DNA from: Balamuthia mandrillaris
Taxonomy: Eukaryota; Discosea; Longamoebia; Balamuthiidae
Reading direction: 5' to 3'
DNA: 64,000 nucleotides
Assembly (NCBI GenBank): GCA_031835245.1
Contig: JAVKOQ010000223.1
Location: 1 to 64,000 of the forward strand
The notes under the pieces are model-generated. The model was not told the DNA's origin. It made no database searches and was given only the letters and a program-made list of their open reading frames with translations. Both the position numbers and the translations under genes were made by a program. Below, piece by piece: positions 1 through 64,000 of the stretch. Positions within the stretch are counted from its first letter, which is position 1; each line of letters begins with the position of its first letter.

Positions 1-143
1 ACTATTATCTATAACCTAGTTTTTGTTAACATAGATACTATAGTAACAAAAACTACTTGTTATACTATACTTCACCTGGGTTCCTCCTTTATTAAGAAAA
101 GAAGGACTGGATGAAGTGAAAGAGACAAGAGAACATCAAGGAA

Positions 144-1440
144 ATGCAGAAATGGATTGGCAACATGTGGAGGATAGTGGCAAAGCATAAAGCAGAGACC
201 AAAGCAGTTATTAAGCACCATGGTAGCATGGCAGCCTTGAAGGAACATTGGGCAAAGCTGGGAAGGAAGGATTCTTCCATTGGGAGCTTGCATCAAGAGG
301 AAGCAGGTCCAGAAGGACTGTCTTGGTCTGGCAGCAACTGGCTTAAGAAAAAGAGCTTTAATCTTGCATGGAAGAAAAGATTGAGGATGGGCAAAGCAGC
401 TGAAGTGGATAATATCGATGGGGAAATGATGAAGTATGGAGGTAAACATGTGCAAAACACAACTTGGACACTGATCAAGGCCATTGAGAACCAAGGAGTG
501 GGAACACGGGATGGTTATCCCCTTGTATAAGGCAGGAGATCCCCAGAACCCAGCATACTGTAGAGGTATTACCCTCCTATGCAAAGCAGCCAAGGTGTTT
601 GAGGGAGCTATCTTGGTGCAGTTGAACATACAAGCAAGAGAGCATGGGTGAATAAGTGATTGCCAGGGCAGATTTAGAAAAGGAAGAGGAGTCATGGATC
701 AAGTATGGCAGTTGAAGAAATGCCTGATGAAGAGAAGCAAAGAATTCACTTATATTTGCTCTGTTGAATATCAGCAAGGCATACGACATGCTTGACCATA
801 ACATACTGGCAAGGACATTGCACAAAAGAGAAGCAGAAGAGGCAGCAGTGGGCATCATTGCAGAGTTGTACTGTGGGATGACAAGTGTCATTCATGTGAA
901 TGGGCAACTCTCTGAGGAATTTCGGGTAGAAAGAAGAGTTAAGCAAGGAGGAGTTTTGTCTCCCTTCTTGTTCAATGTGTATATTGATTGATGTGGTGGC
1001 AAGAAAGCTACGGCAGAGGAAAAGGAAATATTTGCTTGTTGTTTGCAGATGATTTGGCAGTGGTGACCAGCGATCCTTTTAAGCTTCAGAGAAGACTAAA
1101 TGTGGCTCTAACTGCTAACATCACTATTAGAACCAAAGCAAAGAACCAAGACAGGAAAGAGAAAGACAAAATGAAAGAAGACATTTTATAAAAGCATAGC
1201 TGTGGTAGAACTTCTAAACTAGTGAAAGGTATTCAATTGGACATAGCTCAGTAATCACCAAGGAAGGTATACAGCTGCTCATAGTTAGAGAATTGTTCAA
1301 CAATCTGAAGAGGATAGTATGTGCTCTATATGCTGAGGAGGAAACAGTAGAACACCTCCTGTTAAGATGTTCAACTCTTTGGGAAAATAACTTTGATATC
1401 CAGAGTATAAACAACTGAAATGAAGAACAAGTTAAAAAGC
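144..1440 (+). pseudogene. Degenerate non-LTR retrotransposon (LINE-like) reverse transcriptase relic
   Basis: Conserved reverse-transcriptase blocks can be read in order across several frames: a KAAEVDNIDGEMMKYGG block near 390-440, an AYCRGITLL block near 555-580, a NISKAYDMLDH block near 765-797, QGGVLSPFLFN near 940-972, and a FADDLAVV catalytic box (the YADD position) near 1042-1065. A trailing EEETVEHLLLRC stretch near 1333-1370 resembles the zinc-finger-like tail found after LINE reverse transcriptases. Blocks are separated by stops and frameshifts, including TGA at 989-991, so the copy is dead. No 5' UTR, endonuclease domain or poly-A tail could be identified inside the window, so it is probably truncated on the left. 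The region is more AT-rich than the host genes downstream. Family assignment beyond 'LINE-type RT' is not possible by eye. Confidence 0.82.
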
Positions 1441-1454
1441 TAATCATATGACTA

Positions 1455-2698
1455 AAGGGTGTTCAAAAAATTGTGGTACATGTTAAATAAAAGTTACTAA
1501 GCCTCAAGTAAACTTTTTTTAATAAAATAGAGTGCAAAAAAAACTACAACAGTCAGGTATTAATACGTCCAGCTCCCATTGTTTTCATTACATGATTGAA
1601 GATGAGAAGGGATGAAAGAAACCAGCCTTTTTATCTGAGCCAAAGAAATTTCATCCCATGCAGCATTCATAGCTTCTTGCAGTTCCTTGAGTGTCTTTGG
1701 GTTCTGAGCTTGAACTTTGTCACTGATGATGGCCCAGAGGTTTTGTATCAAAGACAAGTCTAGAGAGTTCAAAGGCCAATCATCTGGGGGAATAAACATC
1801 ACAAAGTTTTGATGGATGAATTCTGTACTTGCCTTTGATGTATAAGCAGAGGCCCCATCTTGTTGAAGACATCAAATGGTTAAACCAAACATTTTGTTGA
1901 TGTTAGGCAGGGCGTGGGTCAGTATGTCCACATAGGTTTCAGTCTTGACATTTCCTTTGTAGCTGATAGGAGGGGTGGCTCCAAAGCTGGAAATGCCTCC
2001 CTAGACACAGTAAGTAGAAGGGTGTTTCACATGCTCAAAAACATACTCCACACCAGGATAATCCCACATTGTTTTTGCAGTTAGGAGCACTGAACAAGGG
2101 GAAGTGTTTCTCGCCAGTTATGAGAGTTTCTTCTCAGTTGTGAGAGAGGTAGGCCTGTGCAAAGTGAAGTCTTTGTTGCTTTTATTGTGGAGTCAATGTT
2201 TACTGTTTTACTTGCTGGAGTGGTATTATTCCCCCTTCTCTGAGCTCATTATGAATGGTGCTCTTGCTAATGTTTAATTCCTCTGATTTCAATCAATTGA
2301 GGTGTGTAAAGCAGGGGAACTTTCCTTGTGTTTTCTTCTTCATCTTTTTTTAGACTTAAGGGTTACGTTTTTGTGGTCATCCTGAGCTTGGTTTGTCGTT
2401 TGTAAATGGACGTTTATTGATGCTGTTAATCCATCTGTGGACCATAGTTGAAGGGCAACTCAAGTGCTGACTGATCTGTGCTGCTATGAGGCCATCATCA
2501 AGATATAAAGTTTGAATTTTGAGTCGAAGTGCTTCTTGCCCTTTAGGTACAGTTTCTCAACTACAGTTGGGCTGCCAGAGCTATGCTTGCACCTGAGTAA
2601 AGACTTGATTGTCATGGTCTCATCCTCACACTTACTCTCCATTTTGCTTTTTTCTTTTAGAAGAAAAAGAAAATTACTGAAATTTATTGGACACCCTT
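1455..2698 (-). mobile_element. Tc1/mariner-type DNA transposon, decayed, with TIRs and TA target sites
   Basis: The left end begins AAGGGTGTTCAAAAAATT at 1455 and the right end, read inward, begins AAGGGTGTCCAATAAATT at 2698, giving matching terminal inverted repeats. Each end is flanked by a TA dinucleotide (1453-1454 and 2699-2700), the target duplication typical of this superfamily, and the 1244-bp length fits too. On the minus strand an open stretch at 1560-1802 encodes the transposase C-terminus with the family signature (DDWPLNSLDLSLIQNLWAII), the place of the third catalytic acid. The usual SPDLNPIENLW reads SLDLSLIQNLW here, so the Tc1-type glutamate position is Q. The N-terminal helix-turn-helix part (about 2650-2380) is broken by stops. 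The element sits directly after the LINE relic, so it may have inserted into it or at its edge. Confidence 0.88.
1560..1802 (-). pseudogene. Transposase C-terminal fragment (Tc1/mariner)
   Basis: This 80-codon open stretch is the best preserved part of the mariner transposase. It contains the WPxNSxDLxxIxNLW signature and then the amphipathic LKELQEAMNAAWDEI segment commonly found at the end of these transposases. Upstream minus-strand sequence continues the homology only in fragments separated by stop codons, and the catalytic first and second aspartates could not be placed in one frame. It is therefore annotated as a pseudogene within the transposon at 1455-2698. Confidence 0.75.
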
Positions 2699-2700
2699 TA

Positions 2701-3596
2701 TACAAAGCTTTTGTCAAGTGAAAGAAATGCAACAAAGCACAAGAGATAAAACAATGCAAGCAAAGTTGTAAACAGATCATGGGCAGTAAAAGCAATTTGA
2801 AAGTGTGGATATTGTCAGCATTTCATCAATCCTTAGGAGTAATCTAAAAAAAGCAAAGGAGATTGTAAAAAAAAAAGATAGAGAAAAAAGGAGGATACAA
2901 ATAGTGCAAAGCTAGTCTAAAAGCTTTCAACTCTTTTCACTTGTTTTAGTAAACAATTGAAAAGGGATTGAGGATGAAGGAGTAAGAACAGTAAAAGTAC
3001 ACTAAGTATGTACAATGCTTACTTTTTATATATGGTTTGATGTTGCTCTTAGAGCAAATAAAGAGCAGATAAACATTTATAAACTTCTTATAACTACTAT
3101 TAGCTGTTCATAAGCAACAAAGCTAGAGCTCCATAGAATAAAATGGTTAAAGGAATATGGCTTTAACTAAGGAATCATATCATAGAACACTAGGAAGATC
3201 AAGGTGGAAAGAGCTCATGTGCTTTAGAGGATGGATTAAAAATACTGAAGATAAAGGCTGGTGTAATTATTATTCTGATGGATTATATTCTATAACTGAA
3301 ACTTGAAGGGAAAATTGTAGTCAGTGAGTTCAAAATCTTCAAATCATAAAAGTTGAACTGAGGAAAAGCATGGTTCCTAGCAAATGAGATGAATTATAAC
3401 AACAAGAGATGAGACAGTGCAAGCAAAGTTGTAAAAAAATATATAAACATTATGAGCAGGAAGAGCAGCAAGCTAAGCACTTTTCCAAATATAGCAAGCC
3501 AGCCGCCTCAAACAACTATTCACCCTAATAGGAAGAGAGAAGCCTCACTTTCTGTCTTCTTGCAACTACCCACCCACCCACGCCTGTGCCAGAGTG
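2701..3596. other. AT-rich intergenic sequence after the transposon; short dispersed direct repeat
   Basis: No coding region is supported here. A direct repeat is visible: 2740-2772 and 3403-3434 share AAGAGAT, then a TGCAAGCAAAGTTGTAAA core, and both are followed by a similar ATxATGxGCAG stretch. The last 100 bp become GC-richer towards the phosphatase start. The promoter of the PP2C gene must lie in the right half, but no clear element is visible. Confidence 0.6.
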
Positions 3597-4938
3597 ATGA
3601 TGATGAGCTGGAGCTCCAATCTCTCCGTCCATAGACCCGTCTTGCTCGCCACTGCCGCCGCAAGAGGTGGTGGGCTGACCTGCAAGCTGATTGCGGGACA
3701 ACGGCGGGCGCCACTTGCCCACCTCAGAGTGGGCTTCAACACGTTGTGTCAACTACAACCTCGGCGTTGTTTTGCCTCCACAACGCATGCCTCGGGCGGA
3801 GGTGTGGGAAGTGGAGCCGCTGGCCAGACCACCACCAAACATGCGCGCGTTGGTTGCAACTTTCACTTCCGGGCAGCGGCCTACAACCTCCCTCACCCTG
3901 ATAAGGCACAAAAAGGCGGAGAAGATGCTTACTACATCTCTGACACTGAGAAAAGTCTTGGCGTCGCTGATGGGGTATTTTGGCCCTTCTTTTTTTAAAA
4001 TGCGGCACAACCACTAATCCCAACCAACAGGTAGGAGGGTGGGCCACTCACAACATCGATCCTGCCCTATTCTCCAGAAAGCTCATGGAAGAGGCACACA
4101 AAGCAGCTGATATTAAAGTCAAACAAATGTTAATGGAGAGCAAAGAACGACTTCACCAGGAGGAAGCAAAGCAACACAAATCACCGCTAGTCACAACCGA
4201 CATCCTTGACATGGCTTTGCAGAAGACCAAGCACATTACAGGTTTTTTTTTCAGTCCTCCAAGCCATTTTTTTGTTTGTTTTTGTGTTATCGCCTGACCT
4301 CTGCTGCTGTTGGATGATTTGTCTCGTCAGGTTCAAGTACTGCCCTAGTTTTGCTGTTGGATGATTGTGTGCTGAACGCCTCCTATTTGGGCGATTCCTC
4401 CTTTATGGTCATTCGGGACAGCCAAATTATTCACCGTTCAGAAGAGCAGCAGCACTGTATCTCTTCCCGTTCTTTTTTTTTTTTTTTTTTGCTGCCACAG
4501 CATTTAACACTTTGTTCTTGCTCTCTTCATCATTTTCCGCTCTTTCTTTCTCCTTTCTCTCTCTCCTCTTGTAAAGACTTCAATTGCCCATACCAGCTTG
4601 GTTCTGATGGGGACTCCCCAAGAAAGGCTGTGGAGACGACACTGGAAATGCAAGAGGGCGACATTATCATTGTGGGTACAGATGGACTCTTCGACAACAT
4701 GTTTGACAAGCAAATTTTAGATCTGGTGAACCAAGCAAAGCAAAAAGGTATGAGCGAAGAAGCTATAGCCCAACTGCTCGCAAAGAATGCCCAAGCTATT
4801 GCCAAGAAACCAAACGTGGAGGTGCCCTTCGGTGTAAATTGTTACAAAATGCGTGGCCTTCGCTATCTTGGGGGTAAGCTAGATGATGTTTGCGTCATAG
4901 TTGCCACCATCCAACGTCCTAACAAAAATAAACTTTAA
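3597..4938 (+). CDS. PPTC7: PPTC7/PTC7-like mitochondrial PP2C-type protein phosphatase
   Basis: Four exons (3597-3974, 4031-4241, 4331-4456, 4577-4938) splice to a 358-codon protein whose frame closes exactly. The N-terminus (about 60 residues) is rich in R, A and S and lacks acidic residues, as expected of a mitochondrial transit peptide. The PP2C core follows: KGGEDAYY and the metal-binding motif ADGVGGWATH, which is recreated across the first intron, then SSTALVLL, ASYLGDSSFMV, SEEQQHYFNCPYQLG, the GTDGLFDNM motif and a C-terminal LDDVCVIVATI. These are the hallmarks of the SpoIIE/PTC7 branch, Mg/Mn-dependent Ser/Thr phosphatases that dephosphorylate mitochondrial matrix proteins and support coenzyme Q synthesis in yeast and mammals. 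A run of in-frame ATG codons starts at 3597; the preceding GTG and TGA exclude a longer ATG start. The intron before exon 4 carries a poly-T run. Confidence 0.93.
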
Positions 4939-5082
4939 AAATCTCGCTCTCTCACATCTCTGCTCATGTTCTATATCTACTCATTACAAAACAACCAGAT
5001 AAAGACCGGATGGGGTGAATCAAAGTAAGAGAGAGTGCATACAAACGAGAGACGAGACATGACAAAGGAATCTTCGCTTATT

Positions 5083-6382
5083 TTAAGGAGGAGAAGGTCC
5101 ACATTCAGGGACTTGGAGATCAACATAGCTGAGGCTGGGGTAGTCGTCGAAAAAGGGGCAGTTGAATGCGGTCCGAGCGTTTGGAGGGCAGGCTGTGGTA
5201 GTGCATGACCCTTCAATGGTGTCAAGGAAACCAAATTCGTAGAGAGGACCATCAAACGTGATGGCCTCGATGTATCTAGGAGTTGGAGACTGCGCATCCG
5301 CCACGACTGCCATTATAAGGGTAACAACAAGTTTGAAACGGTGTCAATCAAGGAAAACAGATCAGGATGATAAACAATAACAAAGTATAATGGTTGGATG
5401 AGGGTCAGCAAGAAGTGAGGTTAGGGCGGAGAAGAGAAAAAGAAGAGCCACATGTGACCAAACCTCTATAATCAGCAGTGTAGTGCTTAACGACTGCATT
5501 TCGCATGCGAACCACTGTGACAGGAAGCCGGGCAGTTTGCTGAGCATAAGACTGAACAAATAAAACAAGCTCGAAAGTGGGGGGCTCCAAGCTGTCTCCA
5601 ACAACTGTGTTGGCAGCAGCTGAAAAAAGATTGTTACAATGATTGGAGATAAGATGAGAGGCGGTAGAACGATAAATAACCAAAGAGAAAACCCACCTTC
5701 AAACCACAGAGGGCTGACTTCATCCGGGCGCCTGTACATGACAAGGGGTCCGACGGTTTTGTGTGATACTCCCGCTCTCGCGAAGGTGTACAGTCTTGAA
5801 AAGTCAAGATCGAAGGAGAATCCAGCAAGTGGAAGGGAGCCACCTATACCACTTCCTATTACCTGGGAGGTTCCTGATAGAAATATATTCACGAATGTGA
5901 GAAAATTCGGACTATGATGTTAATCAGGACTGGTGGCGGGAGGCTGATAGATGCCGTGATGCCAGAGGACTATAAGATCGTCCGCCTACGAAACATCCAC
6001 CACTCGAGGGTACCGCGTGGCGTTTTGAGAAAAGTGTGGGGAAAACGATATTTCACTCACCTGGTTCGGGGTCCAACAGGTCCACCCGAGGGGCAAGATT
6101 GCGAAGTTGTTGGCCGAGGTTATCGTCATTTCTATGCTGTGCTTCAAAAGTGCGTAACTCATTCATCTGTTGTTTCTGTTGACGTATGACCTTCATGAAG
6201 TCGTGCTTGATACCCGCTTCTCGCTGAAACTCTCCAACATCCAAAGACCTTCTGGCCCCTCCCCCCAAATCGTCATTCTTGAACACATAAGCCCAAGCAC
6301 TAAATCCTTGTGCAACCGTCGCCGTCACGCTACACAGCACCAGTAATGCCAGGGCACCTAGCACAACTCGAGTGCGCTGCAT
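5083..6382 (-). CDS. Secreted protein of unknown family
   Basis: Four exons on the minus strand (6061-6382, 5697-5873, 5464-5619, 5083-5306) give a 292-residue protein with exact frame. Residues 1-25 form a classical signal peptide (MQRTRVV, a leucine/valine core, then AQG). The mature part begins with a charged, probably helical segment (EFQREAGIKHDFMKVIRQQ) and continues into a beta-rich region with TSQVIGSGIGGSLPLAGF, FELVLFVQSYAQQ and VADAQSPTPRYIEAITFDG. The last exon contains four cysteines. There is no second membrane segment, so it is likely secreted or lumenal. I do not recognise the family. It is convergent with the PP2C gene, whose stop lies about 145 bp away. All three introns have GT-AG ends. 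Confidence 0.72.
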
Positions 6383-6869
6383 CCTTGGGCGGTGCCTCTT
6401 CTCTCCCTCTTTCTTTGCTTCCTTTCAGCGCTGTTGGCCAAACGACCAGACTCTCTATTTAGACTAAAAAGGGAGGGGGTGATTGGACAGAACACGCCGA
6501 AACTCCGAAAATCATCTGAGGGGTGGTGTAACCATTTGTGCATGAATGCCCCAACCTAATAGTGAAGACTTAGCAAAGGGGGGGGAAAGCGGGGATGGCC
6601 CAGCGAAGAAGAAGGGGCGTTGGCATTTCCGGCTTGCAACGGTTGCACCAACACAAGGTCTCTCCTCCTCCTTGCGCCCTCCCTCTCTCCTCTCTCCTCT
6701 CTCCTCTCAGGCGTGTTTAACACGGAAGCGGCCAACAGGAAACGTTTAGCCTGGCGGGCTCCCAACTGGAAGAAGAGAGAGTAAAATGGGTATGGGTCTC
6801 CATTGCCTTTTGCATCATGTTCGCATTAGTTTGTTTGTTTTGGGTGCTTATGTACTAGAGTCTAAGTAG

Positions 6870-7376
6870 ATGCAACAACAACTTGGCTTGTTCCGAGAGA
6901 ACTTGGCCAAGTTTGCTGCTAAATACAAGAAAGAGATAAACAAAAACCCCGAGTTCCGCCAGCAGTTCCAAAGCATGTGTGCTTCCATTGGCGTTGACCC
7001 ATTAGCTTGTAAGCGCTTTCTCCTATTCCACACTCCTTGTGTTAATCTACCTTTCTCCCTCTTTTCTCCCGTCAATGTTATGCGTTCTCCGTTGCGCACC
7101 TCTTCCCTCTCCTCTTCCTTCTCGTACGGAAGCAAACAAAGGATTCTGGGCGGAGTTGTTGGGGGTTGGGAATTTTTACTATGAGTTGGCAGTGCAAATA
7201 GTGGATGTGTGCTTGCGAACCCGACCAACCAACGGCGGTCTGATTGAACTTTCGGAGCTGCAGAAACACCTCGAAAAAATGAGAGTAGGACTTCACCAAC
7301 AAACCATAACACGGTACGTGGTAATCCTTTCATTTGTAAATTTGAGTCCTCAAATATCTCCCTTCTTCCTTCTTTT

Positions 7377-7460
<84 letters not shown>

Positions 7461-7861
7461 GTTGTTCTGGCAACAGGGATGATATCGAGCGTGCCATCAA
7501 AAAGCTGAATACATTAGGCAACGGCTTTAAAATTCTTCCTGTGGGATGCAAGTTGATTGTACAATCCGTCCCATGCGAGCTCAGTAGTGACCACAGTGCT
7601 GTTCTTAGTCTAGCCCAAGACACCTTTTATGTGACCCAGGGTCAACTTCGCAACGAACTCGGTTGGGTTCAACACCGGATAGACGCTGTATTGGTAAGCT
7701 AGCAGACTGCTTACTTTTATTCCCTGAACACCTGCAGGGTGGCCATGAACTAAACAACAAGAAAACAGAACCTAATGCTGCAGGAAGGCATGGCATGGGT
7801 TGATGAGCAGGCCTCCGAAACGCAGTACTGGTTCCCTGCGTTGATGACCCAGTTTTATTGA
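6870..7861 (+). CDS. SNF8: ESCRT-II subunit SNF8/VPS22
   Basis: Exons 6870-7008, 7133-7313, 7477-7693 and 7784-7861 encode 204 residues that align along almost the whole of VPS22. Landmarks are [69 protein letters not shown]-like LIVQSVP, and the terminal [14 protein letters not shown]8 forms the ESCRT-II core with VPS36 and VPS25 and sorts ubiquitinated cargo into multivesicular bodies on endosomes. The usual N-terminal RRGVGAG-type segment of about 35 residues is not present before the first in-frame ATG at 6870. Either it lies in an upstream exon that I could not identify, or this start is internal. The second intron is almost entirely a (TC) microsatellite. Confidence 0.93.
7379..7454 (+). 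repeat. (TC)n microsatellite in SNF8 intron
   Basis: About 38 uninterrupted TC dinucleotides fill the intron between exons 2 and 3 of SNF8, just upstream of its CAACAG acceptor. On the sense strand it doubles as a polypyrimidine tract. Confidence 0.95.
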
Positions 7862-8344
7862 AGATCATAAGATCTAAAGAAAGCGAGAAAAATTTCGTCC
7901 GTCGACAATAAAGGGTTGTTGTACACCATTTCCTTTTGTGGAACATTGTTCCTATTGGAGAAAATTTTCCGTAACTCCGCACGAAATCCTACCGGCCCCT
8001 GTTCGCTGGTTTTTCTCAGAGGAAACCGTTCCCGCCTTTTGCGTTGCGGCACGGTACTAGTTATTTTCCTGGTACCTTTCTGTATTAATTCCTAGGCCCA
8101 GCTCTGTCTATTTTCTGGCTTTTTCCACTTTTTATTTCTTTTTTCTTTGTTTTTCCTCTTTCGCATAACACTTGAACAGCAACAGCAACAAAGAGCAAGC
8201 AAGATTCTTTATATTTTGCACTTTCTATACAACCAGCAGCACCCAACACACCCCACCTTTTCGTTTTCGTTTTTCAAACGTTTTGGATTGTTGCTGCCCC
8301 TTGTAATTTGATATTCTTCCCCCCCATCCTACTACCACATCAAC
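7862..8344. other. Intergenic region between SNF8 and the first ankyrin gene
   Basis: No ORF is supported. The right part is pyrimidine-rich (CTTTTT runs) with A/C-rich blocks before the ATG at 8345, as expected of a 5' UTR. A GTCGACAAT motif lies at 7901-7909 (listed separately). Confidence 0.55.
7901..7909 (+). promoter_or_regulatory. GTCGACAAT motif, candidate promoter element
   Basis: One of several intergenic copies of GTCGACAA(T/C/A) in this window. It lies 39 bp after the SNF8 stop and about 440 bp before the ankyrin ATG. The function is inferred only from recurrence and location. Confidence 0.35.
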
Positions 8345-9313
8345 ATGCAATCCACTGTTCTGTTTAGTTATCCCCCTTCTTCCTCACCCAGTCAGCATCT
8401 ACATACGGAAGAGGATGAAACGAGGGGACAGGGAGGCATGTGTAGGGCCGCTTGGGAGGGAAACCTCAAGGTGCTACAAGGGCTGGTAGAGGAAGTAAGA
8501 CGAGGCAAGAATGAGATGCTGGCAGGCTATGGGCCCCTCCACTTTGCCGCCTCCCTTAACAACGTGGACATAGTGAATTTTCTTTTGGAGAACGGGATGG
8601 ACAAAAACTCTAGGGACGCGGAAGGCAACACCCCTTTGATGTGGGCGGTGGCTTCTAACGGTTCGGAGGAGCTTATGGAGGCGTTTGTGGACCACGGCGC
8701 AGATGTAAATATCCAAAACTACGCCGGTGAGACTGCTTTGTACAGAGCCTCCCAACTTGGAATGGTGGAGAAGGTAGAGTTTCTGCTGGAAAATGGAGCC
8801 AACGTCTTTGTGACTACCATGGACGGGGCCACCGCCCTCCATGCCGCCGCCGCTGTTGGTGACGAGGAGATCGTGGAGGTCTTGGCCAAACACGGCGCCC
8901 CCCTCAACGCCCGAGATCACGAAGGTGACACCGCGCTTCACTGGGCCGTGCGTGAGGAGCACCCGGATTGCGTTCGCCTCTTGGTGGCCCTTGGAGCCTC
9001 CCTTGCGTTACCCAACGAGGACGGCGAGACCCCCCTCGACCTGGCTTCCTCTTGCCAAGACCAAGCCATGGTCATGTGCATTGCCTCCCTCTTGCAAGCC
9101 GTTGCCGGTAACAAGTCCTGGGAGCTCTTCTATGCTGCCTCCTGTGATGATAACGTGCAGCAGCAGCCTGGCCACCTCCTTAGCGTAGAGATGTTAGGGA
9201 AAGAGCTGGCTCTGGCTAACCACAACTTGGGAAGCCTTTCCCTCCGCGAGAAGCACAGCAACCCACCTTTCCCTACCGCCACTGGACGAAGTGCTCTGCC
9301 CGTGGCCTTTTAA
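8345..9313 (+). CDS. Ankyrin-repeat protein, intronless
   Basis: A single exon of 322 codons. After a 25-residue leader there are about six consecutive ankyrin repeats (roughly residues 35-240), seen as GYGPLHFAASLNNVDIVNFL, GNTPLMWAVASNG, GETALYRASQLGMVEKVEFL, GATALHAAAAVGDEEIVEVL, GDTALHWAVREEH and GETPLDLASS. Only the repeat consensus is recognisable; the C-terminal 80 residues have no known domain. Ankyrin stacks mediate protein-protein contacts, so no specific role can be named. It lies head-to-tail with a second intronless ankyrin gene at 9913, although the two differ in sequence. Intronless genes are rare in this window. Confidence 0.88.
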   Translation: MQSTVLFSYPPSSSPSQHLHTEEDETRGQGGMCRAAWEGNLKVLQGLVEEVRRGKNEMLAGYGPLHFAASLNNVDIVNFLLENGMDKNSRDAEGNTPLMWAVASNGSEELMEAFVDHGADVNIQNYAGETALYRASQLGMVEKVEFLLENGANVFVTTMDGATALHAAAAVGDEEIVEVLAKHGAPLNARDHEGDTALHWAVREEHPDCVRLLVALGASLALPNEDGETPLDLASSCQDQAMVMCIASLLQAVAGNKSWELFYAASCDDNVQQQPGHLLSVEMLGKELALANHNLGSLSLREKHSNPPFPTATGRSALPVAF

Positions 9314-9912
9314 ATGCAGAACCCCTTCTGTTTTTATTTGCCGATAGTGTGTGTGGATTTGTTGGGAAGCTTGCTCTCCCGTGCTCACGGTTGGATGGAT
9401 TGGACCCTTCTTTGTAACCTTTGTTGTTTTCCTCTACTACGATTCTATTGTGTCATTACTTTCTCTCTTCCTTGCTTTTAGCAGCACTTGTGAATAATAA
9501 ACCAAACGAAACTGTTGTAATGTAGCTTGTCTTCTTCCCCAAGGCTCTTCTTCATCTCTCTTCTCTCTTCTCTCTTCTCTTGCCCGTCTGCTGGTGGGGC
9601 AAACAAACCTAGCAACCGACCGACCGACCAACGCTGGGGGCATTTGCTGTGTGCGGATAGCCGTATCCGCGTTGCTATATATCCCTTTTGGCACCAGAAA
9701 AGAGAGAAGAAAGCGGAGGAGGAGGGGGAATAAGTTTTTTCATTCGCCGTGTGTAAAGAGGAGAAGAAGAGGAAGAAAGACACGCCAAGCAAAGGTAAGC
9801 TATTTGTGCGGCAGCCTGTTGTTTTTGATGTTTGTTGGGCGAGCAGCAGCTCGTCGTTGACACCCACTCACCGTAACGCCCTGCCCCAATATATTTTGCA
9901 GGTTGCAAACAG
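9314..9912 (+). other. Intergenic region and 5' UTR intron of the second ankyrin gene
   Basis: A likely 3' end of the first ankyrin gene lies near GAATAATAAACC (about 9492-9503). A consensus donor GGTAAGC at 9794 and a TTTTGCAG acceptor ending near 9901, 12 bp before the ATG at 9913, suggest a roughly 107-bp intron in the 5' UTR of the downstream ankyrin gene. Short C/G/A-rich repeats (ACCGACCGACCGACC) occur near 9615. Confidence 0.5.
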
Positions 9913-10698
9913 ATGGCTACCAAGAGGGAACTGGGAGAGCAACTCTTAGCGGCGGCTGAGAACGGAGACTTTGCTGGAGTGGAGGAGGCGTTGGAGGCCG
10001 GAGCGCCGCCCAACTACGCCGACCCCATAGAGGGTTACACGGTGCTGCACCACCTTGCCAGCGACGACGGCACGTTGGAGTGCTTCAAGCTGTGCGTGGC
10101 CAAAGGTGCAGACGTTCACATAAAGTCATTGGCAGGGAGGCTGCCCCTCCACCTGGCCGTTAGGGACGGCAACTGGGAGGTCCTCCAGTACCTCGTCAAA
10201 GAGAAAGGGGTGGACCCCAAGGCCCTCACAGACGCCGACGAGAGTATTTGCCACAAGGCGGCCACCCTGGGCAATCCTGCCTTCCTTCAGTTTGCCATAG
10301 ACCAAGGCGTTCCCTTTGATGAGGCCAACGAGCAAGGCTCCACCCCACTCGCCATTGCCAGCCAGACCGGCTGGCTGGAGGGCATGCAGCTGCTCCTGAC
10401 CAAAGGCGCAGCTGTGCAAGGCAAGGCCCCCGACGGCCAAACCCCTCTCCACACAGCCGCCTTTTGGGGCCAAACCGACGCTCTCAACCTGCTGCTCAAG
10501 TATGGCGCCCAGGTCAACGCCCTCAACGAGCGAGGAAACACCCCCCTGCACGAGGCCGCCAAGAAGAACAAGCTCGGTACGGTGAAGGCCCTCATGGCCG
10601 CTGGTGCCGACCCCTCCATACACAACAAGGAAGGACAGACAGCAGCAGACCTTGCCTCCAAAAGCTTGATCAAAAAACAAATCGTCAAGGACAACTAG
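9913..10698 (+). CDS. Ankyrin-repeat protein, intronless coding region
   Basis: 261 codons in one exon. The whole protein is an ankyrin array of about seven repeats. Clear ones are GYTVLHHLASDDGTLECFKL, GRLPLHLAVRDGNWEVLQYL, GSTPLAIASQTGWLEGMQLL, GQTPLHTAAFWGQTDALNLL and GNTPLHEAAKKNKLGTVKAL, each ending in a G(A/V)xxN/P-type loop. It has no signal peptide or membrane segment, so it is cytosolic or nuclear. The start codon follows a well-formed intron acceptor in the 5' UTR. The small all-ankyrin design resembles gankyrin-like (PSMD10) proteins, but this is a resemblance in architecture only. Confidence 0.9.
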   Translation: MATKRELGEQLLAAAENGDFAGVEEALEAGAPPNYADPIEGYTVLHHLASDDGTLECFKLCVAKGADVHIKSLAGRLPLHLAVRDGNWEVLQYLVKEKGVDPKALTDADESICHKAATLGNPAFLQFAIDQGVPFDEANEQGSTPLAIASQTGWLEGMQLLLTKGAAVQGKAPDGQTPLHTAAFWGQTDALNLLLKYGAQVNALNERGNTPLHEAAKKNKLGTVKALMAAGADPSIHNKEGQTAADLASKSLIKKQIVKDN

Positions 10699-11365
10699 AG
10701 ACAGATGATGATATAGCCAGCACCCGACTCTTTACTCCCCCTTTCTCCCTTCCTCTTCCTCCCTCCAACTGCCGAACTAGGTGGAGGCCTCCTTCAGTCA
10801 TCCGTCCCAACTGCAAACCTACCTCATGCCTCCCTCTGTTTGAGAATGCCCTCTATTTCTCCACCTTACCTGGCCCGTACATCTACCCATCTGCCCAGCT
10901 ACCCATCATCGTCATCGTTGTCAGCTCTCCTCCTTCCTCCTGCTCCTCCTCCACCTTCTGAATGAGGAAAAGGCAGGCCATGCGCCACCACCCTCTCCCA
11001 AATGGATAGTGATGGTGGAGTGGTGGTGGTGGTGGCGGTAAAGACTAAGGCGGCGCATTTATCTCCCCTCTTTTTGTGCTGAAGCGTTTGTATGAATAAA
11101 GTACACTTTGTTTTTCCAGCGGGGCGCCAAGATCAAGTCGATCAATGAGACAGCGAAAAAAATAACCAACCTCCGGCATTGTAACAACGGGCTGGGCTGG
11201 GCTGGGCTGGCTGGAGCCGCAGTGCGCCTTTTTTTTTTGTTTCAGGATGAGGGGTCACTTTCTAGCAGAGGAGGGGAATTTCACGCTGTGTCGCTGTGTA
11301 GCAGGAACGACAACGCTAGCAAGCAAGCAAGCTAAAGGCAAGCAAGCTAAAGGCAAGCAAGCAGA
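10699..11365. other. Intergenic region with GGGCT and GCAAGCAA tandem repeats
   Basis: No ORF is supported. A poly-A signal-like AATAAA at about 11095 probably ends the ankyrin transcript. A GGGCT tandem (about 11190-11210) and a repeat of GGCAAGCAAGCTAAA units (about 11318-11363) directly precede the ATG of the next gene, so the latter lies in its 5' UTR. Confidence 0.6.
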
Positions 11366-12119
11366 ATGAGGCTGGGCTCCCGTGGCAACGCCATTGCCGG
11401 TCTGGCGCTTAAGAGACCTCTTGCTCCTAGGATTGCAGCGACTTCTTTTCTGCGCGCTCCTCGTTTGGGCCTGGCTGCTACTCTACCCTCGTGGTCAAGC
11501 AGAAACTACGCCAGTGCTTCCACTGGCCCTCGACCTGCCACTCACGAAAACAGCAACCAATCTACAGTTCACTTCGCTCCGCTGCCCTCTCCTCCCTCAG
11601 AGAAAGACGAGTTGGTGACTAGAGAAGACTTCTTCGAGCGCATCATTTACGAGTCCCTTCCTGTTGCTCTTTTGTGTTTCACCCAGTAAGCACCTTGGTC
11701 TCAAAGTCAGACAGGGGAGTGAGGGAGGGAGAGAGGGAGAGGGAGGGAGAGAGAGATGTACAAGAGGAGAGCATCTGAGAGAGAGAGAGAGCGAGAGAGA
11801 GCGAGAGAGGAGACAGAGAGCTCTTACTACCAACTCCGGCTAATGGTAAAATAACAGGGAGGATGAAGCGACGCGTGCTGCAGCTGAACTGATAAGAAGG
11901 GAGTGTGCGCGAACTGACGGGAGGGTACTCTTTTGCCGGTTGAAGGCCTCTAGTTATCCTGAGCTTGCTCAACGCCTGGAGGTGGCTGGTTCATCTTTTC
12001 CTACATTGCTTGTCCTGAAAGAAGGCGTTGAGTCCGAGCGTCTAATTCCCGATCAACTGACGCGCCAACGGATCAATCACTGCATTGAGAGCGAGGCATG
12101 GCTTGTGGGCAACCCTTGA
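11366..12119 (+). CDS. Probable mitochondrial thioredoxin-fold-like protein
   Basis: Two exons (11366-11685, 11858-12119) give 193 residues with exact frame. The first 55 residues are R/A/L/S-rich without acidic residues, a good mitochondrial presequence. The C-terminal 100 residues read like the second half of a thioredoxin fold: a helix with EDEATRAAAELIRRE, a strand VLFCRLKASSYPELAQRL, then the cis-proline-like SSFPTLLVLKEG and a final helix. The CxxC active site is absent: the position after the first beta strand reads ALLCFTQED, with a single cysteine. It could therefore be a redox-inactive thioredoxin-like protein. The fold assignment is inference from the pattern; no family name is offered. 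The intron contains a purine-rich GAGA tract on the sense strand. Confidence 0.6.
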
Positions 12120-12355
12120 ACACACGCCACCAACTTTTGGAAAGCTTCACTTTTCTCTAGTTGTTGGAATAAACACTAAATAAGAAATGTAAACACTAAC
12201 CTGCTGTCCGCCTATTTACTATCCATTCACTTCTACCAACGTCCACAGCTGCTGCTAGGAAGGGATGCAGACAACTAAAAAAACCACAAACATTTGCGCT
12301 GAGAAAGAAGGTTAATTTGTAAAGACCTTAAGAAGTCTATTTATTCAAACGAGGA

Positions 12356-15300
12356 TCACAACCAAGGTTCTCTATGATGCTTTTGAATAAGGGAGCTGAG
12401 CTGCTGTGCTAGGTCAGCAAAGGGATTGGAAGCTAAGGGAGACGTTATTGCGGTTACGAGTAAGTTTCTCTTCTTTTCTTTCTTCTTCTTTGTCTCGTCG
12501 CCTTCTTCAAGCTGGAGCTGATTCACGCTGAGCTCGTTAACTCCATCGTCCTCATGTGGCTCCTGTTGGAAGCACAATTCCTCTAATGTGAATGGAATGC
12601 GATATCTATCCACAATTAATAGCAAACGTTAGAAGCAGGATAAGTGACTCGCTTGTGGTTAACACCGGCCAGAGAACAGAGAATGTACCTCCAATAGTGA
12701 TGACGAACTGCTGGCTCGTTTATACGCTCCTCTTGTGGGCTGTGCTTTCTCAATTCTTGCTTCAAAGCAAACAAATCCTAACAACGCAGTATTAGAGCGC
12801 GCCACAAACAAACGTCCAGAAAGAAGATGCTTACTTGAACGGCAAAAATGGCCCACATGCTCGGAGACGCTAGATGTTGGTCCAGTATCTTGTGTATAAT
12901 AGCGGGCTCACATTCTTTAGGAGCAGTGCCCTGCACGCCAAGAATATCGTTGTAGTATCGCTGGGTGGCTTCTGGATCTTCCTCCCACCACCCCCTATTA
13001 TGAGTAGCAACCTCAATGAGCAACTCAAATGAAGGAGAGATAGAGATAGAGAGATAGAGAGAGGAGAGAGAGAAGCGACAAAGTACCTAAGGGTTGAGGT
13101 ATCATGAGTGGATGGCGTACAAACACTCAGATATTCATAGCTTTCACAACGAGCAAACTCGACCCCGACGTCTTTAGGCATGCGCTGCACACGCAACGCA
13201 AGAATAGCAAGTTCTTCTAGTACCCTTGGAACACAATTAGCCAACATTCCAAGGTCTTCAGCACAAATCAACATGTCTGAGGCGGAGCGCATAACAGAAA
13301 GTTTTTCTGAGCAGTGTTTGGTTAGCGTTCTCTGGTAAAACAGTAAGAGGCCCTAAAAAGCAATAGTTTAATATCACTTACTCAATGCACCCTTTCTCCA
13401 CTCGTTGTCCTGACGACGATAGAAATAGTCACAGTAAAGGTCCCGTAATGCATTCTGGATACTTTCATTGTGCAACTCTGCGAAGGAGGATGTGGTCATC
13501 ATATCCACTCGGGGGTAGAATTTTCTTTCTGGGTCCTCTTCATCCCTTCATTCGTTTGGGCCAAACGAAGTGAGAGGCGAGTAATCCATTGAGCAAAGAA
13601 AAAACCAAAGGCAAAGAAGAAGGAGGAGAAGAAGGAAAAGAAAAAAAAAAGGAAGAACATTTTATACCTCAAAAGTATTACATTGCCAAGCAGATCCCAC
13701 AACTTCTTCAAAGTTTCCGCTTTCTGCTTTTCAGGAAGACTGTGGTCCTCATCAAAGGCTTCCTATACAATAGAGTAAGCAGATAATTAAAGACCCAGCC
13801 AAACGGGGCTGAGGGGACATTTACCTGAAGGGCTTTTTCAGTTAGATACTCTGGTTTGAATTGAATCCGTTGAGTACTTTCACCCACATTAAAGAAGCGA
13901 GCTTTTATATTCTGCCATTCCTTTCCAAAGCTCGTTTGCAACAATTCATCAGTAACGTAGGGATCTATGCAAAACACAAAGGATCAGCTCTTCGTCTTCA
14001 TTATAATGTTTCAGCAGTAGTGATGCAATTTACCTGTAAGGCGGCGGAAATCCCAAACGCCTTTTCCTTCCAACTCCCAATTCCAAATGGGAATGCTGGG
14101 ATTCAGTCTGCCCAATAGGCCGTTAATGCAATGACCAGGTATCTCCCAAATGCGGAAGAAGCCCAAAACATGGTCGATTCGGTAGCTGGAATGGTTATGG
14201 TCAATAACAACGAAAAAACGAAAAAATAAAATAGCTAATGCTCTGAGATACGTACGCATGGAAATACTTGGAAAGCACTTGCAGGCGCTGCCGCCACCAA
14301 CTGTAATTATCTTTCGCCATTTCTTCCCAGTTGTAAGTGGGAAAGCCCCAGTTTTGACCATACTTGGCTAAACACCATAGGGTTAAGGATAATGATTTTT
14401 GGTTAGCAAGATTCGTAACTCGGATGACAACAAAGGTTACACACCAAAATAGTCAGGTGGTGCTCCAGTCTGCTTATCAAGGTTGAACAGGTGAGGATGT
14501 AGCCACGCATCCACACTGAGAGGATCCACACCAATAGGCAAGTCTCCTTTTATTACCACCCCTTTCTCCGCTGCATATCTTGATGCATCGGAAAGCTGCC
14601 GGGAAAGATGGTATTGCACAAAGTAGTGGTAAGCAATATTGTCCTCATAGATATCACTTGTGGGACTGGTAAGAGTAGCGATGACTTCCTGTAAAGTTGT
14701 ACCTCTACGTTAATTCCCGCCAATGTTGCAAAGGTGAAATCAACTAACTGCTATACCTCTGTGATGGTGGTGTATTTTGGCCACTTGTGAAAGTCAGCTG
14801 TGGAGTTGAGTTCCTTCAGATAGGAGAAGAGAGCGTAGGCTGGGAGCCATGACTCGTGCTCTTTTACGAATGCTTTAAGTTCGGAGCTATGCAGCCACGC
14901 CTGTTTGTAATGGCTGTATATCCTTTTAAGATATTTGTTTTTAATGGCCATAACTCTCTGTGAATGCGGAAAAATATGTATCATAAGCCAAAAAGGAGAA
15001 CAAAACAAGGGGAGAAAAAGAAAAAGGGAGGGAACCTCGTAGTCAAGTGGTGCATCTCCTTTCATTGCTTTAACATGTCGTTGGATCTTCTTTAGAACGT
15101 TCGCAGGCGGGTCCAGCTGCTGAAGGTTGAGGTAAATCGGATGCAAGGCAAACACGGAGATTGCACTATGCAACAGAATCAAGACGCCAATGATAAGTAC
15201 AGGAGAAGAGGAGCGGAAGTAAAGCACTACAAGAGGGAACCAAGATACCTGTAAGGATAAGAATCCCACCACATGCCATGGGCGGTGGTATCGTTGACAG

Positions 15301-16279
15301 GCAAAAGCTGGATGAGCTGAAGGCCCACCAACTTGGCCCAATCAATCAACAGCTTGATATCGGGAAATTCACCCACTCCCAAACCATTCTCACTGCGCAG
15401 CGAAAAAACGGGTACAGCAGCGCCAGCTCCTTTCCATGGCCCTATCTCGGACTAGTTCAATTGGAGTTAGTTATAAATATTCGTTAGCATGTCGAGAGGA
15501 CATACATATGAACAGTCACACAAGCGGGAAAAACTACCCTAAACAAGCCATCATCAAAGAGAAACAGAGGCATGTCCTCTAGTTGGTCAGGAAATGCATT
15601 GAATACTCTATTGGGACCACTCTCCCATGCCACCTACGCATTCAAAAATTTTGGTGTTAGCGTTATAAGCAAAGCAATAAAGAGTCTCCTTCAGTAAAAC
15701 AGGGTACCTCTGTGAAAGAACTGTCGCGAAGGATGTATTTATACTCGAAAGGTATGTCATCCTCGGGAACTAGTATGGTAAGCTGCCAAAGCGACTCTCC
15801 TACTCTAGAGAGAGGCAATGCTCGACTGGGGTACCAGGAGCCCAGAGTCTCACAACTTCCAACAACGCAAATGGATTTTGAGCTGCCCACATAGTCATGA
15901 CGCAACTTGAGTTGAAGTAAAACACTTGAAGAGTCTGTAAGTGGTTTTTCTGTTAGCTCACCCCAAAGAAAGACAAGCACACAAGCATTGAACAAGCTGT
16001 TAACACCGACCATCGTTTCGCTTCTCCAGGCCTTCACGCAATGCCTCATTGAGCTCTTCTTGGGCAATGCTTGGGGACGGGGCGTCCGAGTTCTTCCCTC
16101 TAAAGATGACCTTGCTGAAGGCTGCCGTCCTTTTCACTTCTTCGAAGGGGCCCAACCCTTCCTATTCGTGTTCAACCAGCCAAGGGAGAGCGAGCAAGAG
16201 AGAGAGAGAGAGAGAGAGAGGCATCAGCGTTTGGAGAAGACCAAAAAGAACGACAAGAGAGAGAAGAGAGAGAAGAGTA

Positions 16280-16328
<49 letters not shown>

Positions 16329-16756
16329 TGGAGAAGTGGAAAAATAGCTTGCAGAGAAGAGCAAGGGACTCACCTGCCAAACATGAGAAAGCAAAGCATT
16401 GGTGGGCGGCACACGAAGGGTTCTGTTGGGGTCACCCTCCCAACGGACGGCAATACGGCTGTGACTGTTAACTACCACAAATTTATACTCTATGTTGAGA
16501 TGGGGCTCCAACTCCACTTCCCCTTCCCAGTCGCCCTCCTCCGCCACCCAGTTCATCCTGTTGTTTTGTTCGGTGAGCTATGGGAAAAAAAAGGTTTACA
16601 GTGAAAGAGGACACTGAAAGAGAGCGCCACCCACCTCACTGACTGCACAGGGTTCCAGAGGCCGAGGCTAGGAAGGTCTCCCACAAGCGCCACCTCTTGA
16701 CCCCATTCCGTCTTGTAGTTCACTCGGAAGCACAGTTTGACGGTGGAGCTCGTCAT
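12356..16756 (-). CDS. DPE2: DPE2-type 4-alpha-glucanotransferase (GH77) with tandem CBM20 domains
   Basis: At least 15 minus-strand exons (for example 16640-16756, 16374-16577, 16007-16161, 15708-15924, 15538-15633, 15249-15451, 15036-15165, 14757-14957, 14445-14688) encode roughly 930 residues. Two starch-binding CBM20 modules come first: VNYKTEWGQEVALVGDLPSLGLW, and SICVVGSCETLGSW. The GH77 barrel follows with PWKGAGAAVPVFSLRSENGLG, LIQLLPVNDT and MWWDSYPY. All three catalytic acids are visible: the nucleophile Asp in YRIDHVLGFFR, the acid/base Glu in ICAEDLGML, and Asp in STHDTSTLRGWW. DPE2 transfers glucose from maltose to glycogen or heteroglycan in the cytosol; it is known from plants, amoebozoans and a few other protists. 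The C-terminal tail is lysine-rich. Several introns hold GA/TC microsatellites (13041-13075, 16197-16326). Confidence 0.95.
16197..16326 (-). repeat. (TC)n tracts (sense strand) in a DPE2 intron
   Basis: Two GA blocks on the plus strand (about 16197-16220 and 16278-16325) lie in the second intron of DPE2. On the coding strand they read TC, upstream of exon 3. Confidence 0.9.
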
Positions 16757-17175
16757 CGTCAAAAAAAAAAAAAGTTGGTTCTTTCTCCGCAGCAGCAACA
16801 GCAGTTCGTGAATTCCCCCAAAAAAAAGCCACCAGGCGGAGTAGAGAGACCAAAAGCTTGCCCTCGAAAATATTCTGCTACTGGGCAAGACGAAGCAGCA
16901 GCAGCAGCAGCAGCAGCAGCTGGTATCTTGATATCTATCCGTAATAATTACTAGCAGCGGGGCAGCGGGGCAGAGCACAGCGGTTGGTCATTTGTTCTCC
17001 CTCCCCTTTCTGCCACTTTTCAGCAGGGCGTCTGCCAACTTTCGTGTGGCGTCAACCGGAACACTGTTCTGATTGTGTCGACCCGAAATAAGCCATCAGG
17101 ATTATTGTCGATAATTCACCAATAATTATCGTAACAAATGGTGAACAGGAACCACCAACGACCACAACCACCACC

Positions 17176-17239
<64 letters not shown>

Positions 17240-17270
17240 GAGGAGGAGGAGGAGGAGGACGTAAAGCGTA
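16757..17270. other. Divergent promoter region between DPE2 and the methyltransferase, with CAG arrays
   Basis: The gap holds a short (CAG) run at about 16894-16920 and a long one at 17177-17236, followed by GGA repeats to about 17260. A TGTGTCGACCC site at 17075 and an ATTGTCGATAATT site near 17104 resemble the recurring GTCGACAA motif. A 245-bp open frame beginning at 17138 runs through the CAG tract as polyglutamine. It is out of frame with the methyltransferase ATG at 17271 and overlaps it. Confidence 0.6.
17177..17236 (+). repeat. (CAG)20 trinucleotide repeat in the 5' leader of the methyltransferase gene
   Basis: Twenty perfect CAG units run directly into GGA/GAG repeats, 35 bp before the ATG at 17271. 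Confidence 0.95.
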
Positions 17271-18406
17271 ATGAGCTCCGCGGTGCCACTGGTCTTGCGC
17301 GGCGCCCAACGAGGCGGCGGGGAGAAGGAACAGGCGGAGGCGGAGGAACAACAGGCCCCGCAGGAGGAGACCGAGGAGAATAAGCAGGAAGGCAGCGACA
17401 CATGGAGAAGGCTGAAAAAGACCGACAAGGAACGCTACCTCGACGACTTTGAGCTGGAGGTGGAGGGCAAAAAGCTTGTCATCCACCAAGGCCTCGCCAA
17501 CTCGGTCGAAATCGTTGGCCTCACCGTTTGGGACTCGGTAAACTTTTTTCTTTGACTCCTTTTTGCCTCCTCCTTTTTCGTGCCATCCCATCTTACACTG
17601 AAACAATAACAAAGAGCATCGTGTTGAGCAAGTTTTTGGAGCATCGCAAGAGCCAGGACCCTTCCTCCGTCGTCGGCAAACGGATCATAGAAGTGGGCGG
17701 TGGTTGTGGCGTGCTCAGTCTGTCGGCAGCCGTGCTTGGGGCCAACGTCATAGGCACCGACTGCAAATGGATCGTCCCTCTCATGAAGCTTAACGCCCAA
17801 AAGAATGCCTCCCTCATTACCGATGGCCAATTGGTCGTTCAAGAATTGTTTTGGTATCTTGTTCTTCTCCTTGTTCTCTCTCACTTTCTCTCCCTCTTTC
17901 CTCTGCTTCCTCTCCTCCTGCTCTCTCTCTCTCTCTCTGTTTTTTCTATTCCTGCTCTCGTTCTCTGCCTCATCAAAAAACGCAAAACAAGGGGAAACGA
18001 GAGCGACTACAAAGGGCTGGGCCACTTTGACATGGTGCTGGCCGCTGACACAGTGTACCTAGACAAGAAGGTCCCGGACCTGCTGGCCACCATTTGGGCT
18101 CTGGCCGATGAGGACACCGAAATCCTCTTTGGCTTTCAGGAACACAACCCCGAGTCAGTGCGCGTGTTCTGGAGCCTCGTGTACAATTACTTTAGCGGAG
18201 ACAGGGTATGCTCCAAATGCACATCGTGCAATTCCTGAGAACATGAACGCTAAAAACTTGCATTTTTTGGTTTTTTCTATGAATGCAACACGCAGGTTGC
18301 GGAGAGTGAGTTGGATCCGATCTACCAACATCAGAAGATAACCATTCTGAGGTTGAAGAAGAATCCAGAGATCAAATCGACGTCCGCCAGCAATGCATCC
18401 GACTAG
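17271..18406 (+). CDS. METTL21-type (seven-beta-strand) protein lysine methyltransferase
   Basis: Exons 17271-17537, 17615-17853, 17992-18205 and 18296-18406 give 276 residues in exact frame. After an acidic/glutamine-rich leader (about 45 residues) comes VEIVGLTVWDSSIVLSKFLE, the lead-in typical of METTL21/METTL18/EEF1AKMT-type enzymes. The SAM-binding motif is IIEVGGGCGVLSLSAAVLGA, with motif II NVIGTDCK. The family's D-x-x-Y element appears in FDMVLAADTVYLDKK, and post-motif strands include ILFGFQEHN. These enzymes methylate lysines of non-histone proteins such as chaperones and translation factors; the substrate here is unknown. An upstream polyglutamine ORF overlaps the start. Confidence 0.87.
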
Positions 18407-18509
18407 TTTGCTCTTTTTCAAACGTATAGCAATAGTAATAGTAATTGTTATAGTACATTATTCATGTGTTTGGTGATCCATTCGATCCAGCAGCAGCGAA
18501 CAACCATGA

Positions 18510-21086
18510 TTACGAGGATGCACTGTTATTGGTAGCCAACAAGCCACATGCATACAGCACCCGAAGCAGCTCTAGATTGCTACTGTTCAGTTTGTAACCA
18601 ATGTCCACGCTTCGTAGTTCTTTGTGCTCCTTTGTTCCGTTGGAAATGAGAACAGCAAAGCAAAGATGCAGGGAAAAAAGAACAGAGAAGAAGAATACTT
18701 ACAGCAGCCATTAAGATGACAGGACGTATAGCGGAAGGATCCATGGAATTCCCGGCCAGGAAGAGTTCCTTGACGGTGGCGCTCTTGCCAACGGCCTTGG
18801 CAAGGAGGGCAAGTGCCGCAGAGTCCAACCCGCACTTTTCCAAATGGAGGGAGGTGATGCTTTGGTTGCATTTCAGCAGCTTGGCGATATGTCGTATGCC
18901 TGCTACCCCTGTTATTTTAATTTTCAATTTAGTAATAGGGAAAATGAGCGTTGGCTTCCAAGATGAGAGGAGATAATGTGAGAGAGAGAGAGAGAGAGAG
19001 AGAGAAGGGGTTACCGATTTTATTTCCATCCAAGTGAAGAGCAGGAAGGACATGAGGCCTACTAAGTGCTTCGCAAAGATGCTTAACGGCATTATCAGTC
19101 ATGGCGGTGCGTTTTAATCGCAATTCCTCCAATTGGCTGTTTATAAATTTATATACCGAAATGAGATAAGGCAAGAGAAAAGTGAGAAAAGCGAACCGGT
19201 GGTTGTCTAAACACTCGGATAGAAGTTGAACCCCAGCTTCGCCCAACGGATTGTTTGTAAGACTAAGCCCTTGTATGCTTGTGTTTTGCTTTAATGCCTT
19301 AATGGCGTTACGACGAGTTAGAGGCGAGGTGCTTTTGAAGTTTGAAGCAAGGCCCACGAACCTCTTGCAATGATCTGGCTCCTTCAGCGTCGATGCCGTT
19401 GTAGCTCAAATCGAGATAGAGGAGGCTTTGGTTGATCTTCAGGGCATCACAGAGGGAGTCCAGACCAAGCTTATCAAGCCCGGTCTGCTTCAACGAGAGC
19501 ACTTGCAACGTTTTGTGGTGGCGCACTACCTGGGAGAGAGCAACCATGCCCTCCAGAGACACCGAGGTTTCGTCCAGATAAAGTTTCTTCACAAACGGAT
19601 GATGCAGGAATTGTACCAGGTTGAGATTAAGGGGTTGGCTCTGAACCTTCATCTTTTTCACGTAGGCCAATTCGGCACTCTTACAGGTGAAGAGGAGATG
19701 CCATCGTATGTTTTCGTCGTCATCATCTGCGTAGAAATAAAGTTTTCTTCCTTCTGTTATTAACAGGTTACATGGCTTGCAATAACCTTGGTCAGTATTC
19801 TTGATAAAGTGCGAAGACAGAGAAATAGGGCACGTATAGATACCCTAGCGCTGCCTTCTCTGAGTTTCAACTCGTCCACTATACAACTATCAAAGTGAAT
19901 GGAGTTGATAGGTTCTTTCTCTCCTTCTTTCGCAAAATAAGTTAAATGTGGTCCCTATATTGTTATTGAAAGCCACGTATTTGTCAGGCAGAGAGAGAGA
20001 GAGAGAGAGAGACCGAGAGCAGAGGAAAAGAGAGAGAGCAACTTAATGCGTACTTTGAGTTGGAACCATCTCTTTTTCCAGTTCCTTCGGGTTCTTCCTT
20101 TCTTGTTGAGCCAACCACATATCAACACCTTCATCAGCAATTATTTTCATTTGATGTTGTTTGGTTTACTTGTTAGTTTGACGGGAACAAAAAGCAGGAG
20201 GAGACAAGGCAACGAACCTCATTTTCAATGCTGTCGTAGTCAGTTGGCGTTCGCAGTTGCTTCTTTTTCTTCAACAACTTTCCACTTTTGTGCAGTTTAA
20301 CCTATAGCACGCACTATGGTGAGAAAAAGGCGATGCTGACGAAGAGGAACCAGGATAAAAAGAGGAGGCACAAGGCATACCGGTCTTTCAACAGAAGCAA
20401 CGGTGCCACTGTCCTCTGGCTTCACCTCAATCGCTGCCACTGTTTCAGCATTTTCCTGCTGTGGAGGTGCCTGTGTTTCGTCTTTGTGGCCATCGCTTTC
20501 AGAAGAGGCCTCGCTGGGTGGGAGCTTCTCTCTTTTGCCGATAGCAATGGAGGGGGCGTTATTACTGCCGCCACCCTCCTCCACAGCAGCAGGCATGGTC
20601 ACACCCTCTTCCAGCACTTGAACAAACTCTATGGAAAACCAGCCCTGTTGTGTAGTTATAAAGCGGTAAGCACCCGCTCGAGTTTGTTCGTTTTTGATTA
20701 AAATAAAGTTTTAAAGAGTACCTGAGTGCCGTTGGACAGTTGACCGATGGCCCACCCAGTTGCATCCTGCAGCGCGTTTTCTTGGTCAGGAGCAGGAACT
20801 GCCTAACAAAGGCTTCAAAATTTTAAGAAACAAAACAACAAACAAAACCAACCAAAAACAGAAGATGGAAGCGATCTCCTTTGCGAAAGGTGAGCTCTTT
20901 GGCTTCCGTGGCTTGGTAGTCGAAGATGGCCTCCACCAAGGCCGGCGTGCCTATTTTTCCCTCGTGGTCCTCCCCTTCGGCGGCGGCCTCCAGCGCGCCG
21001 GCCGTGGGGGGGCGCCCTCCCAGTTTGTCTTTGAGGGACCCAGGGTGAAGGCTGGTGTGGCCCAACTTTTTGAGCGACTTTTTCAT
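18510..21086 (-). CDS. SH3-PH-leucine-rich-repeat protein
   Basis: About eleven short minus-strand exons. The N-terminus (residues about 50-115) is an SH3 domain: ALVEAIFDYQATEAKELTFRKGD, then GWAIGQLSNG and GWFSIEFVQVL. A low-complexity acidic linker follows, then a PH domain (GWLNKKGRTRRNWKKRWFQLK and GPHLTYFAKEGEKEPINSIHF). The remainder is ribonuclease-inhibitor-type LRRs: LQVLSLKQTGLDKLGLDSLC, LLYLDLSYNGIDAEGARSL, IQGLSLTNNPLGEAGVQLL, LEELRLKRTAMTDNAVKHL and ITSLHLEKCGLDSAALALL. The last exon, EHKELRSVDIGYKLNSSNLE, ends at TAA 18510. PH-LRR order recalls CARMIL-type actin regulators, but an N-terminal SH3 is not part of those. It is probably membrane-associated signalling or cytoskeletal; the role is inferred. 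Confidence 0.82.
18978..19003 (-). repeat. (TC)n microsatellite (sense strand) in an intron of the SH3-PH-LRR gene
   Basis: About twelve GA units on the plus strand, TC on the coding strand, within a short intron between two LRR exons. Confidence 0.9.
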
Positions 21087-21754
21087 GATACGCTATGATG
21101 CGTTGCTTCCCAAAGGTAACGAGAATAATTCAACTGGCCGGTACGGTTATCCTTCGTTCACCTCACGGCCTCTTCACCTCTTCGCAGCGGTGGCCGGGTT
21201 AAGGCCAAGAAAAATGAAAGAATAGAAAAAAAGAGCAGTAATACCTTTTTTTTTAAAAAAAAAAACGATAAGGTTCACGGTGGCAAACAACAACAGGTTT
21301 TAATCCTTTTTGCCAAACGTGTCTCTCTCTCTTCGTTTTTCTTTTCCTTCTCTCTCTTTCTATTATTCTTTTTTTCTATTCCTTTTGATTAATTATCGCG
21401 TTTTTGGTGAGGTCACGATTTCCTTTCATAGTAAATTTTGACGTAATCAGATACTCATCTGCCCATAAATCAGGAGGGATGCGTCATCATTGCTATTTAT
21501 AGAAATAAATGATGTAACCGATCTATGTTTTGGTAAGCATACACGTCATCGCGACACGAAAAGGAAGCCCTTGTTGAAAAAGAAAAGGAGGAAGGAGGAG
21601 AGAGAGAAAGAGTTGGAAGCAGGCCTGCTGCTGCGCTGAAGGAATACCCTTTGCGGCTAGCTTCTTCTGCTGCTGCTACTTATTCTTCTTCCTTGCAAGG
21701 ACCAAAGCCCTGAAATCAGACTATTTGTGTGTGTTTTTGTTGAAATCGTTTCCT
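21087..21754. other. Divergent promoter region (SH3-PH-LRR / WDR7)
   Basis: A poly-T/poly-A inverted stretch is at about 21247-21266. CRE/ATF-like half sites occur as TGACGTAATC (about 21439), GCGTCATC (about 21481) and ACGTCATC (about 21543). A purine-rich block at 21580-21612 precedes the WDR7 leader. No ORF is supported. Confidence 0.45.
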
Positions 21755-24700
21755 ATGGCTTCCACGAAGAAGGCACGCACCTCCCCTCGCGCCAAAAAAC
21801 AATCCTCCTCCAAAGGGCTTTGGGCGCCCCCTCCTTCTGCTGCCTCTTCCTCGCCGCTGCAGGTGCCGGTGGCCATATGGGATGGCCCTCCTACGCATCG
21901 CGTGACTTGCGTTGTGGTCTCACCCGATGGACAACACCTCATAACCGGATCTCGCTCCGGCCAGCTATGCGTTTGGACTCTGTCCAGAAAGAAAGGCATC
22001 AAGGTTATTGATCTTTCCTTCTCTCTCTCTCTCTCTCTCTCTTGTTCGGTTCTTGTTGTTTCTTGTTCTTTATCACTCACTTTTACCAACAACTGCACAG
22101 GTGAATGAACGGTTGCAACCTCTGATGATGCTCATTGGCTGCACCTCTCCCATTTTAGCCCTTGCCTTTGGCACTCATGAATGGACTTCTGTCGTTGTCA
22201 GCTGTGCGTTCTCTATCTGCTTCGCTGCTTCTCTGTCTATGACCCGTTATCAACCTTTGCTTCTCTCCGAACATGGCTTGCTATCAACCGCAACTGATTC
22301 TCTCTCTCTCTCCCTCTCTCTCTCTCTCTCCCTTCATTATTTGGTATCGGATTGGAAACAGTGTCGGAAGATGGAACGTTGTGTGCATGGGACTACACGG
22401 AGGGTTGTTGCGTGGACAGCGTTCCTCAACTTTTTGATCGAACGTCAACAGAAGGAATGGACAGTCCGACAAAGATGGTCACCATGCCCGACAACAGGCA
22501 CATAGCTTGCGCTGGACAAAGCTCCCTTGTTTTCATTGTTGATTTGTGGATGATGAAGGTACTCCTCTCTCTCTCTCTCTCTCTCTCTCTTGTATATTTA
22601 ACCGTACAAACACAATGTAAACATTGCAGGTGGTACACAAGATAAAGCGCCATTCGGATTGGGTTATTGATCTCTTTAGTTGCGACCTGGGAGGAGGCAT
22701 GAGGCACCATCCTTGTCTACTATCTATGGGCATAGATGGTATCCTTCACTTCTCATCGCTGTTGAAAGTATGTGGTGGCGGAAACGGTGGCGCTGCTGAT
22801 GGCGGTGCTGCTGGGTTATCTCTCACCTCTTCATCTGGATCTGTATCGACTCTATCTCCCGAGTTTGCACTTCAGACGCTGTGCCTTAGCCCTGATAGCG
22901 CTTTGCCCGTTGCTGTTAGTGTATCACCTTCACTTCAGACTCTACTCATACTTACTGAAACTCATTGGCTTGTACGTCAATACCTTTGTGAATGTGCTTG
23001 CATCTTTGATGGGATAACATTCACTAATCCCATTTCTTATTGATTTTCGCATAGATTTACACGATGCAAAGCCCAAGATTGCTTGCGTCTGTGGAATGCC
23101 CTACAATACCTACAGTTATAAAAGGAGCAAGTGGGGAAGCTGATGGCTCGAAAACTCAAAGCGAGCACAACAACAGGTATGGTGATATCAGCCGTTGGTC
23201 TGGTGCTGCCTATTTGAGCCCACTCCAGATTGTGATATGGGCAGAGGTATGTTTTACATGTCATTATACTCCTACAAAATTAATCTGGTAATAGAGACAT
23301 CACTGAGCTTATTTTTGTTTCTTAAGAATGGGACAAGTTTTATTTATGACCTGCCAGAAAAATGGAAGGACCTACCTGCATTTAACCTTAGTGAAACAGA
23401 CCTACAGGGTGTTGGCCACATTGATGTGCCTCACACGAACGGCATCTCTTCTTCTGGCATCACCGAAGCGATCCAAACAAATGGTGCTTCGAGCACAACC
23501 GGAGATGGGACTGCCTCCTCCGCACCAACCGATAGAGCACAATCGCAAGGCTCGATGTTATTACCTGGTATTCATAGACGCGCTGAGAAGATCTTTAAGT
23601 CATCATCTAGCCCACATTTGTCCTCACTCTCATCTTCTCATTCCCCAATTATATCCTCCTCCACGACCCTCATCAATAGCAAAACGAGAGAGAAGACTGC
23701 TGAGTGGAAAATCACAGTGTCTCCCTCCTCTTCCGACGAGTTCATATCATCATCACCTGACCAATCCATCACTCAGACTGCAAAAGCTTCCATTTCTGGT
23801 CCAAAGCTTCCAGTCCTTTCTCACGTTTATGACTGTGGGGAGACTTTCCTACACCAGTTTGCAGACAAAGCTTTATCCTCATCGTCTTCTGCTTCTATAA
23901 GCAGCCTGTTGCAAGATGGTCCCTCTTCAGCAACTGCTTTGCCCTTTTCTTCCATCCTTCTTCATTGTCATCACCACATGCTAGTAGCCGCCGACAAACA
24001 GGGTCGTGTCCTTGTTTGGCGGGTGCCAAGACCCTCGTATGACTACTCTTCCTCTGCTACAATCCCAACTACTGTCAAGCCAACCGTTACTCCATGGGCG
24101 TATTCATCGTTATCGTGGGGTTGGCCCTCTGCTTCTTTGAGTTCCTCTTCCACCTTCTCCACTTCGCCTGCCTCCCAAATCACTTTTTCATTGGTCGAAG
24201 AAGAAAGCCTTACTCTCCTTCGGGGTTACGAAAACGGTGACATCAGCATCAGGGACCTGCCAACTCGTAAACAGGCCACCTCTCGACGGATAAAGCACGC
24301 CCATTCTTCCAGGATAACGAGTCTGCTAACCTACCACACCGGAACTCGCGACTTTTTGGTTTCTTCTTCTGCTGATTGTTTGATCAAAGTTTGGAATCTT
24401 CGCACATTGGAGTTGCTTCACGTGTTCTCACAACATACAAACGCAGTAACACAACTATACCAACCATACGGGCCTTTTAAAGAAAAGCCTGCTCCTTTTC
24501 TCTCCTACAAAACTACCACCGTAAAAACAGACCAAACGGCGGATCGAGACGATTCTGGTGCCCAAGAAACTCATTCTATGGTGGTGGCCACCAAGGCTGG
24601 CGTTGGCACTATAACCGCTGGTGTGTTCTTATCTGTTTCCATGGATAAGTCTGTTGGTCTCTTTTCGTTGGAAAATATGAATTGGTATCTTGCTATCCTG

Positions 24701-27322
24701 TTGTGCCAAGTCAAAGTCTGACTGACTCTCTTCTGTTGTTAACAAGCATGCGGATATTTGGAGGCCATGCCACTCAAATAGCAGGTATTGGGTTGAAAAT
24801 CCTACAAGACTACCTCATCGTGCATTGCGAAGATGGTTCTGTATCGGTGTGGGAGGTACCTTTTTTCTCTCTCTCTCTCTCTCCTCTCAGTAGTAATGAC
24901 ATATCTGTACGCTGTATAGTTGAGTTCTGGTATTCTTGAAAGTTGTGTGCACGGTCGCTCCGCAATGGAAATACTTCATAGCACAACCATGCTTACCACG
25001 GAGTACGTACTTATTTATACAAACGTTTGAAGGGTATCTGACTTTGGTTTTCCTTTGTGCACAAAAAGGAACACGTCAATTGACACTTCACAAAGGACCG
25101 CCAAAGCGTTGAGCCTTTGCGTTGGAGAGCGTAGCCAACAGGAGCATCACTCGCCTCTTCAAATTCTACTTCTTGATATAAAGAATATCGTACATGATCT
25201 TTATACGCACCTGCGTCAACCATCTGCTACTTCTTCTACTCCATCGGTGCCTACCACCTCCTCGACTAAAAAAGCTGGGCATCGTAAGAGCACCTCCTCA
25301 ATAGAACGAGGTTCCAGTGGTGAGGATAGCGGTTCTCCATGCTCGTGGAAGAAAACGAATCCGTGTTTAAGAACCCAATCTGTATCCCTCTTCACTTATC
25401 TCATTCCCTGGAATGCCTCCACTTCGCTAGATCGGATATGCAGAGAGGAGCTTCGTCTTATGCCTCCTGACCCAGCCATTACCGTTGGCATTCAAACGTA
25501 AGAACTACCTTCTCTCCCTCTCTCTCAATGGAACTACGCCTCATCTCTCTCTCTCTCTGTTCGTGGAAAAGCACTACTCCTGCAGGAAATATGTACAGCA
25601 TGTTAGTGCCCGGAAAGGCGACTGGTGCTGGCCGGTGGCAAATTTCGAGTCACCTAACAGCTTTACATACCCTTTCTGCCGTTACAGTTATCAAAACTAT
25701 GCTTCAACTGGGTGACAATAAGAATGCAACTAGCCAGTTGCTCTCTTACTTTTGTGCGTTAGCCCCTGATATGACTCCAAATTATATAGGCCCATCTCTT
25801 CCTTTCTTGGCACGTTATTGGCAAGATCCGTTTGGTTTGCTTCTCCCTCTTTTCTTCAGGCAACTTAAAATACAAAACACTTAAACATATCAACCAGATG
25901 ATGTGATGCAATCAGCAAGATCCATCTTCTCGACGACAACCAGCAGAATGTCACCTGAATCCCTCAAGTCGTTCGCGTTGTCGTGGTCTAGCCAACGTAT
26001 GTATCTTTTCCTACTAAAAAATTAGAAGTTTGGCCAAAGGATTAACAGCTTACAACTCCACAATAGTGCGACTTTCAGATTCTGGAATTAGTACCGTGCA
26101 AAGTAAACGAGCGTCGGTGGTGCTAGTGTTAGCCATTCTTGCCTCAGAGCGTCCGGATTGCATTGATGAAATGTATCTCTCTCCTCCAAATCTATGCCTA
26201 GTAGAAGAATGTAACACTTTGTGGTAATAGGTTGGCACGGGAGGCTACTAAAACTCTTTTACGGCTGTTGAAGCAAAAGAGCAACAACAGCATGCGAGTT
26301 ACTGCTGCAGAGTTGCTAGGAAAAGGCTTTGCTATATGGAAACCTCATGTGAAGAGCTTGAGATCCCTTGTGCGCGCCCTGTTTGCACTCACGCTGGTAA
26401 CCGAGCCACCGAATATAGCTGGTATTGCACACCACAGCCTTATGCTGATAGGTATACAAGAGCCAAGGGCCACCATCGATGCTATTGGAGAAATTATCGC
26501 TCGAACGGACATTGGTACAAGAGAGCGCTCCGACGCGCTAGCCTTGCTTGGAAGCTTTGTGAAGAAGGATCCTGTTGCGCTGCTACCGGAGCTTCCCCGT
26601 TTGGTAGACACCGTGGTCCGTTCTTTGGATCCAAATGTGCCTCACCTCCGCGAAAGCTGCCTTAAAGGAGCAACTACCGTTCTGCATTCTTTGGTTAAGC
26701 TCTTCCCGATGGTTAGTTTCCATCAGAAGACCCAACGCCTGGCCGTTGGAAGCGAACGTGCCGTCATAGTCATCTACGACTTGAAAACAGCAACCAAGTG
26801 GCACGTTCTGGAAGGAGGACACAAGTCTGCCATCACCGCCCTTCTCTTCAATCGCAAAGGAGATACGCTGGCTTCTTACGCCATGGAAGACTCCAACGTT
26901 GTTATCTGGGGAACCAAGTCCTCATTCCTGTATGTCTTTGGTTCCAACCCTCACTGTATCCAAATTTCGCCCGTTCCAAAAATCTCTCGTACGCCTTCTC
27001 TCTTCTCTCTTCTCTTCGCGCTTCTCTAGCTCACCTGTTCCACGTATCGTGAGCAGCATTACCATTGCTTTCTTCGATGTTGGATGTAGTGGAGATGGAT
27101 TGGGTGGACGACAAAACATTAAAAGTGAACACAGGCCCCTACGGCAAATTCATAGTAAAGCTCACGCATGTGAAGCGAAAATTAGTAAGCAATACAAATA
27201 GTCGTTGTTGTTGTGGAAACAAAAAAAAAGGAGGGAAGGAAACAATGAGCTTAGCTGGGTTGGAGTCTAACTTCCACATTCATCGCCTTGGCGACCTTAT
27301 TAAAGAGAACAGGATCCTTTAG
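21755..27322 (+). CDS. WDR7: WDR7 / rabconnectin-3 beta homologue
   Basis: A many-exon gene encoding roughly 1,450 residues that follows WDR7 along its length. The N-terminal beta-propeller has VPVAIWDGPPTHRVTCVVVS, TGSRSGQLCVWTL and SEDGTLCAWDYTEG. A second WD block has RITSLLTYHTGTRDFLVSSS, HTNAVTQLYQP, SVSMDKSVGLFSL and IVHCEDGSVSVWE, then GILESCVHGRSAMEIL, the equivalent of WDR7's GALDRCVMGITAVEIL. An alpha-solenoid follows, and C-terminal WD repeats (RLAVGSERAVIVIYDL, GHKSAITALLFN, SNVVIWGTKSSFL). WDR7 binds DMXL (rabconnectin-3 alpha) and regulates V-ATPase assembly on endosomes. Several introns contain TC microsatellites. The end is uncertain: the frame runs to TAG at 27322, but a GTAAGC donor at about 27184 could lead to an earlier end by splicing. 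Confidence 0.9.
22018..22591 (+). repeat. (TC)n tracts in successive WDR7 introns
   Basis: TC runs at about 22020-22041, 22300-22330 and 22565-22590 lie in three consecutive short introns of WDR7, each on the sense strand. A further tract is at 24868-24886. Confidence 0.85.
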
Positions 27323-28649
27323 CAATTGTAGCAGCAGCAGCGCCGCTTTGCTGTGCTCTTCTTCAGCAAACCAGAGCCCCATTTCCTCTTCAGACTCCTC
27401 CGCCTGCTGCTCACCGCTCTCCCTTCGTCGCCATCAGCTTGGCTGTTCCTCCTTACTGCTCGCCATTCTTGCCGCGCCTCTCCCTCTTTCTCTTCCCTTT
27501 CGTCTTCTTTTGTCTTTTCTTCTTCTGCTTTTGTGTGTTCTTGTTTTGTGTGTTCAGTCTCCTTTTCTTCTTCTTTTGGCGTTTCATCTCTTGTGTGTTC
27601 GGTCTCCTTTTCTCCTTCTGCTTGCGCTGCTGCTGGAGTGACCTTACTATCATCAACAGTAGTTGTTGCTTCCGTTTGTGAGACCGTAGCAGCTTTTCCT
27701 CCTCCGTCGACTTTCTCCAAAAGCTTCTTCTCTATTTGAGCAACGCGGCGCTTTCGCTCCTCCTTTTGTGAGTATTCAGTTCTGCCACCGCCGATTTTCA
27801 GCGGTCTGCCCTCCAACAAAGCGGATGAGGCCGATGCCGCTGTGCTAACCAACTGAATGCGTTGCTGTTGCTGCTGCTGCTGTCGATTGGGGGCGGTACC
27901 GATGGTCATCACTGCTTTTCGAAAGACGCGAAGGGCTTCCAGGAGGGCTTTGAGTTTTCGTGTCGGTCGTGTTATTGGGGAGTCCTTTCATTTTTCTTTC
28001 TATCTCTTCTACTCTTCTCCGGCGCTCTTCCCGTTCCTTTCGCTTCTGCGCATCCGGTTCGACATACTTGGGAGCTGTGCGAAAGCATTCAACGCTGATG
28101 CTGCGAGGAGGCCCCTCCAGGGAAGGCCGCTTCTGAGAGTTCATGGAAAGGGACGGTCGATCCCTCACCTGAGCATCAAGAGAGTCGCAGCTGGTGCTGA
28201 TTTGCAGTTGAGGAGAACTGGAAAGCCATGAGCTGCGTATATGTTTTTCTGTCTTGTTCACTGCAGAGTTGGATGCATCTTTGAGAGGAGCGCTTCCTAT
28301 TGTTTTGCTTTGCATGCGAGTCCGGCTTGCTAGCGTTGGCGGTAAATGTTGCTTACATTCCTTTTTTGTTTTTTGAATGAATATCAGCCACACATAACTT
28401 GTACATAGAGAGGAAATTTTTAAAAAAAGGAGTAACGCACAATTATTGTTTGAAAGTGTTCTGCTAGAGTAGGATAACACTCTTTCACGAATTTGTTGAG
28501 TGCAGCCATGTGTCGTTCTCGCTCTCCAAAGTAAACACCTGTAGCGATAGCTTGCATGGTTTTGGAAACAAGTACACTGGAGCGAAATACACTCTTATCA
28601 GGTACTTTAGCTACATAAGATAATCGTTATTAGCATTAGAAACGTCAAC

Positions 28650-28689
<40 letters not shown>

Positions 28690-31600
28690 AACCATCAACT
28701 AGGCCAAAGTGCTGAGGAGAAACGAGGGCGGGGCATAAAAACTTAGTAAAGAGAAAAGACTGTACAACAATGTGCCTCTTCGTGGGCCAGCAATTAATTA
28801 CAATTTCATGCATCCTTTGACAGATGCGCCGAAACGTCCTTTCAAGAAAGAGATGGGAAGAAACAATGTTTAAAAAAAACCCTCGTCTTGCAAGTTAGCC
28901 ATTTTAAAAAAACAAAACGTACAATGGCAACGCAGGCATCGACGCGAAAAGGCGTTCTATTAGAACTCTGCATATCTCCTTTACCTTGGATATGCATTTT
29001 TTTGTTTCTTCTTTCGATTTAGTGATGCTGGGGTCCAACTGGTGTATTTCTTGAGGTTATAATGCTTGTTGATTACAAGGAAAAACGAGAGCAAAAACGT
29101 ACAACGAGAGGTTTATCCAGCTTAAATAAAAGTTGGGTAACGGGCATCAGGACCGCTCGTAGATAGGGTTGCAGCGCCATTTTCATGTACGCTGGTAACA
29201 TTTTGCCAATCATACTACCCGCCAGAAACAGGTCCGTTATTGACACTATACAAAACAAAATAATTGAATCACCAGGAAAAGGAGGAACAAAGAAGAGGAA
29301 GCAGAACAAGAAGAAGCAGCAGCAGCAACAACAACAACAATAACCAAAGAGGTACCTGTATGCGCTACTTCAATAGAGCAGAGCTTTACGAAAAGATCTA
29401 CCAGACGACGATGATTTGCGAACACGATGATAAGGGCATTACCGATGCAATCCATTTTGTGTTGGGAAATGCCGCTTGTGCTGGAACAAAGGGCCGATAC
29501 GACGCTCAGATGCGGTTTTAGCAGTACGTTGATAAAGTCATTGATGAGCTCCTTTGCTCCCTCTTTTGCTAGAAACCGAGCGACGCTGTTTTCTATTGTT
29601 GTTTGTTCGCTTTCTTCCCCATCACTATCCATCTTTTTATATCTTTCAATAACGGCAACTAATTCCTCAAAGGCCTTGAGGTAGAGAAAGAGAGAGCAGC
29701 AAGAGAAGTTATTCACTCTTCTCATAACGGACATATAAAAATAATAATATTACCTTTTGGTCTGGAACTTCTTTCAAAAGCCACACGAGCTCACCTTCAT
29801 CCTGTTTTTGCTTCATAGCTTCGAGAGGAACATCATGTTCACCCATCACTATTTCAGTGGGAGCGGGCTTCGTGGTCGATGAAGAAGGAGAGGAAGAGGT
29901 TGCCGGAGAAGAGGAGACCAACAAAGCCAACGCAAAGCGGGAGCTGTATGCTGGTACCATAGACTTCTTGAGATTGCCTGTGTGCAACATGGGCACCTCT
30001 CCAACCTTTTTCCGTAGCCGCTGAATAACTTCAGTCGTTTGCTCGTTTTCTTTAAGAAGCAAACTGCGATAAGAATTATCTTGCAAGAATATCTTCACCA
30101 CCGCCTTAACGTTCAATAAAAAGAAACTTCAGTATGGTAACCAAAGTAAAACACGTGTTTGGAACTTACCTCTTTTGCATCCGCAGCCAGCTTTTGCTAG
30201 AAAACAAAAAGTGAGATAGCGCAACAAACAACAGGAAAAGGACGAGAAGAGAAAGGACGCTCTCGAATATATACCTGGCTTTGCAGATTCCGTTCTTGCA
30301 TGGCTGTCAAATACTCGCAGGCTAACTGCGAGTTAGACGCCTGACAGTCCATTGAAGAATTGCTATTGCTGTTGCCACTACCTCCAGAAGGGGTTGCCAT
30401 TTTCTTGGTTGTGGTTGGACTGTGCATTTCCTCTAGCTTCTCTCGCGGTGTCTGCTTCGACTCGCTTTGGCTGGCAAAAAGGTAGGTCGAGTTGGTTCTC
30501 GGCCGCATATTCAAAAATTGGTGTTGGAGGAGCTGCGTTGCGCCCGGCCGTTGCTGTGGGTCCTTGTCAAGACACAAATTGAGAAACTCCAAAAAATGTT
30601 GCGACCATTCCTCTTTACGGGTCAGTTGTGGCGGAGGTCCGCTTACTATTTGAAAGACCGCCTGTGGAAACATATGCATTAGAATATGTCGCGCGTTGGG
30701 AAAACAGAGAGAGAGAGAGAGAGAGAGTGAGAGTGAGAGTGAGAGTGAGAGAGAGGTGAGAGAGAAGGTACAGAAAGAGGCTCTTGAGAGAAAAAAGGAT
30801 GAAATGGTTCCGCCAGCTCAAGTATTGTCATGCCAAGAGACCAAATGTCAGTCTGCTCAATTTGGGGTAACAAAGCAAAGAGATCAGAACACAACGTTTC
30901 ATAGAAACCATTAAGCACGAAAGAAAAGGAAAAGCGACCTTTTGGTCATAACCATCTCCAACAATCAACTCAGGAGACATCCAAAAGGGGCTTCCAATCT
31001 GGGTACTCTTCTTTTCGTTGGGACTAACCAAAGTAGTGATACCAAAATCGGCGAGCTTCACTTGTCCCTTTTTGTTGAGAAGAACGTTTCCTGCTTTTAT
31101 GTCTGCTCTCCCAAGTTAGATGTTCATAATGAGCGTTATGTTGCTGTAACTACTTGCGAAGGAAGTGGAGGAAGAACGTGCCTCGATGGATCATGCGGCG
31201 AGAGTGAAGGTGTTCTAGGCCTTTAAGAACTTGGTAGACTATCATTCGAATCTGGCTCTCTGAGAGGGCTTGCTTTTTCACCACCAGCAAATCACCTATC
31301 GACCCCGCATCGAAATACTCCATTGCGATCTATCCCATGGGAATCACACATGTAAGAACGAGAAAAAATAAACATGAATAGAAGCAGAAGCAGAAGCAGA
31401 AGGAGGAGAAGGAGAAGAACAAGAACAAGAAGAACAAAGAACGAAGCAAAACAACATATACAACAGCAACATGAGTTATAAGAAATAGCCGAAAACGATA
31501 ATGAAACAGAAATGAGAAGACCATAGGGCAAGAGAACGAGAAGAAACACAAAATGGTACCCAAAGGTCTCCATTCTTGAAGTAGCTGTTGTAGTACTCAA

Positions 31601-31937
31601 TGCAAAACTGGGAGTTCAGCTCTTTGAGAATGGTGATCTCTCTCAGGCTGTCCTTCAAGTCCTTCTTCGACTGAAAGATGTCCGGCAGCTTCTTAACGGC
31701 CGCAATGGTGCCATCCATACGATTGATAGCTTTGTAAACAGTCCCATGAGAGCTGTTTAAGAGAGCGAGTGATGAGTTTTAAAAAAAAAACAGGACCACT
31801 GGGTGAGAAGCCACCATCAAAGAGCGAAAAACGACGAACCCTTTGCCAAGGATGTCAGTCAGTTCGTAGATCTCCTCCGGATCATGTTTGGCGATCAGGC
31901 CGGAGCTTATCAAAATGGTTTCTTCATTGCTTCGCAT
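27319..31937 (-). CDS. Ste20-family kinase fused to an RA-like and a RasGAP domain
   Basis: Multi-exon minus-strand gene starting at ATG 31937 (an in-frame stop lies just upstream). Kinase domain first: LGKGSHGTVYKA glycine loop, IAAVKKL lysine, MIHRDIKAGNVLL catalytic loop (joined across an intron with a GC donor), ADFGITT, then GSPFWMSPE typical of Ste20/MST/GCK kinases. Next, VVKIFLQDNSYRSLLLKENE to ELVWLLKEVP looks like a Ras-association domain. A full RasGAP domain follows: KPHLSVVSALCSSTSGI, DLFLAGSMIGKMLPAYMKMA, EIHQLDPSITKSKEE, FLFTKFLCPALVSPQHFGLVD and MQAIATGVYFGERERHM. The catalytic arginine finger (FR in active GAPs) is Leu (DLFLAGS). The C-terminus is charged coiled coil. Near 27845-27899 the reading frame changes, which a 55-bp intron containing CAG repeats would resolve. 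It is convergent with WDR7, overlapping by 4 bp if both stops are right. Confidence 0.88.
28651..28686 (-). repeat. (TC)n microsatellite (sense strand) in the RasGAP part of the kinase gene
   Basis: GA dinucleotides on the plus strand in an intron just after the exon encoding SPQHFGLVDG. A second tract with (GAGAGT) variants is at 30708-30755. Confidence 0.9.
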
Positions 31938-32765
31938 CGCACCGCCTCTTTACTTTTTTTTTTCGTTTTGCTATACTCTAAAAAAATGCGGGCGGCAAAC
32001 AAACAACAAAAAAAGACGAGATTAAGAGTGCAGGGGACGGCAAAGAAAAGCAAAGCAGCAGTAGGAATACTTTTTTTTTCTTTTGCTTTTCCTGTTAGGC
32101 AGCAACAGGCAAGCTTTGGCCTTCCTGCACTCTCCCGTCTCTCTCCCTCTCTCCTGCCGGCAGTGCGTGGTGCCTTCCTCCTCCCTTTTCGCTTCCAGTC
32201 GACAATATTGACGGTAGGTGAGGTCATCCTGGCGCTCTGGTTTGGAAATTTTTCATTAATGGTTGGGAGTTACGCCCGCCACCGTGATGGCGGGGGGCGC
32301 CGCCGACGGTTAGCGGGTGGTTGCGGTGGGTTTTGGCAAAGCGGTGCCAACTCGTTGGCGGGGGCACCTTATTTCTTCCCCCTCCCTGTCCAATTCATAA
32401 GCCAACGAGTTACCGAAATGAGAGGAGAACGCAATCACACCCCATAATTTTTTTTTGTTTATTATTATTCGGTTATTCATCGCCCAGAGAAGAAATAAAG
32501 AGAAAGAGAAAGAGAAGAGAGGAAGGCGCGGAAGGGGGCATTTAACACCGAAAAGAAAAAGGTTTTTGTTTTTTAAGTTTGACCGTTTTTACAAAGCAAG
32601 CAGAACCGCGTCGGGGGAGTAAAAACAGAGAAGGTACCTTCGCCGTTGTTTATTCTTCTTCTTCTGTTTATTATTATTCTTCTTTGTGGTTAAAAAAAAC
32701 TATTTGTTGGGGTTTTTGAACAGAAAAAATAAAATTAGAAAGATAAGCACCTCATAGGCAAGACA
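31938..32765. other. Divergent promoter region (Ste20-RasGAP / RGS-C2)
   Basis: It contains T-rich and A-rich blocks, a short GC-rich stretch (about 32270-32365) and a GTCGACAATATTGAC site at 32198. The imperfectly repeated ACGCCCGCCACC and GCGCCGCCGACGG blocks near 32272-32308 carry no ORF that I can support. TTCTTCTT runs at about 32650-32685 precede the RGS-C2 leader. Confidence 0.45.
32198..32206 (+). promoter_or_regulatory. GTCGACAAT motif in a divergent promoter
   Basis: Exact GTCGACAAT, 261 bp upstream of the kinase ATG on one side and 560 bp from the RGS-C2 ATG on the other. It matches the copies at 7901, 50073 and 63701. Confidence 0.4.
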
Positions 32766-34353
32766 ATGCACAGCAATTCACCAAGAGGCTCTGGCAGCCA
32801 GCTCTTCTCGTCGACCTCCTCTTCCTCCGACTCTTCCTTCCAACGGGGTCAGCTCAGCAACTCCAATTCGACAACCGCCACAAGCCCTGCCGCCTACTAT
32901 GACTCCTCTTCCGAAGTGGACCTGACGAGCAGCGGGGAGTCCCATGGGGCCGTTGGGCGGGCGAGAGGGCGTGCGGCCTCCGCTAGGGGCTCCTCCGCCT
33001 CCTCCTTGGCTTCTTCGGGAGTGGCCTCGCTGCTGCCGCGCGGGATTATTCCCACGGGCGGGGAGGTGGAGATGTTGAAGGACGAGGAAATCACCCCCGA
33101 GAACATTGTGAAGGACGAGCTGTTGAAGACTATGTTCAGAGTCTTCCTGGCCAAGAGCTTCTGTTCTGAGAATTTTGACTTTTACCTTGCCGTGGAAGAC
33201 TTCAAACATAACCATAGGGTTTGTTGTTTTTTTTGTGTATTTTTTTTGTGCGTTTTGTGTTTTAATTCTGTTCTTTTTCTTACGCTTTGTTCTTGCTGTA
33301 ATGCTGACAATAGATAGGAATACCGGCACCTGCTCTTCGCGAACGAGCTTTTGATATTTATGAAAAATACTTGAAAGAGGTCTTAGCACTTCTTGTTCTT
33401 GTTCTTGTTCTTCTTGTTCTTCTTCTTCTTGTTCTTCTTGTTCTTCTTGTTCTTCTTGTTCTTGTTCTTGTTCTTGTTCTTCTTGTTCTTCTTGTTCTTG
33501 TTCTTCTTCTTCTTCTTCTTGTTCTTCTTCTTCTTCTTCCACTTCTGCTCCTCCTCTTTGTTTCTTCTTTTGTTCTCTCTCTTTCTTTGTTTCCATACTC
33601 TGTAGTTATTATCTTCATTACTCATTTATATCTCTTGCAGGAGAGTGACTCAGAGATCAACGTCAACACTAAAGTGAAACAACAAATGCAAGAGGAGAAG
33701 AACAACCTGGAGGCCTCCACCGGCACTCCCAATATTAACTTTTTCGAAGAGGCCCAAAAGTCCATCAGCTTTCTTCTTCAAACGGACACCGTCCCCAAGT
33801 TCCTCTCTAGCAGCGACTACAAAACTGTCAAAGGTTCGTTTCCTGTTATCCTCCTTTTCCTTCTTCCACACTAACGGCACAAAATGAAGAATTAAGAGAA
33901 GTGGAACATAAGCTACCAAATCTCTTAGGAACATTAGCAGCTTTGAAGGAGGAGATTGAGAAGGTAGAAACAGAAGTGGACCACTTCAGCAACAAAAAAG
34001 AAATGCTGGAGGAGTACGTTCGCAACTCAGTGGCAGAGGCGGACCGCATGCTCAAGGAACGTAACGATCAGCTGGAAGAGATGGAAAAGGAGCGAGTGAG
34101 AAGGGAAAAGGAGGCGGAGAAGGAGAGGCTCAAGAAGGAAAAAGAAGCAGAGAAGGAGAGGCTCAAGAAAGAAAGAGAGGAGAGAAAGAAAGAGGGAGGT
34201 GGAGGAGGCGTCTTTCAGGACTCCATCATGGGATCAATGGGCCTTGCCAACTTGGGACCGCCCAGACCCAAAAAGAAGGAACACAAGATCAAACTTGGAG
34301 AGGATTCCTACATCTTCTACGTTGATGGTAATGCCTCCTTTCTCTTCTGTAGT

Positions 34354-34393
<40 letters not shown>

Positions 34394-35120
34394 AGCATTA
34401 AATGGAATGACGTTGTTAACGTTCGACAAACAGTGCTGCAAGCAAAAGACCTTGTGGCGAGGGACCAGTCGGGAAAACCTACCAAGGCCAATGCCTACAT
34501 CACCGTTCGTGTGGGACGTCACAAAGAGACCACCAAGGTTGTTATGAACTCCAACAACCCCAAGTGGTACGAAAGCTTTATCTTGTACGTATCCTGCCCT
34601 TTTTGCTCCTCTCCCTTCTCTGTTGTTAAGAAGTGAGCAAGTTAGAGCGAGTATGAGAGAGCGAGACTGAAGAGAAGACAGAAGATGTTCTTCATAACTC
34701 ACTTGCTGCAATAGTGTACTAAAATCAGGAGAGCCACAGAAAGTCAAAGTGGAGGCGGTGCAATACAACGTGATGGGTAAGCCCACCCCTATCGGCGTGC
34801 TGCAGTTCCCCGCGGCCAAGTCCTTCAGCGAGCAAGGCGGCGGCGTCAAGCAGCTGCACTGGTTCTCCTTCGAGGCGGCAGTGGAGGGCGCTCCTCCGGG
34901 AGAGGGAAAGCTCCAGCTGAGCCTCGACTACCATCGCGTCTTGGGCAAGAAGGAGGAGACCGAGTGCGAGATCTCCAAGGTGCAGCAGCTCATCGCCAGC
35001 TTGGAGGGAGAGGGCGCCGACTCGAAGAAGAAAGGAAAGATATCCAGCGGGGACAAGAAGTTGGTCAAGATCTTGAAGCAGAGGGAGTCCAAACTGCAGA
35101 AGAGCTTGTCCGCGATGTAA
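32766..35120 (+). CDS. RGS-coiled-coil-C2 protein
   Basis: Six exons (32766-33218, 33314-33379, 33641-33833, 33890-34327, 34434-34584, 34715-35120) give 568 residues in exact frame. A serine-rich leader of about 110 residues precedes an RGS domain: MLKDEEITPENIVKDELLKT, CSENFDFYLAVEDFK, LRERAFDIYEKYLKE and FFEEAQKSISFLLQTDTVPKF. These are the classic RGS helices, implying GTPase acceleration on heterotrimeric G-alpha. A highly charged coiled coil follows (KERVRREKEAEKERLKKEKE), then a C2 domain with VLQAKDLVARDQSGKPTKANAYITVRV and NSNNPKWYESFIF, whose loop aspartates would bind calcium and membranes. The C-terminus is lysine-rich. Exon 2 is recovered by splicing at GACAATAG|ATAGGA. The next intron is a large GTTCTT array. 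Confidence 0.93.
33386..33540 (+). repeat. (GTTCTT)n/(CTT)n array in an RGS-C2 intron
   Basis: About 150 bp of GTTCTT, CTT and GTT units on the sense strand between the second and third RGS exons. The array is open in all sense frames (Leu/Val, Phe/Leu, Ser/Cys), which explains spurious hydrophobic ORFs. Confidence 0.92.
34353..34389 (+). repeat. (GA)n microsatellite in an RGS-C2 intron
   Basis: About 18 GA units on the sense strand between the exon encoding the end of the coiled coil and the C2 exon. This is an exception to the usual sense-strand TC orientation. Confidence 0.9.
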
Positions 35121-35275
35121 CAACACCAACAACGCCAACGACTCGCCTTTCTCGTTAAGTGCAAAGTATGTTTTTTTTACCCACTTTACTCTCCTTTTCA
35201 AATGCTATACAGAGCTATAGGTGTTTTTTAACTTGTTGTTTGAAGAAGAAAAAAAACTTTTTGTTTTTAAGTTAA

Positions 35276-35312
<37 letters not shown>

Positions 35313-35327
35313 GCCGGTGCTGGTGCT
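35121..35327. other. 3' flank of RGS-C2 with a GA microsatellite
   Basis: It contains the downstream region of RGS-C2 and a (GA)n run at about 35279-35307 that abuts the left edge of duplicate copy A. Confidence 0.6.
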
Positions 35328-35594
35328 GATGCTGTACATTACATTGGGTTTGTGTCGTCGATCAGAAGAAAGCGGCAGACCATCGAACAAAACAGATTAT
35401 TCAGTCTTGTTTTTTGTCTTTTTGTTTTTCTGTCCGAGGCAGACCAAGGTGGCTCGTAATGGTTCGCCATAAGTTTCGAAGCGTGGCTGGTACGTCTGCG
35501 TACCATGAAGAAGAAGGAGGGGGAGGGGGAGGAAGAGGAGGAAAAGAAGAAGAGGAGGCAACTGGTTGGTCCTCCCGCCGCAGCACGCGATAGA
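35328..35594 (-). pseudogene. Truncated duplicate of the small membrane protein gene (copy A)
   Basis: This 267-bp block is nearly identical (about five differences seen) to 36289-36555, which is the 3' two thirds of the gene at 36362-36682 plus its downstream flank. The open part (to 35401) encodes REDQPVASSSSFPP, a polyproline stretch and SSWYADVPATLRNLWRTITS, as in the parent. The parent's first 43 residues, including the membrane segment, are missing. The replacing sequence has no in-frame ATG before a stop, so it is unlikely to make the protein. Confidence 0.85.
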
Positions 35595-36288
35595 AGAAAG
35601 CTAGTTTTTTACCGTTTTCTTGCCTTTCCCTTTGAGAGTGTCGGCTTCAGCAGCATATCCCTCTTCCTGGAGTGCGCCGCCTGTATTAGGTGCTTCCATG
35701 GCTAGTCTTGCTGACTGGTTGTGCAAAACAAAAAAAGGAGGGTTGCACCACCATGTCGATTGATATCCTTCCAATAGAACAGCCTGAGGAACCTGGATAT
35801 CGATGTCAATGACCGTCATTGAATGTTGAATGGATATATATATATATATATATTTCTATATGGAACGACATTCCATGTTTAAAATCGACTGCTCGAATCG
35901 CTTAACTCAGATCCACACCAGCTTATTACATGACGCTTCGCTTCGTGAAACACCTCATTTGTCACCTTATCATGTGAGGCGCTCATGCACCGAGTGCTCC
36001 TTTCCTGCTGCTGGATTCCATACCGATATCACCCTACACGCTAAGGACAGCAGTACGAATTCAGGGCGGAGAGGAGGTAAAGAGTGGCGCCACCTGGACC
36101 TGCAGTAAAAAGGGCCAAGTGGAAGGGCTTACTTTTTATTTTTTGGCTTGTCTAAGAGCACCACTCCCAGCGCCGACATGTGAGGCCAGGTCCATGTGCG
36201 TTTTTGTTCCCTTTCTCCTCCTTTTCCTTTAACTTGTTTGAAGAACGCTTAAGAGGGAGAGGGAGAGAGAGAAGAGACCGGAGCCAGT
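35595..36288. other. Spacer between duplicated blocks
   Basis: No recognisable gene. It contains a (TA)n run at about 35834-35851. A minus-strand 72-codon open frame at 35601-35819 has no recognisable domain and is not supported as a gene. Confidence 0.5.
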
Positions 36289-36361
36289 GATGCTGTACAT
36301 TACATTGGGTTTGTGTCGTCGATCAGAAGAAAGCGGCAGACCATCGAACAAAACAGATTAT

Positions 36362-36682
36362 TCAGTCTTGTTTTTTGTCTTTTTGTTTTGCTGTTGGAGG
36401 CAGACCAAGGTGGCTGGTAATGGTTCGCCATAAGTTTCGAAGCGTGGCTGGTACGTCTGCGTACCATGAAGAAGAAGGAGGGGGAGGGGGAGGAAGAGGA
36501 GGAAAAGAAGAAGAGGAGGCAACTGGTTGGTCCTCCCGCCGCAGCACGCGATAGAGGTAGCCCCCGAACAGACCGGCCGTAAGCAGGCCCATCCCCCACA
36601 AACGCCTTCGCCACCGTATGTACTCCCAACTGCCAGCCACGCGTTGGTCCAACTGCTGCCGTTTGCTCACGTTCTTCTCCAT
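36362..36682 (-). CDS. Small single-pass membrane protein (copy B, intact parent of the duplicate)
   Basis: 106 codons, single exon. The N-terminus is basic and polar (MEKNVSKRQQLDQRV), followed by IRWRRRLWG and one hydrophobic span GMGLLTAGLFGGYLYRVL (residues about 30-47). A serine and polyproline linker and a conserved-looking SSWYADVPATLRNLWRTITS segment follow. The layout suggests a small mitochondrial or ER tail protein, but I do not recognise a family. The 3' two thirds and downstream flank recur at 35328-35594. That the duplicated part is well conserved only shows the event is recent. Confidence 0.6.
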   Translation of the reverse strand: MEKNVSKRQQLDQRVAGSWEYIRWRRRLWGMGLLTAGLFGGYLYRVLRREDQPVASSSSFPPLPPPPPPSSSWYADVPATLRNLWRTITSHLGLPPTAKQKDKKQD

Positions 36683-36836
36683 CTCCTTTGTTTATTCATA
36701 GATATTAAAATTTGTTTATTTTTTTGTTTTTTATTTTGAAAAAAAAAAGAAAAAAGAATAATAAATAATAACAACAAAGCTTTAAGAAGGCAAACAACAA
36801 AAAAGCCAAAAGCCAAAAAAAAAAAATTGGAGAGGG

Positions 36837-39800
36837 TCAGTTGATAAGGCCAGAGTGATGGTGCCTAGCAAGCAGGCCGCTCGTCTCCTCATCCTCGCTG
36901 GTGCTGCTGACCTCCGACAGCGAACGAGAAGGAGCCGAAGAGGAAGAGGAGTTTCCGCTCGAGCCCCCGCTTCCTTCCTCTTCGTCCACCTCTCCAGAAC
37001 GACGGCGGCGGGAAGCGTCAAACGGGGAAGAAAATAGGGTCCGCAGAGACATGTGACCGGCCTTCTTCGGGGAGGCCTCTTTGCTGCTGGAGGAGAAGAA
37101 GTGCGAGGTGAGGGGGTGACGACGAGCCTTGCGCGCAAACTCTCTGGAGAACTCGTCGTCGGAGCTGCGGCCGGAGGAGGAGGAGTGGTGGTGGCCGATG
37201 GACTGGTCGTCAAAGGGAAGAGGAATGAAGTCGGTATCGCGGAAGGTCAGCACGTTGCGGGTGGTGCACATGTGTTCGTATTCCACTCGAATCATACTCC
37301 ATTGAAAACGACTGTTATTGCGAAACAAGTATTAGGAAGGGAAAAGAGAAAAGAAAGAGAAGAAGCGGGATTAAAAATAAAAGGATGACGAAGAAGAAAG
37401 TGAAGGAAAAACAGAAGGATTGACAGATAAAAAACAAGGCATGCACATACCGAACAATCTCAACGGTAGCTGCAATCCAACCCAAGAGAGTTGTGTTCAT
37501 AATGTAAAAGGGCAAGCCGCTGATAGTAAGCGTCCAAAAGAACCTGAAGAAGAAATTTGTGATGATAACGTAGTAATAAAACTGCAACAATGTAACGAGA
37601 ATAATGCAGTGAGTGTCACTATTACAACAGAAGAGAGGAAGAGAAGGAGAGCACGCGAACGGACCCATTTTTTGGTAGGATAGAAGAGCTTGCGTCGCAG
37701 CGGGAAGTGGGGATTGTTTTTCCACTCGCCAAAGCCCCAATCCATCAAATAATCCCAACTGAACGTGTAGAGCGTGCTGACCACGAAAAGGACTGCCCAC
37801 AACACTCTTGACGCATTCCAGTTGTCCGAATACACTTTATAGATAGGAGAAGATACGTGGTTAGCGATACTAAGTGAACGAGAGGAAAGACTGGAGCGTT
37901 ACCAGAATAGTCTCCATGCAGTGATGAGAAAAGGATTACACCAAAGCCGATGCCATATTTGGCGGCATTGAAAAGGTGTTGCTTGTCCCACGTCTGCGCG
38001 AACCGCTTGAAGCATTGCATTAGTCGCCAAAACAAAGGCATGAAAGCAAGAAACGGTGGAAGATATCTGGGTTAAAATACAAAATAAGCAAAATAATCCA
38101 AGAAGAAGAAGAAGAAGAAGAAGAAGAAGAAGAAGAAGAACAAGAACAAGAAGAACAAGAAGAAGAGAGCAACAAACTTGTTCGGCATCTTGCATCGAGT
38201 TGGAGGATTGAGGGTAAAGTCGCCAGAAAGATAGTAACATGAAGTATACTGAAAGTCTACGATGGTCTTCACCATACTCGTCAATACATCTCCAATGTAT
38301 GCATCGTAGAAACGCAGAGGACCGATCGGAGATGCGATGACATGGAAAATTGTCTGTTGTGAGGAAATCAAAGAGTTGAGTTTTGGCTGGTGCGTCTTGG
38401 TGTAGAGGAAGAGGAAAAGAGGGGAGGGACCTTGAACAAGATCCACCGTGTTGACCGGTGAAACATGTTGAACGGGCAAAAAAATATGCTGCTCATGATG
38501 ATTGTGAGCAGCAGCGGCCAAGTATGAACAGGAATGCCACGGATAAACGTGAAGTTACCGTTGCTCGTACCAAGGTAAAGCACAAACGTGGTTAACCATA
38601 TCACGCTAAGAAATGCTGCAAACTTTCAAAGTACCACCGTGAGAATTAAGCATAAATGAGAGACAAGAAGAGGTACATACAGTAAAGATTTGTTTGGCGT
38701 CAAGCGAATGGCCTGGCTTAAAGCCAAAGATATACACGTAATTGATCCTGCTCTTATGCCAAACAAGAACGTTGATGCCCCAAAGCCACACAGCCAATAT
38801 AGGAATGAAAAAGAGCCTATAAACGGGCAAAATCTCCTTCCAATCAGATGAGGAGACCTGGTGCACAAAGTCTCCGCCAGCAGCAAACAATGCCATAAAA
38901 AAGAGGAGCGGAATGATCATGCCAGTGAGCAAACCCAACAACATCGTTTTCCAATGCCAAGCGTCATGCTGACGTGCCCATAGGATGGCTTTAGCCTTAT
39001 CTTTGCTTCCGTTTGTGAAGGCTTGGGCATACATTTCCTGCGCATCAGAACATGTTAGAGCAGAAAAAAGATGAAAGCGAGAAAAAAAAAAGGAAGATGA
39101 TGTAAGAAGGCAAGCGGAAGCGCAGACCAGATGAAGATGTAGAAAGGACAACAGGGAAGGCGTGAAAAGGGAGAAAACGAGCGAAATAAATAGAAACGTA
39201 CCTCAGCTTCCTTGCTGAGCTCTTTCAACCGTTGTTGGTTGTAAAACTCAGTGTTTTCCACGATGTCCATAAACGTGTCTTTCATGTTGAGTCCCGTTAT
39301 TTTATCATGTTTTTTGAGTATCTATTTGACAACCAAAGAAAAAACGAAAATGCAGAAAACCAAAAAAAAAATAATAAGAAAACAAAGTGTTGAGGAACAG
39401 ACTTGAAAGAGAGGGGAAAGAGGGGAGTGAGAGAGAGAAAGAGAGAAAGAGAAAGAGAGAGAAAGAGAATGTACCTTAAAGAAGCCAGTATGATTGAGCT
39501 GAACATAGTTAAACAGCATCATAAGATGTCTGTATATGTTGACGAGGGCCTTCTTCACCACCAACGCTCCTCTCTCCACCGTCTTATCTCCATTCTTTCT
39601 CTCTTGCTGAAGTTTTAGGATAGCATGGTTGTTGTTATTGTAGTCGTTTGTTTGGAATACGCATCAGAAAAGTTCGAGTAGAAATACATAGTACGATAGG
39701 AACATTGGAACAAGACTAGTTTTAAATGAAATGAAATCCACCTACAAAAAAAACGTGACGCAAAGAAGAAGACAGAACGAGGAAGAAAGAAGAAAAGAGA

Positions 39801-40393
39801 GAGAAGAGAAAAAAACGAAGAGGAAAGGAGAGAGTTACTCGTAAGAACATGATGTACTTGGCCTGGGCTTGGGCATTGACCAGCTTCTCGTCCAGGATGG
39901 CCAGCTGGGAGAGGTAAAAGTCCTCGATCTTCTTGACGTCCGCGCGGAGGGCCTCAAAGAACTCGTTCTCCAACCCCTTCGTGGCCGACTCCACCATGAC
40001 CGTGCTTTTCCTGCGGAGGTAGCTCCAGGTGCGGGACTTGCTGCTGGCTCGTCGGTGGGCCGGGAGGTAGTTGGGACCCAGCCCGCCTCCTCTCCCTCCT
40101 TCCTCCATCAGCACCTCCTGTTCTTCCTCGTCGTCGAGGTCGGCGGGGGAAGGGCGAAAGTCCGAGAGAAGAGGGAGCTCGTCTGTAGTTCCGTCGTTGT
40201 CCTCCTCCCCTTCGAGCAGCAGGTCCTTGGAGAGCTCCTCGGTGGTGCTGGTTCGTTCCTCCTTGCGCGCGGCGGCGGCCTCGTTGAGGATGGCCCTGAT
40301 CTGCTTCAAGATCTTTTTCAGCTTGGAGTAGCTGATGTATTGGTCCTCCCATTGTACCACCATGTGGTGCTGCAGCTGCTTGCCAAACTTCAT
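36837..40393 (-). CDS. XPR1: XPR1/SYG1-type SPX-EXS phosphate exporter
   Basis: About a dozen minus-strand exons from ATG 40393 to TGA 36837. The N-terminus is an SPX domain: MKFGKQLQHHMVVQWEDQYI with SYSKLKKILKQI, an acidic insertion, then FFEALRADVKKIEDFYLSQL, LVVKKALVNIYRHLMMLFNY, and the lysine-rich inositol-pyrophosphate pocket LNHTGFFKILKKHDKITGL. Transmembrane helices follow (TMLLGLLTGMIIPLLFFMAL, LFFIPILAVWLWGINVLVWH) and an EXS domain (DWGFGEW and KLFYPTK, SRVLWAVLFVVSTLYTFSWD, and RFQWSMIRVEYEH near the C-terminus). These proteins export phosphate across the plasma membrane, gated by inositol pyrophosphates binding SPX. The C-terminal tail is Ser/Glu-rich with an acidic LL-type sequence. 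Introns contain GA, GAA and poly-T tracts. Confidence 0.95.
38102..38163 (-). repeat. (CTT)n array (sense strand) in an XPR1 intron
   Basis: About fifteen GAA-type units on the plus strand, then GAACAA variants, within an intron between EXS exons. Confidence 0.88.
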
Positions 40394-40534
40394 GTTTCAC
40401 GAGGAAGAGAGAAGAAGAAGAAGAACGAAAAAAAAAAAAGGGAAAGGGAACAAGAAGAATGAAGAAGAGAGAGAGCGAGAGAGGGAGAGGAGAAAGAGAG
40501 AGTGAAAATGGAGAGAAGAAACTCTTTTTTTTCT

Positions 40535-40579
<45 letters not shown>

Positions 40580-41067
40580 CGCTTTGTCCTCTCCCCCCGC
40601 AGAAAAAAAAAAATTCCTCATGGCAGGGAAAAATATCGAATCTGTACGATGTTTATTGACAGATATGTCATCTATTCAAAAATATCTTGGATTATCATGT
40701 CAGATATCCAAATATTTTTTTTACCGTTTTCTGTCTCCTTTTTTTTTTTGTGTCCGTTTTGGGGGGGGGGAGCTGGCGGTTTACGCTCATATTTTGGCGT
40801 GCCGTGCTTGGGAGTGAGCGGGCGTGTCCGTGGGTGAGCGTGGAACAAGGACTTTGAAAAATTTTTTTTTCTTCGTCCCCCAAACAAAAGAAAAAAAAAA
40901 GAAATAGGCCAAGAGATTTTTTTTTTCTACCCCTGATCAACTGTGGAGATCAACTGGCTTTGTTTTTTTTTTTCCCCCCAAGGTGCGCAGTTTGTTTTGT
41001 TTTTTTTTTTTCCTCCCTCTACTCACACTCACAAAATCAAAAAAAAAAAAAGTAAATCGGGAAGACG
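40394..41067. other. Divergent promoter region (XPR1 / Ada3)
   Basis: It contains GA-rich and (TC)n stretches (to about 40575), several homopolymer runs of 9-12 T, A or G, and a T-rich block. No ORF is supported. The Ada3 ATG at 41068 follows a CAAAATC and poly-A leader. Confidence 0.5.
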
Positions 41068-44000
41068 ATGAAAAGTCGAGCTGGGCGACCCTCGAAAAAT
41101 TCCCGCAAAGCTCGCGCCACCAAAGCGAACGGCAAAACCACACGAGGGACCTCCAGCACGACCGTTGAGCCAGAGACACAAGTCGATCCCGACACACCCG
41201 TGGTGAAGAAAAGGGGACCAGGACGGCCAAGAAAAAAGTGCGTTGATCCCATCTTTTTCCCCCTTTTTCCATCGCCAAAAACTCTTTCGATATTTTATTC
41301 TCCCTATCGAATATCGATAATTTGTACTGACTATTGTCGATGTTTCGCCTTTACAGCCCTCTTTCGTCGTCGTTGCCACCGTCCAGTGCTGCCTCCACTG
41401 GCACCTCTGCAGATAAGAGCAGTGCTTCGACCCGTGCAAGAGAAAGACACGAGGAAGAAGCACCGACACATAACGGGAAAGCCCAGCCAGACGAAGGACG
41501 GACAGAGGAGGACGTGCCGGAAGAGGGTGATGGCGTCAAACTCACCATCAAAGTTACCAACAGCGTGCTAAAGCAGCTAGGAAAAACAGACAAAGATGGG
41601 CAACCAGTGAGGGAACGAGGAGAAAGGGATAGAGGAGAGAGGGAGCGTGAACGAACAACCAACAGAGATAGGGAAAGGGAGAGGGACCATGACAGCCGGG
41701 ATAGAGACAGAGATAGAAACAGCAGAGACAGGGATCACAGGGAACGCGACCATAGGGAGAGAGAACGAGAACGGGAGCGGGACAGAGAAAGAGAACGGGA
41801 GCGCAGCAGGGACAGAGAGAGGGAAAGAGAACGGGATCGAGAACGAGAGCGAGAGCGAGAGCGAGATGTTCGAGAGCGGGACAGGGACAGGGACAGAGAC
41901 CGAGATCGTAGTGGAAGAATCAGCAATGAACGAGAAAGAGAACGAGATGGTAGGGACCGAGAACGTGATAGAAGAGAAAGAGAGAGGGACAAAGAACGAG
42001 ACAGCAAGGAGCGGGGGGAAATACGAGAACGTGACCGGTCAAAGGGCAGAGGAAGCCGGGATCGGGAACGGACAAGAGAAAGAGGAGAGGGCGAAACGGA
42101 AATCGAGAAACAGCAAGCACAACCCGATCTCAAAGTCAAAATAACGTTGGATCGGACAGAGTCTTCAGCAGGCAGTGGCCACTCTCCCAAGGATAGTGGT
42201 GCTAACGTCGCTTCGCCGGCTCCTTGGAATTATGAACGACACGAACCTGTGTTGCTGTTGAAGCCCGTGGATCTACCAAGCAAGTCTCACTACTCACGTA
42301 TTCACCAAGCCTCTTCCATCCGGCCGACTCAATTTGGCCTCGCCCCGATGTCAGATTGGCCTACGGAGGATTTGGTAACTTTGAAGCAGGAGGTGGTGCA
42401 GCTGTCCGCAACCAATGCTGTTTTTCTTGCTTCTATTCAGCGAGAGCTTCAAAAGCTGATGGCATGGGATGAAATGCACCTGTCGTCTACAATTGTAGCA
42501 GGTACGTGTCTCTTGTTGGCCCAAGTTTCGTTTTTCGCGCACCTAAAAACCTTTTTGCAGATGAGGACGAATACAAACAATATCGGGTACATAAAGGCTT
42601 GCCCCCTCTATCTCCACCCCCAGCAGAAGCATTCCACCGAGGTAGTGAAGAAGCGGAAGGGACCACTACGTCACGATATGGATTAACTTCAGAGCAACCG
42701 CGCAAAGGAAAACGTAAACGGAGCAATTCAAACAGCAACATTCCAAACGCAGCACTAGGCAGTGGCACACATATCTCATCGCCTTCATCTTCTGCTGTCT
42801 CTGCAGTACCAACACCAGCCACGGGTTCGATAGGGGGAATGGCAGATGAAGCTTTCGCAACATTAACTGGAACTTCTCACGACGCCGCGATGGGGCGTAC
42901 TGTATATACAAAGGAGGAGAGAGATAAGATAAGGAGTCTCTTTGGGGACCACCTTCTGACAACACCAGCCCTTACGCGGTCGGCTAGGCGGAAGGAAATG
43001 TACAAGTTTGACTTGCTGATGAGCGGACTAAGCGGCACTGCAGCCCCTCCGAAATACTACAGCGAAAGCGAGGATGAATTTGATCTCCTTGGCACCTCAT
43101 CCAACACAGCAAAAGCTGGTGCACAGAGCATTGAAGGCAAGAAAAAGCTAATCAACAAAGGTGGAAACAACGTGCGGAAGGCTAAAGAGAAGAAGACAAT
43201 GAACAAACGAAAATCAAAAGGTAAAAACAAAGACAGCGATGATAACTACAGCGCCAGCGGGAGCGACTTAGATGACTTGGATGAAATGGAAATGGTGTCG
43301 GAATCCATGACCTCTGGTCGGGATAATCCATCGGAGGTGTCTACGGTCATTCGTTTGAATCCTGTCAAGCTGGAAAAGGAAGCCAAGGAAGAGGAGAGAG
43401 AAGAGAAGAAACAAGAACATGGAGGATCAGACATTGGTGCAGGAAGCCCCACCGACTCGAGGGCTACTGACTCGTCCTCCAAACAAGCTCCTTCACCACG
43501 TCGTCAGGTTCTCTCTCCCTCTCCGCTTTTTTTCGCCCCCCTTTAGATAAACGAGGTCTGACATTATCACATATTATTGCAGAATAATCGGCGAAGTAAA
43601 ACAGGAAAAGCAACAAGGCCTGGACGAAGGAAAAAAGGGCGTCCAGCCCAAGAAGATGGAGGTTCCTCAGAGGATGATGACCCTTTAAAGCCAACAAAGC
43701 CTATACATGAATTTTGGCAGTCCATGGCTCCGTACTTTGCTCAAATAACTGAAAACGATCTGAATCGCCTGCTTCCAAATGTACTTTTTTTAAAAATTCT
43801 TTTTCTCTATCCCAAATAGCTTCTCACTTGTTTTCCTCTTTCTCACTGTGATTATGCACTCAGGTGGACGCTCCCGACGATCCAGTATGGCAAATACCAC
43901 CCCTTGGCAAGCACTATCTGCAGCGGTGGGAAGAAGAAGACTCTGTATATCAAGGGCTCGATATTAGCCCTCGAGGAGGGCGCGCTGGAGATAGGAGCAG

Positions 44001-45907
44001 CCCCAAACCCTCCACCTCCCGTGGGCGTGGCGCACAAAGAGGAAGAGCCCGCGCAAGTTCGGTCAACAGTCGCAACAGGAAAAAAGCTAGTCAAACGTCG
44101 GATGATGACTATATTTTCTCGGAAGATAGCATGACCAACGATTCATCCAAGGAAGAGGATGCCTTGGTAGAGCGAACCGGTGTAACTAAGAAATCAGAGA
44201 TGGATGTCTATGCGTTTCCTGAAGGTGATGATATAGCTGGTTTGTTCTTCTCTGTCTCTCTGTCCCTCTCTCTCTGTCTCTACTAGCCTTTGCTAATTCT
44301 TTTTCTTCTTGTTATAGGCTCTATTTTGGAAGACGAGGAAGATGACTTCCAGGTTGATAAGCGGAAGTCTAGCGTGAACAAGGGACGAGGTAAAGGCAAA
44401 GGTCCAGGACGGCTGAAGAAACTCTCTGCATTAGACCCACAAGGAGGAGCTGCAACTACATTGTCTATAACAACATCCACTACGTCAAAGAAACGGAAAC
44501 GGGAGGACTCCACCACAATCAAAGAGGAGAGCAGCCAAAAGAAAGAAGCTCACAAGAAGGACAGCCAACTGAAGTTACCACCTTCTGCCATGCCTCCTGC
44601 TGGTACCACAATAGCATGTGGTGATTTGACTTCACGTCTTCTCTCCGCCCTTATCGAAGAGAACGTAATCTTTCCTCCTCCCTACTCCACTTCTGCCCCT
44701 GCTGCTGCCAATGGTGGCCTTCCTTCGTCGTATCAATCTACAATTGGAGGCCATCCGATCACGGGAGAAGCAGGAGGAGATTTGGATGGTGAAGGCGGTG
44801 AAGATTTCCTCAGCAATCCAAGTAGCTTCTTGAACAAGTACAAAGGAGGAGCTGTCGGTCTCGGAATGGTGGACAGGCATCAACCGTTAGCAGGTCCAAC
44901 AGGAGCTGCTGCTCGAGGCGGAGAGACAGCGGAGGAGGAAGTGGGAAGCAAGGGTGGCAAAGGTGGCAAGGGTCCTGCCAAAAAAGCAAAAACTACATCC
45001 ACCAAAAAGTCTCTCGCTTCTTCTGCTTCTTCTTCGGCTTCCTTACTCTCAAGTTCTGTTGCTTCTTCTTCAAGTAGCGGTGGTGTTGCTCCTTCTGTGA
45101 CCGCCAGTCACTTTCCTCACAATCTCGGCATTCCACCCTCCTTTACCTCCTTTCAAACCAACTGGACGGACAACCCCTTAATCCCTTTGGAGGAACCGCC
45201 CACCAAGACCTACTCCTTTCCTTCCTACCTCTCCCTGGAGGATCGCATTCGGTATGAGCTTCGTTCCATTGGCTTATTGGATGATGATGAGGACGATCTC
45301 AACGAAGAAGACGAGCTGGATAGCCTTGCCGCCGAGTTGGAAAACAGTTCATCCTCCTCATCTTCTTCATCCAAAAGGAAGAGCAAAGACAAAGATAAGA
45401 AGAAGACAAGTGGCAGCTCTTCTTCGAGTTCTAAATCGTCCTCTTCTACCACAACAACTACCACAACAGCCAAAACCAAAAAGAAGAGCAAGAAAGAGTT
45501 GGAGAAGGAGCGCGAGAAAGAAAAACGCCAGGCCGAGAAGGAGGCCAAACGGCGGAAGAAGCTGGAAGCTGACTACCGCAACAGAGAGGACGACGAGATC
45601 TGCGCTGAGATAAGGCTGTTGCAGCAGCGCCTGAAGGAGCAGCTGCACGTCAACAATCAGCGGAGAGCGATGTTGGCCTCTTTGGCCCTGCCCCTCATGC
45701 AGCAGCAGCGGCTGCGCGCCAAAGAGAGGGAGGAGTTTGATGAGGTGGAGCGGAGCTATCTTCGTATGATTGTACGTCGCCCTTCCTTTTTTTCTTCTGA
45801 TTCCTTTTTTTCTTTTTCTTTTTCTTTTTCTTTTTTTTTTTTGTTGTTCGCAGCTCATTGTGTTTCTTCATCAGCAGAAAAAAGGGAAGCGGAGAAAGAA
45901 AAAGTGA
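41068..45907 (+). CDS. TADA3: Ada3/TADA3 homologue, very long, with AT-hooks and an RD/RE-repeat region
   Basis: Seven exons (41068-41237, 41357-42501, 42561-43507, 43583-43780, 43864-44239, 44318-45771, 45854-45907) give 1447 residues in exact frame. The N-terminus carries AT-hook-like motifs (AGRPSKN, RGPGRPRK). Residues about 150-315 are a dense Arg-Asp/Arg-Glu repeat. The C-terminus matches the Ada3 core: TKTYSFPSYLSLEDRIRYEL, RSIGLLDDDEDD, and EDDEICAEIRLLQQRLKEQ, then NQRRAMLASLA and a final lysine-rich end. Ada3 links Gcn5 and Ada2 in SAGA/ATAC-type histone acetyltransferase complexes. Typical Ada3 proteins are 430-700 residues, so this one is two to three times longer, mostly through low-complexity, basic and serine-rich insertions. 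Another AT-hook-like GRRKKGRPA lies in exon 4. Confidence 0.85.
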
Positions 45908-46039
45908 TGCTTATTATGCAAGGATGTGATATTTATGTAGGGTTTTATTATTGGTATCGCCCTCAAAACCAAAAAAAACATATTTCGAAGGGCGAAAAGC
46001 ACAAACAAAACAAAATTCTGGTTTATTTTTATAATGTTG

Positions 46040-46065
46040 AGCACGTGATCAGGTGATCACGTGCT
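46040..46065. promoter_or_regulatory. Perfect inverted repeat with two E-boxes
   Basis: AGCACGTGATCA (46040-46051), two bases GG, then its exact reverse complement TGATCACGTGCT (46054-46065). Each arm contains the E-box CACGTG. It lies about 285 bp upstream of the CBS protein ATG and 133 bp after the Ada3 stop. It could be a basic-helix-loop-helix or bZIP dimer site, or a hairpin at the Ada3 3' end. Confidence 0.55.
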
Positions 46066-46223
46066 GTTGAAATTCGAAGGAAATCTCATATCATTTTGGA
46101 TGACTATCGAATGAATCGACTTTTAAACGGTAGCGACAAGCCGAAACGCAAGGTTCCCCTCATGTCTATATATTTTTCCCTCTCTTTCAACCTTCTTCTT
46201 TCCTTCACTTGTCTCTCATTCCT

Positions 46224-46296
<73 letters not shown>

Positions 46297-46297
46297 A
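46224..46297 (+). repeat. (CAA)n trinucleotide array in the CBS gene leader
   Basis: About 24 CAA units immediately upstream of the CBS coding region. Confidence 0.95.
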
Positions 46298-46349
46298 CCC
46301 TTTGGAGAAAACCCTTTTATTTGGCTATATATAACACAACACACACACG

Positions 46350-47631
46350 ATGGCTTGTACTCCAGAAACGGTGCGCAACTTTTTATCGCAGGTCAAAGTG
46401 GGCGACCTCGTCGCCGCCGACCCCAAGCCGCTCATCGACGCCGACTCGGACGCTACCCTCGAGAACGTGTTGGAGCTGCTCACTCAGAACAACATACTCT
46501 CGGTTCCCATCTACGAGAAAACACCGCATGGCAAGAAGAAATACGTTGGCATCATCAGTATGATCACTCGTCCTCTCTCCTCTTCACTTCTCTTGTACCT
46601 AATCCTCTCTTATGTGCGTTCTAATCCCCTTTTTGCTTTCGAAAGGTTCGTTCGACATCATGACTTACGTCGCATTTGCCACCTACTTCAAAGACCAAGA
46701 GCTGAGCCTCGAAGAACAAGACTTTTCTGCCATTCGCTTCAACGGTTTGGCAACCTCCCTCCCTCACTTCATGCCCCCCTCACTCTTCAACTTCTTACTT
46801 GTTTTGTCTCACACGCCGACACAACCAACAGATCTCAAAGCAAGTGCGTTGCTGGGAGCGACTTCCAGAGAGAGCGAAGACCTTTGGTACTGCACAGAGT
46901 CCACGGACCTCTTCACGGTGCTCGAATACTTTCACAAAGGCGTGCACCGATGCCTGGTAGAGTCCGAGGAAGGCGAGGGAGACAAATGCTATTTGCTCAC
47001 TCAATCGGACGTCATCCGCTTCTTGAGCAAGAACGAGAGCAAACTGGGCGAGGTGGTGCACAAGCGAGTGGAGGAGTTGAACCTCGTCAACCCGTTAGGA
47101 GGGGGCAAGGGGGTCGCCTCGCTGCCTAGCTATGCCACCGCTTTGGAGGGCTTTCGTGTGATGAAGATGCACGAGGTGCAGGCTTTGCCAGTGGTGGAAG
47201 CGGAGAAGGACAACAGCATCATTACCACTCTCTCTACTTCCGATCTGAAGGGCATTCATAATGATTCTCTCAAGGATGTACGACGTCTTTACTTTTCCTC
47301 ATTTCTATGTGCTTTCCGTCTGTCCTCGTTTCTGTCTCTTTCTTCTTCTGTTCGCGATCTGCTCTTCGTTTTGCAGGCTAATTGATATTCTTGATAAAAG
47401 GTTCTTCTGCCGGTGTTGGACTATCTGAAAGGAAGAGAGAAGGACGGAAAGCTGGTACATCCGCTGACTTGCCATAGCAGGGACAACTTGGCTGAGATCA
47501 TGCTCAAGATGTTGTCTGCGCGTCGTCACAAGCACCAGGTGTGGGTGGTCAACTCGGCGATGGTCCCCATCGGCGTCATCTCCATGACGGACATCATTCG
47601 AAGCACCTACACCTTTTGTCTTGGCCTCTAA
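46350..47631 (+). CDS. Four-CBS-domain protein, AMPK-gamma/SNF4-like
   Basis: Exons 46350-46557, 46646-46744, 46832-47277 and 47401-47631 give 327 residues in exact frame. Four CBS motifs can be traced: DATLENVLELLTQNNILSVP with KKYVGIIS; ESTDLFTVLEYFHKG with LLTQSDVIRFL; ATALEGFRVMKMHEVQALPV with LSTSDLKGI; and DNLAEIMLKMLSARRHKHQV with PIGVISMTDIIR. Paired CBS domains bind adenine nucleotides, and the four-domain layout is that of the AMPK gamma subunit or the plant CBSX5/6 proteins. It lacks the beta-subunit-type CBM seen in plant beta-gamma hybrids. Nucleotide-binding residues cannot be judged by eye, so 'AMPK gamma' is a likely but not certain reading. Confidence 0.82.
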
Positions 47632-47737
47632 CGACCACTTTCCTTTCTTCTTTCTCTCTCGCTCTCTTCTTCCTTTTAAAAGCTATTTGTTGTAATTTGT
47701 TTTTTTTTTCTGTAAGTCGTTTAGTTTTCTTCCGGTA

Positions 47738-47766
47738 GAATCTCTCTCTCTCTCTCTCTCTCTCTC
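47738..47766. repeat. (TC)n run between the convergent CBS and low-complexity genes
   Basis: About thirteen TC units in the short space between two convergent stops (47631 and 47769). Confidence 0.9.
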
Positions 47767-47768
47767 AT

Positions 47769-49961
47769 CTATCGCATCCGCCGTTGGCGTCGTCCTAGTG
47801 GTTGTTGTTGTTGCTGCTGCTGTTGTTGTTGAAGGCGAATTCGTTGCTGCCGTTTGCTTTTACGAACAGAAGTGGCAGCAGTTGTAGAACGACGTCTCCT
47901 TGAAGAATAGCTGATTTGATGGTCTTGTTGAAACCGTTTTCTTGCTTTTGCTCTGAGTTTTTCTTCTTTTTCATCGTCAACTTCGTCCTCATCCTCATCA
48001 TTTTCCTCTTCTTGTTCTTCTTCGTTCTCCTCATTCTGAAGCATCTTGCTGCGCTTCTTGTGAGGAAAGCTGCTAACAGCAGCCTTTCGTCGAGTTCGTT
48101 GACGACCGCTCCTTCTGCGGTTTATCGTCTTTTGCTCTTCCTCTTCCTCTTCTCTTTCTTTGTCGTCCGAGCTCTCCGTTTTTTCTTCTTCCTCCTCTTC
48201 TTTCATTTGTGTTTTGCCTCGTTGTGCACGTCGCTTACCAACTGTCGCGGTTTCACGCTGCTTCGTGGTAGCTCTCTTTTTGGAGTTCTTCTTTGATTTC
48301 CCTCTATTTTCTTCTTCCTCGCTTTTGGCTTCTTCATCCTCGTCTTCATCATCAATGTCAAGTTGGATTCTTCTTCTCTTTCGTCCAGCAGCAGCAGAAC
48401 TTCTTCTTGTGGTAATTCTCCGTTTGTTGTTTCTCTTTTTTGGTGGTGCTTTTTCTACTGCAACGACATCTACTTCTTCTCCTTCTTCGTCTTTCTCCTC
48501 TTTTTCTTCTTCCTTCTCGCTAGAAGAGGAAGAGGAAGTAGTCAGAGGAGAAGAGGAAGGTAAGGGCGAAGACGTAGACAATGAGGAAGAATCGTCATCC
48601 GAACTCTCTAGGTCACTTGAACTGGATAAAGAACTGTCATCACTGCCTTTTATCTCCAATACTATTTTCTTCGATTTTGTTAAGGTCTCCGATTCGACAG
48701 TTATCGAGCCATTGCTTTTCACTTTCTTCTCTTCTTCTTCCTCCTCTTCTTTTATTTGTTCCTTCTTTTCTTCCCCATTCGATACTATGTTGCTTGCTTC
48801 ACTTTTGTTGCGGGCAACTTCACTTTCTTCTGCTGCTTGAAGCTTTTTCTTCGCTTCTGCTTCCTGTCTTTTCTTTTCAGCATCTTCCTCTTCTTCGCGC
48901 CGCTTCTGCTCTTGTTCCTCTCGTTTCTTGCGTTCCAGTTGTCTTTGCTTCTCTTGACGAACGGCCTCCTCCTCTGCTGCCTTCTTCTTTGCGAGCATGG
49001 CATCCACCGCAGCAGCGATGTGTTCCATTACGGAGCTGCTAAAGTGCTTGCTATGATAGAGCACCTCCTCCACTTCTCTATCAACATCTTCACCAAGTTT
49101 TGTCCTTTGTTTTTGTTAACAACAAAAGTCAGATAAAAACAAATTTAAAGAAGCAGAGAAGCAAGAGAGAAGAGAGAAGAGAGAAGAGAGAAGAGAGAAG
49201 AGAGAAGAGAGAAGGGAGAAGGGAGAAGGGAGAAGGGAGAAGAGAGAAGAGAGAAGAGAGAAGAGAGAAGAGATGAGAATGAGAGCAGAAGAGACGCGAT
49301 CCGAGAAGACGAGAAAACAAACTTTTTGAGCTCGCTCAATAGTTTGCGATGAAGCGTGCGTTTAGCGCGGGCTTTGTTGGGCTGCTGCTTTGCCGCCGCC
49401 AAGTCATTCGCCCAAGTGGGGCCGCTCTCGATCAGCTCTTTCGTTCTCCGTCGAAGTGCTTCCGCTCCTCCCTTTGGTTTTTTTTTTTTTTTGGAGGTCT
49501 TAGAGAAAAGAAAAGCCAGAGAACAGAAGAGAATTGAAAAAAAGTGGTACCGAATGTTCGCAAGATTGAAGAAAGCTTTGTCTGAGTTTATCAAAGGAGC
49601 CATCTAACTTCATGAACTCGAGCACCTGAGCGGCTGTGTAGGGCGGTGGCGCTTGTTGTTGTTGTTGTTGCTGGTGCTGTTGCTTTTCATCGCCATTGCT
49701 GCTGTTGTTGCGGTTCGCAAAGAAGGAAGAGGAAGAAGAACGAGAAGGAGAGGAAGCGGGAGTGGAACGAGAGGTATCGACGGAAGAAGAAAGCTTTGGG
49801 GGATGATGCAATAAAATCGGCACGCGGTGGTGGGGGTGGTTGTTATGTTCCTCTTCCTCCTCTTCTTTTTTCCCGTCTCGTTCCACCTCCTCCGCCTCCT
49901 CCTCCATAGCAGCCGCAACAACAACAACGGTGGGAGAAGAGACAGCTTCTCCTTCGGCCAT
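47769..49961 (-). CDS. Highly charged low-complexity nuclear-type protein
   Basis: Three minus-strand exons: from ATG 49961 to about 49547, about 49500-49325, and about 49110-47769. The N-terminal 110 residues are Glu-, Ser- and His/Gln-rich. A short conserved-looking unit follows: YTAAQVLEFMKLDGSFDKLR, then TLHRKLLSELKK and KLGEDVDREVEEVLYHSKHF. This loosely resembles the BOD1/Shg1 (COMPASS-associated) domain, in which a helix reading FDKLRxxxL precedes a bundle. I hold that only as a possibility. The last 430 residues alternate Glu/Lys/Arg coiled coil, poly-serine and acidic blocks with basic patches such as RRSGRQRTRRKA, ending in polyglutamine and RRQRRMR. Several nuclear-localisation-like clusters are present. 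The intron before the last exon is a heptamer minisatellite. Confidence 0.6.
49163..49273 (-). repeat. Heptamer minisatellite in an intron of the low-complexity gene
   Basis: About fifteen tandem 7-bp units on the plus strand: AGAGAGA-type units flank a central block of about four GGGAGAA variants. The coding strand therefore reads TTCTCTC/TTCTCCC. Confidence 0.88.
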
Positions 49962-49984
49962 TTTCTTTTCCTTTCTGTTATTTT

Positions 49985-49996
49985 GTTGTCGACAAC
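49985..49996. promoter_or_regulatory. GTTGTCGACAAC palindrome in a divergent promoter
   Basis: A perfect 12-bp palindrome that contains the GTCGACAA motif on both strands, 24 bp upstream of the minus-strand ATG at 49961. Confidence 0.45.
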
Positions 49997-50072
49997 CAAA
50001 TTATTGTTTGCATTTTTCGATATATTTCAAATTATTGAGAGGATTCCAATGATTATTGATCGCACAAAATAT

Positions 50073-50081
50073 GTCGACAAT
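50073..50081 (+). promoter_or_regulatory. GTCGACAAT motif upstream of ZNHIT1
   Basis: Exact motif copy 59 bp before the ZNHIT1 ATG at 50140. Both copies lie in the 178-bp divergent gap. Confidence 0.45.
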
Positions 50082-50139
50082 TAGTGTGATCAAGATTCGT
50101 GACGTATTAACTGATCTACAACAAAAAAAATATAAAAAG

Positions 50140-50180
50140 ATGAAACGAAGTAGCAGAGGAAGCAAAAGGAAAGATGGTGC

Positions 50181-50219
<39 letters not shown>

Positions 50220-51062
50220 TCTTTATCCCTTCTTCTTTGATGGTTCTTTCGTGAGTTTGTAATGTTTTAAAAAATTCACAAAAACAATAGATGATGCGGC
50301 GTATCAACCGAAAGAAAAACAATCCTCCTCTGTGGGTAGCACGCCAAACAAACGCCGTCAATCTGGTTCTCTCTCTCTCTCTTCTTTCTCTACTTTTCTC
50401 TCTTTCAAAAGACTGACGCAGGGAAGGATAAACTAAAAAAGGCAGGCTGCGAGTGCAAAGCCAACGGATAAAGGAACGGGACCCCATCCTGCTTCGCCAG
50501 CAAAAGCTGGAGGAGCGGCTGGAGTCGCTGGAGCATGATAACTACGCTGCTGAGGAACCCGCTGAAACGGCTGATGTTGCCCCTGCGCCCATCATCGAGG
50601 AGACCGAAGAATTAGGTCACCCATTTGTTCTTTGCTCCATTCTCTCTTCTCTCTTCTCCCTTCTTTTCTTCTCCCTTCTTCAATTGCCTGCTCTTTTCTT
50701 GTTCTCTTGGTCTCGTACTTTCGTTCTTTGCTTTGCTCTTCTCTCCTCTCTCCTCTTTGTTTTGTGTCTGCTCTGCTTCTCCGTTTCTTTTCTCGTTTGT
50801 TCTTCTCTTTTGCCCTTATTCCTCCTCTCTAACATCAACGCAACAAACACAGAAGCCACATACACTCCCAAGAAAAAGAAAAAGAAGACGACCCAAAGAG
50901 ACGTCCAACGGCAGATGCGGTTGGTCAAGAATTTCAACAAAGTCTTGGAGAATGCCGGCTACGAGAACTATCCGCCCCACGTGCCGACCTACTTCACCAT
51001 CGCCGCTGCTCCTTCTCGCTTCCCTCCTCGTCATTTCTGTAGTGTTTGCGGGTATCTTCTGA

Positions 51063-51101
<39 letters not shown>

Positions 51102-51289
51102 TTTCGTTTTCGCCTTTCTATCTCTCTTCTCTTCTCTTTTTTTTCTTTATTGACAACTAAAGAAATCTTATGTTTTGCAACAAAAGATATCTGTCCAGTT
51201 ATACTTGCACGCGGTGTGGATTGCGTTACTGTTGTATCAAGTGCAAAGGCATCCATGAGGAGAACCGATGCCTCAAGTTTACTGTTTAA
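50140..51289 (+). CDS. ZNHIT1: ZNHIT1/Vps71-type zf-HIT protein (SWR1/SRCAP complex)
   Basis: Five exons (50140-50176, 50291-50365, 50454-50615, 50853-51051, 51187-51289) give 191 residues in exact frame. The N-terminus is basic; RLESLEHDNYAAEE matches the ZNHIT1 LEALENDN region, followed by a lysine-rich KKKKKKTTQRDVQRQMR and LVKNFNKVLENAGY. The C-terminus is the HIT zinc finger: HFCSVCG, SSYTCTRCGLRYCCIKC and KGIHEENRCLKF with the expected Cys/His ligands, and ends in TV like the human protein. ZNHIT1 is needed for H2A.Z deposition by SWR1/SRCAP. The first two exons and the third acceptor (GAG|TGCAAAG) are less certain than the rest. Its divergent partner is only 178 bp away. Confidence 0.92.
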
Positions 51290-51335
51290 AATTGTTTGCA
51301 TTCGCCATTTCCGTTTTGTCTCTTCCTCAGAAAGA

Positions 51336-51369
<34 letters not shown>

Positions 51370-52162
51370 GTCTCACTCACTCTCTTTAAAAAAAAGAAAC
51401 ACAAAAAGCCTGAGGTGGGATCTCACCACCATCATCCCGTATTGCAGAAAGCTACACCGTTGCATGACCATGGGTCAGGGAGAGACGGGTTGGCTAACCT
51501 AGTTGCCGCATCAGGCTGAACACTCCCCTGCCTTCCTCGACGTACAAAAACCCTTTCCTCTGCTGGCGGCCTTTGCGATTGTGTGTGGGAAAACAGAAGA
51601 GAGAAGAGAGAAGTGGAGTGGAAAAAGAAGAGAATATTCTTCTTCCTTGCTTCTCGCTCTCTCTCCCATAACTCTTTTGTCTCCTTTGCAGGTATCTGTG
51701 CAAAAGGGGAAGCACGATGCATGCTGAAAGCAGCCTGGTGCGGCCAACATTAGCCAACCCCTCTCTATCGCCGTTTGGCCATCAGCCTCTGTTGTTTACA
51801 AGTTGGAAGACCGGGTTGATGGTGGTGTTACACTCCACCCCAGGCTTTTTTTTTTTCACAAAATATATGTTGTTATTGGGGAACTCTCTCTCCCTCCTCC
51901 ACATTAGCCCCGTTTCCCCCTTTTCCATCTTTAACTTCTTCGTTTGCCTTCCTTCCTTCCGTCTCTCTTCTCTGCTGCTCTCTTCTCTTCTCTCCTTCTC
52001 TGCTTCTCTTCTCCCTTTGGCTGAAAAAAATAGAAAGAGGGCAAATTCTGTCTCGCTAAATGATATGATTTTAATCGGATAAATTTCTGGACAATCATCC
52101 CGTTGTCCTTGGCTTCCTTCGTTTACCAACCCCAGTTCGTCTCTCTCAAACTTGACCAAGAA
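51290..52162. other. Intergenic region with an imperfect long inverted repeat
   Basis: It contains a TC tract (51329-51384) and a pair of roughly 35-bp imperfect inverted repeats: 51483-51519 and 51731-51765. The reverse complement of the left arm begins CAGCCTGATGCGGC and continues to TTAGCCAACCC; the right arm reads CAGCCTGGTGCGGCC and continues to TTAGCCAACCC. A pyrimidine-rich block (51880-52020) precedes the RhoGAP leader. No protein-coding gene is supported. Confidence 0.6.
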
Positions 52163-53158
52163 ATGGAAGAGAAGAAGAGCAAAGAAGGCGACCGCTCCTC
52201 CTCCTCCACTTCCACTTCTTCTGACAAAAAGACCACCTTGAGTCCCACGGGCGCAGAGCACAACAACAACAACAAGAGGGAGAAGCGTTGGACTCGTACG
52301 TTCCTGCACATGAGAGGCAACAGCGGGAGCGACTCCAGCGAGCCCTCCGACGGAGGCGACGGGATCGGCGGCATGCTCTCTGCCTCCGGCGGCAAGGTCA
52401 AGGTCAAGGTCAAACCTCTAGAGCCCCAAGAAAAGGAGCAGCGGACCGGCAAACAGCAGCTCAAAAAACTGTTCCATAGGAAAGGCTCCTCTCCGTTGTT
52501 TTTCGGTGGCACCGTCGAGGAGGCCGTCCAGGATGACAGCTCAGGCATTCCTCGTTTCCTTGAACAAGCTTTCTCATATCTAGAAGAAAGAGGTTTGTAG
52601 TTCTCGTTGTAGTTCTCATTCCTTTTCTTGTTCCTGTTCTTGTTCTTGTTCTTGTTCTTGTTCTTCTTCTTCTTGTTCTTGTTCTTGTTCTTGTTCTTGT
52701 TCTTGTTCTTGTTCTTCTTCTTGTTCTTGTTCTTGTTTTTGTTCTTGTTCTTCTTCTTGTTCTTGTTCTGCTTCTTGTTCTTCTTCTTCTTCTTCTTCTT
52801 CTTCTTCTTCTGCTTCTTGTTCTTCTTCTTTTGCTTCTTCTTCTTATTCTTTTTCGTTCATCTTCTCTTCTTGCTTCTTCTTGTTCTTCTCAACTTTCTT
52901 TGCGTCAAAAGGAATGTTAGTGGTGGAAGGCCTCTTTCGGCTTCCTGGGAGCAAGACCGAGATAGAGGACCTTCGCAAGAAAGTAAACAGCGGACGAAAG
53001 GACTTTGGAGAGGTACTCAAGAAACGGTGTCCCAGTGCTCATACGGTCTGCGGCCTGATCAAGCTCTACCTGCGTCAGTTGAAGGAACCGCTCCTCACGT
53101 TCGAGCGATACCAACTGTTCACAGTGGAGTGCGTTACGGCTGGTCTGTTCTCATCTCT

Positions 53159-53197
<39 letters not shown>

Positions 53198-54385
53198 GCT
53201 TGGCTTCTCATTCTCTGAGCAGATAAAGGGAACCGACTGCGAATGGACGTGAGGCAGCTACAACAGGCACTGAGAGACCTGCCACCCGCCAACAGAGCAG
53301 TGCTTAGGCGGTTGCTACTATTGCTGCGCAAGGTTGCTGCTCATCACGCTCTTAACCGTATGAATGCCGTCAACTTAGGCCTCGTGTTTGGTCCTGCATT
53401 GCTGCGTTACAGCGACGAGAAGAATGTGGATCGGCTCATCGATGACACCAACAAGCTTTGCTTCCTGGGACAGAGCCTTATCGCTTTGGACGATGTTCTT
53501 CTCTTTGAGGATGAAGCACGCACACCAAAGGAAGCAAAAACACCAAAGGCTCCTCGCAAGTGTCCTCTGTATTACTACAGCGACGACACTTGCAGCTTTG
53601 AGGAAGAGGAGGAAAAGGAGAAGGAGAAGGAGAAAGCAAGCGATCGAAACAACAACGGGGATAAGGAGGTGCTTCGAAGAAAGTTATTGCTGAGCCACAG
53701 CGATGCCTGCCCTTCGTGGGAAGTCTATCTTGTTTCGACTTTGCTTTCCTGCGACTACGATCGGTACTTTTATCCATTCTTTTTATCTCTTGTTTTGTTA
53801 TTCTCGTTTGCCTTTCTTATTTGGGTGTTTCTTCAACCACAGGGCGGTGGCATGGCCAGACTTTGACGACCAAGCCACCATTTGTCTGTTAAATGGCAAC
53901 GAACTGCACATCTATCCCTACTCTGCAGAAAGGGGTGATGAGGCGCTGATCTCCGCCTACACATCCGACCTCTACGGCGTGGTGGATAGCACTCGATACT
54001 TTTTCATTTATACAGCTGGTAGGTTATTGTTTTTTGTTTCTCTTTTGTTATTCTCGTTTTCTTTCTTGCGTTTGTTTATTTCTTTCGTTCTTTCTTTCTT
54101 CTTCTATTTTTGCTATTTCTCTTCTTTGTTGTTCTGTTCTTTTTCTTTTTCTTCTTCTTCTTCTTCTTCTTCTCGTTGTTTCTATGTTGCTTTTCTCTTT
54201 CGTTGATGTATAAGCTGTTTATAGAAGAAGACGTGATTGGCATCATCTTCGCAAAAAGAGAGGACAGCAGCCACTTTAAAGAATGTATTGAAATGGGGCT
54301 TGGCTATGAGATTCCAGTAGGGAGCGTTTATGCGGAGGAAGAGCAAGAGGATGGCTATCATATCACCATTACCATGCAGACATGA
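52163..54385 (+). CDS. RhoGAP protein with a C-terminal WH1/EVH1-like domain
   Basis: Starts at ATG 52163 (upstream in-frame codons lack an ATG). The serine/charged N-terminus (about 110 residues) precedes a RhoGAP domain: IPRFLEQAFSYLEERGMLVV, then the arginine-finger motif EGLFRLPGS with R intact, VCGLIKLYLRQLKEPLLTF, LRDLPPANRAVLRRLLLLL and MNAVNLGLVFGPALLRYSD. A low-complexity linker and a WH1-like fold follow: TICLLNGNELHIYPYSAE, SDLYGVVDSTRYFFIYTA, then EDVIGIIFAKREDSSHFKEC. GAP activity on Rho/Rac/Cdc42 is expected, and the WH1 part would bind proline-rich partners. The exon 1-2 intron is a long GTTCTT array. The stop at 54383-54385 overlaps the next gene's ATG. Confidence 0.87.
52626..52835 (+). 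repeat. (GTTCTT)n/(CTT)n array in the RhoGAP intron
   Basis: About 200 bp of GTTCTT and CTT units on the sense strand, very like the array in RGS-C2 at 33386-33540. Confidence 0.92.
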
Positions 54386-55189
54386 TCGAAGGTCACCATC
54401 CAGCACCAGCATCAGGAGGAAGTGAAAAACGAGATGCTTTGTCAAGAGAATTCTCAGAACATGAACAAATTGCAGATGGTTGGTTTGATGTTGGAGCGGC
54501 ACGGAGTGAAGCCAACGTGCCGTTGGAAGAGTTACGACTGCGGCCGATAAATGTAGAGGAGCCAGAAATCATTCTTGTAGATAAAAACGTGGATAAGAAG
54601 CTCCGAAGGATAGTAAAGATCACGCGGTTGCTTTGCTCAAAGTTCCCAACGTTTGAAAGCAAAGTTAGGCTTATTGCTTTACAGGTATCTTTCTTCTTGT
54701 TCTTCTTCTTCTTGTTCTTCTTCTTCTTCTTCTTCTTCTTCTTCTTGTTCTCCTTCTTCTTCTACTTCTTCTTCTACTATCCCCTGAAAGAGAAAGCGGT
54801 TGACAACACGTGAATAGGTATCAAGCTGTATGGGAGGATCATTCTCAGATGACAGCCAGATGCTTTACGACTCGCAGAGCAAACTTCTCAAACAAAAGCT
54901 CAACAGCAATCTCATTCCTATTGGATTCATCACTCATGGCCTCAATCGGCAACGAGTTATCCTGTTGTACGCTTTTCTCTTCTTGTTGTGTTTCTTTTGC
55001 TCGTTCTTTTGCTTTCTTTCTGGTTACTCAACTGAACGTTACAGCAAATATTTATGCGACCACTGTAATCCTCCAATTCCATGTACTATAACCATGACAG
55101 AACAGCACACTTGGGTTAACCTGGTCCCTGTTAGCAGTAACATCAACCGATACAAGGTATCAGAGAGAGAAAAGCTGCGGAGCAAGACA

Positions 55190-55233
<44 letters not shown>

Positions 55234-56003
55234 GAGGAGGAGGAGGAGGTAGATAGAGATAGAGAGAAGGAGGGAGGGAAAGGAGAAAGAAGAAAGCAAG
55301 TAGAAGAGAGGAGAAGAACAAATGGTTAACTCGCTAAAAAAATACAGGCTATAGACTTAATGATGGACCCAGGAAGACTACGAACGCAAGAGAGCATTGA
55401 CCGGAAGCTCATCCTGCAGAGCGGGGCTCACCTTACAATGTACATGTCGGAGCGTCACATTATTTTGCCCGATCTGCAAACAGAAGAGCTTATATTCCAA
55501 GCGAAACTTGGGTCGGGCGCTTTCGCCAGCGTATATCGCTGTAGTCTTGGTCCTATCAGGTAATGACTTTGTTTTGTGTGTTTGCTGAAGAATAGCATTG
55601 AACATGATAAACAATACATAGTTGTGCAGTAAAGGTTTATCAGCGTTCTTCGATTGAGTCGATTGGATTGCAACTCGCACGTGAATGCATGATTCAAACA
55701 CGACTTTTGCATAAGAACGTGCTGCGTTGTATGGGGTTTGTGCTTCCATCCTCTCTTGTTGTCATGTTGTTTGAAGCATATCACATTGTTAACTTTGTGT
55801 AAAGCTATGAGCAAACCTCCGATGAGTTCTTCATTTTCTTTGAATATTGTGGAGGAGGTTCTTTTTGGGATCTTTTGGCCCACAAGAGAGCTGCCAATGA
55901 GTGCTTCACTCCCAAACAGCTGCAATATTATGCCACCGAAGTGGCTTCCGGTTTACACTATCTACACGAGAACAACATTTATCATCGTGATATAAAGGTT
56001 TGG

Positions 56004-56036
<33 letters not shown>

Positions 56037-56702
56037 AGCAAAAGTGTGACTATTATATCTTTTCTTTCTTTACAGAGCGCTAATATACTTTTGGACGGAG
56101 ATCCATATGCGGAGTATTATCAAGGCGTAAAGTTGTGTGACTTTAACATCTCAACAAGGCGGGCTGACTCCATCACTAAAGCTGGTACTCCACGTACGTT
56201 AAAATCTCATTTTTTTTCATAATGTTTCTTTGTTTGTCTATTTTACATCCAGGCTAACCATTTCGTTTTTGTTTTTGTTTTTTTTTATGTAGAATACATG
56301 GCACCAGAGCTTTTGTCTTCTGACACCTCGCAAATGGTTGACAACGAAAAAGCTGATAGTATGTTTCTTCTATTTCTTTATCTCTTTTTTTTCCTTTCTT
56401 TCCTCTCCCTTGAGATAAACAACAACGATTAACCTGCGAATTATCATTAATTTTTTTAAAAAAAAAAACAAGTATGGTCGTTTGGAATGTTCTTGATGGA
56501 ACTGGTAACACTGGACGCGCCCTACGCCGGCCTCCCCGAACAAGAATATCTCTCGATGATCAAACGAGGCGAGCTTCCTCCAAACGTGCCCTCCGCTGAT
56601 CACTCCCCTACCATCCAACTGGCCCGTCGCTGTTGTCAGATGGATCCACAAAGCCGGCCATCGGCCAAAGACATCCTTACGTTCTTATCCCCGTTCTCTT
56701 GA
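54382..56702 (+). CDS. EDR1-domain (CTR1/Raf-like) TKL protein kinase
   Basis: About nine exons. The N-terminal half matches the EDR1 domain of plant CTR1/EDR1-type MAP3Ks: LIPIGFITHGLNRQRVILL, KYLCDHCNPPIPCTITMT, then WVNLV and IDLMMDPGRLRTQE. The kinase follows: FQAKLGSGAFASVYRCSLG, CAVKVYQRSS (catalytic lysine), LLHKNVLRCMG, YHRDIKSANILLD (HRD), LCDFNISTRRA, a YMAPELL motif, DIWSFGMFLMEL and MDPQSRPSAKD. All core catalytic residues are present except the DFG glycine, which is Asn (DFN). EDR1-type kinases are Raf-related MAP3Ks, typical of plants and several protists. The start at 54382 overlaps the RhoGAP stop by ATGA; the next in-frame ATG lies beyond the first EDR1 part. Confidence 0.88.
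55194..55249 (+). repeat. (GA)n and (AGG)n tract in the EDR1-kinase intron
   Basis: GA repeats followed by GAGGAGG repeats on the sense strand between EDR1-domain exons. Another GA run is at 56008-56037. Confidence 0.88.
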
Positions 56703-56968
56703 GCTTTTGAACAAAGGCGGCCGTTGTTGTTCTTACCGTGAATATAATAATAATTAAAGGTAATTACTGCAAATTTTTTAATTCACGATTTTGCTTTTTT
56801 TCTGTCTTGAGCAACGGTGCTAGTGTGGTTAGGGCAAAAAAAATAAAATGAAGGAAAAAGCAAAAGAAGTCTCATCAAATAGACAGGAGAAACAGGTCCT
56901 TTGGTGATAGTGTTGTAGGTCGGTTAGAAAACAACAAAAATACATAGAAGAGAGAGAGAGAACCAACC

Positions 56969-59147
56969 ATGTCGGCAGCGGAGAACAAACAGCTCACGGC
57001 GGTAGTAGATACGGCATGTTCCTACGTCCAACAACTCTGGCTCCAACTCCTGCAAGAAGAAGGATGGACCATCAAAACTCCTTCTCGTTCACGAGAAGGA
57101 GAGGAGGGGGAAGAAAGCGCCAATGTTTACAGCGATGTCGACTTTCTTTGGACCGACTATTTCGGAGTTCCGTGGTCCCTCGTACATCAGGATGGAAGCA
57201 AGCGGAGGAAGAGGTTGTGCACGAATTGGCTGCCGAGAGCGAACGGCATTGCGGAGAAGGCCCAGCTGCTTCATCACTCGGAAAAATATGGGCTTTGTCA
57301 CCCGAAGAGCGCTCTGGCCTCTGCCATTCCAAAGAGCGTAGCTTTGACATTGCCTTCCTGCGGTAATGCTTATAAGAATGACAAGGAACAGATGAAGCAG
57401 GTATCGTTTCTTGTTGTTGTTTTTGCTGAAAAGAATAAGAATAAGAAGAAGAATAGGAATAGGAATAAGAATATAAGAAGAAGAAGAAGAAGAAGAAGAA
57501 GAAATAGAAAAAGGAAAAGGAAAAGGAAAAAATAATAGAAACTTGAAATGAAAAATAGAAATGAAAAATAGAAATGAAAAAAGTAATTGTTAAAATAAAA
57601 AAAATAGGTATTAAAGGCCCTCATTGAGAGCAAAGTGCAAACATTAGAAGCTAATCAAGATGACAATGCGTCCAGCAAAGGTCTCCTGTTATCTCCTTTC
57701 TTGTTTTCTTTCAAAAAAAACTGACCATAAAATACAAACCATAAAAATATAATTACAGACGGCCCATCAGAGTACGGTTGCAGTCGTCCACGCTGGATAC
57801 TCAAAGCAAGTGATTCCAGATCGGCGCAACAAGTGTATCTCTGCTCCTCCGTAGAAGATGCTTGTGACGCTCTTCTTCCTCTTCTCTATGATGACGATGA
57901 AGATAAGAATGAAGAACCAAAAGAAGAGCAACGATGGAAAGAATGGGTACTTCAACAATACATTGATCCGCCGTTGGTTGTGGATGGAGGCCGAAAGTTT
58001 CATCTGAGAGCCCACGTGCTTGTAACCGGAAGGGAGGAAATGAAGGTCTACTTCTTTGATGATGGAGTGATGGCCTTCCTTGCTTCCGAAAGCTATGTGA
58101 AGGAAGCGAAGAAGGAAAAGGGATTAGAAGAGGGTTGCCGTGAAGAAGAAGAACGAGAGCGACGATTCGCACATATCACAAACAATGCTGTCAACAAGTG
58201 GCACCACGAATGGAGCGAGAAAAGGGGCACCATGCTCTTTGAGGAGGTGTTTGAAAGTTTGGCTGAAGAGAAGATAGCTGAACTCCGAAGAAAGGGAGAA
58301 GAAGCAGAGGACGAAGAAGCAAATAGGATCAAAGAGGAAATGAAAGATAAGATGGAGATGGTTCGCAGCTCAATGCATGCCATCGCGAAAGAAGTCTTCG
58401 AGGCCGTGCACGGGCAGCCCACCGCCTTCATGCCGATGGACACCTGCTTCGAGCTCTTTGGATTTGACTTCTTGGTGGACGCCCAGTGGAAGACTTGGTT
58501 GTTGGAGGTGAATGCAGGGCCGGACCTGGCAGCGTACGGCGCTCGCTTGCGGCCGCTCTGCACCCGATTCTTGAGAGAGTGTTATCATGTTGCGGTATGT
58601 CCTGTGGTTCTCGGCCTTCTTCCTTCATCTTCAGAACCTCTTCGGCCACTGGCTCATTTGGTAACGCTGCGTGCTGGACATTGTGTCGGTAAGTAGATTA
58701 TTCGGAAGGAGTAAAGAAGAGGTAGAACAAAAAGAAGAGAAGAAAAATAGTTAAGTGATTACTACTTACCAAACATAAACAAAAACAGGAAAGCAAAAAC
58801 AAAGGGAAGGGGAGCAAGTGACCACAATAACGGCCCTTTTGGAAGTGAAGCCATGGGACAGCGACACACAGGCCAGTCAACTAGAGGCAATGGTGCGCTC
58901 AGTCGCCATCGATGAGGCAGAAGAAAATGAGGCCGAAGAAGAAGAAGAAAGCAAAGGAGAGAGAAAGGGGAAAGTGGTATGGGCCAACAGCAAGGCAGTC
59001 CCGATAGGTTATGGCATAGAGAAGTTGCAAATCGTGGCGATAACGGTGAACGTGGAACCGGAAACTCTTGCTCAGCTCATCGCTGAACAGTACGAAGATA
59101 GCATTCAAAGCGTTGATGTGGTCTCCCAAAAGGTTGAGCTGTTGTGA
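56969..59147 (+). CDS. Tubulin-tyrosine-ligase-like domain joined to an EF-1B GEF domain
   Basis: Exons 56969 to about 57400, about 57609-57678, about 57759-58688 and 58789-59147. The first part is a TTL-like ATP-grasp domain: VYSDVDFLWTDYFGVPWSLV, DGPSEYGCSRPRWILKASDS, WVLQQYIDPPLVVDGGRKFH, LRAHVLVTGREEMKVYFFDD, RFAHITNNAVN, then CFELFGFDFLVDAQWKTWLL and EVNAGPDL. The family ligates amino acids to tubulin or other C-termini. The last exon is the guanine-exchange domain of elongation factor 1 beta: TTITALLEVKPWDSDTQASQ, an acidic insertion, VVWANSKAVPIGYGIEKLQI and IQSVDVVSQKVELL. The junction at 58688 is a perfect GTAAGT donor to CAG at 58788, keeps frame, and the EF-1B exon has no ATG before its domain, so one fused protein is the simplest reading. 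Confidence 0.8.
58789..59147 (+). other. EF-1 beta/delta guanine-nucleotide-exchange domain exon
   Basis: Within the fusion gene. It contains both strands of the EF1_GNE fold: VKPWDSDTQ, MVRSVAID, PIGYGIEKLQI and DSIQSVDVV. An insertion of about 25 acidic/lysine residues separates MVRSVAID from VVWANSK, where the family usually has only a few residues. The stop is TGA at 59145-59147. Confidence 0.85.
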
Positions 59148-59221
59148 CAATTTTGCTACATTGGAACGTTTTTTTTTTTTTTTTCGTGCTTTCTCCCATT
59201 CTTTGTAACGAAGAAGAATCT

Positions 59222-60577
59222 TCAGGCTTTGCTGTAGATGCTATTGGTGATGAATGGTAGTGGCTTCAAGAGAGCTTCAGGAACTGCTGAAGTTTCTTGT
59301 TGGCAGATGTTTTGCAGAGCCGCTTTCCATTCCTTGGCGCCAGGAGCGCCATGAAACAGTCCCTGCATGTGTCTTGCGATATGCCACAACTTGAAAGGCT
59401 GCTTTCGTTTCTTCCTCTTCTGCTTTATTGAGCCTTCACAATCCTGCTCGTCCTCTTCATCCTTCTCTCGTTCTTCTTCCTCTCGTTTCACACGATGAGC
59501 ATATTCAACCATGCGATGCACCAACTCCGCTCTGCTAATTGTTCGTTGAAGTTTTGCTGTTGGTGTAGTTGCCTCGTTCACTGCGCTTCCGGAAGGAGAA
59601 AACATCGCTTCTGCCTCTGCAAACAAGCCAAAGGGATTACTAGCAGCCTCTCTTCCAATCATCACCCCATCCACACCGCCACCTCTTTCATTCTCACCAT
59701 CGTCAGCAGAAGGTGAAGCTTGAAGGTGTCGTCGGCACTCGTCTAACGTCTTTACTCCTCCATTCAAGTCAATGCGCAGCTCCGGAAAGTCCCTCTTCAG
59801 GCGATATACCACGTCATAGCGCAGCGGCGGCACGCTCCGGTTCTGCTTCGGAGAGAATCCCTTGTCGAGGATGGCCTTGCGAGCGTGCACCACAAACCAC
59901 TGACACCGGCCCTCACCCCCGACCCTCTCCACAAAGCTTTTCAGATGCTCGTAGCTGTCCAACTCGTCCACGCCGATGCGATGCTTCACCGAGAGGGCCA
60001 CGCGAGGAGAGACGGCACGGCGCATTTCCCTGAGGCAGAGGGCCACCCTGGCAGGGTCCCGCATGAGGACGGCGCCAAAGCGACCGCTGCCGGCCACCGC
60101 GTTGCTAGGACATCCCACGTTGAGGTTGATCCCATCGTAGCCGTGCCGCTCCCCCAATTCGGCTGCCTTGGCGAGGAGGTAGGGGTCGTCCCCGCCGAGC
60201 TGCAGGATGAGCGGGTTCTCGACGCCTCGGCTGAAGGAAAGGAGGTGTCTAGCGGCAGAGGAAGGGCCTTCTTCTTCTTCCGCCTCTACTAAGCTCCTGG
60301 CAACCACCATTTCGGTGTAGAGCAAGAGGCTGGTGGGACAGATTTGACGCAGCATGTAGCGAAAGTGGCGGTCGGTGTGGTCCATCATGGGCGCCACGCT
60401 GAGCACCGGGAACCTCCAAACGGAACCACCGCCTTGATCCTTTGCTGTTGCTGTTGGCAAGGCACTCCATGATGCAAAGCCGCGGCGGGCCAGCCTCCCT
60501 CCAAACGAGAGCGACAGCGGGCGAGCAGCAGCGGAGCAACAACGGCGCAGCCTCTCCTTCTCCGCCGCCTTCTTCAT
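59222..60577 (-). CDS. DusA-like tRNA-dihydrouridine synthase, intronless
   Basis: 451 codons, single exon. The Arg/Ala-rich N-terminus (about 45 residues) could be a mitochondrial presequence. The Dus core follows: FPVLSVAPMMDHTDRHFRYM (FMN phosphate-binding start), LLLYTEMVVARS, NPLILQLGGDDPYLLAKAA, GINLNVGCPSNAVAGSGRFG with the catalytic cysteine, GAVLMRDP, LSVKHRIGVDELDSY and FVVHARKAIL. The LDLNGG-type strand reads LRIDLNGGVKTLDECR and the last phosphate loop GVMIGREAASNPF. The ARKAIL/GLSPKxNR-like element (KGFSPKQNRSVPP) is typical of DusA. The enzyme reduces uridine 20/20a of tRNA with FMN and NADPH. One of the few intronless genes here. Its stop lies about 75 bp from the fusion gene's stop. 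Confidence 0.93.
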   Translation of the reverse strand: MKKAAEKERLRRCCSAAARPLSLSFGGRLARRGFASWSALPTATAKDQGGGSVWRFPVLSVAPMMDHTDRHFRYMLRQICPTSLLLYTEMVVARSLVEAEEEEGPSSAARHLLSFSRGVENPLILQLGGDDPYLLAKAAELGERHGYDGINLNVGCPSNAVAGSGRFGAVLMRDPARVALCLREMRRAVSPRVALSVKHRIGVDELDSYEHLKSFVERVGGEGRCQWFVVHARKAILDKGFSPKQNRSVPPLRYDVVYRLKRDFPELRIDLNGGVKTLDECRRHLQASPSADDGENERGGGVDGVMIGREAASNPFGLFAEAEAMFSPSGSAVNEATTPTAKLQRTISRAELVHRMVEYAHRVKREEEEREKDEEDEQDCEGSIKQKRKKRKQPFKLWHIARHMQGLFHGAPGAKEWKAALQNICQQETSAVPEALLKPLPFITNSIYSKA

Positions 60578-60683
60578 TTCTCACTGGAATATTTCGTGTC
60601 GTCACGGAATTAATTTTGTAGACATGTCCCCTTACGACGTGCGTTCGACCCCCGCTTTATACAATTTCAAATAAATAAGATGT

Positions 60684-60692
60684 GTCGACAAA
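60684..60692 (+). promoter_or_regulatory. GTCGACAAA motif between DUS and a small membrane protein gene
   Basis: Copy of the recurring motif in the 145-bp gap, 107 bp upstream of the DUS start codon. Confidence 0.35.
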
Positions 60693-60722
60693 AAAGAGGA
60701 AAGAGAGAAAAAAGCAGAGCTT

Positions 60723-60992
60723 TCATCCCCAAATGCTGCCTCTCGGTTGGTGCATAGTTTGAGGGGAGTGGAAGGGAACGGTGCCATAGAACAGCCCAAC
60801 GGCGGTGCAGATGAGGCCAACGGCCCCTGAGGCCCGTGGAGAGGGGATCGGCTTCTTTGTCCATGGATCCACGCCCTTGCGCCAGCTGTACAGGAAATAG
60901 GTGCCCACCAAGGTTATGATGGTGCCAGGGCCATAGTGACACATCTCACAAGAAAGCCTCTGCCGCCTTTCGCTCATGTCCCGTTGACTCAT
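60723..60992 (-). CDS. Small two-TM protein of unknown family
   Basis: 89 codons from the ATG at 60992 (MSQRDMSERRQRLSCEMCHY); an upstream in-frame extension to 61091 begins at a less likely start. Two hydrophobic spans are separated by a charged loop: PGTIITLVGTYFLYSW, then KGVDPWTKKPIPSP, and AVGLICTAVGLFYGTVPF. The C-terminus is polar. The layout fits a small hairpin membrane protein of mitochondria or the ER. I do not recognise the family. It shares a 272-bp divergent gap with the CAP-like gene. Confidence 0.6.
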   Translation of the reverse strand: MSQRDMSERRQRLSCEMCHYGPGTIITLVGTYFLYSWRKGVDPWTKKPIPSPRASGAVGLICTAVGLFYGTVPFHSPQTMHQPRGSIWG

Positions 60993-61264
60993 GGTGCGTT
61001 TGCTGCTTTCTGTTCTGCTTCTTCTCTTATTCCTTTTGTTTTCGAAGAAGGAAGTGGACACGAGAGAGGACATGAGATAGATCATAACCAAGATTATCTA
61101 ATCGAAATTTCGGTATTAACTCCGAAACTCCCACCCAATCAAAAATATTGCTTTTAAAACTCTTTTTGGCTTTAAACGACACAAAAGAAAATTGTCTCTT
61201 CAAGCAGGAAAAAGAAAAAAAAGGGAGCGCGCAAAGTGATCCACCACCAACGAAATAAGAGGAG

Positions 61265-61897
61265 ATGAAGGGGATTGGAGTGCTCATCGTGTTGTGCTGC
61301 GTGTTGGCCGGCGGCTTCGCAGACGATGCCGCACGTGAAGAGATGTACAGCAAACTGCACGAGATGAGGGAAACCTTTTACGCTCCTTCCCTAACCGTCT
61401 CCCCTGTCCTCCAAGAAGTTGCCCAACAGATCTCTGACGAGTTTGCCGTGCTCGGGGAAATCGCACAACTCACGTACGCAAAACATCTCTATTCCGTTCT
61501 TTGTTTTCTTTGCTTCCCTGCTTCTCCTTTCTTCACTTTCCTCTTGGTCATCTTTGCGATTTCTCTCTCCTGGCCTCTTTTCTTGCCCTCTGTGTTTGAG
61601 TGGTCCCCAAGCATCATTCTCGACTTAATGTTCTATCCTTTGCTCTCCCTCTCGTTCTTGCTCAACTATAGCCCTGATCGCGTCGACTTTGTCAAGCTGT
61701 TGTTGAAGGATTACTACGAGTATGAGACCGAGTACGTTGCCATCAACCAGGTCTCCGAGGAGAGCCAAGTCTCTGAGGCCTTTGCCGCCATGATGGATGA
61801 CTATGATGCCCGCTCCAGCCTCTTTGACCGCAACATGGCCGAAGTTGGTTCGTAACCACTTCACTTTCCTCACTCTCCCTCTCGCCTTTTTTCTCTC

Positions 61898-61928
<31 letters not shown>

Positions 61929-62030
61929 CATTAACAACTGCTATTGTAAATAGGCGTTGGTCTTGTGAAGGAGAAGGGAGAGTGGACAGTGGTGTTGGCT
62001 GTGCCAGCCAAGAAAGCCACCCAGGAATAA
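61265..62030 (+). CDS. Secreted CAP-superfamily-like protein, cysteine-poor
   Basis: Exons 61265-61473, 61672-61847 and 61954-62030 give 153 residues in exact frame. A signal peptide (MKGIGVLIVLCCVLAGGFA) is followed by LTVSPVLQEVAQQISDEFA and the end DRNMAEVGVGLVKEKGEWTVVLAV. These match the start (L-x-x-x-P-x-L-x-x-x-A) and the end (R-x-x-x-x-x-xGVGV...W) of the CAP/SCP fold. The canonical histidines are not evident and the mature part has no cysteines, unlike most eukaryotic CAPs, so it may be a divergent member. It is probably secreted. The last intron contains a (TC)n run (61904-61928). Confidence 0.6.
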
Positions 62031-62294
62031 ACCTTAGTATTAGATATTTTGAACAAAGGAAACCTCTAGCCTAGTTGAGAGAGAGAGAGAGAGAGAGAGA
62101 CGGTTCGGAAGCAAAGACAAGCAAGTGTGCAAAGAAGAACAAACTGAAGAGGTAATGCTCTCAGCTCTCCTCTCCTGCCCAGAAAGAACAAGTGTGGAGT
62201 TGTTGCGATTTTTTGTTTTAACTTCAAGAAAGCGAGAAACAAAACATAGATAAGAGGCAAAAAAAAACAAAAGGAAAGAGGAAAAAAGTTTCGT

Positions 62295-62454
62295 TTAGGC
62301 TCTCTTCTTGTGTGGCTTCTTGGGAACGCCATCCTCAAAGTTGAGCTGAATGTAGCCCCACACTCCGAAGGGCAACAGCAAGCTGACCACAGCCAAAAGA
62401 CTGAAGACGCCCCACTCTTTCTGTATTGTTGAAATAGCAAACAAAAAGTTAGCA

Positions 62455-62501
<47 letters not shown>

Positions 62502-62651
62502 AGAAGTACCAGGTGAGGTCGGCTGAGAATGTCGCTCTCGCTGCTAAGTCGGATGGGGAGAGAGTAGAGGCTGGAAGAGAAGCCAGACTACACAAACAAA
62601 AGGGCAAAGAGTAAGAAAATGGAGTTGAGATGAAATCAGCAAGGAGCGGGG

Positions 62652-62687
<36 letters not shown>

Positions 62688-63191
62688 AAGAAAGAGAGAG
62701 AGAGAGAGAGAGAGAGGAGAAGGGGGAAAGAACATACGATGATTTCTCCCTTGGGGGTGTTCCTGTAGCGGATGGTGGCGGGGTAGCTCCTGAACCACTG
62801 GTTGGCCACGCGAGAGGTGGGGTGGACCACAAAGGAGTGCGAGACATTGGTGCCAGGGGCGATCTTGTCCCACCGCACTGAGGAGAGGCCAATCACGGCG
62901 TCGAACTTGTCGGCGGGCCAGTTGTCGTCCGTGAGTTGCACATCGTAAGCAGTGCTTTGATTGTTTGTAACAAGAGTGTAAGAAGGCGCGCACACAAAAA
63001 AATCAACAAGATTGGAGCATTTGACAGAGTGAGATGTACTTTTTGCCAACGTTGAAGACAGTGAGCGTGACCACAATGTCTCGCGAGGAGAGAACCTCAG
63101 AGTTCAACACGTCCTTCTTGACAATAAGCTGCGCAGAGGCCGCCGCAACAATGGCGAGCAGCAAAACGAGAGTGACACCCATCGACTTCAT
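62295..63191 (-). CDS. SSR2: Translocon-associated protein beta (TRAP-beta/SSR2)
   Basis: Four minus-strand exons (63040-63191, 62738-62954, 62510-62587, 62295-62420) give 190 residues in exact frame. It has a signal peptide (MKSMGVTLVLLLAIVAAASA), then a beta-rich lumenal domain: SRDIVVTLTVFNVGKN, TAYDVQLTDDNWPADKF, LSSVRWDKIAPGTNVSHSFV with the N-glycosylation-type NVS, and RYRNTPKGEII. A single membrane span FSLLAVVSLLLPFGVWGYI and a basic cytosolic tail KKPHKKRA complete the TRAP-beta layout. The KKxx-like end suits an ER-resident protein. TRAP assists Sec61 in translocating certain nascent chains. Introns carry long GA tracts on the plus strand (TC on the sense strand). Confidence 0.93.
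62457..62500 (-). repeat. (TC)n microsatellites (sense strand) in TRAP-beta introns
   Basis: GA on the plus strand at 62457-62500; a similar tract is at 62650-62717 in the next intron. Confidence 0.9.
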
Positions 63192-63544
63192 CCTTCTTTC
63201 TTTCTTTAAAAAAAAAAACAAAATGTATGCGCACAGTAAGTTAAAAAAAAAATAATCCCTCACGCACTTCTTGTAGTTTCTTGTCACAACTATCAAACCA
63301 AACAAAAAAGAAAAAAGAAAAAAGAAAACAGGAAATACCTCTTGTTTTTTTTTTGTTTCTTTAAAAAACTTCCTGTTCACCCACCACGCAGATTTTCTTC
63401 GCCCGCTTTTGCCCTGTTCTCTTCTTTTGCTTTCTTTTTCTTTGGATTTTTTGGTTGCGCCACCCTGAATTTCTGCGGTGACTCCTCTCCCACTCTCTTC
63501 TCTCTCTTTTTTTTTTTGCACGAGCGGTTCGTGTCGTGATGGTA

Positions 63545-63552
63545 TGACGTCA
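63545..63552. promoter_or_regulatory. TGACGTCA CRE-like palindrome (first of two)
   Basis: A perfect 8-bp CRE/ATF consensus in the divergent promoter. The second copy is 92 bp away in the same ATGACGTCACA context. Confidence 0.55.
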
Positions 63553-63636
63553 CACGTCAGCGGTCCCTCCTTGGTCAACCTCGCTCTTGTCCTCGCTCTT
63601 GTCCAGGCCCTTCTCTTTGTCGACGGAAATAACGTA

Positions 63637-63644
63637 TGACGTCA
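63637..63644. promoter_or_regulatory. TGACGTCA CRE-like palindrome (second of two)
   Basis: Same ATGACGTCACA context as the site at 63545, about 240 bp upstream of the MORN ATG. Confidence 0.55.
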
Positions 63645-63700
63645 CAGGTCAAATTCGCTCTTATCCTCGCCCTTCTCTTGGCTCTTGTCCTTCTTTTTTT

Positions 63701-63709
63701 GTCGACAAT
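63701..63709 (+). promoter_or_regulatory. GTCGACAAT motif upstream of the MORN gene
   Basis: Exact copy, preceded by a T-run, 173 bp before the ATG at 63882. Confidence 0.45.
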
Positions 63710-63881
63710 ATTTCTACACGACGACACGAATCCATAAATGAAAATAAGAAAAAGGAGGTAAAAAAAGAACAGAAGAAGAAATTCTTTGCCCCTCCTCTCT
63801 CTCCCTAGCTCTCCTCTGAACTGTTGGTCCTCCGTCTTTAATTTTTTGTTAAAAAAAAGAAAAAGGAGCCGGAGGGTGGAA

Positions 63882-64000
63882 ATGGATGGACCCAGCGAAG
63901 AAGGCACCACGGTGACCGCTTTCGCCAGCTTCGACGGCGAGACCAACGAAAAGGGCAAGAAGCACGGCCGCGGCAAACTCACCTGGGACGACGGCGAGTC
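63882..64000 (+). CDS. MORN-repeat protein, 5' end only
   Basis: The ORF starts at ATG 63882 and runs off the window edge after about 39 codons. It reads FDGETNEKGKKHGRGKLTW followed by DDGE, a MORN-repeat beginning (GxxxxxxGKxHGxGxLxWxDG). The first repeats resemble those of radial spoke head protein 1, but MORN proteins are very diverse and no closer assignment is justified. It is the plus-strand partner of TRAP-beta across a shared promoter. Confidence 0.7.
   Translation, partial: MDGPSEEGTTVTAFASFDGETNEKGKKHGRGKLTWDDGE

Follow-up and report, generated by a model that had tools for sequence, protein, structure and literature searches.

In animals, kinases of the MST type are linked to Ras-family GTPases by a separate adaptor, RASSF, whose RA (Ras-association) domain makes the connection, and the Hippo kinases MST1 and MST2 carry a C-terminal SARAH domain. 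The RasGAP domains of NF1 and p120GAP have other usual partner domains and not a kinase, and the IQGAPs combine CH, IQ motifs and RasGAP-C. The GAP-related domain of IQGAP1 and IQGAP2 has the RasGAP fold without the finger arginine, so catalysis is not expected of it. According to passages of one report, IQGAPs, which lack the finger and have an altered FLR motif, do not use this region to bind Ras and are recognized by a Thr at the finger position and a YYR motif; in the same passages, mutation of either the finger or the FLR motif of IqgC abolished its interaction with RasG (PMC12871552). The title of a solved IQGAP2 domain complex gives Cdc42 as the partner (5cjp), and an excerpt on Dictyostelium NF1 describes a finger mutant that is still found at ruffles and macropinosomes (PMC4374526). 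Amoebozoan proteins in which a kinase shares its chain with a Ras module include the Dictyostelium TKL kinase Phg2, presented in part of its description as a Rap1 effector that acts via a Ras-binding domain (PMC3934975), and proteins of the GbpC/GbpD type, for which an excerpt lists a protein kinase, a RasGEF and cNMP binding (PMC4758236).

Here we describe a gene of the amoeba Balamuthia mandrillaris that is predicted to join an MST-like kinase to an RA-like segment and to a RasGAP fold without its catalytic arginines. It lies in a stretch of 64,000 nucleotides (hereafter the window), which forms part of contig C222 in an assembly of 64.8 Mb and 775 contigs. Splice borders and reading phase gave a 14-exon model on the minus strand (Table 1), which runs from 31937 to 27845 and predicts a protein of 949 amino acids. 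All 13 junctions are in phase; 12 introns have GT-AG borders and intron 3 has GC-AG. The NCBI model P0001, named 'TAO kinase 1a' and 952 amino acids long, has the same kinase, RA-like and RasGAP exon joins, and its sole difference from our model consists of three residues, ECK, that open exon 14, whose acceptor it places 9 nt earlier so that the exon begins at 28360. The copy comparison set the start of this exon at 28357, so that a few bases are shifted between intron 13 and exon 14. An end of the gene at 27319, as proposed in an earlier note on this DNA, is not reached by the reading frame of the window copy, and P0001 likewise stops at 27845.

Table 1. Predicted features of the kinase/RasGAP gene, in positions of the window
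Feature	Position	Strand	Description
Exons 1-6	31937-31840, 31752-31560, 31329-31182, 31102-30939, 30852-30772, 30661-30275	-	MST-like Ste20 kinase domain and Ser/Thr/Gln-rich linker
Exon 7	30170..30196	-	linker, 9 codons (QKLAADAKE); GT-AG borders, phase 0 on both sides
Exon 8	29754..30104	-	segment of 117 aa resembling RA (Ras-association) domains and containing a low-complexity insert
Exons 9-13	29674-29356, 29245-29103, 29038-28923, 28838-28693, 28610-28441	-	RasGAP-fold domain
Exon 14	27845..28351	-	low-complexity, charged tail; stop codon 27845-27847
Arginine-finger position	29223..29225	-	codon CTG = Leu597
FLR motif site	28742..28747	-	codons ACT AAG = Thr707-Lys708, motif F-T-K

The gene is present several times in the assembly. 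Three copies, on contigs C222, C36 and C260, are identical over positions 28420-31937, and those on C36 and C260 match the window across the full 6518 nt compared. A fourth copy, on contig C694 (locus L012), is 97% identical, and two B. mandrillaris proteins at NCBI are 99% and 98% identical to the part of the gene used as query. The protein annotated for the C694 copy, P0002, has a longer charged tail than the window copy, and its NCBI model starts inside the kinase. Window and C694 show zero differences over 2666 nt comprising 1500 nt upstream and exons 1-5 with their introns, and the first differences appear in intron 5. From there on, exons 6-13 differ by 25 substitutions and no indels in 1659 nt, and introns 5-13 by 66 substitutions and seven indels in 755 nt, a count in which part of the 30 substitutions of intron 9 reflects repeat misalignment. 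In both copies the reading frame stays open through exons 1-13, where ten amino acids differ, none of them at the finger or the FLR motif. The dN/dS ratio of 0.19 over exons 6-13 indicates that purifying selection acts on the gene, as seen between these two copies.

The same comparison bears on the possibility that kinase and RasGAP belong to two adjacent genes wrongly joined in the model. Such an error would fit the start of P0002 inside the kinase, and the join does rest on predicted gene models; we nevertheless consider it very improbable, given that exons 1-13 stay open in both copies, that P0001 contains the same joins, and that exons 6/7, 7/8 and 8/9 are connected in phase by introns of 78, 65 and 79 nt, which leave little space for a gene border between the end of the kinase, the RA-like segment and the RasGAP domain. 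A Pfam search of the single predicted protein returns both Pkinase (residues 24-278, E 1.6e-66) and RasGAP (E 4.7e-19). The proposal that kinase, RA-like segment and RasGAP lie in this order in one gene is borne out by one uninterrupted gene model whose phases agree throughout.

The kinase half is intact in sequence. The translation contains the catalytic motifs GKGSHGTVY, AVKK, HRDIKAGN, DFG and GSPFWMSPE, and a sequence search of the PDB places MST1/2 (STK4/STK3) first with 272 bits (E 3.7e-80), followed by the MST3/4 group with at most 232 bits and TAO3 with 215 bits. On these match scores and motifs, rather than on a kinase tree, we assign the predicted domain to the Ste20 kinases of MST/GCK-II type with all catalytic motifs in place. 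An identity as a TAO kinase was rejected on the same scores (272 bits for MST1/2 versus 215 for TAO3), which also make 'TAO kinase 1a' a misleading name in the public record. The 11 Pfam matches of the full protein at E ≤ 1 include no SARAH domain. Elsewhere in the genome, contig C8 carries two kinase matches with 49% identity across query residues 73-255, neither of which lies near a listed RasGAP match; the fused kinase therefore has close paralogues that look unfused.

Between kinase and RasGAP domain, the earlier note had placed an RA-like segment, and this part of its account holds with a qualification. Searched alone, exon 8 is matched to PF00788 (RA) with E 0.0014 and 19.7 bits, short of the family cut-off of 21, and to PF21989 (RA_2) with E 0.013 and 16 bits, under a cut-off of 27. 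These are the sole two Pfam families listed for the exon, and in the whole-protein search their E-values are 0.13 for RA and 0.066 for RA_2. A comparison of the segment with PDB sequences gave no meaningful match. These similarities are suggestive, and we propose with moderate confidence that exon 8 carries an RA fold; the RA-like part would be the simplest Ras-family contact in the protein. Since the match falls under the Pfam cut-off, however, the idea of two Ras-contact modules stays an inference.

The back half contains a RasGAP domain, as had been claimed: besides the Pfam match, a RasGAP profile from which this gene was left out gives P0001 165 bits over residues 529-780, and the predicted fold matches p120GAP and NF1. 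The full-length AlphaFold model has a mean pLDDT of 52 and a pTM of 0.42, with values mostly below 50 in the kinase and RA parts, where it is hence uninformative, and the fold comparison effectively covered residues 481-802 only. Within this region, the model indicates that the RasGAP fold is kept. Both sequence and model are nearer to p120GAP and NF1, the best sequence and fold matches, than to IQGAP; the domain differs from these two in the change of the finger R to L, in the change of FLR to FTK and in its kinase fusion partner. As in the IQGAPs, the finger arginine is missing, yet the Thr finger and YYR hallmarks are replaced by Leu and FTK, and CH, IQ motifs and RasGAP-C are likewise missing from the 11 Pfam matches (E ≤ 1). 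Membership in the IQGAP family was rejected on these grounds.

The two arginine losses described previously can be confirmed in an alignment (A1) with 14 other RasGAP proteins. The finger arginine, present in all 14, is Leu597 in this protein, Leu being found in both Balamuthia copies of the gene; the second arginine, again found in 14 of 14, is Lys708 (codon AAG, 28742-28744). Beyond the earlier note, the middle residue of the FLR motif is lost as well, Thr707 standing where all 14 relatives have Leu. Two conserved Asn are changed where a QNLAN stretch reads QAIAT (Asn in 11 and 12 of the 14 relatives), and R734, K741 and Q744 (14/14) as well as E756 (13/14) are kept. Altogether 17 of 36 conserved columns are lost in this gene and 0-8 in each relative, totals that are not strictly comparable as the threshold was 11/14 for this gene and 11/13 for each relative, so that weight rests on the columns shared by 14 of 14. 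Thirteen RasGAP columns are invariant in the 14 relatives, and four of them, including that of the FLR leucine, are lost here, which could mean that the domain has ceased to bind GTPases altogether.

Under the established RasGAP mechanism, loss of both finger and FLR makes GAP catalysis very unlikely, and the aligned residues argue strongly for a loss of GAP activity. A still-working GAP would have to rely on Lys708 or on an arginine contributed by a partner protein, in which case the kinase would carry its own negative feedback. The lysine retained at the position of the second arginine is compatible with such a mechanism, but the finger loop HTVSITDLFLAGSMIGKM, as read in alignment A1, holds no replacement arginine, while all 14 aligned relatives have one, and we regard a working GAP as extremely unlikely. 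As the fold is kept and the gene is under purifying selection, the RasGAP-fold domain should still do something.

We favor the reading that the protein is an MST-like kinase controlled by a Ras-family GTPase, with a dead GAP domain in a regulatory back half, and assign to it a probability of roughly 0.55; the intact MST-like kinase, the RA-like part and the mixed evidence from IqgC and NF1 led to this preference. The front half would act as the MST-type Ste20 kinase, and the RA-like segment together with the non-catalytic RasGAP fold would regulate it. A Ras-family protein in its GTP-loaded form, either Ras or Rap, would bind the RA-like segment, perhaps assisted by the pseudo-GAP domain, and this binding would either recruit the kinase to Ras-active membrane or lift an autoinhibition. 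The kinase might then phosphorylate its targets at that membrane and leave the Ras signal running. Our confidence that the protein binds a Ras-family GTPase is moderate, and that Ras input is coupled to kinase activity we propose weakly.

What the pseudo-GAP domain itself would contribute can be read in two further ways, both of which overlap with the favored one. The domain could, as the earlier note proposed by analogy with IQGAP, sense Ras-GTP without hydrolyzing it and form a two-point reader with the RA-like segment. The kept fold, the kept residues R734, K741, Q744 and E756 and the continued localization of the Dictyostelium NF1 finger mutant (as excerpted from PMC4374526) point in this direction, whereas the exchange of the FLR leucine for Thr, the two altered Asn of the QNLAN stretch and the block of RasG interaction by finger or FLR mutation in IqgC (in the passages of PMC12871552) speak against it, and we consider this reading unlikely. 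Alternatively, the RasGAP fold may no longer bind Ras and may serve as a scaffold or dimerizing module, or as a binder of Rac/Cdc42 like IQGAP, with Ras input coming from the RA-like part alone or being absent. Changes at the finger, the FLR motif and the neighboring Asn positions alike are consistent with this, as are the IQGAPs, which have no finger, an altered FLR and, in the passages cited, no Ras binding there (PMC12871552), and the IQGAP2 domain complex with Cdc42 (5cjp). The greater closeness of sequence and model to p120GAP/NF1 than to IQGAP and the missing IQGAP hallmarks, Thr finger and YYR, weigh on the other side, and we see a loss of Ras binding by this fold as a possible, if rather doubtful, outcome.

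We speculate further that the decommissioned RasGAP and the RA-like part in one chain read Ras-GTP without quenching it, so that the MST-type kinase would be switched on only at two contacts with active Ras-family proteins, a conjecture that we put forward as improbable. Such a protein, equally tentative and unlikely, would do in a single chain what the RASSF-MST module does, and the pseudo-GAP would be its second reader. Among solved structures the kinase comes closest to MST1/2, and the RA-like segment and RasGAP fold are found here in the kinase's own chain. If true, a domain that switches GTPases off would, outside the IQGAP family, have come to serve as the input module of a kinase, and the Ras input to MST-type kinases, which in animals passes through the separate RASSF adaptor, would have been rebuilt in a single amoeba chain. 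With its finger and FLR motif altered in a fold that stays under selection, the gene also offers a natural test of which RasGAP residues are needed for recognition and which for catalysis.

In the protein and literature searches made, no described family with the order kinase, RA-like segment, RasGAP came to light, in agreement with the earlier note. With residues 340-800 as the query, at least four matches were returned among 8000 scored candidates, a search that the low-complexity insert may have swamped; two were Balamuthia copies of the gene, and the other two among the matches listed were a Balamuthia NF1-like protein and a chytrid RasGAP. Residues 488-765 matched two of 1645 candidates, both of them this gene, and a search from the Balamuthia NF1-like protein (P0003) yielded 34 RasGAP proteins out of 2579, none of them listed with the kinase family PF00069. 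These protein searches require shared five-residue words and a similar total length, and thus miss diverged or split relatives. Within the genome, comparison by eye of at least 109 RasGAP matches with the listed kinase matches revealed no second kinase-RasGAP fusion, and tblastn at E ≤ 0.01 found no kinase match in 20 RasGAP loci, a set that does not include the window gene as a positive control. About 75 RasGAP places were counted by eye, and 21 loci besides the window gene were read. One candidate on contig C259, a kinase match between two same-strand RasGAP matches, is by eye apparently a separate gene for a PH and AGC-type kinase, and same-strand kinase matches on C1, C18 and C79 were taken as separate genes for their distance of 9-12 kb from the RasGAP. 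A limited literature search found no kinase-RasGAP fusion in titles and abstract openings; 'Ras' and 'GAP' are absent as whole words from the Acanthamoeba genome paper (PMC4053784), and no word starting with 'Ras' occurs in passages of a paper on a Balamuthia transcriptome (PMC8569187).

Within these limited searches it is the combination that is new; Ras-binding effector kinases, kinase-RasGEF proteins and dead RasGAPs are each already known. Phg2 likewise unites an amoebozoan kinase and a Ras-binding domain in one chain but is a TKL kinase, and the portion of its description cited does not mention a RasGAP fold (PMC3934975); the Ras module of GbpC/GbpD-type proteins is a RasGEF, in contrast to the RasGAP found here. 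By analogy, Phg2 may be counted as a precedent for a Ras-effector kinase.

The residue losses themselves are rare among the RasGAP domains compared. The searches gave 35 other proteins, from which the 14 relatives of alignment A1 were chosen; in 34 of the 35, the finger is R and the two FLR positions carry L and R. The remaining protein, P0015 from a EukProt transcriptome, has the same three residues in its main RasGAP domain. This normal domain is followed by a second, degenerate one (residues 389-629, E 8.6e-22) with a Lys finger and His-Ser in place of the FLR L and R, and P0015 thus resembles the Balamuthia protein in having a degenerate RasGAP domain without finger and FLR; Pfam lists SH3, C2 and RasGAP for it, and no kinase. 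The idea that only the present gene has lost both finger and FLR was therefore rejected. Degenerate RasGAP domains, as far as aligned residues can tell, occur elsewhere but are the exception. In Balamuthia itself, the 21 other RasGAP loci read (L019-L039, several of them near-identical, so that 20 loci stand for fewer than 20 genes) keep the second arginine, that of the FLR motif, in 22 of 22 domains. The finger is readable in all of these domains except that of L028 and that of the first gene of L039, and it is Arg in 19 of the 20; the sole exception, L021, has a Lys and an IQGAP-like YYR motif.

The stretch carrying the gene is present without any difference in three contigs of the assembly (G000), namely that of the window, C36 and C260, and this threefold identity suggests redundant haplotypes in the assembly. 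For the further copy on contig C694, comparison of its DNA (L012) with the window revealed zero differences over 2666 nt, reaching exon 5; beyond this exon, by contrast, divergence amounts to 1.5% in exons 6-13 and 9% in introns 5-13. A CT microsatellite in intron 5 marks the point where identity gives way to divergence; this change may stem from gene conversion, from a recombined haplotype or from an assembly switch. Copies of the gene are also unlike in their tail: the reading frame of the window copy ends at 27845, and the annotated protein of the C694 copy (P0002) extends further, into a poly-Gln and Lys/Glu-rich tail.

The public names and models of P0002 and of the window gene's NCBI protein model (P0001) are inconsistent. 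The label 'TAO kinase 1a' sits on an MST-like kinase with a RasGAP domain, and P0002 is modelled from a start within the kinase, yet the L012 DNA codes for the entire kinase.

Coordinates of gene copies, neighbouring genes and other RasGAP features
Feature	Sequence	Positions	Strand
Stretch identical in three contigs	window	26920-33437	
C694 copy, identical part	L012	1-2666	
Same part in window	window	33437-30772	
Gene tail unlike between copies	window	27251-27987	
Divergent neighbour with RGS domain piece (PF00615, E 1.2e-6)	window	32766-33218 and beyond	plus
WD40/HEAT-like open frames	window	23186-27029	plus
RasGAP-fold gene (L021)	G000:C73	156500-165000	
Two RasGAP genes (L039)	G000:C259	29000-38500	
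Second RasGAP domain (E 8.6e-22)	P0015	389-629	

The divergent neighbour opens with an RGS domain piece and is another G-protein signalling gene; on the 3' side, convergent with the gene, lie open frames similar to a WD40/HEAT protein.

Genome-wide, RasGAP exon matches number at least 109, and the RasGAP family of this genome looks large, duplicate contigs allowed for. At L021, the finger (catalytic arginine) is Lys and YYR replaces FLR, the second-arginine motif, in an IQGAP-like gene. The EukProt transcriptome protein P0015 carries, after a normal RasGAP domain, a degenerate second one, in which the finger residue is Lys and the L and R of FLR are His-Ser. By eye, the two L039 RasGAP genes flank an apparent PH and AGC-type kinase gene, and both have SAM-like repeats after the GAP part.
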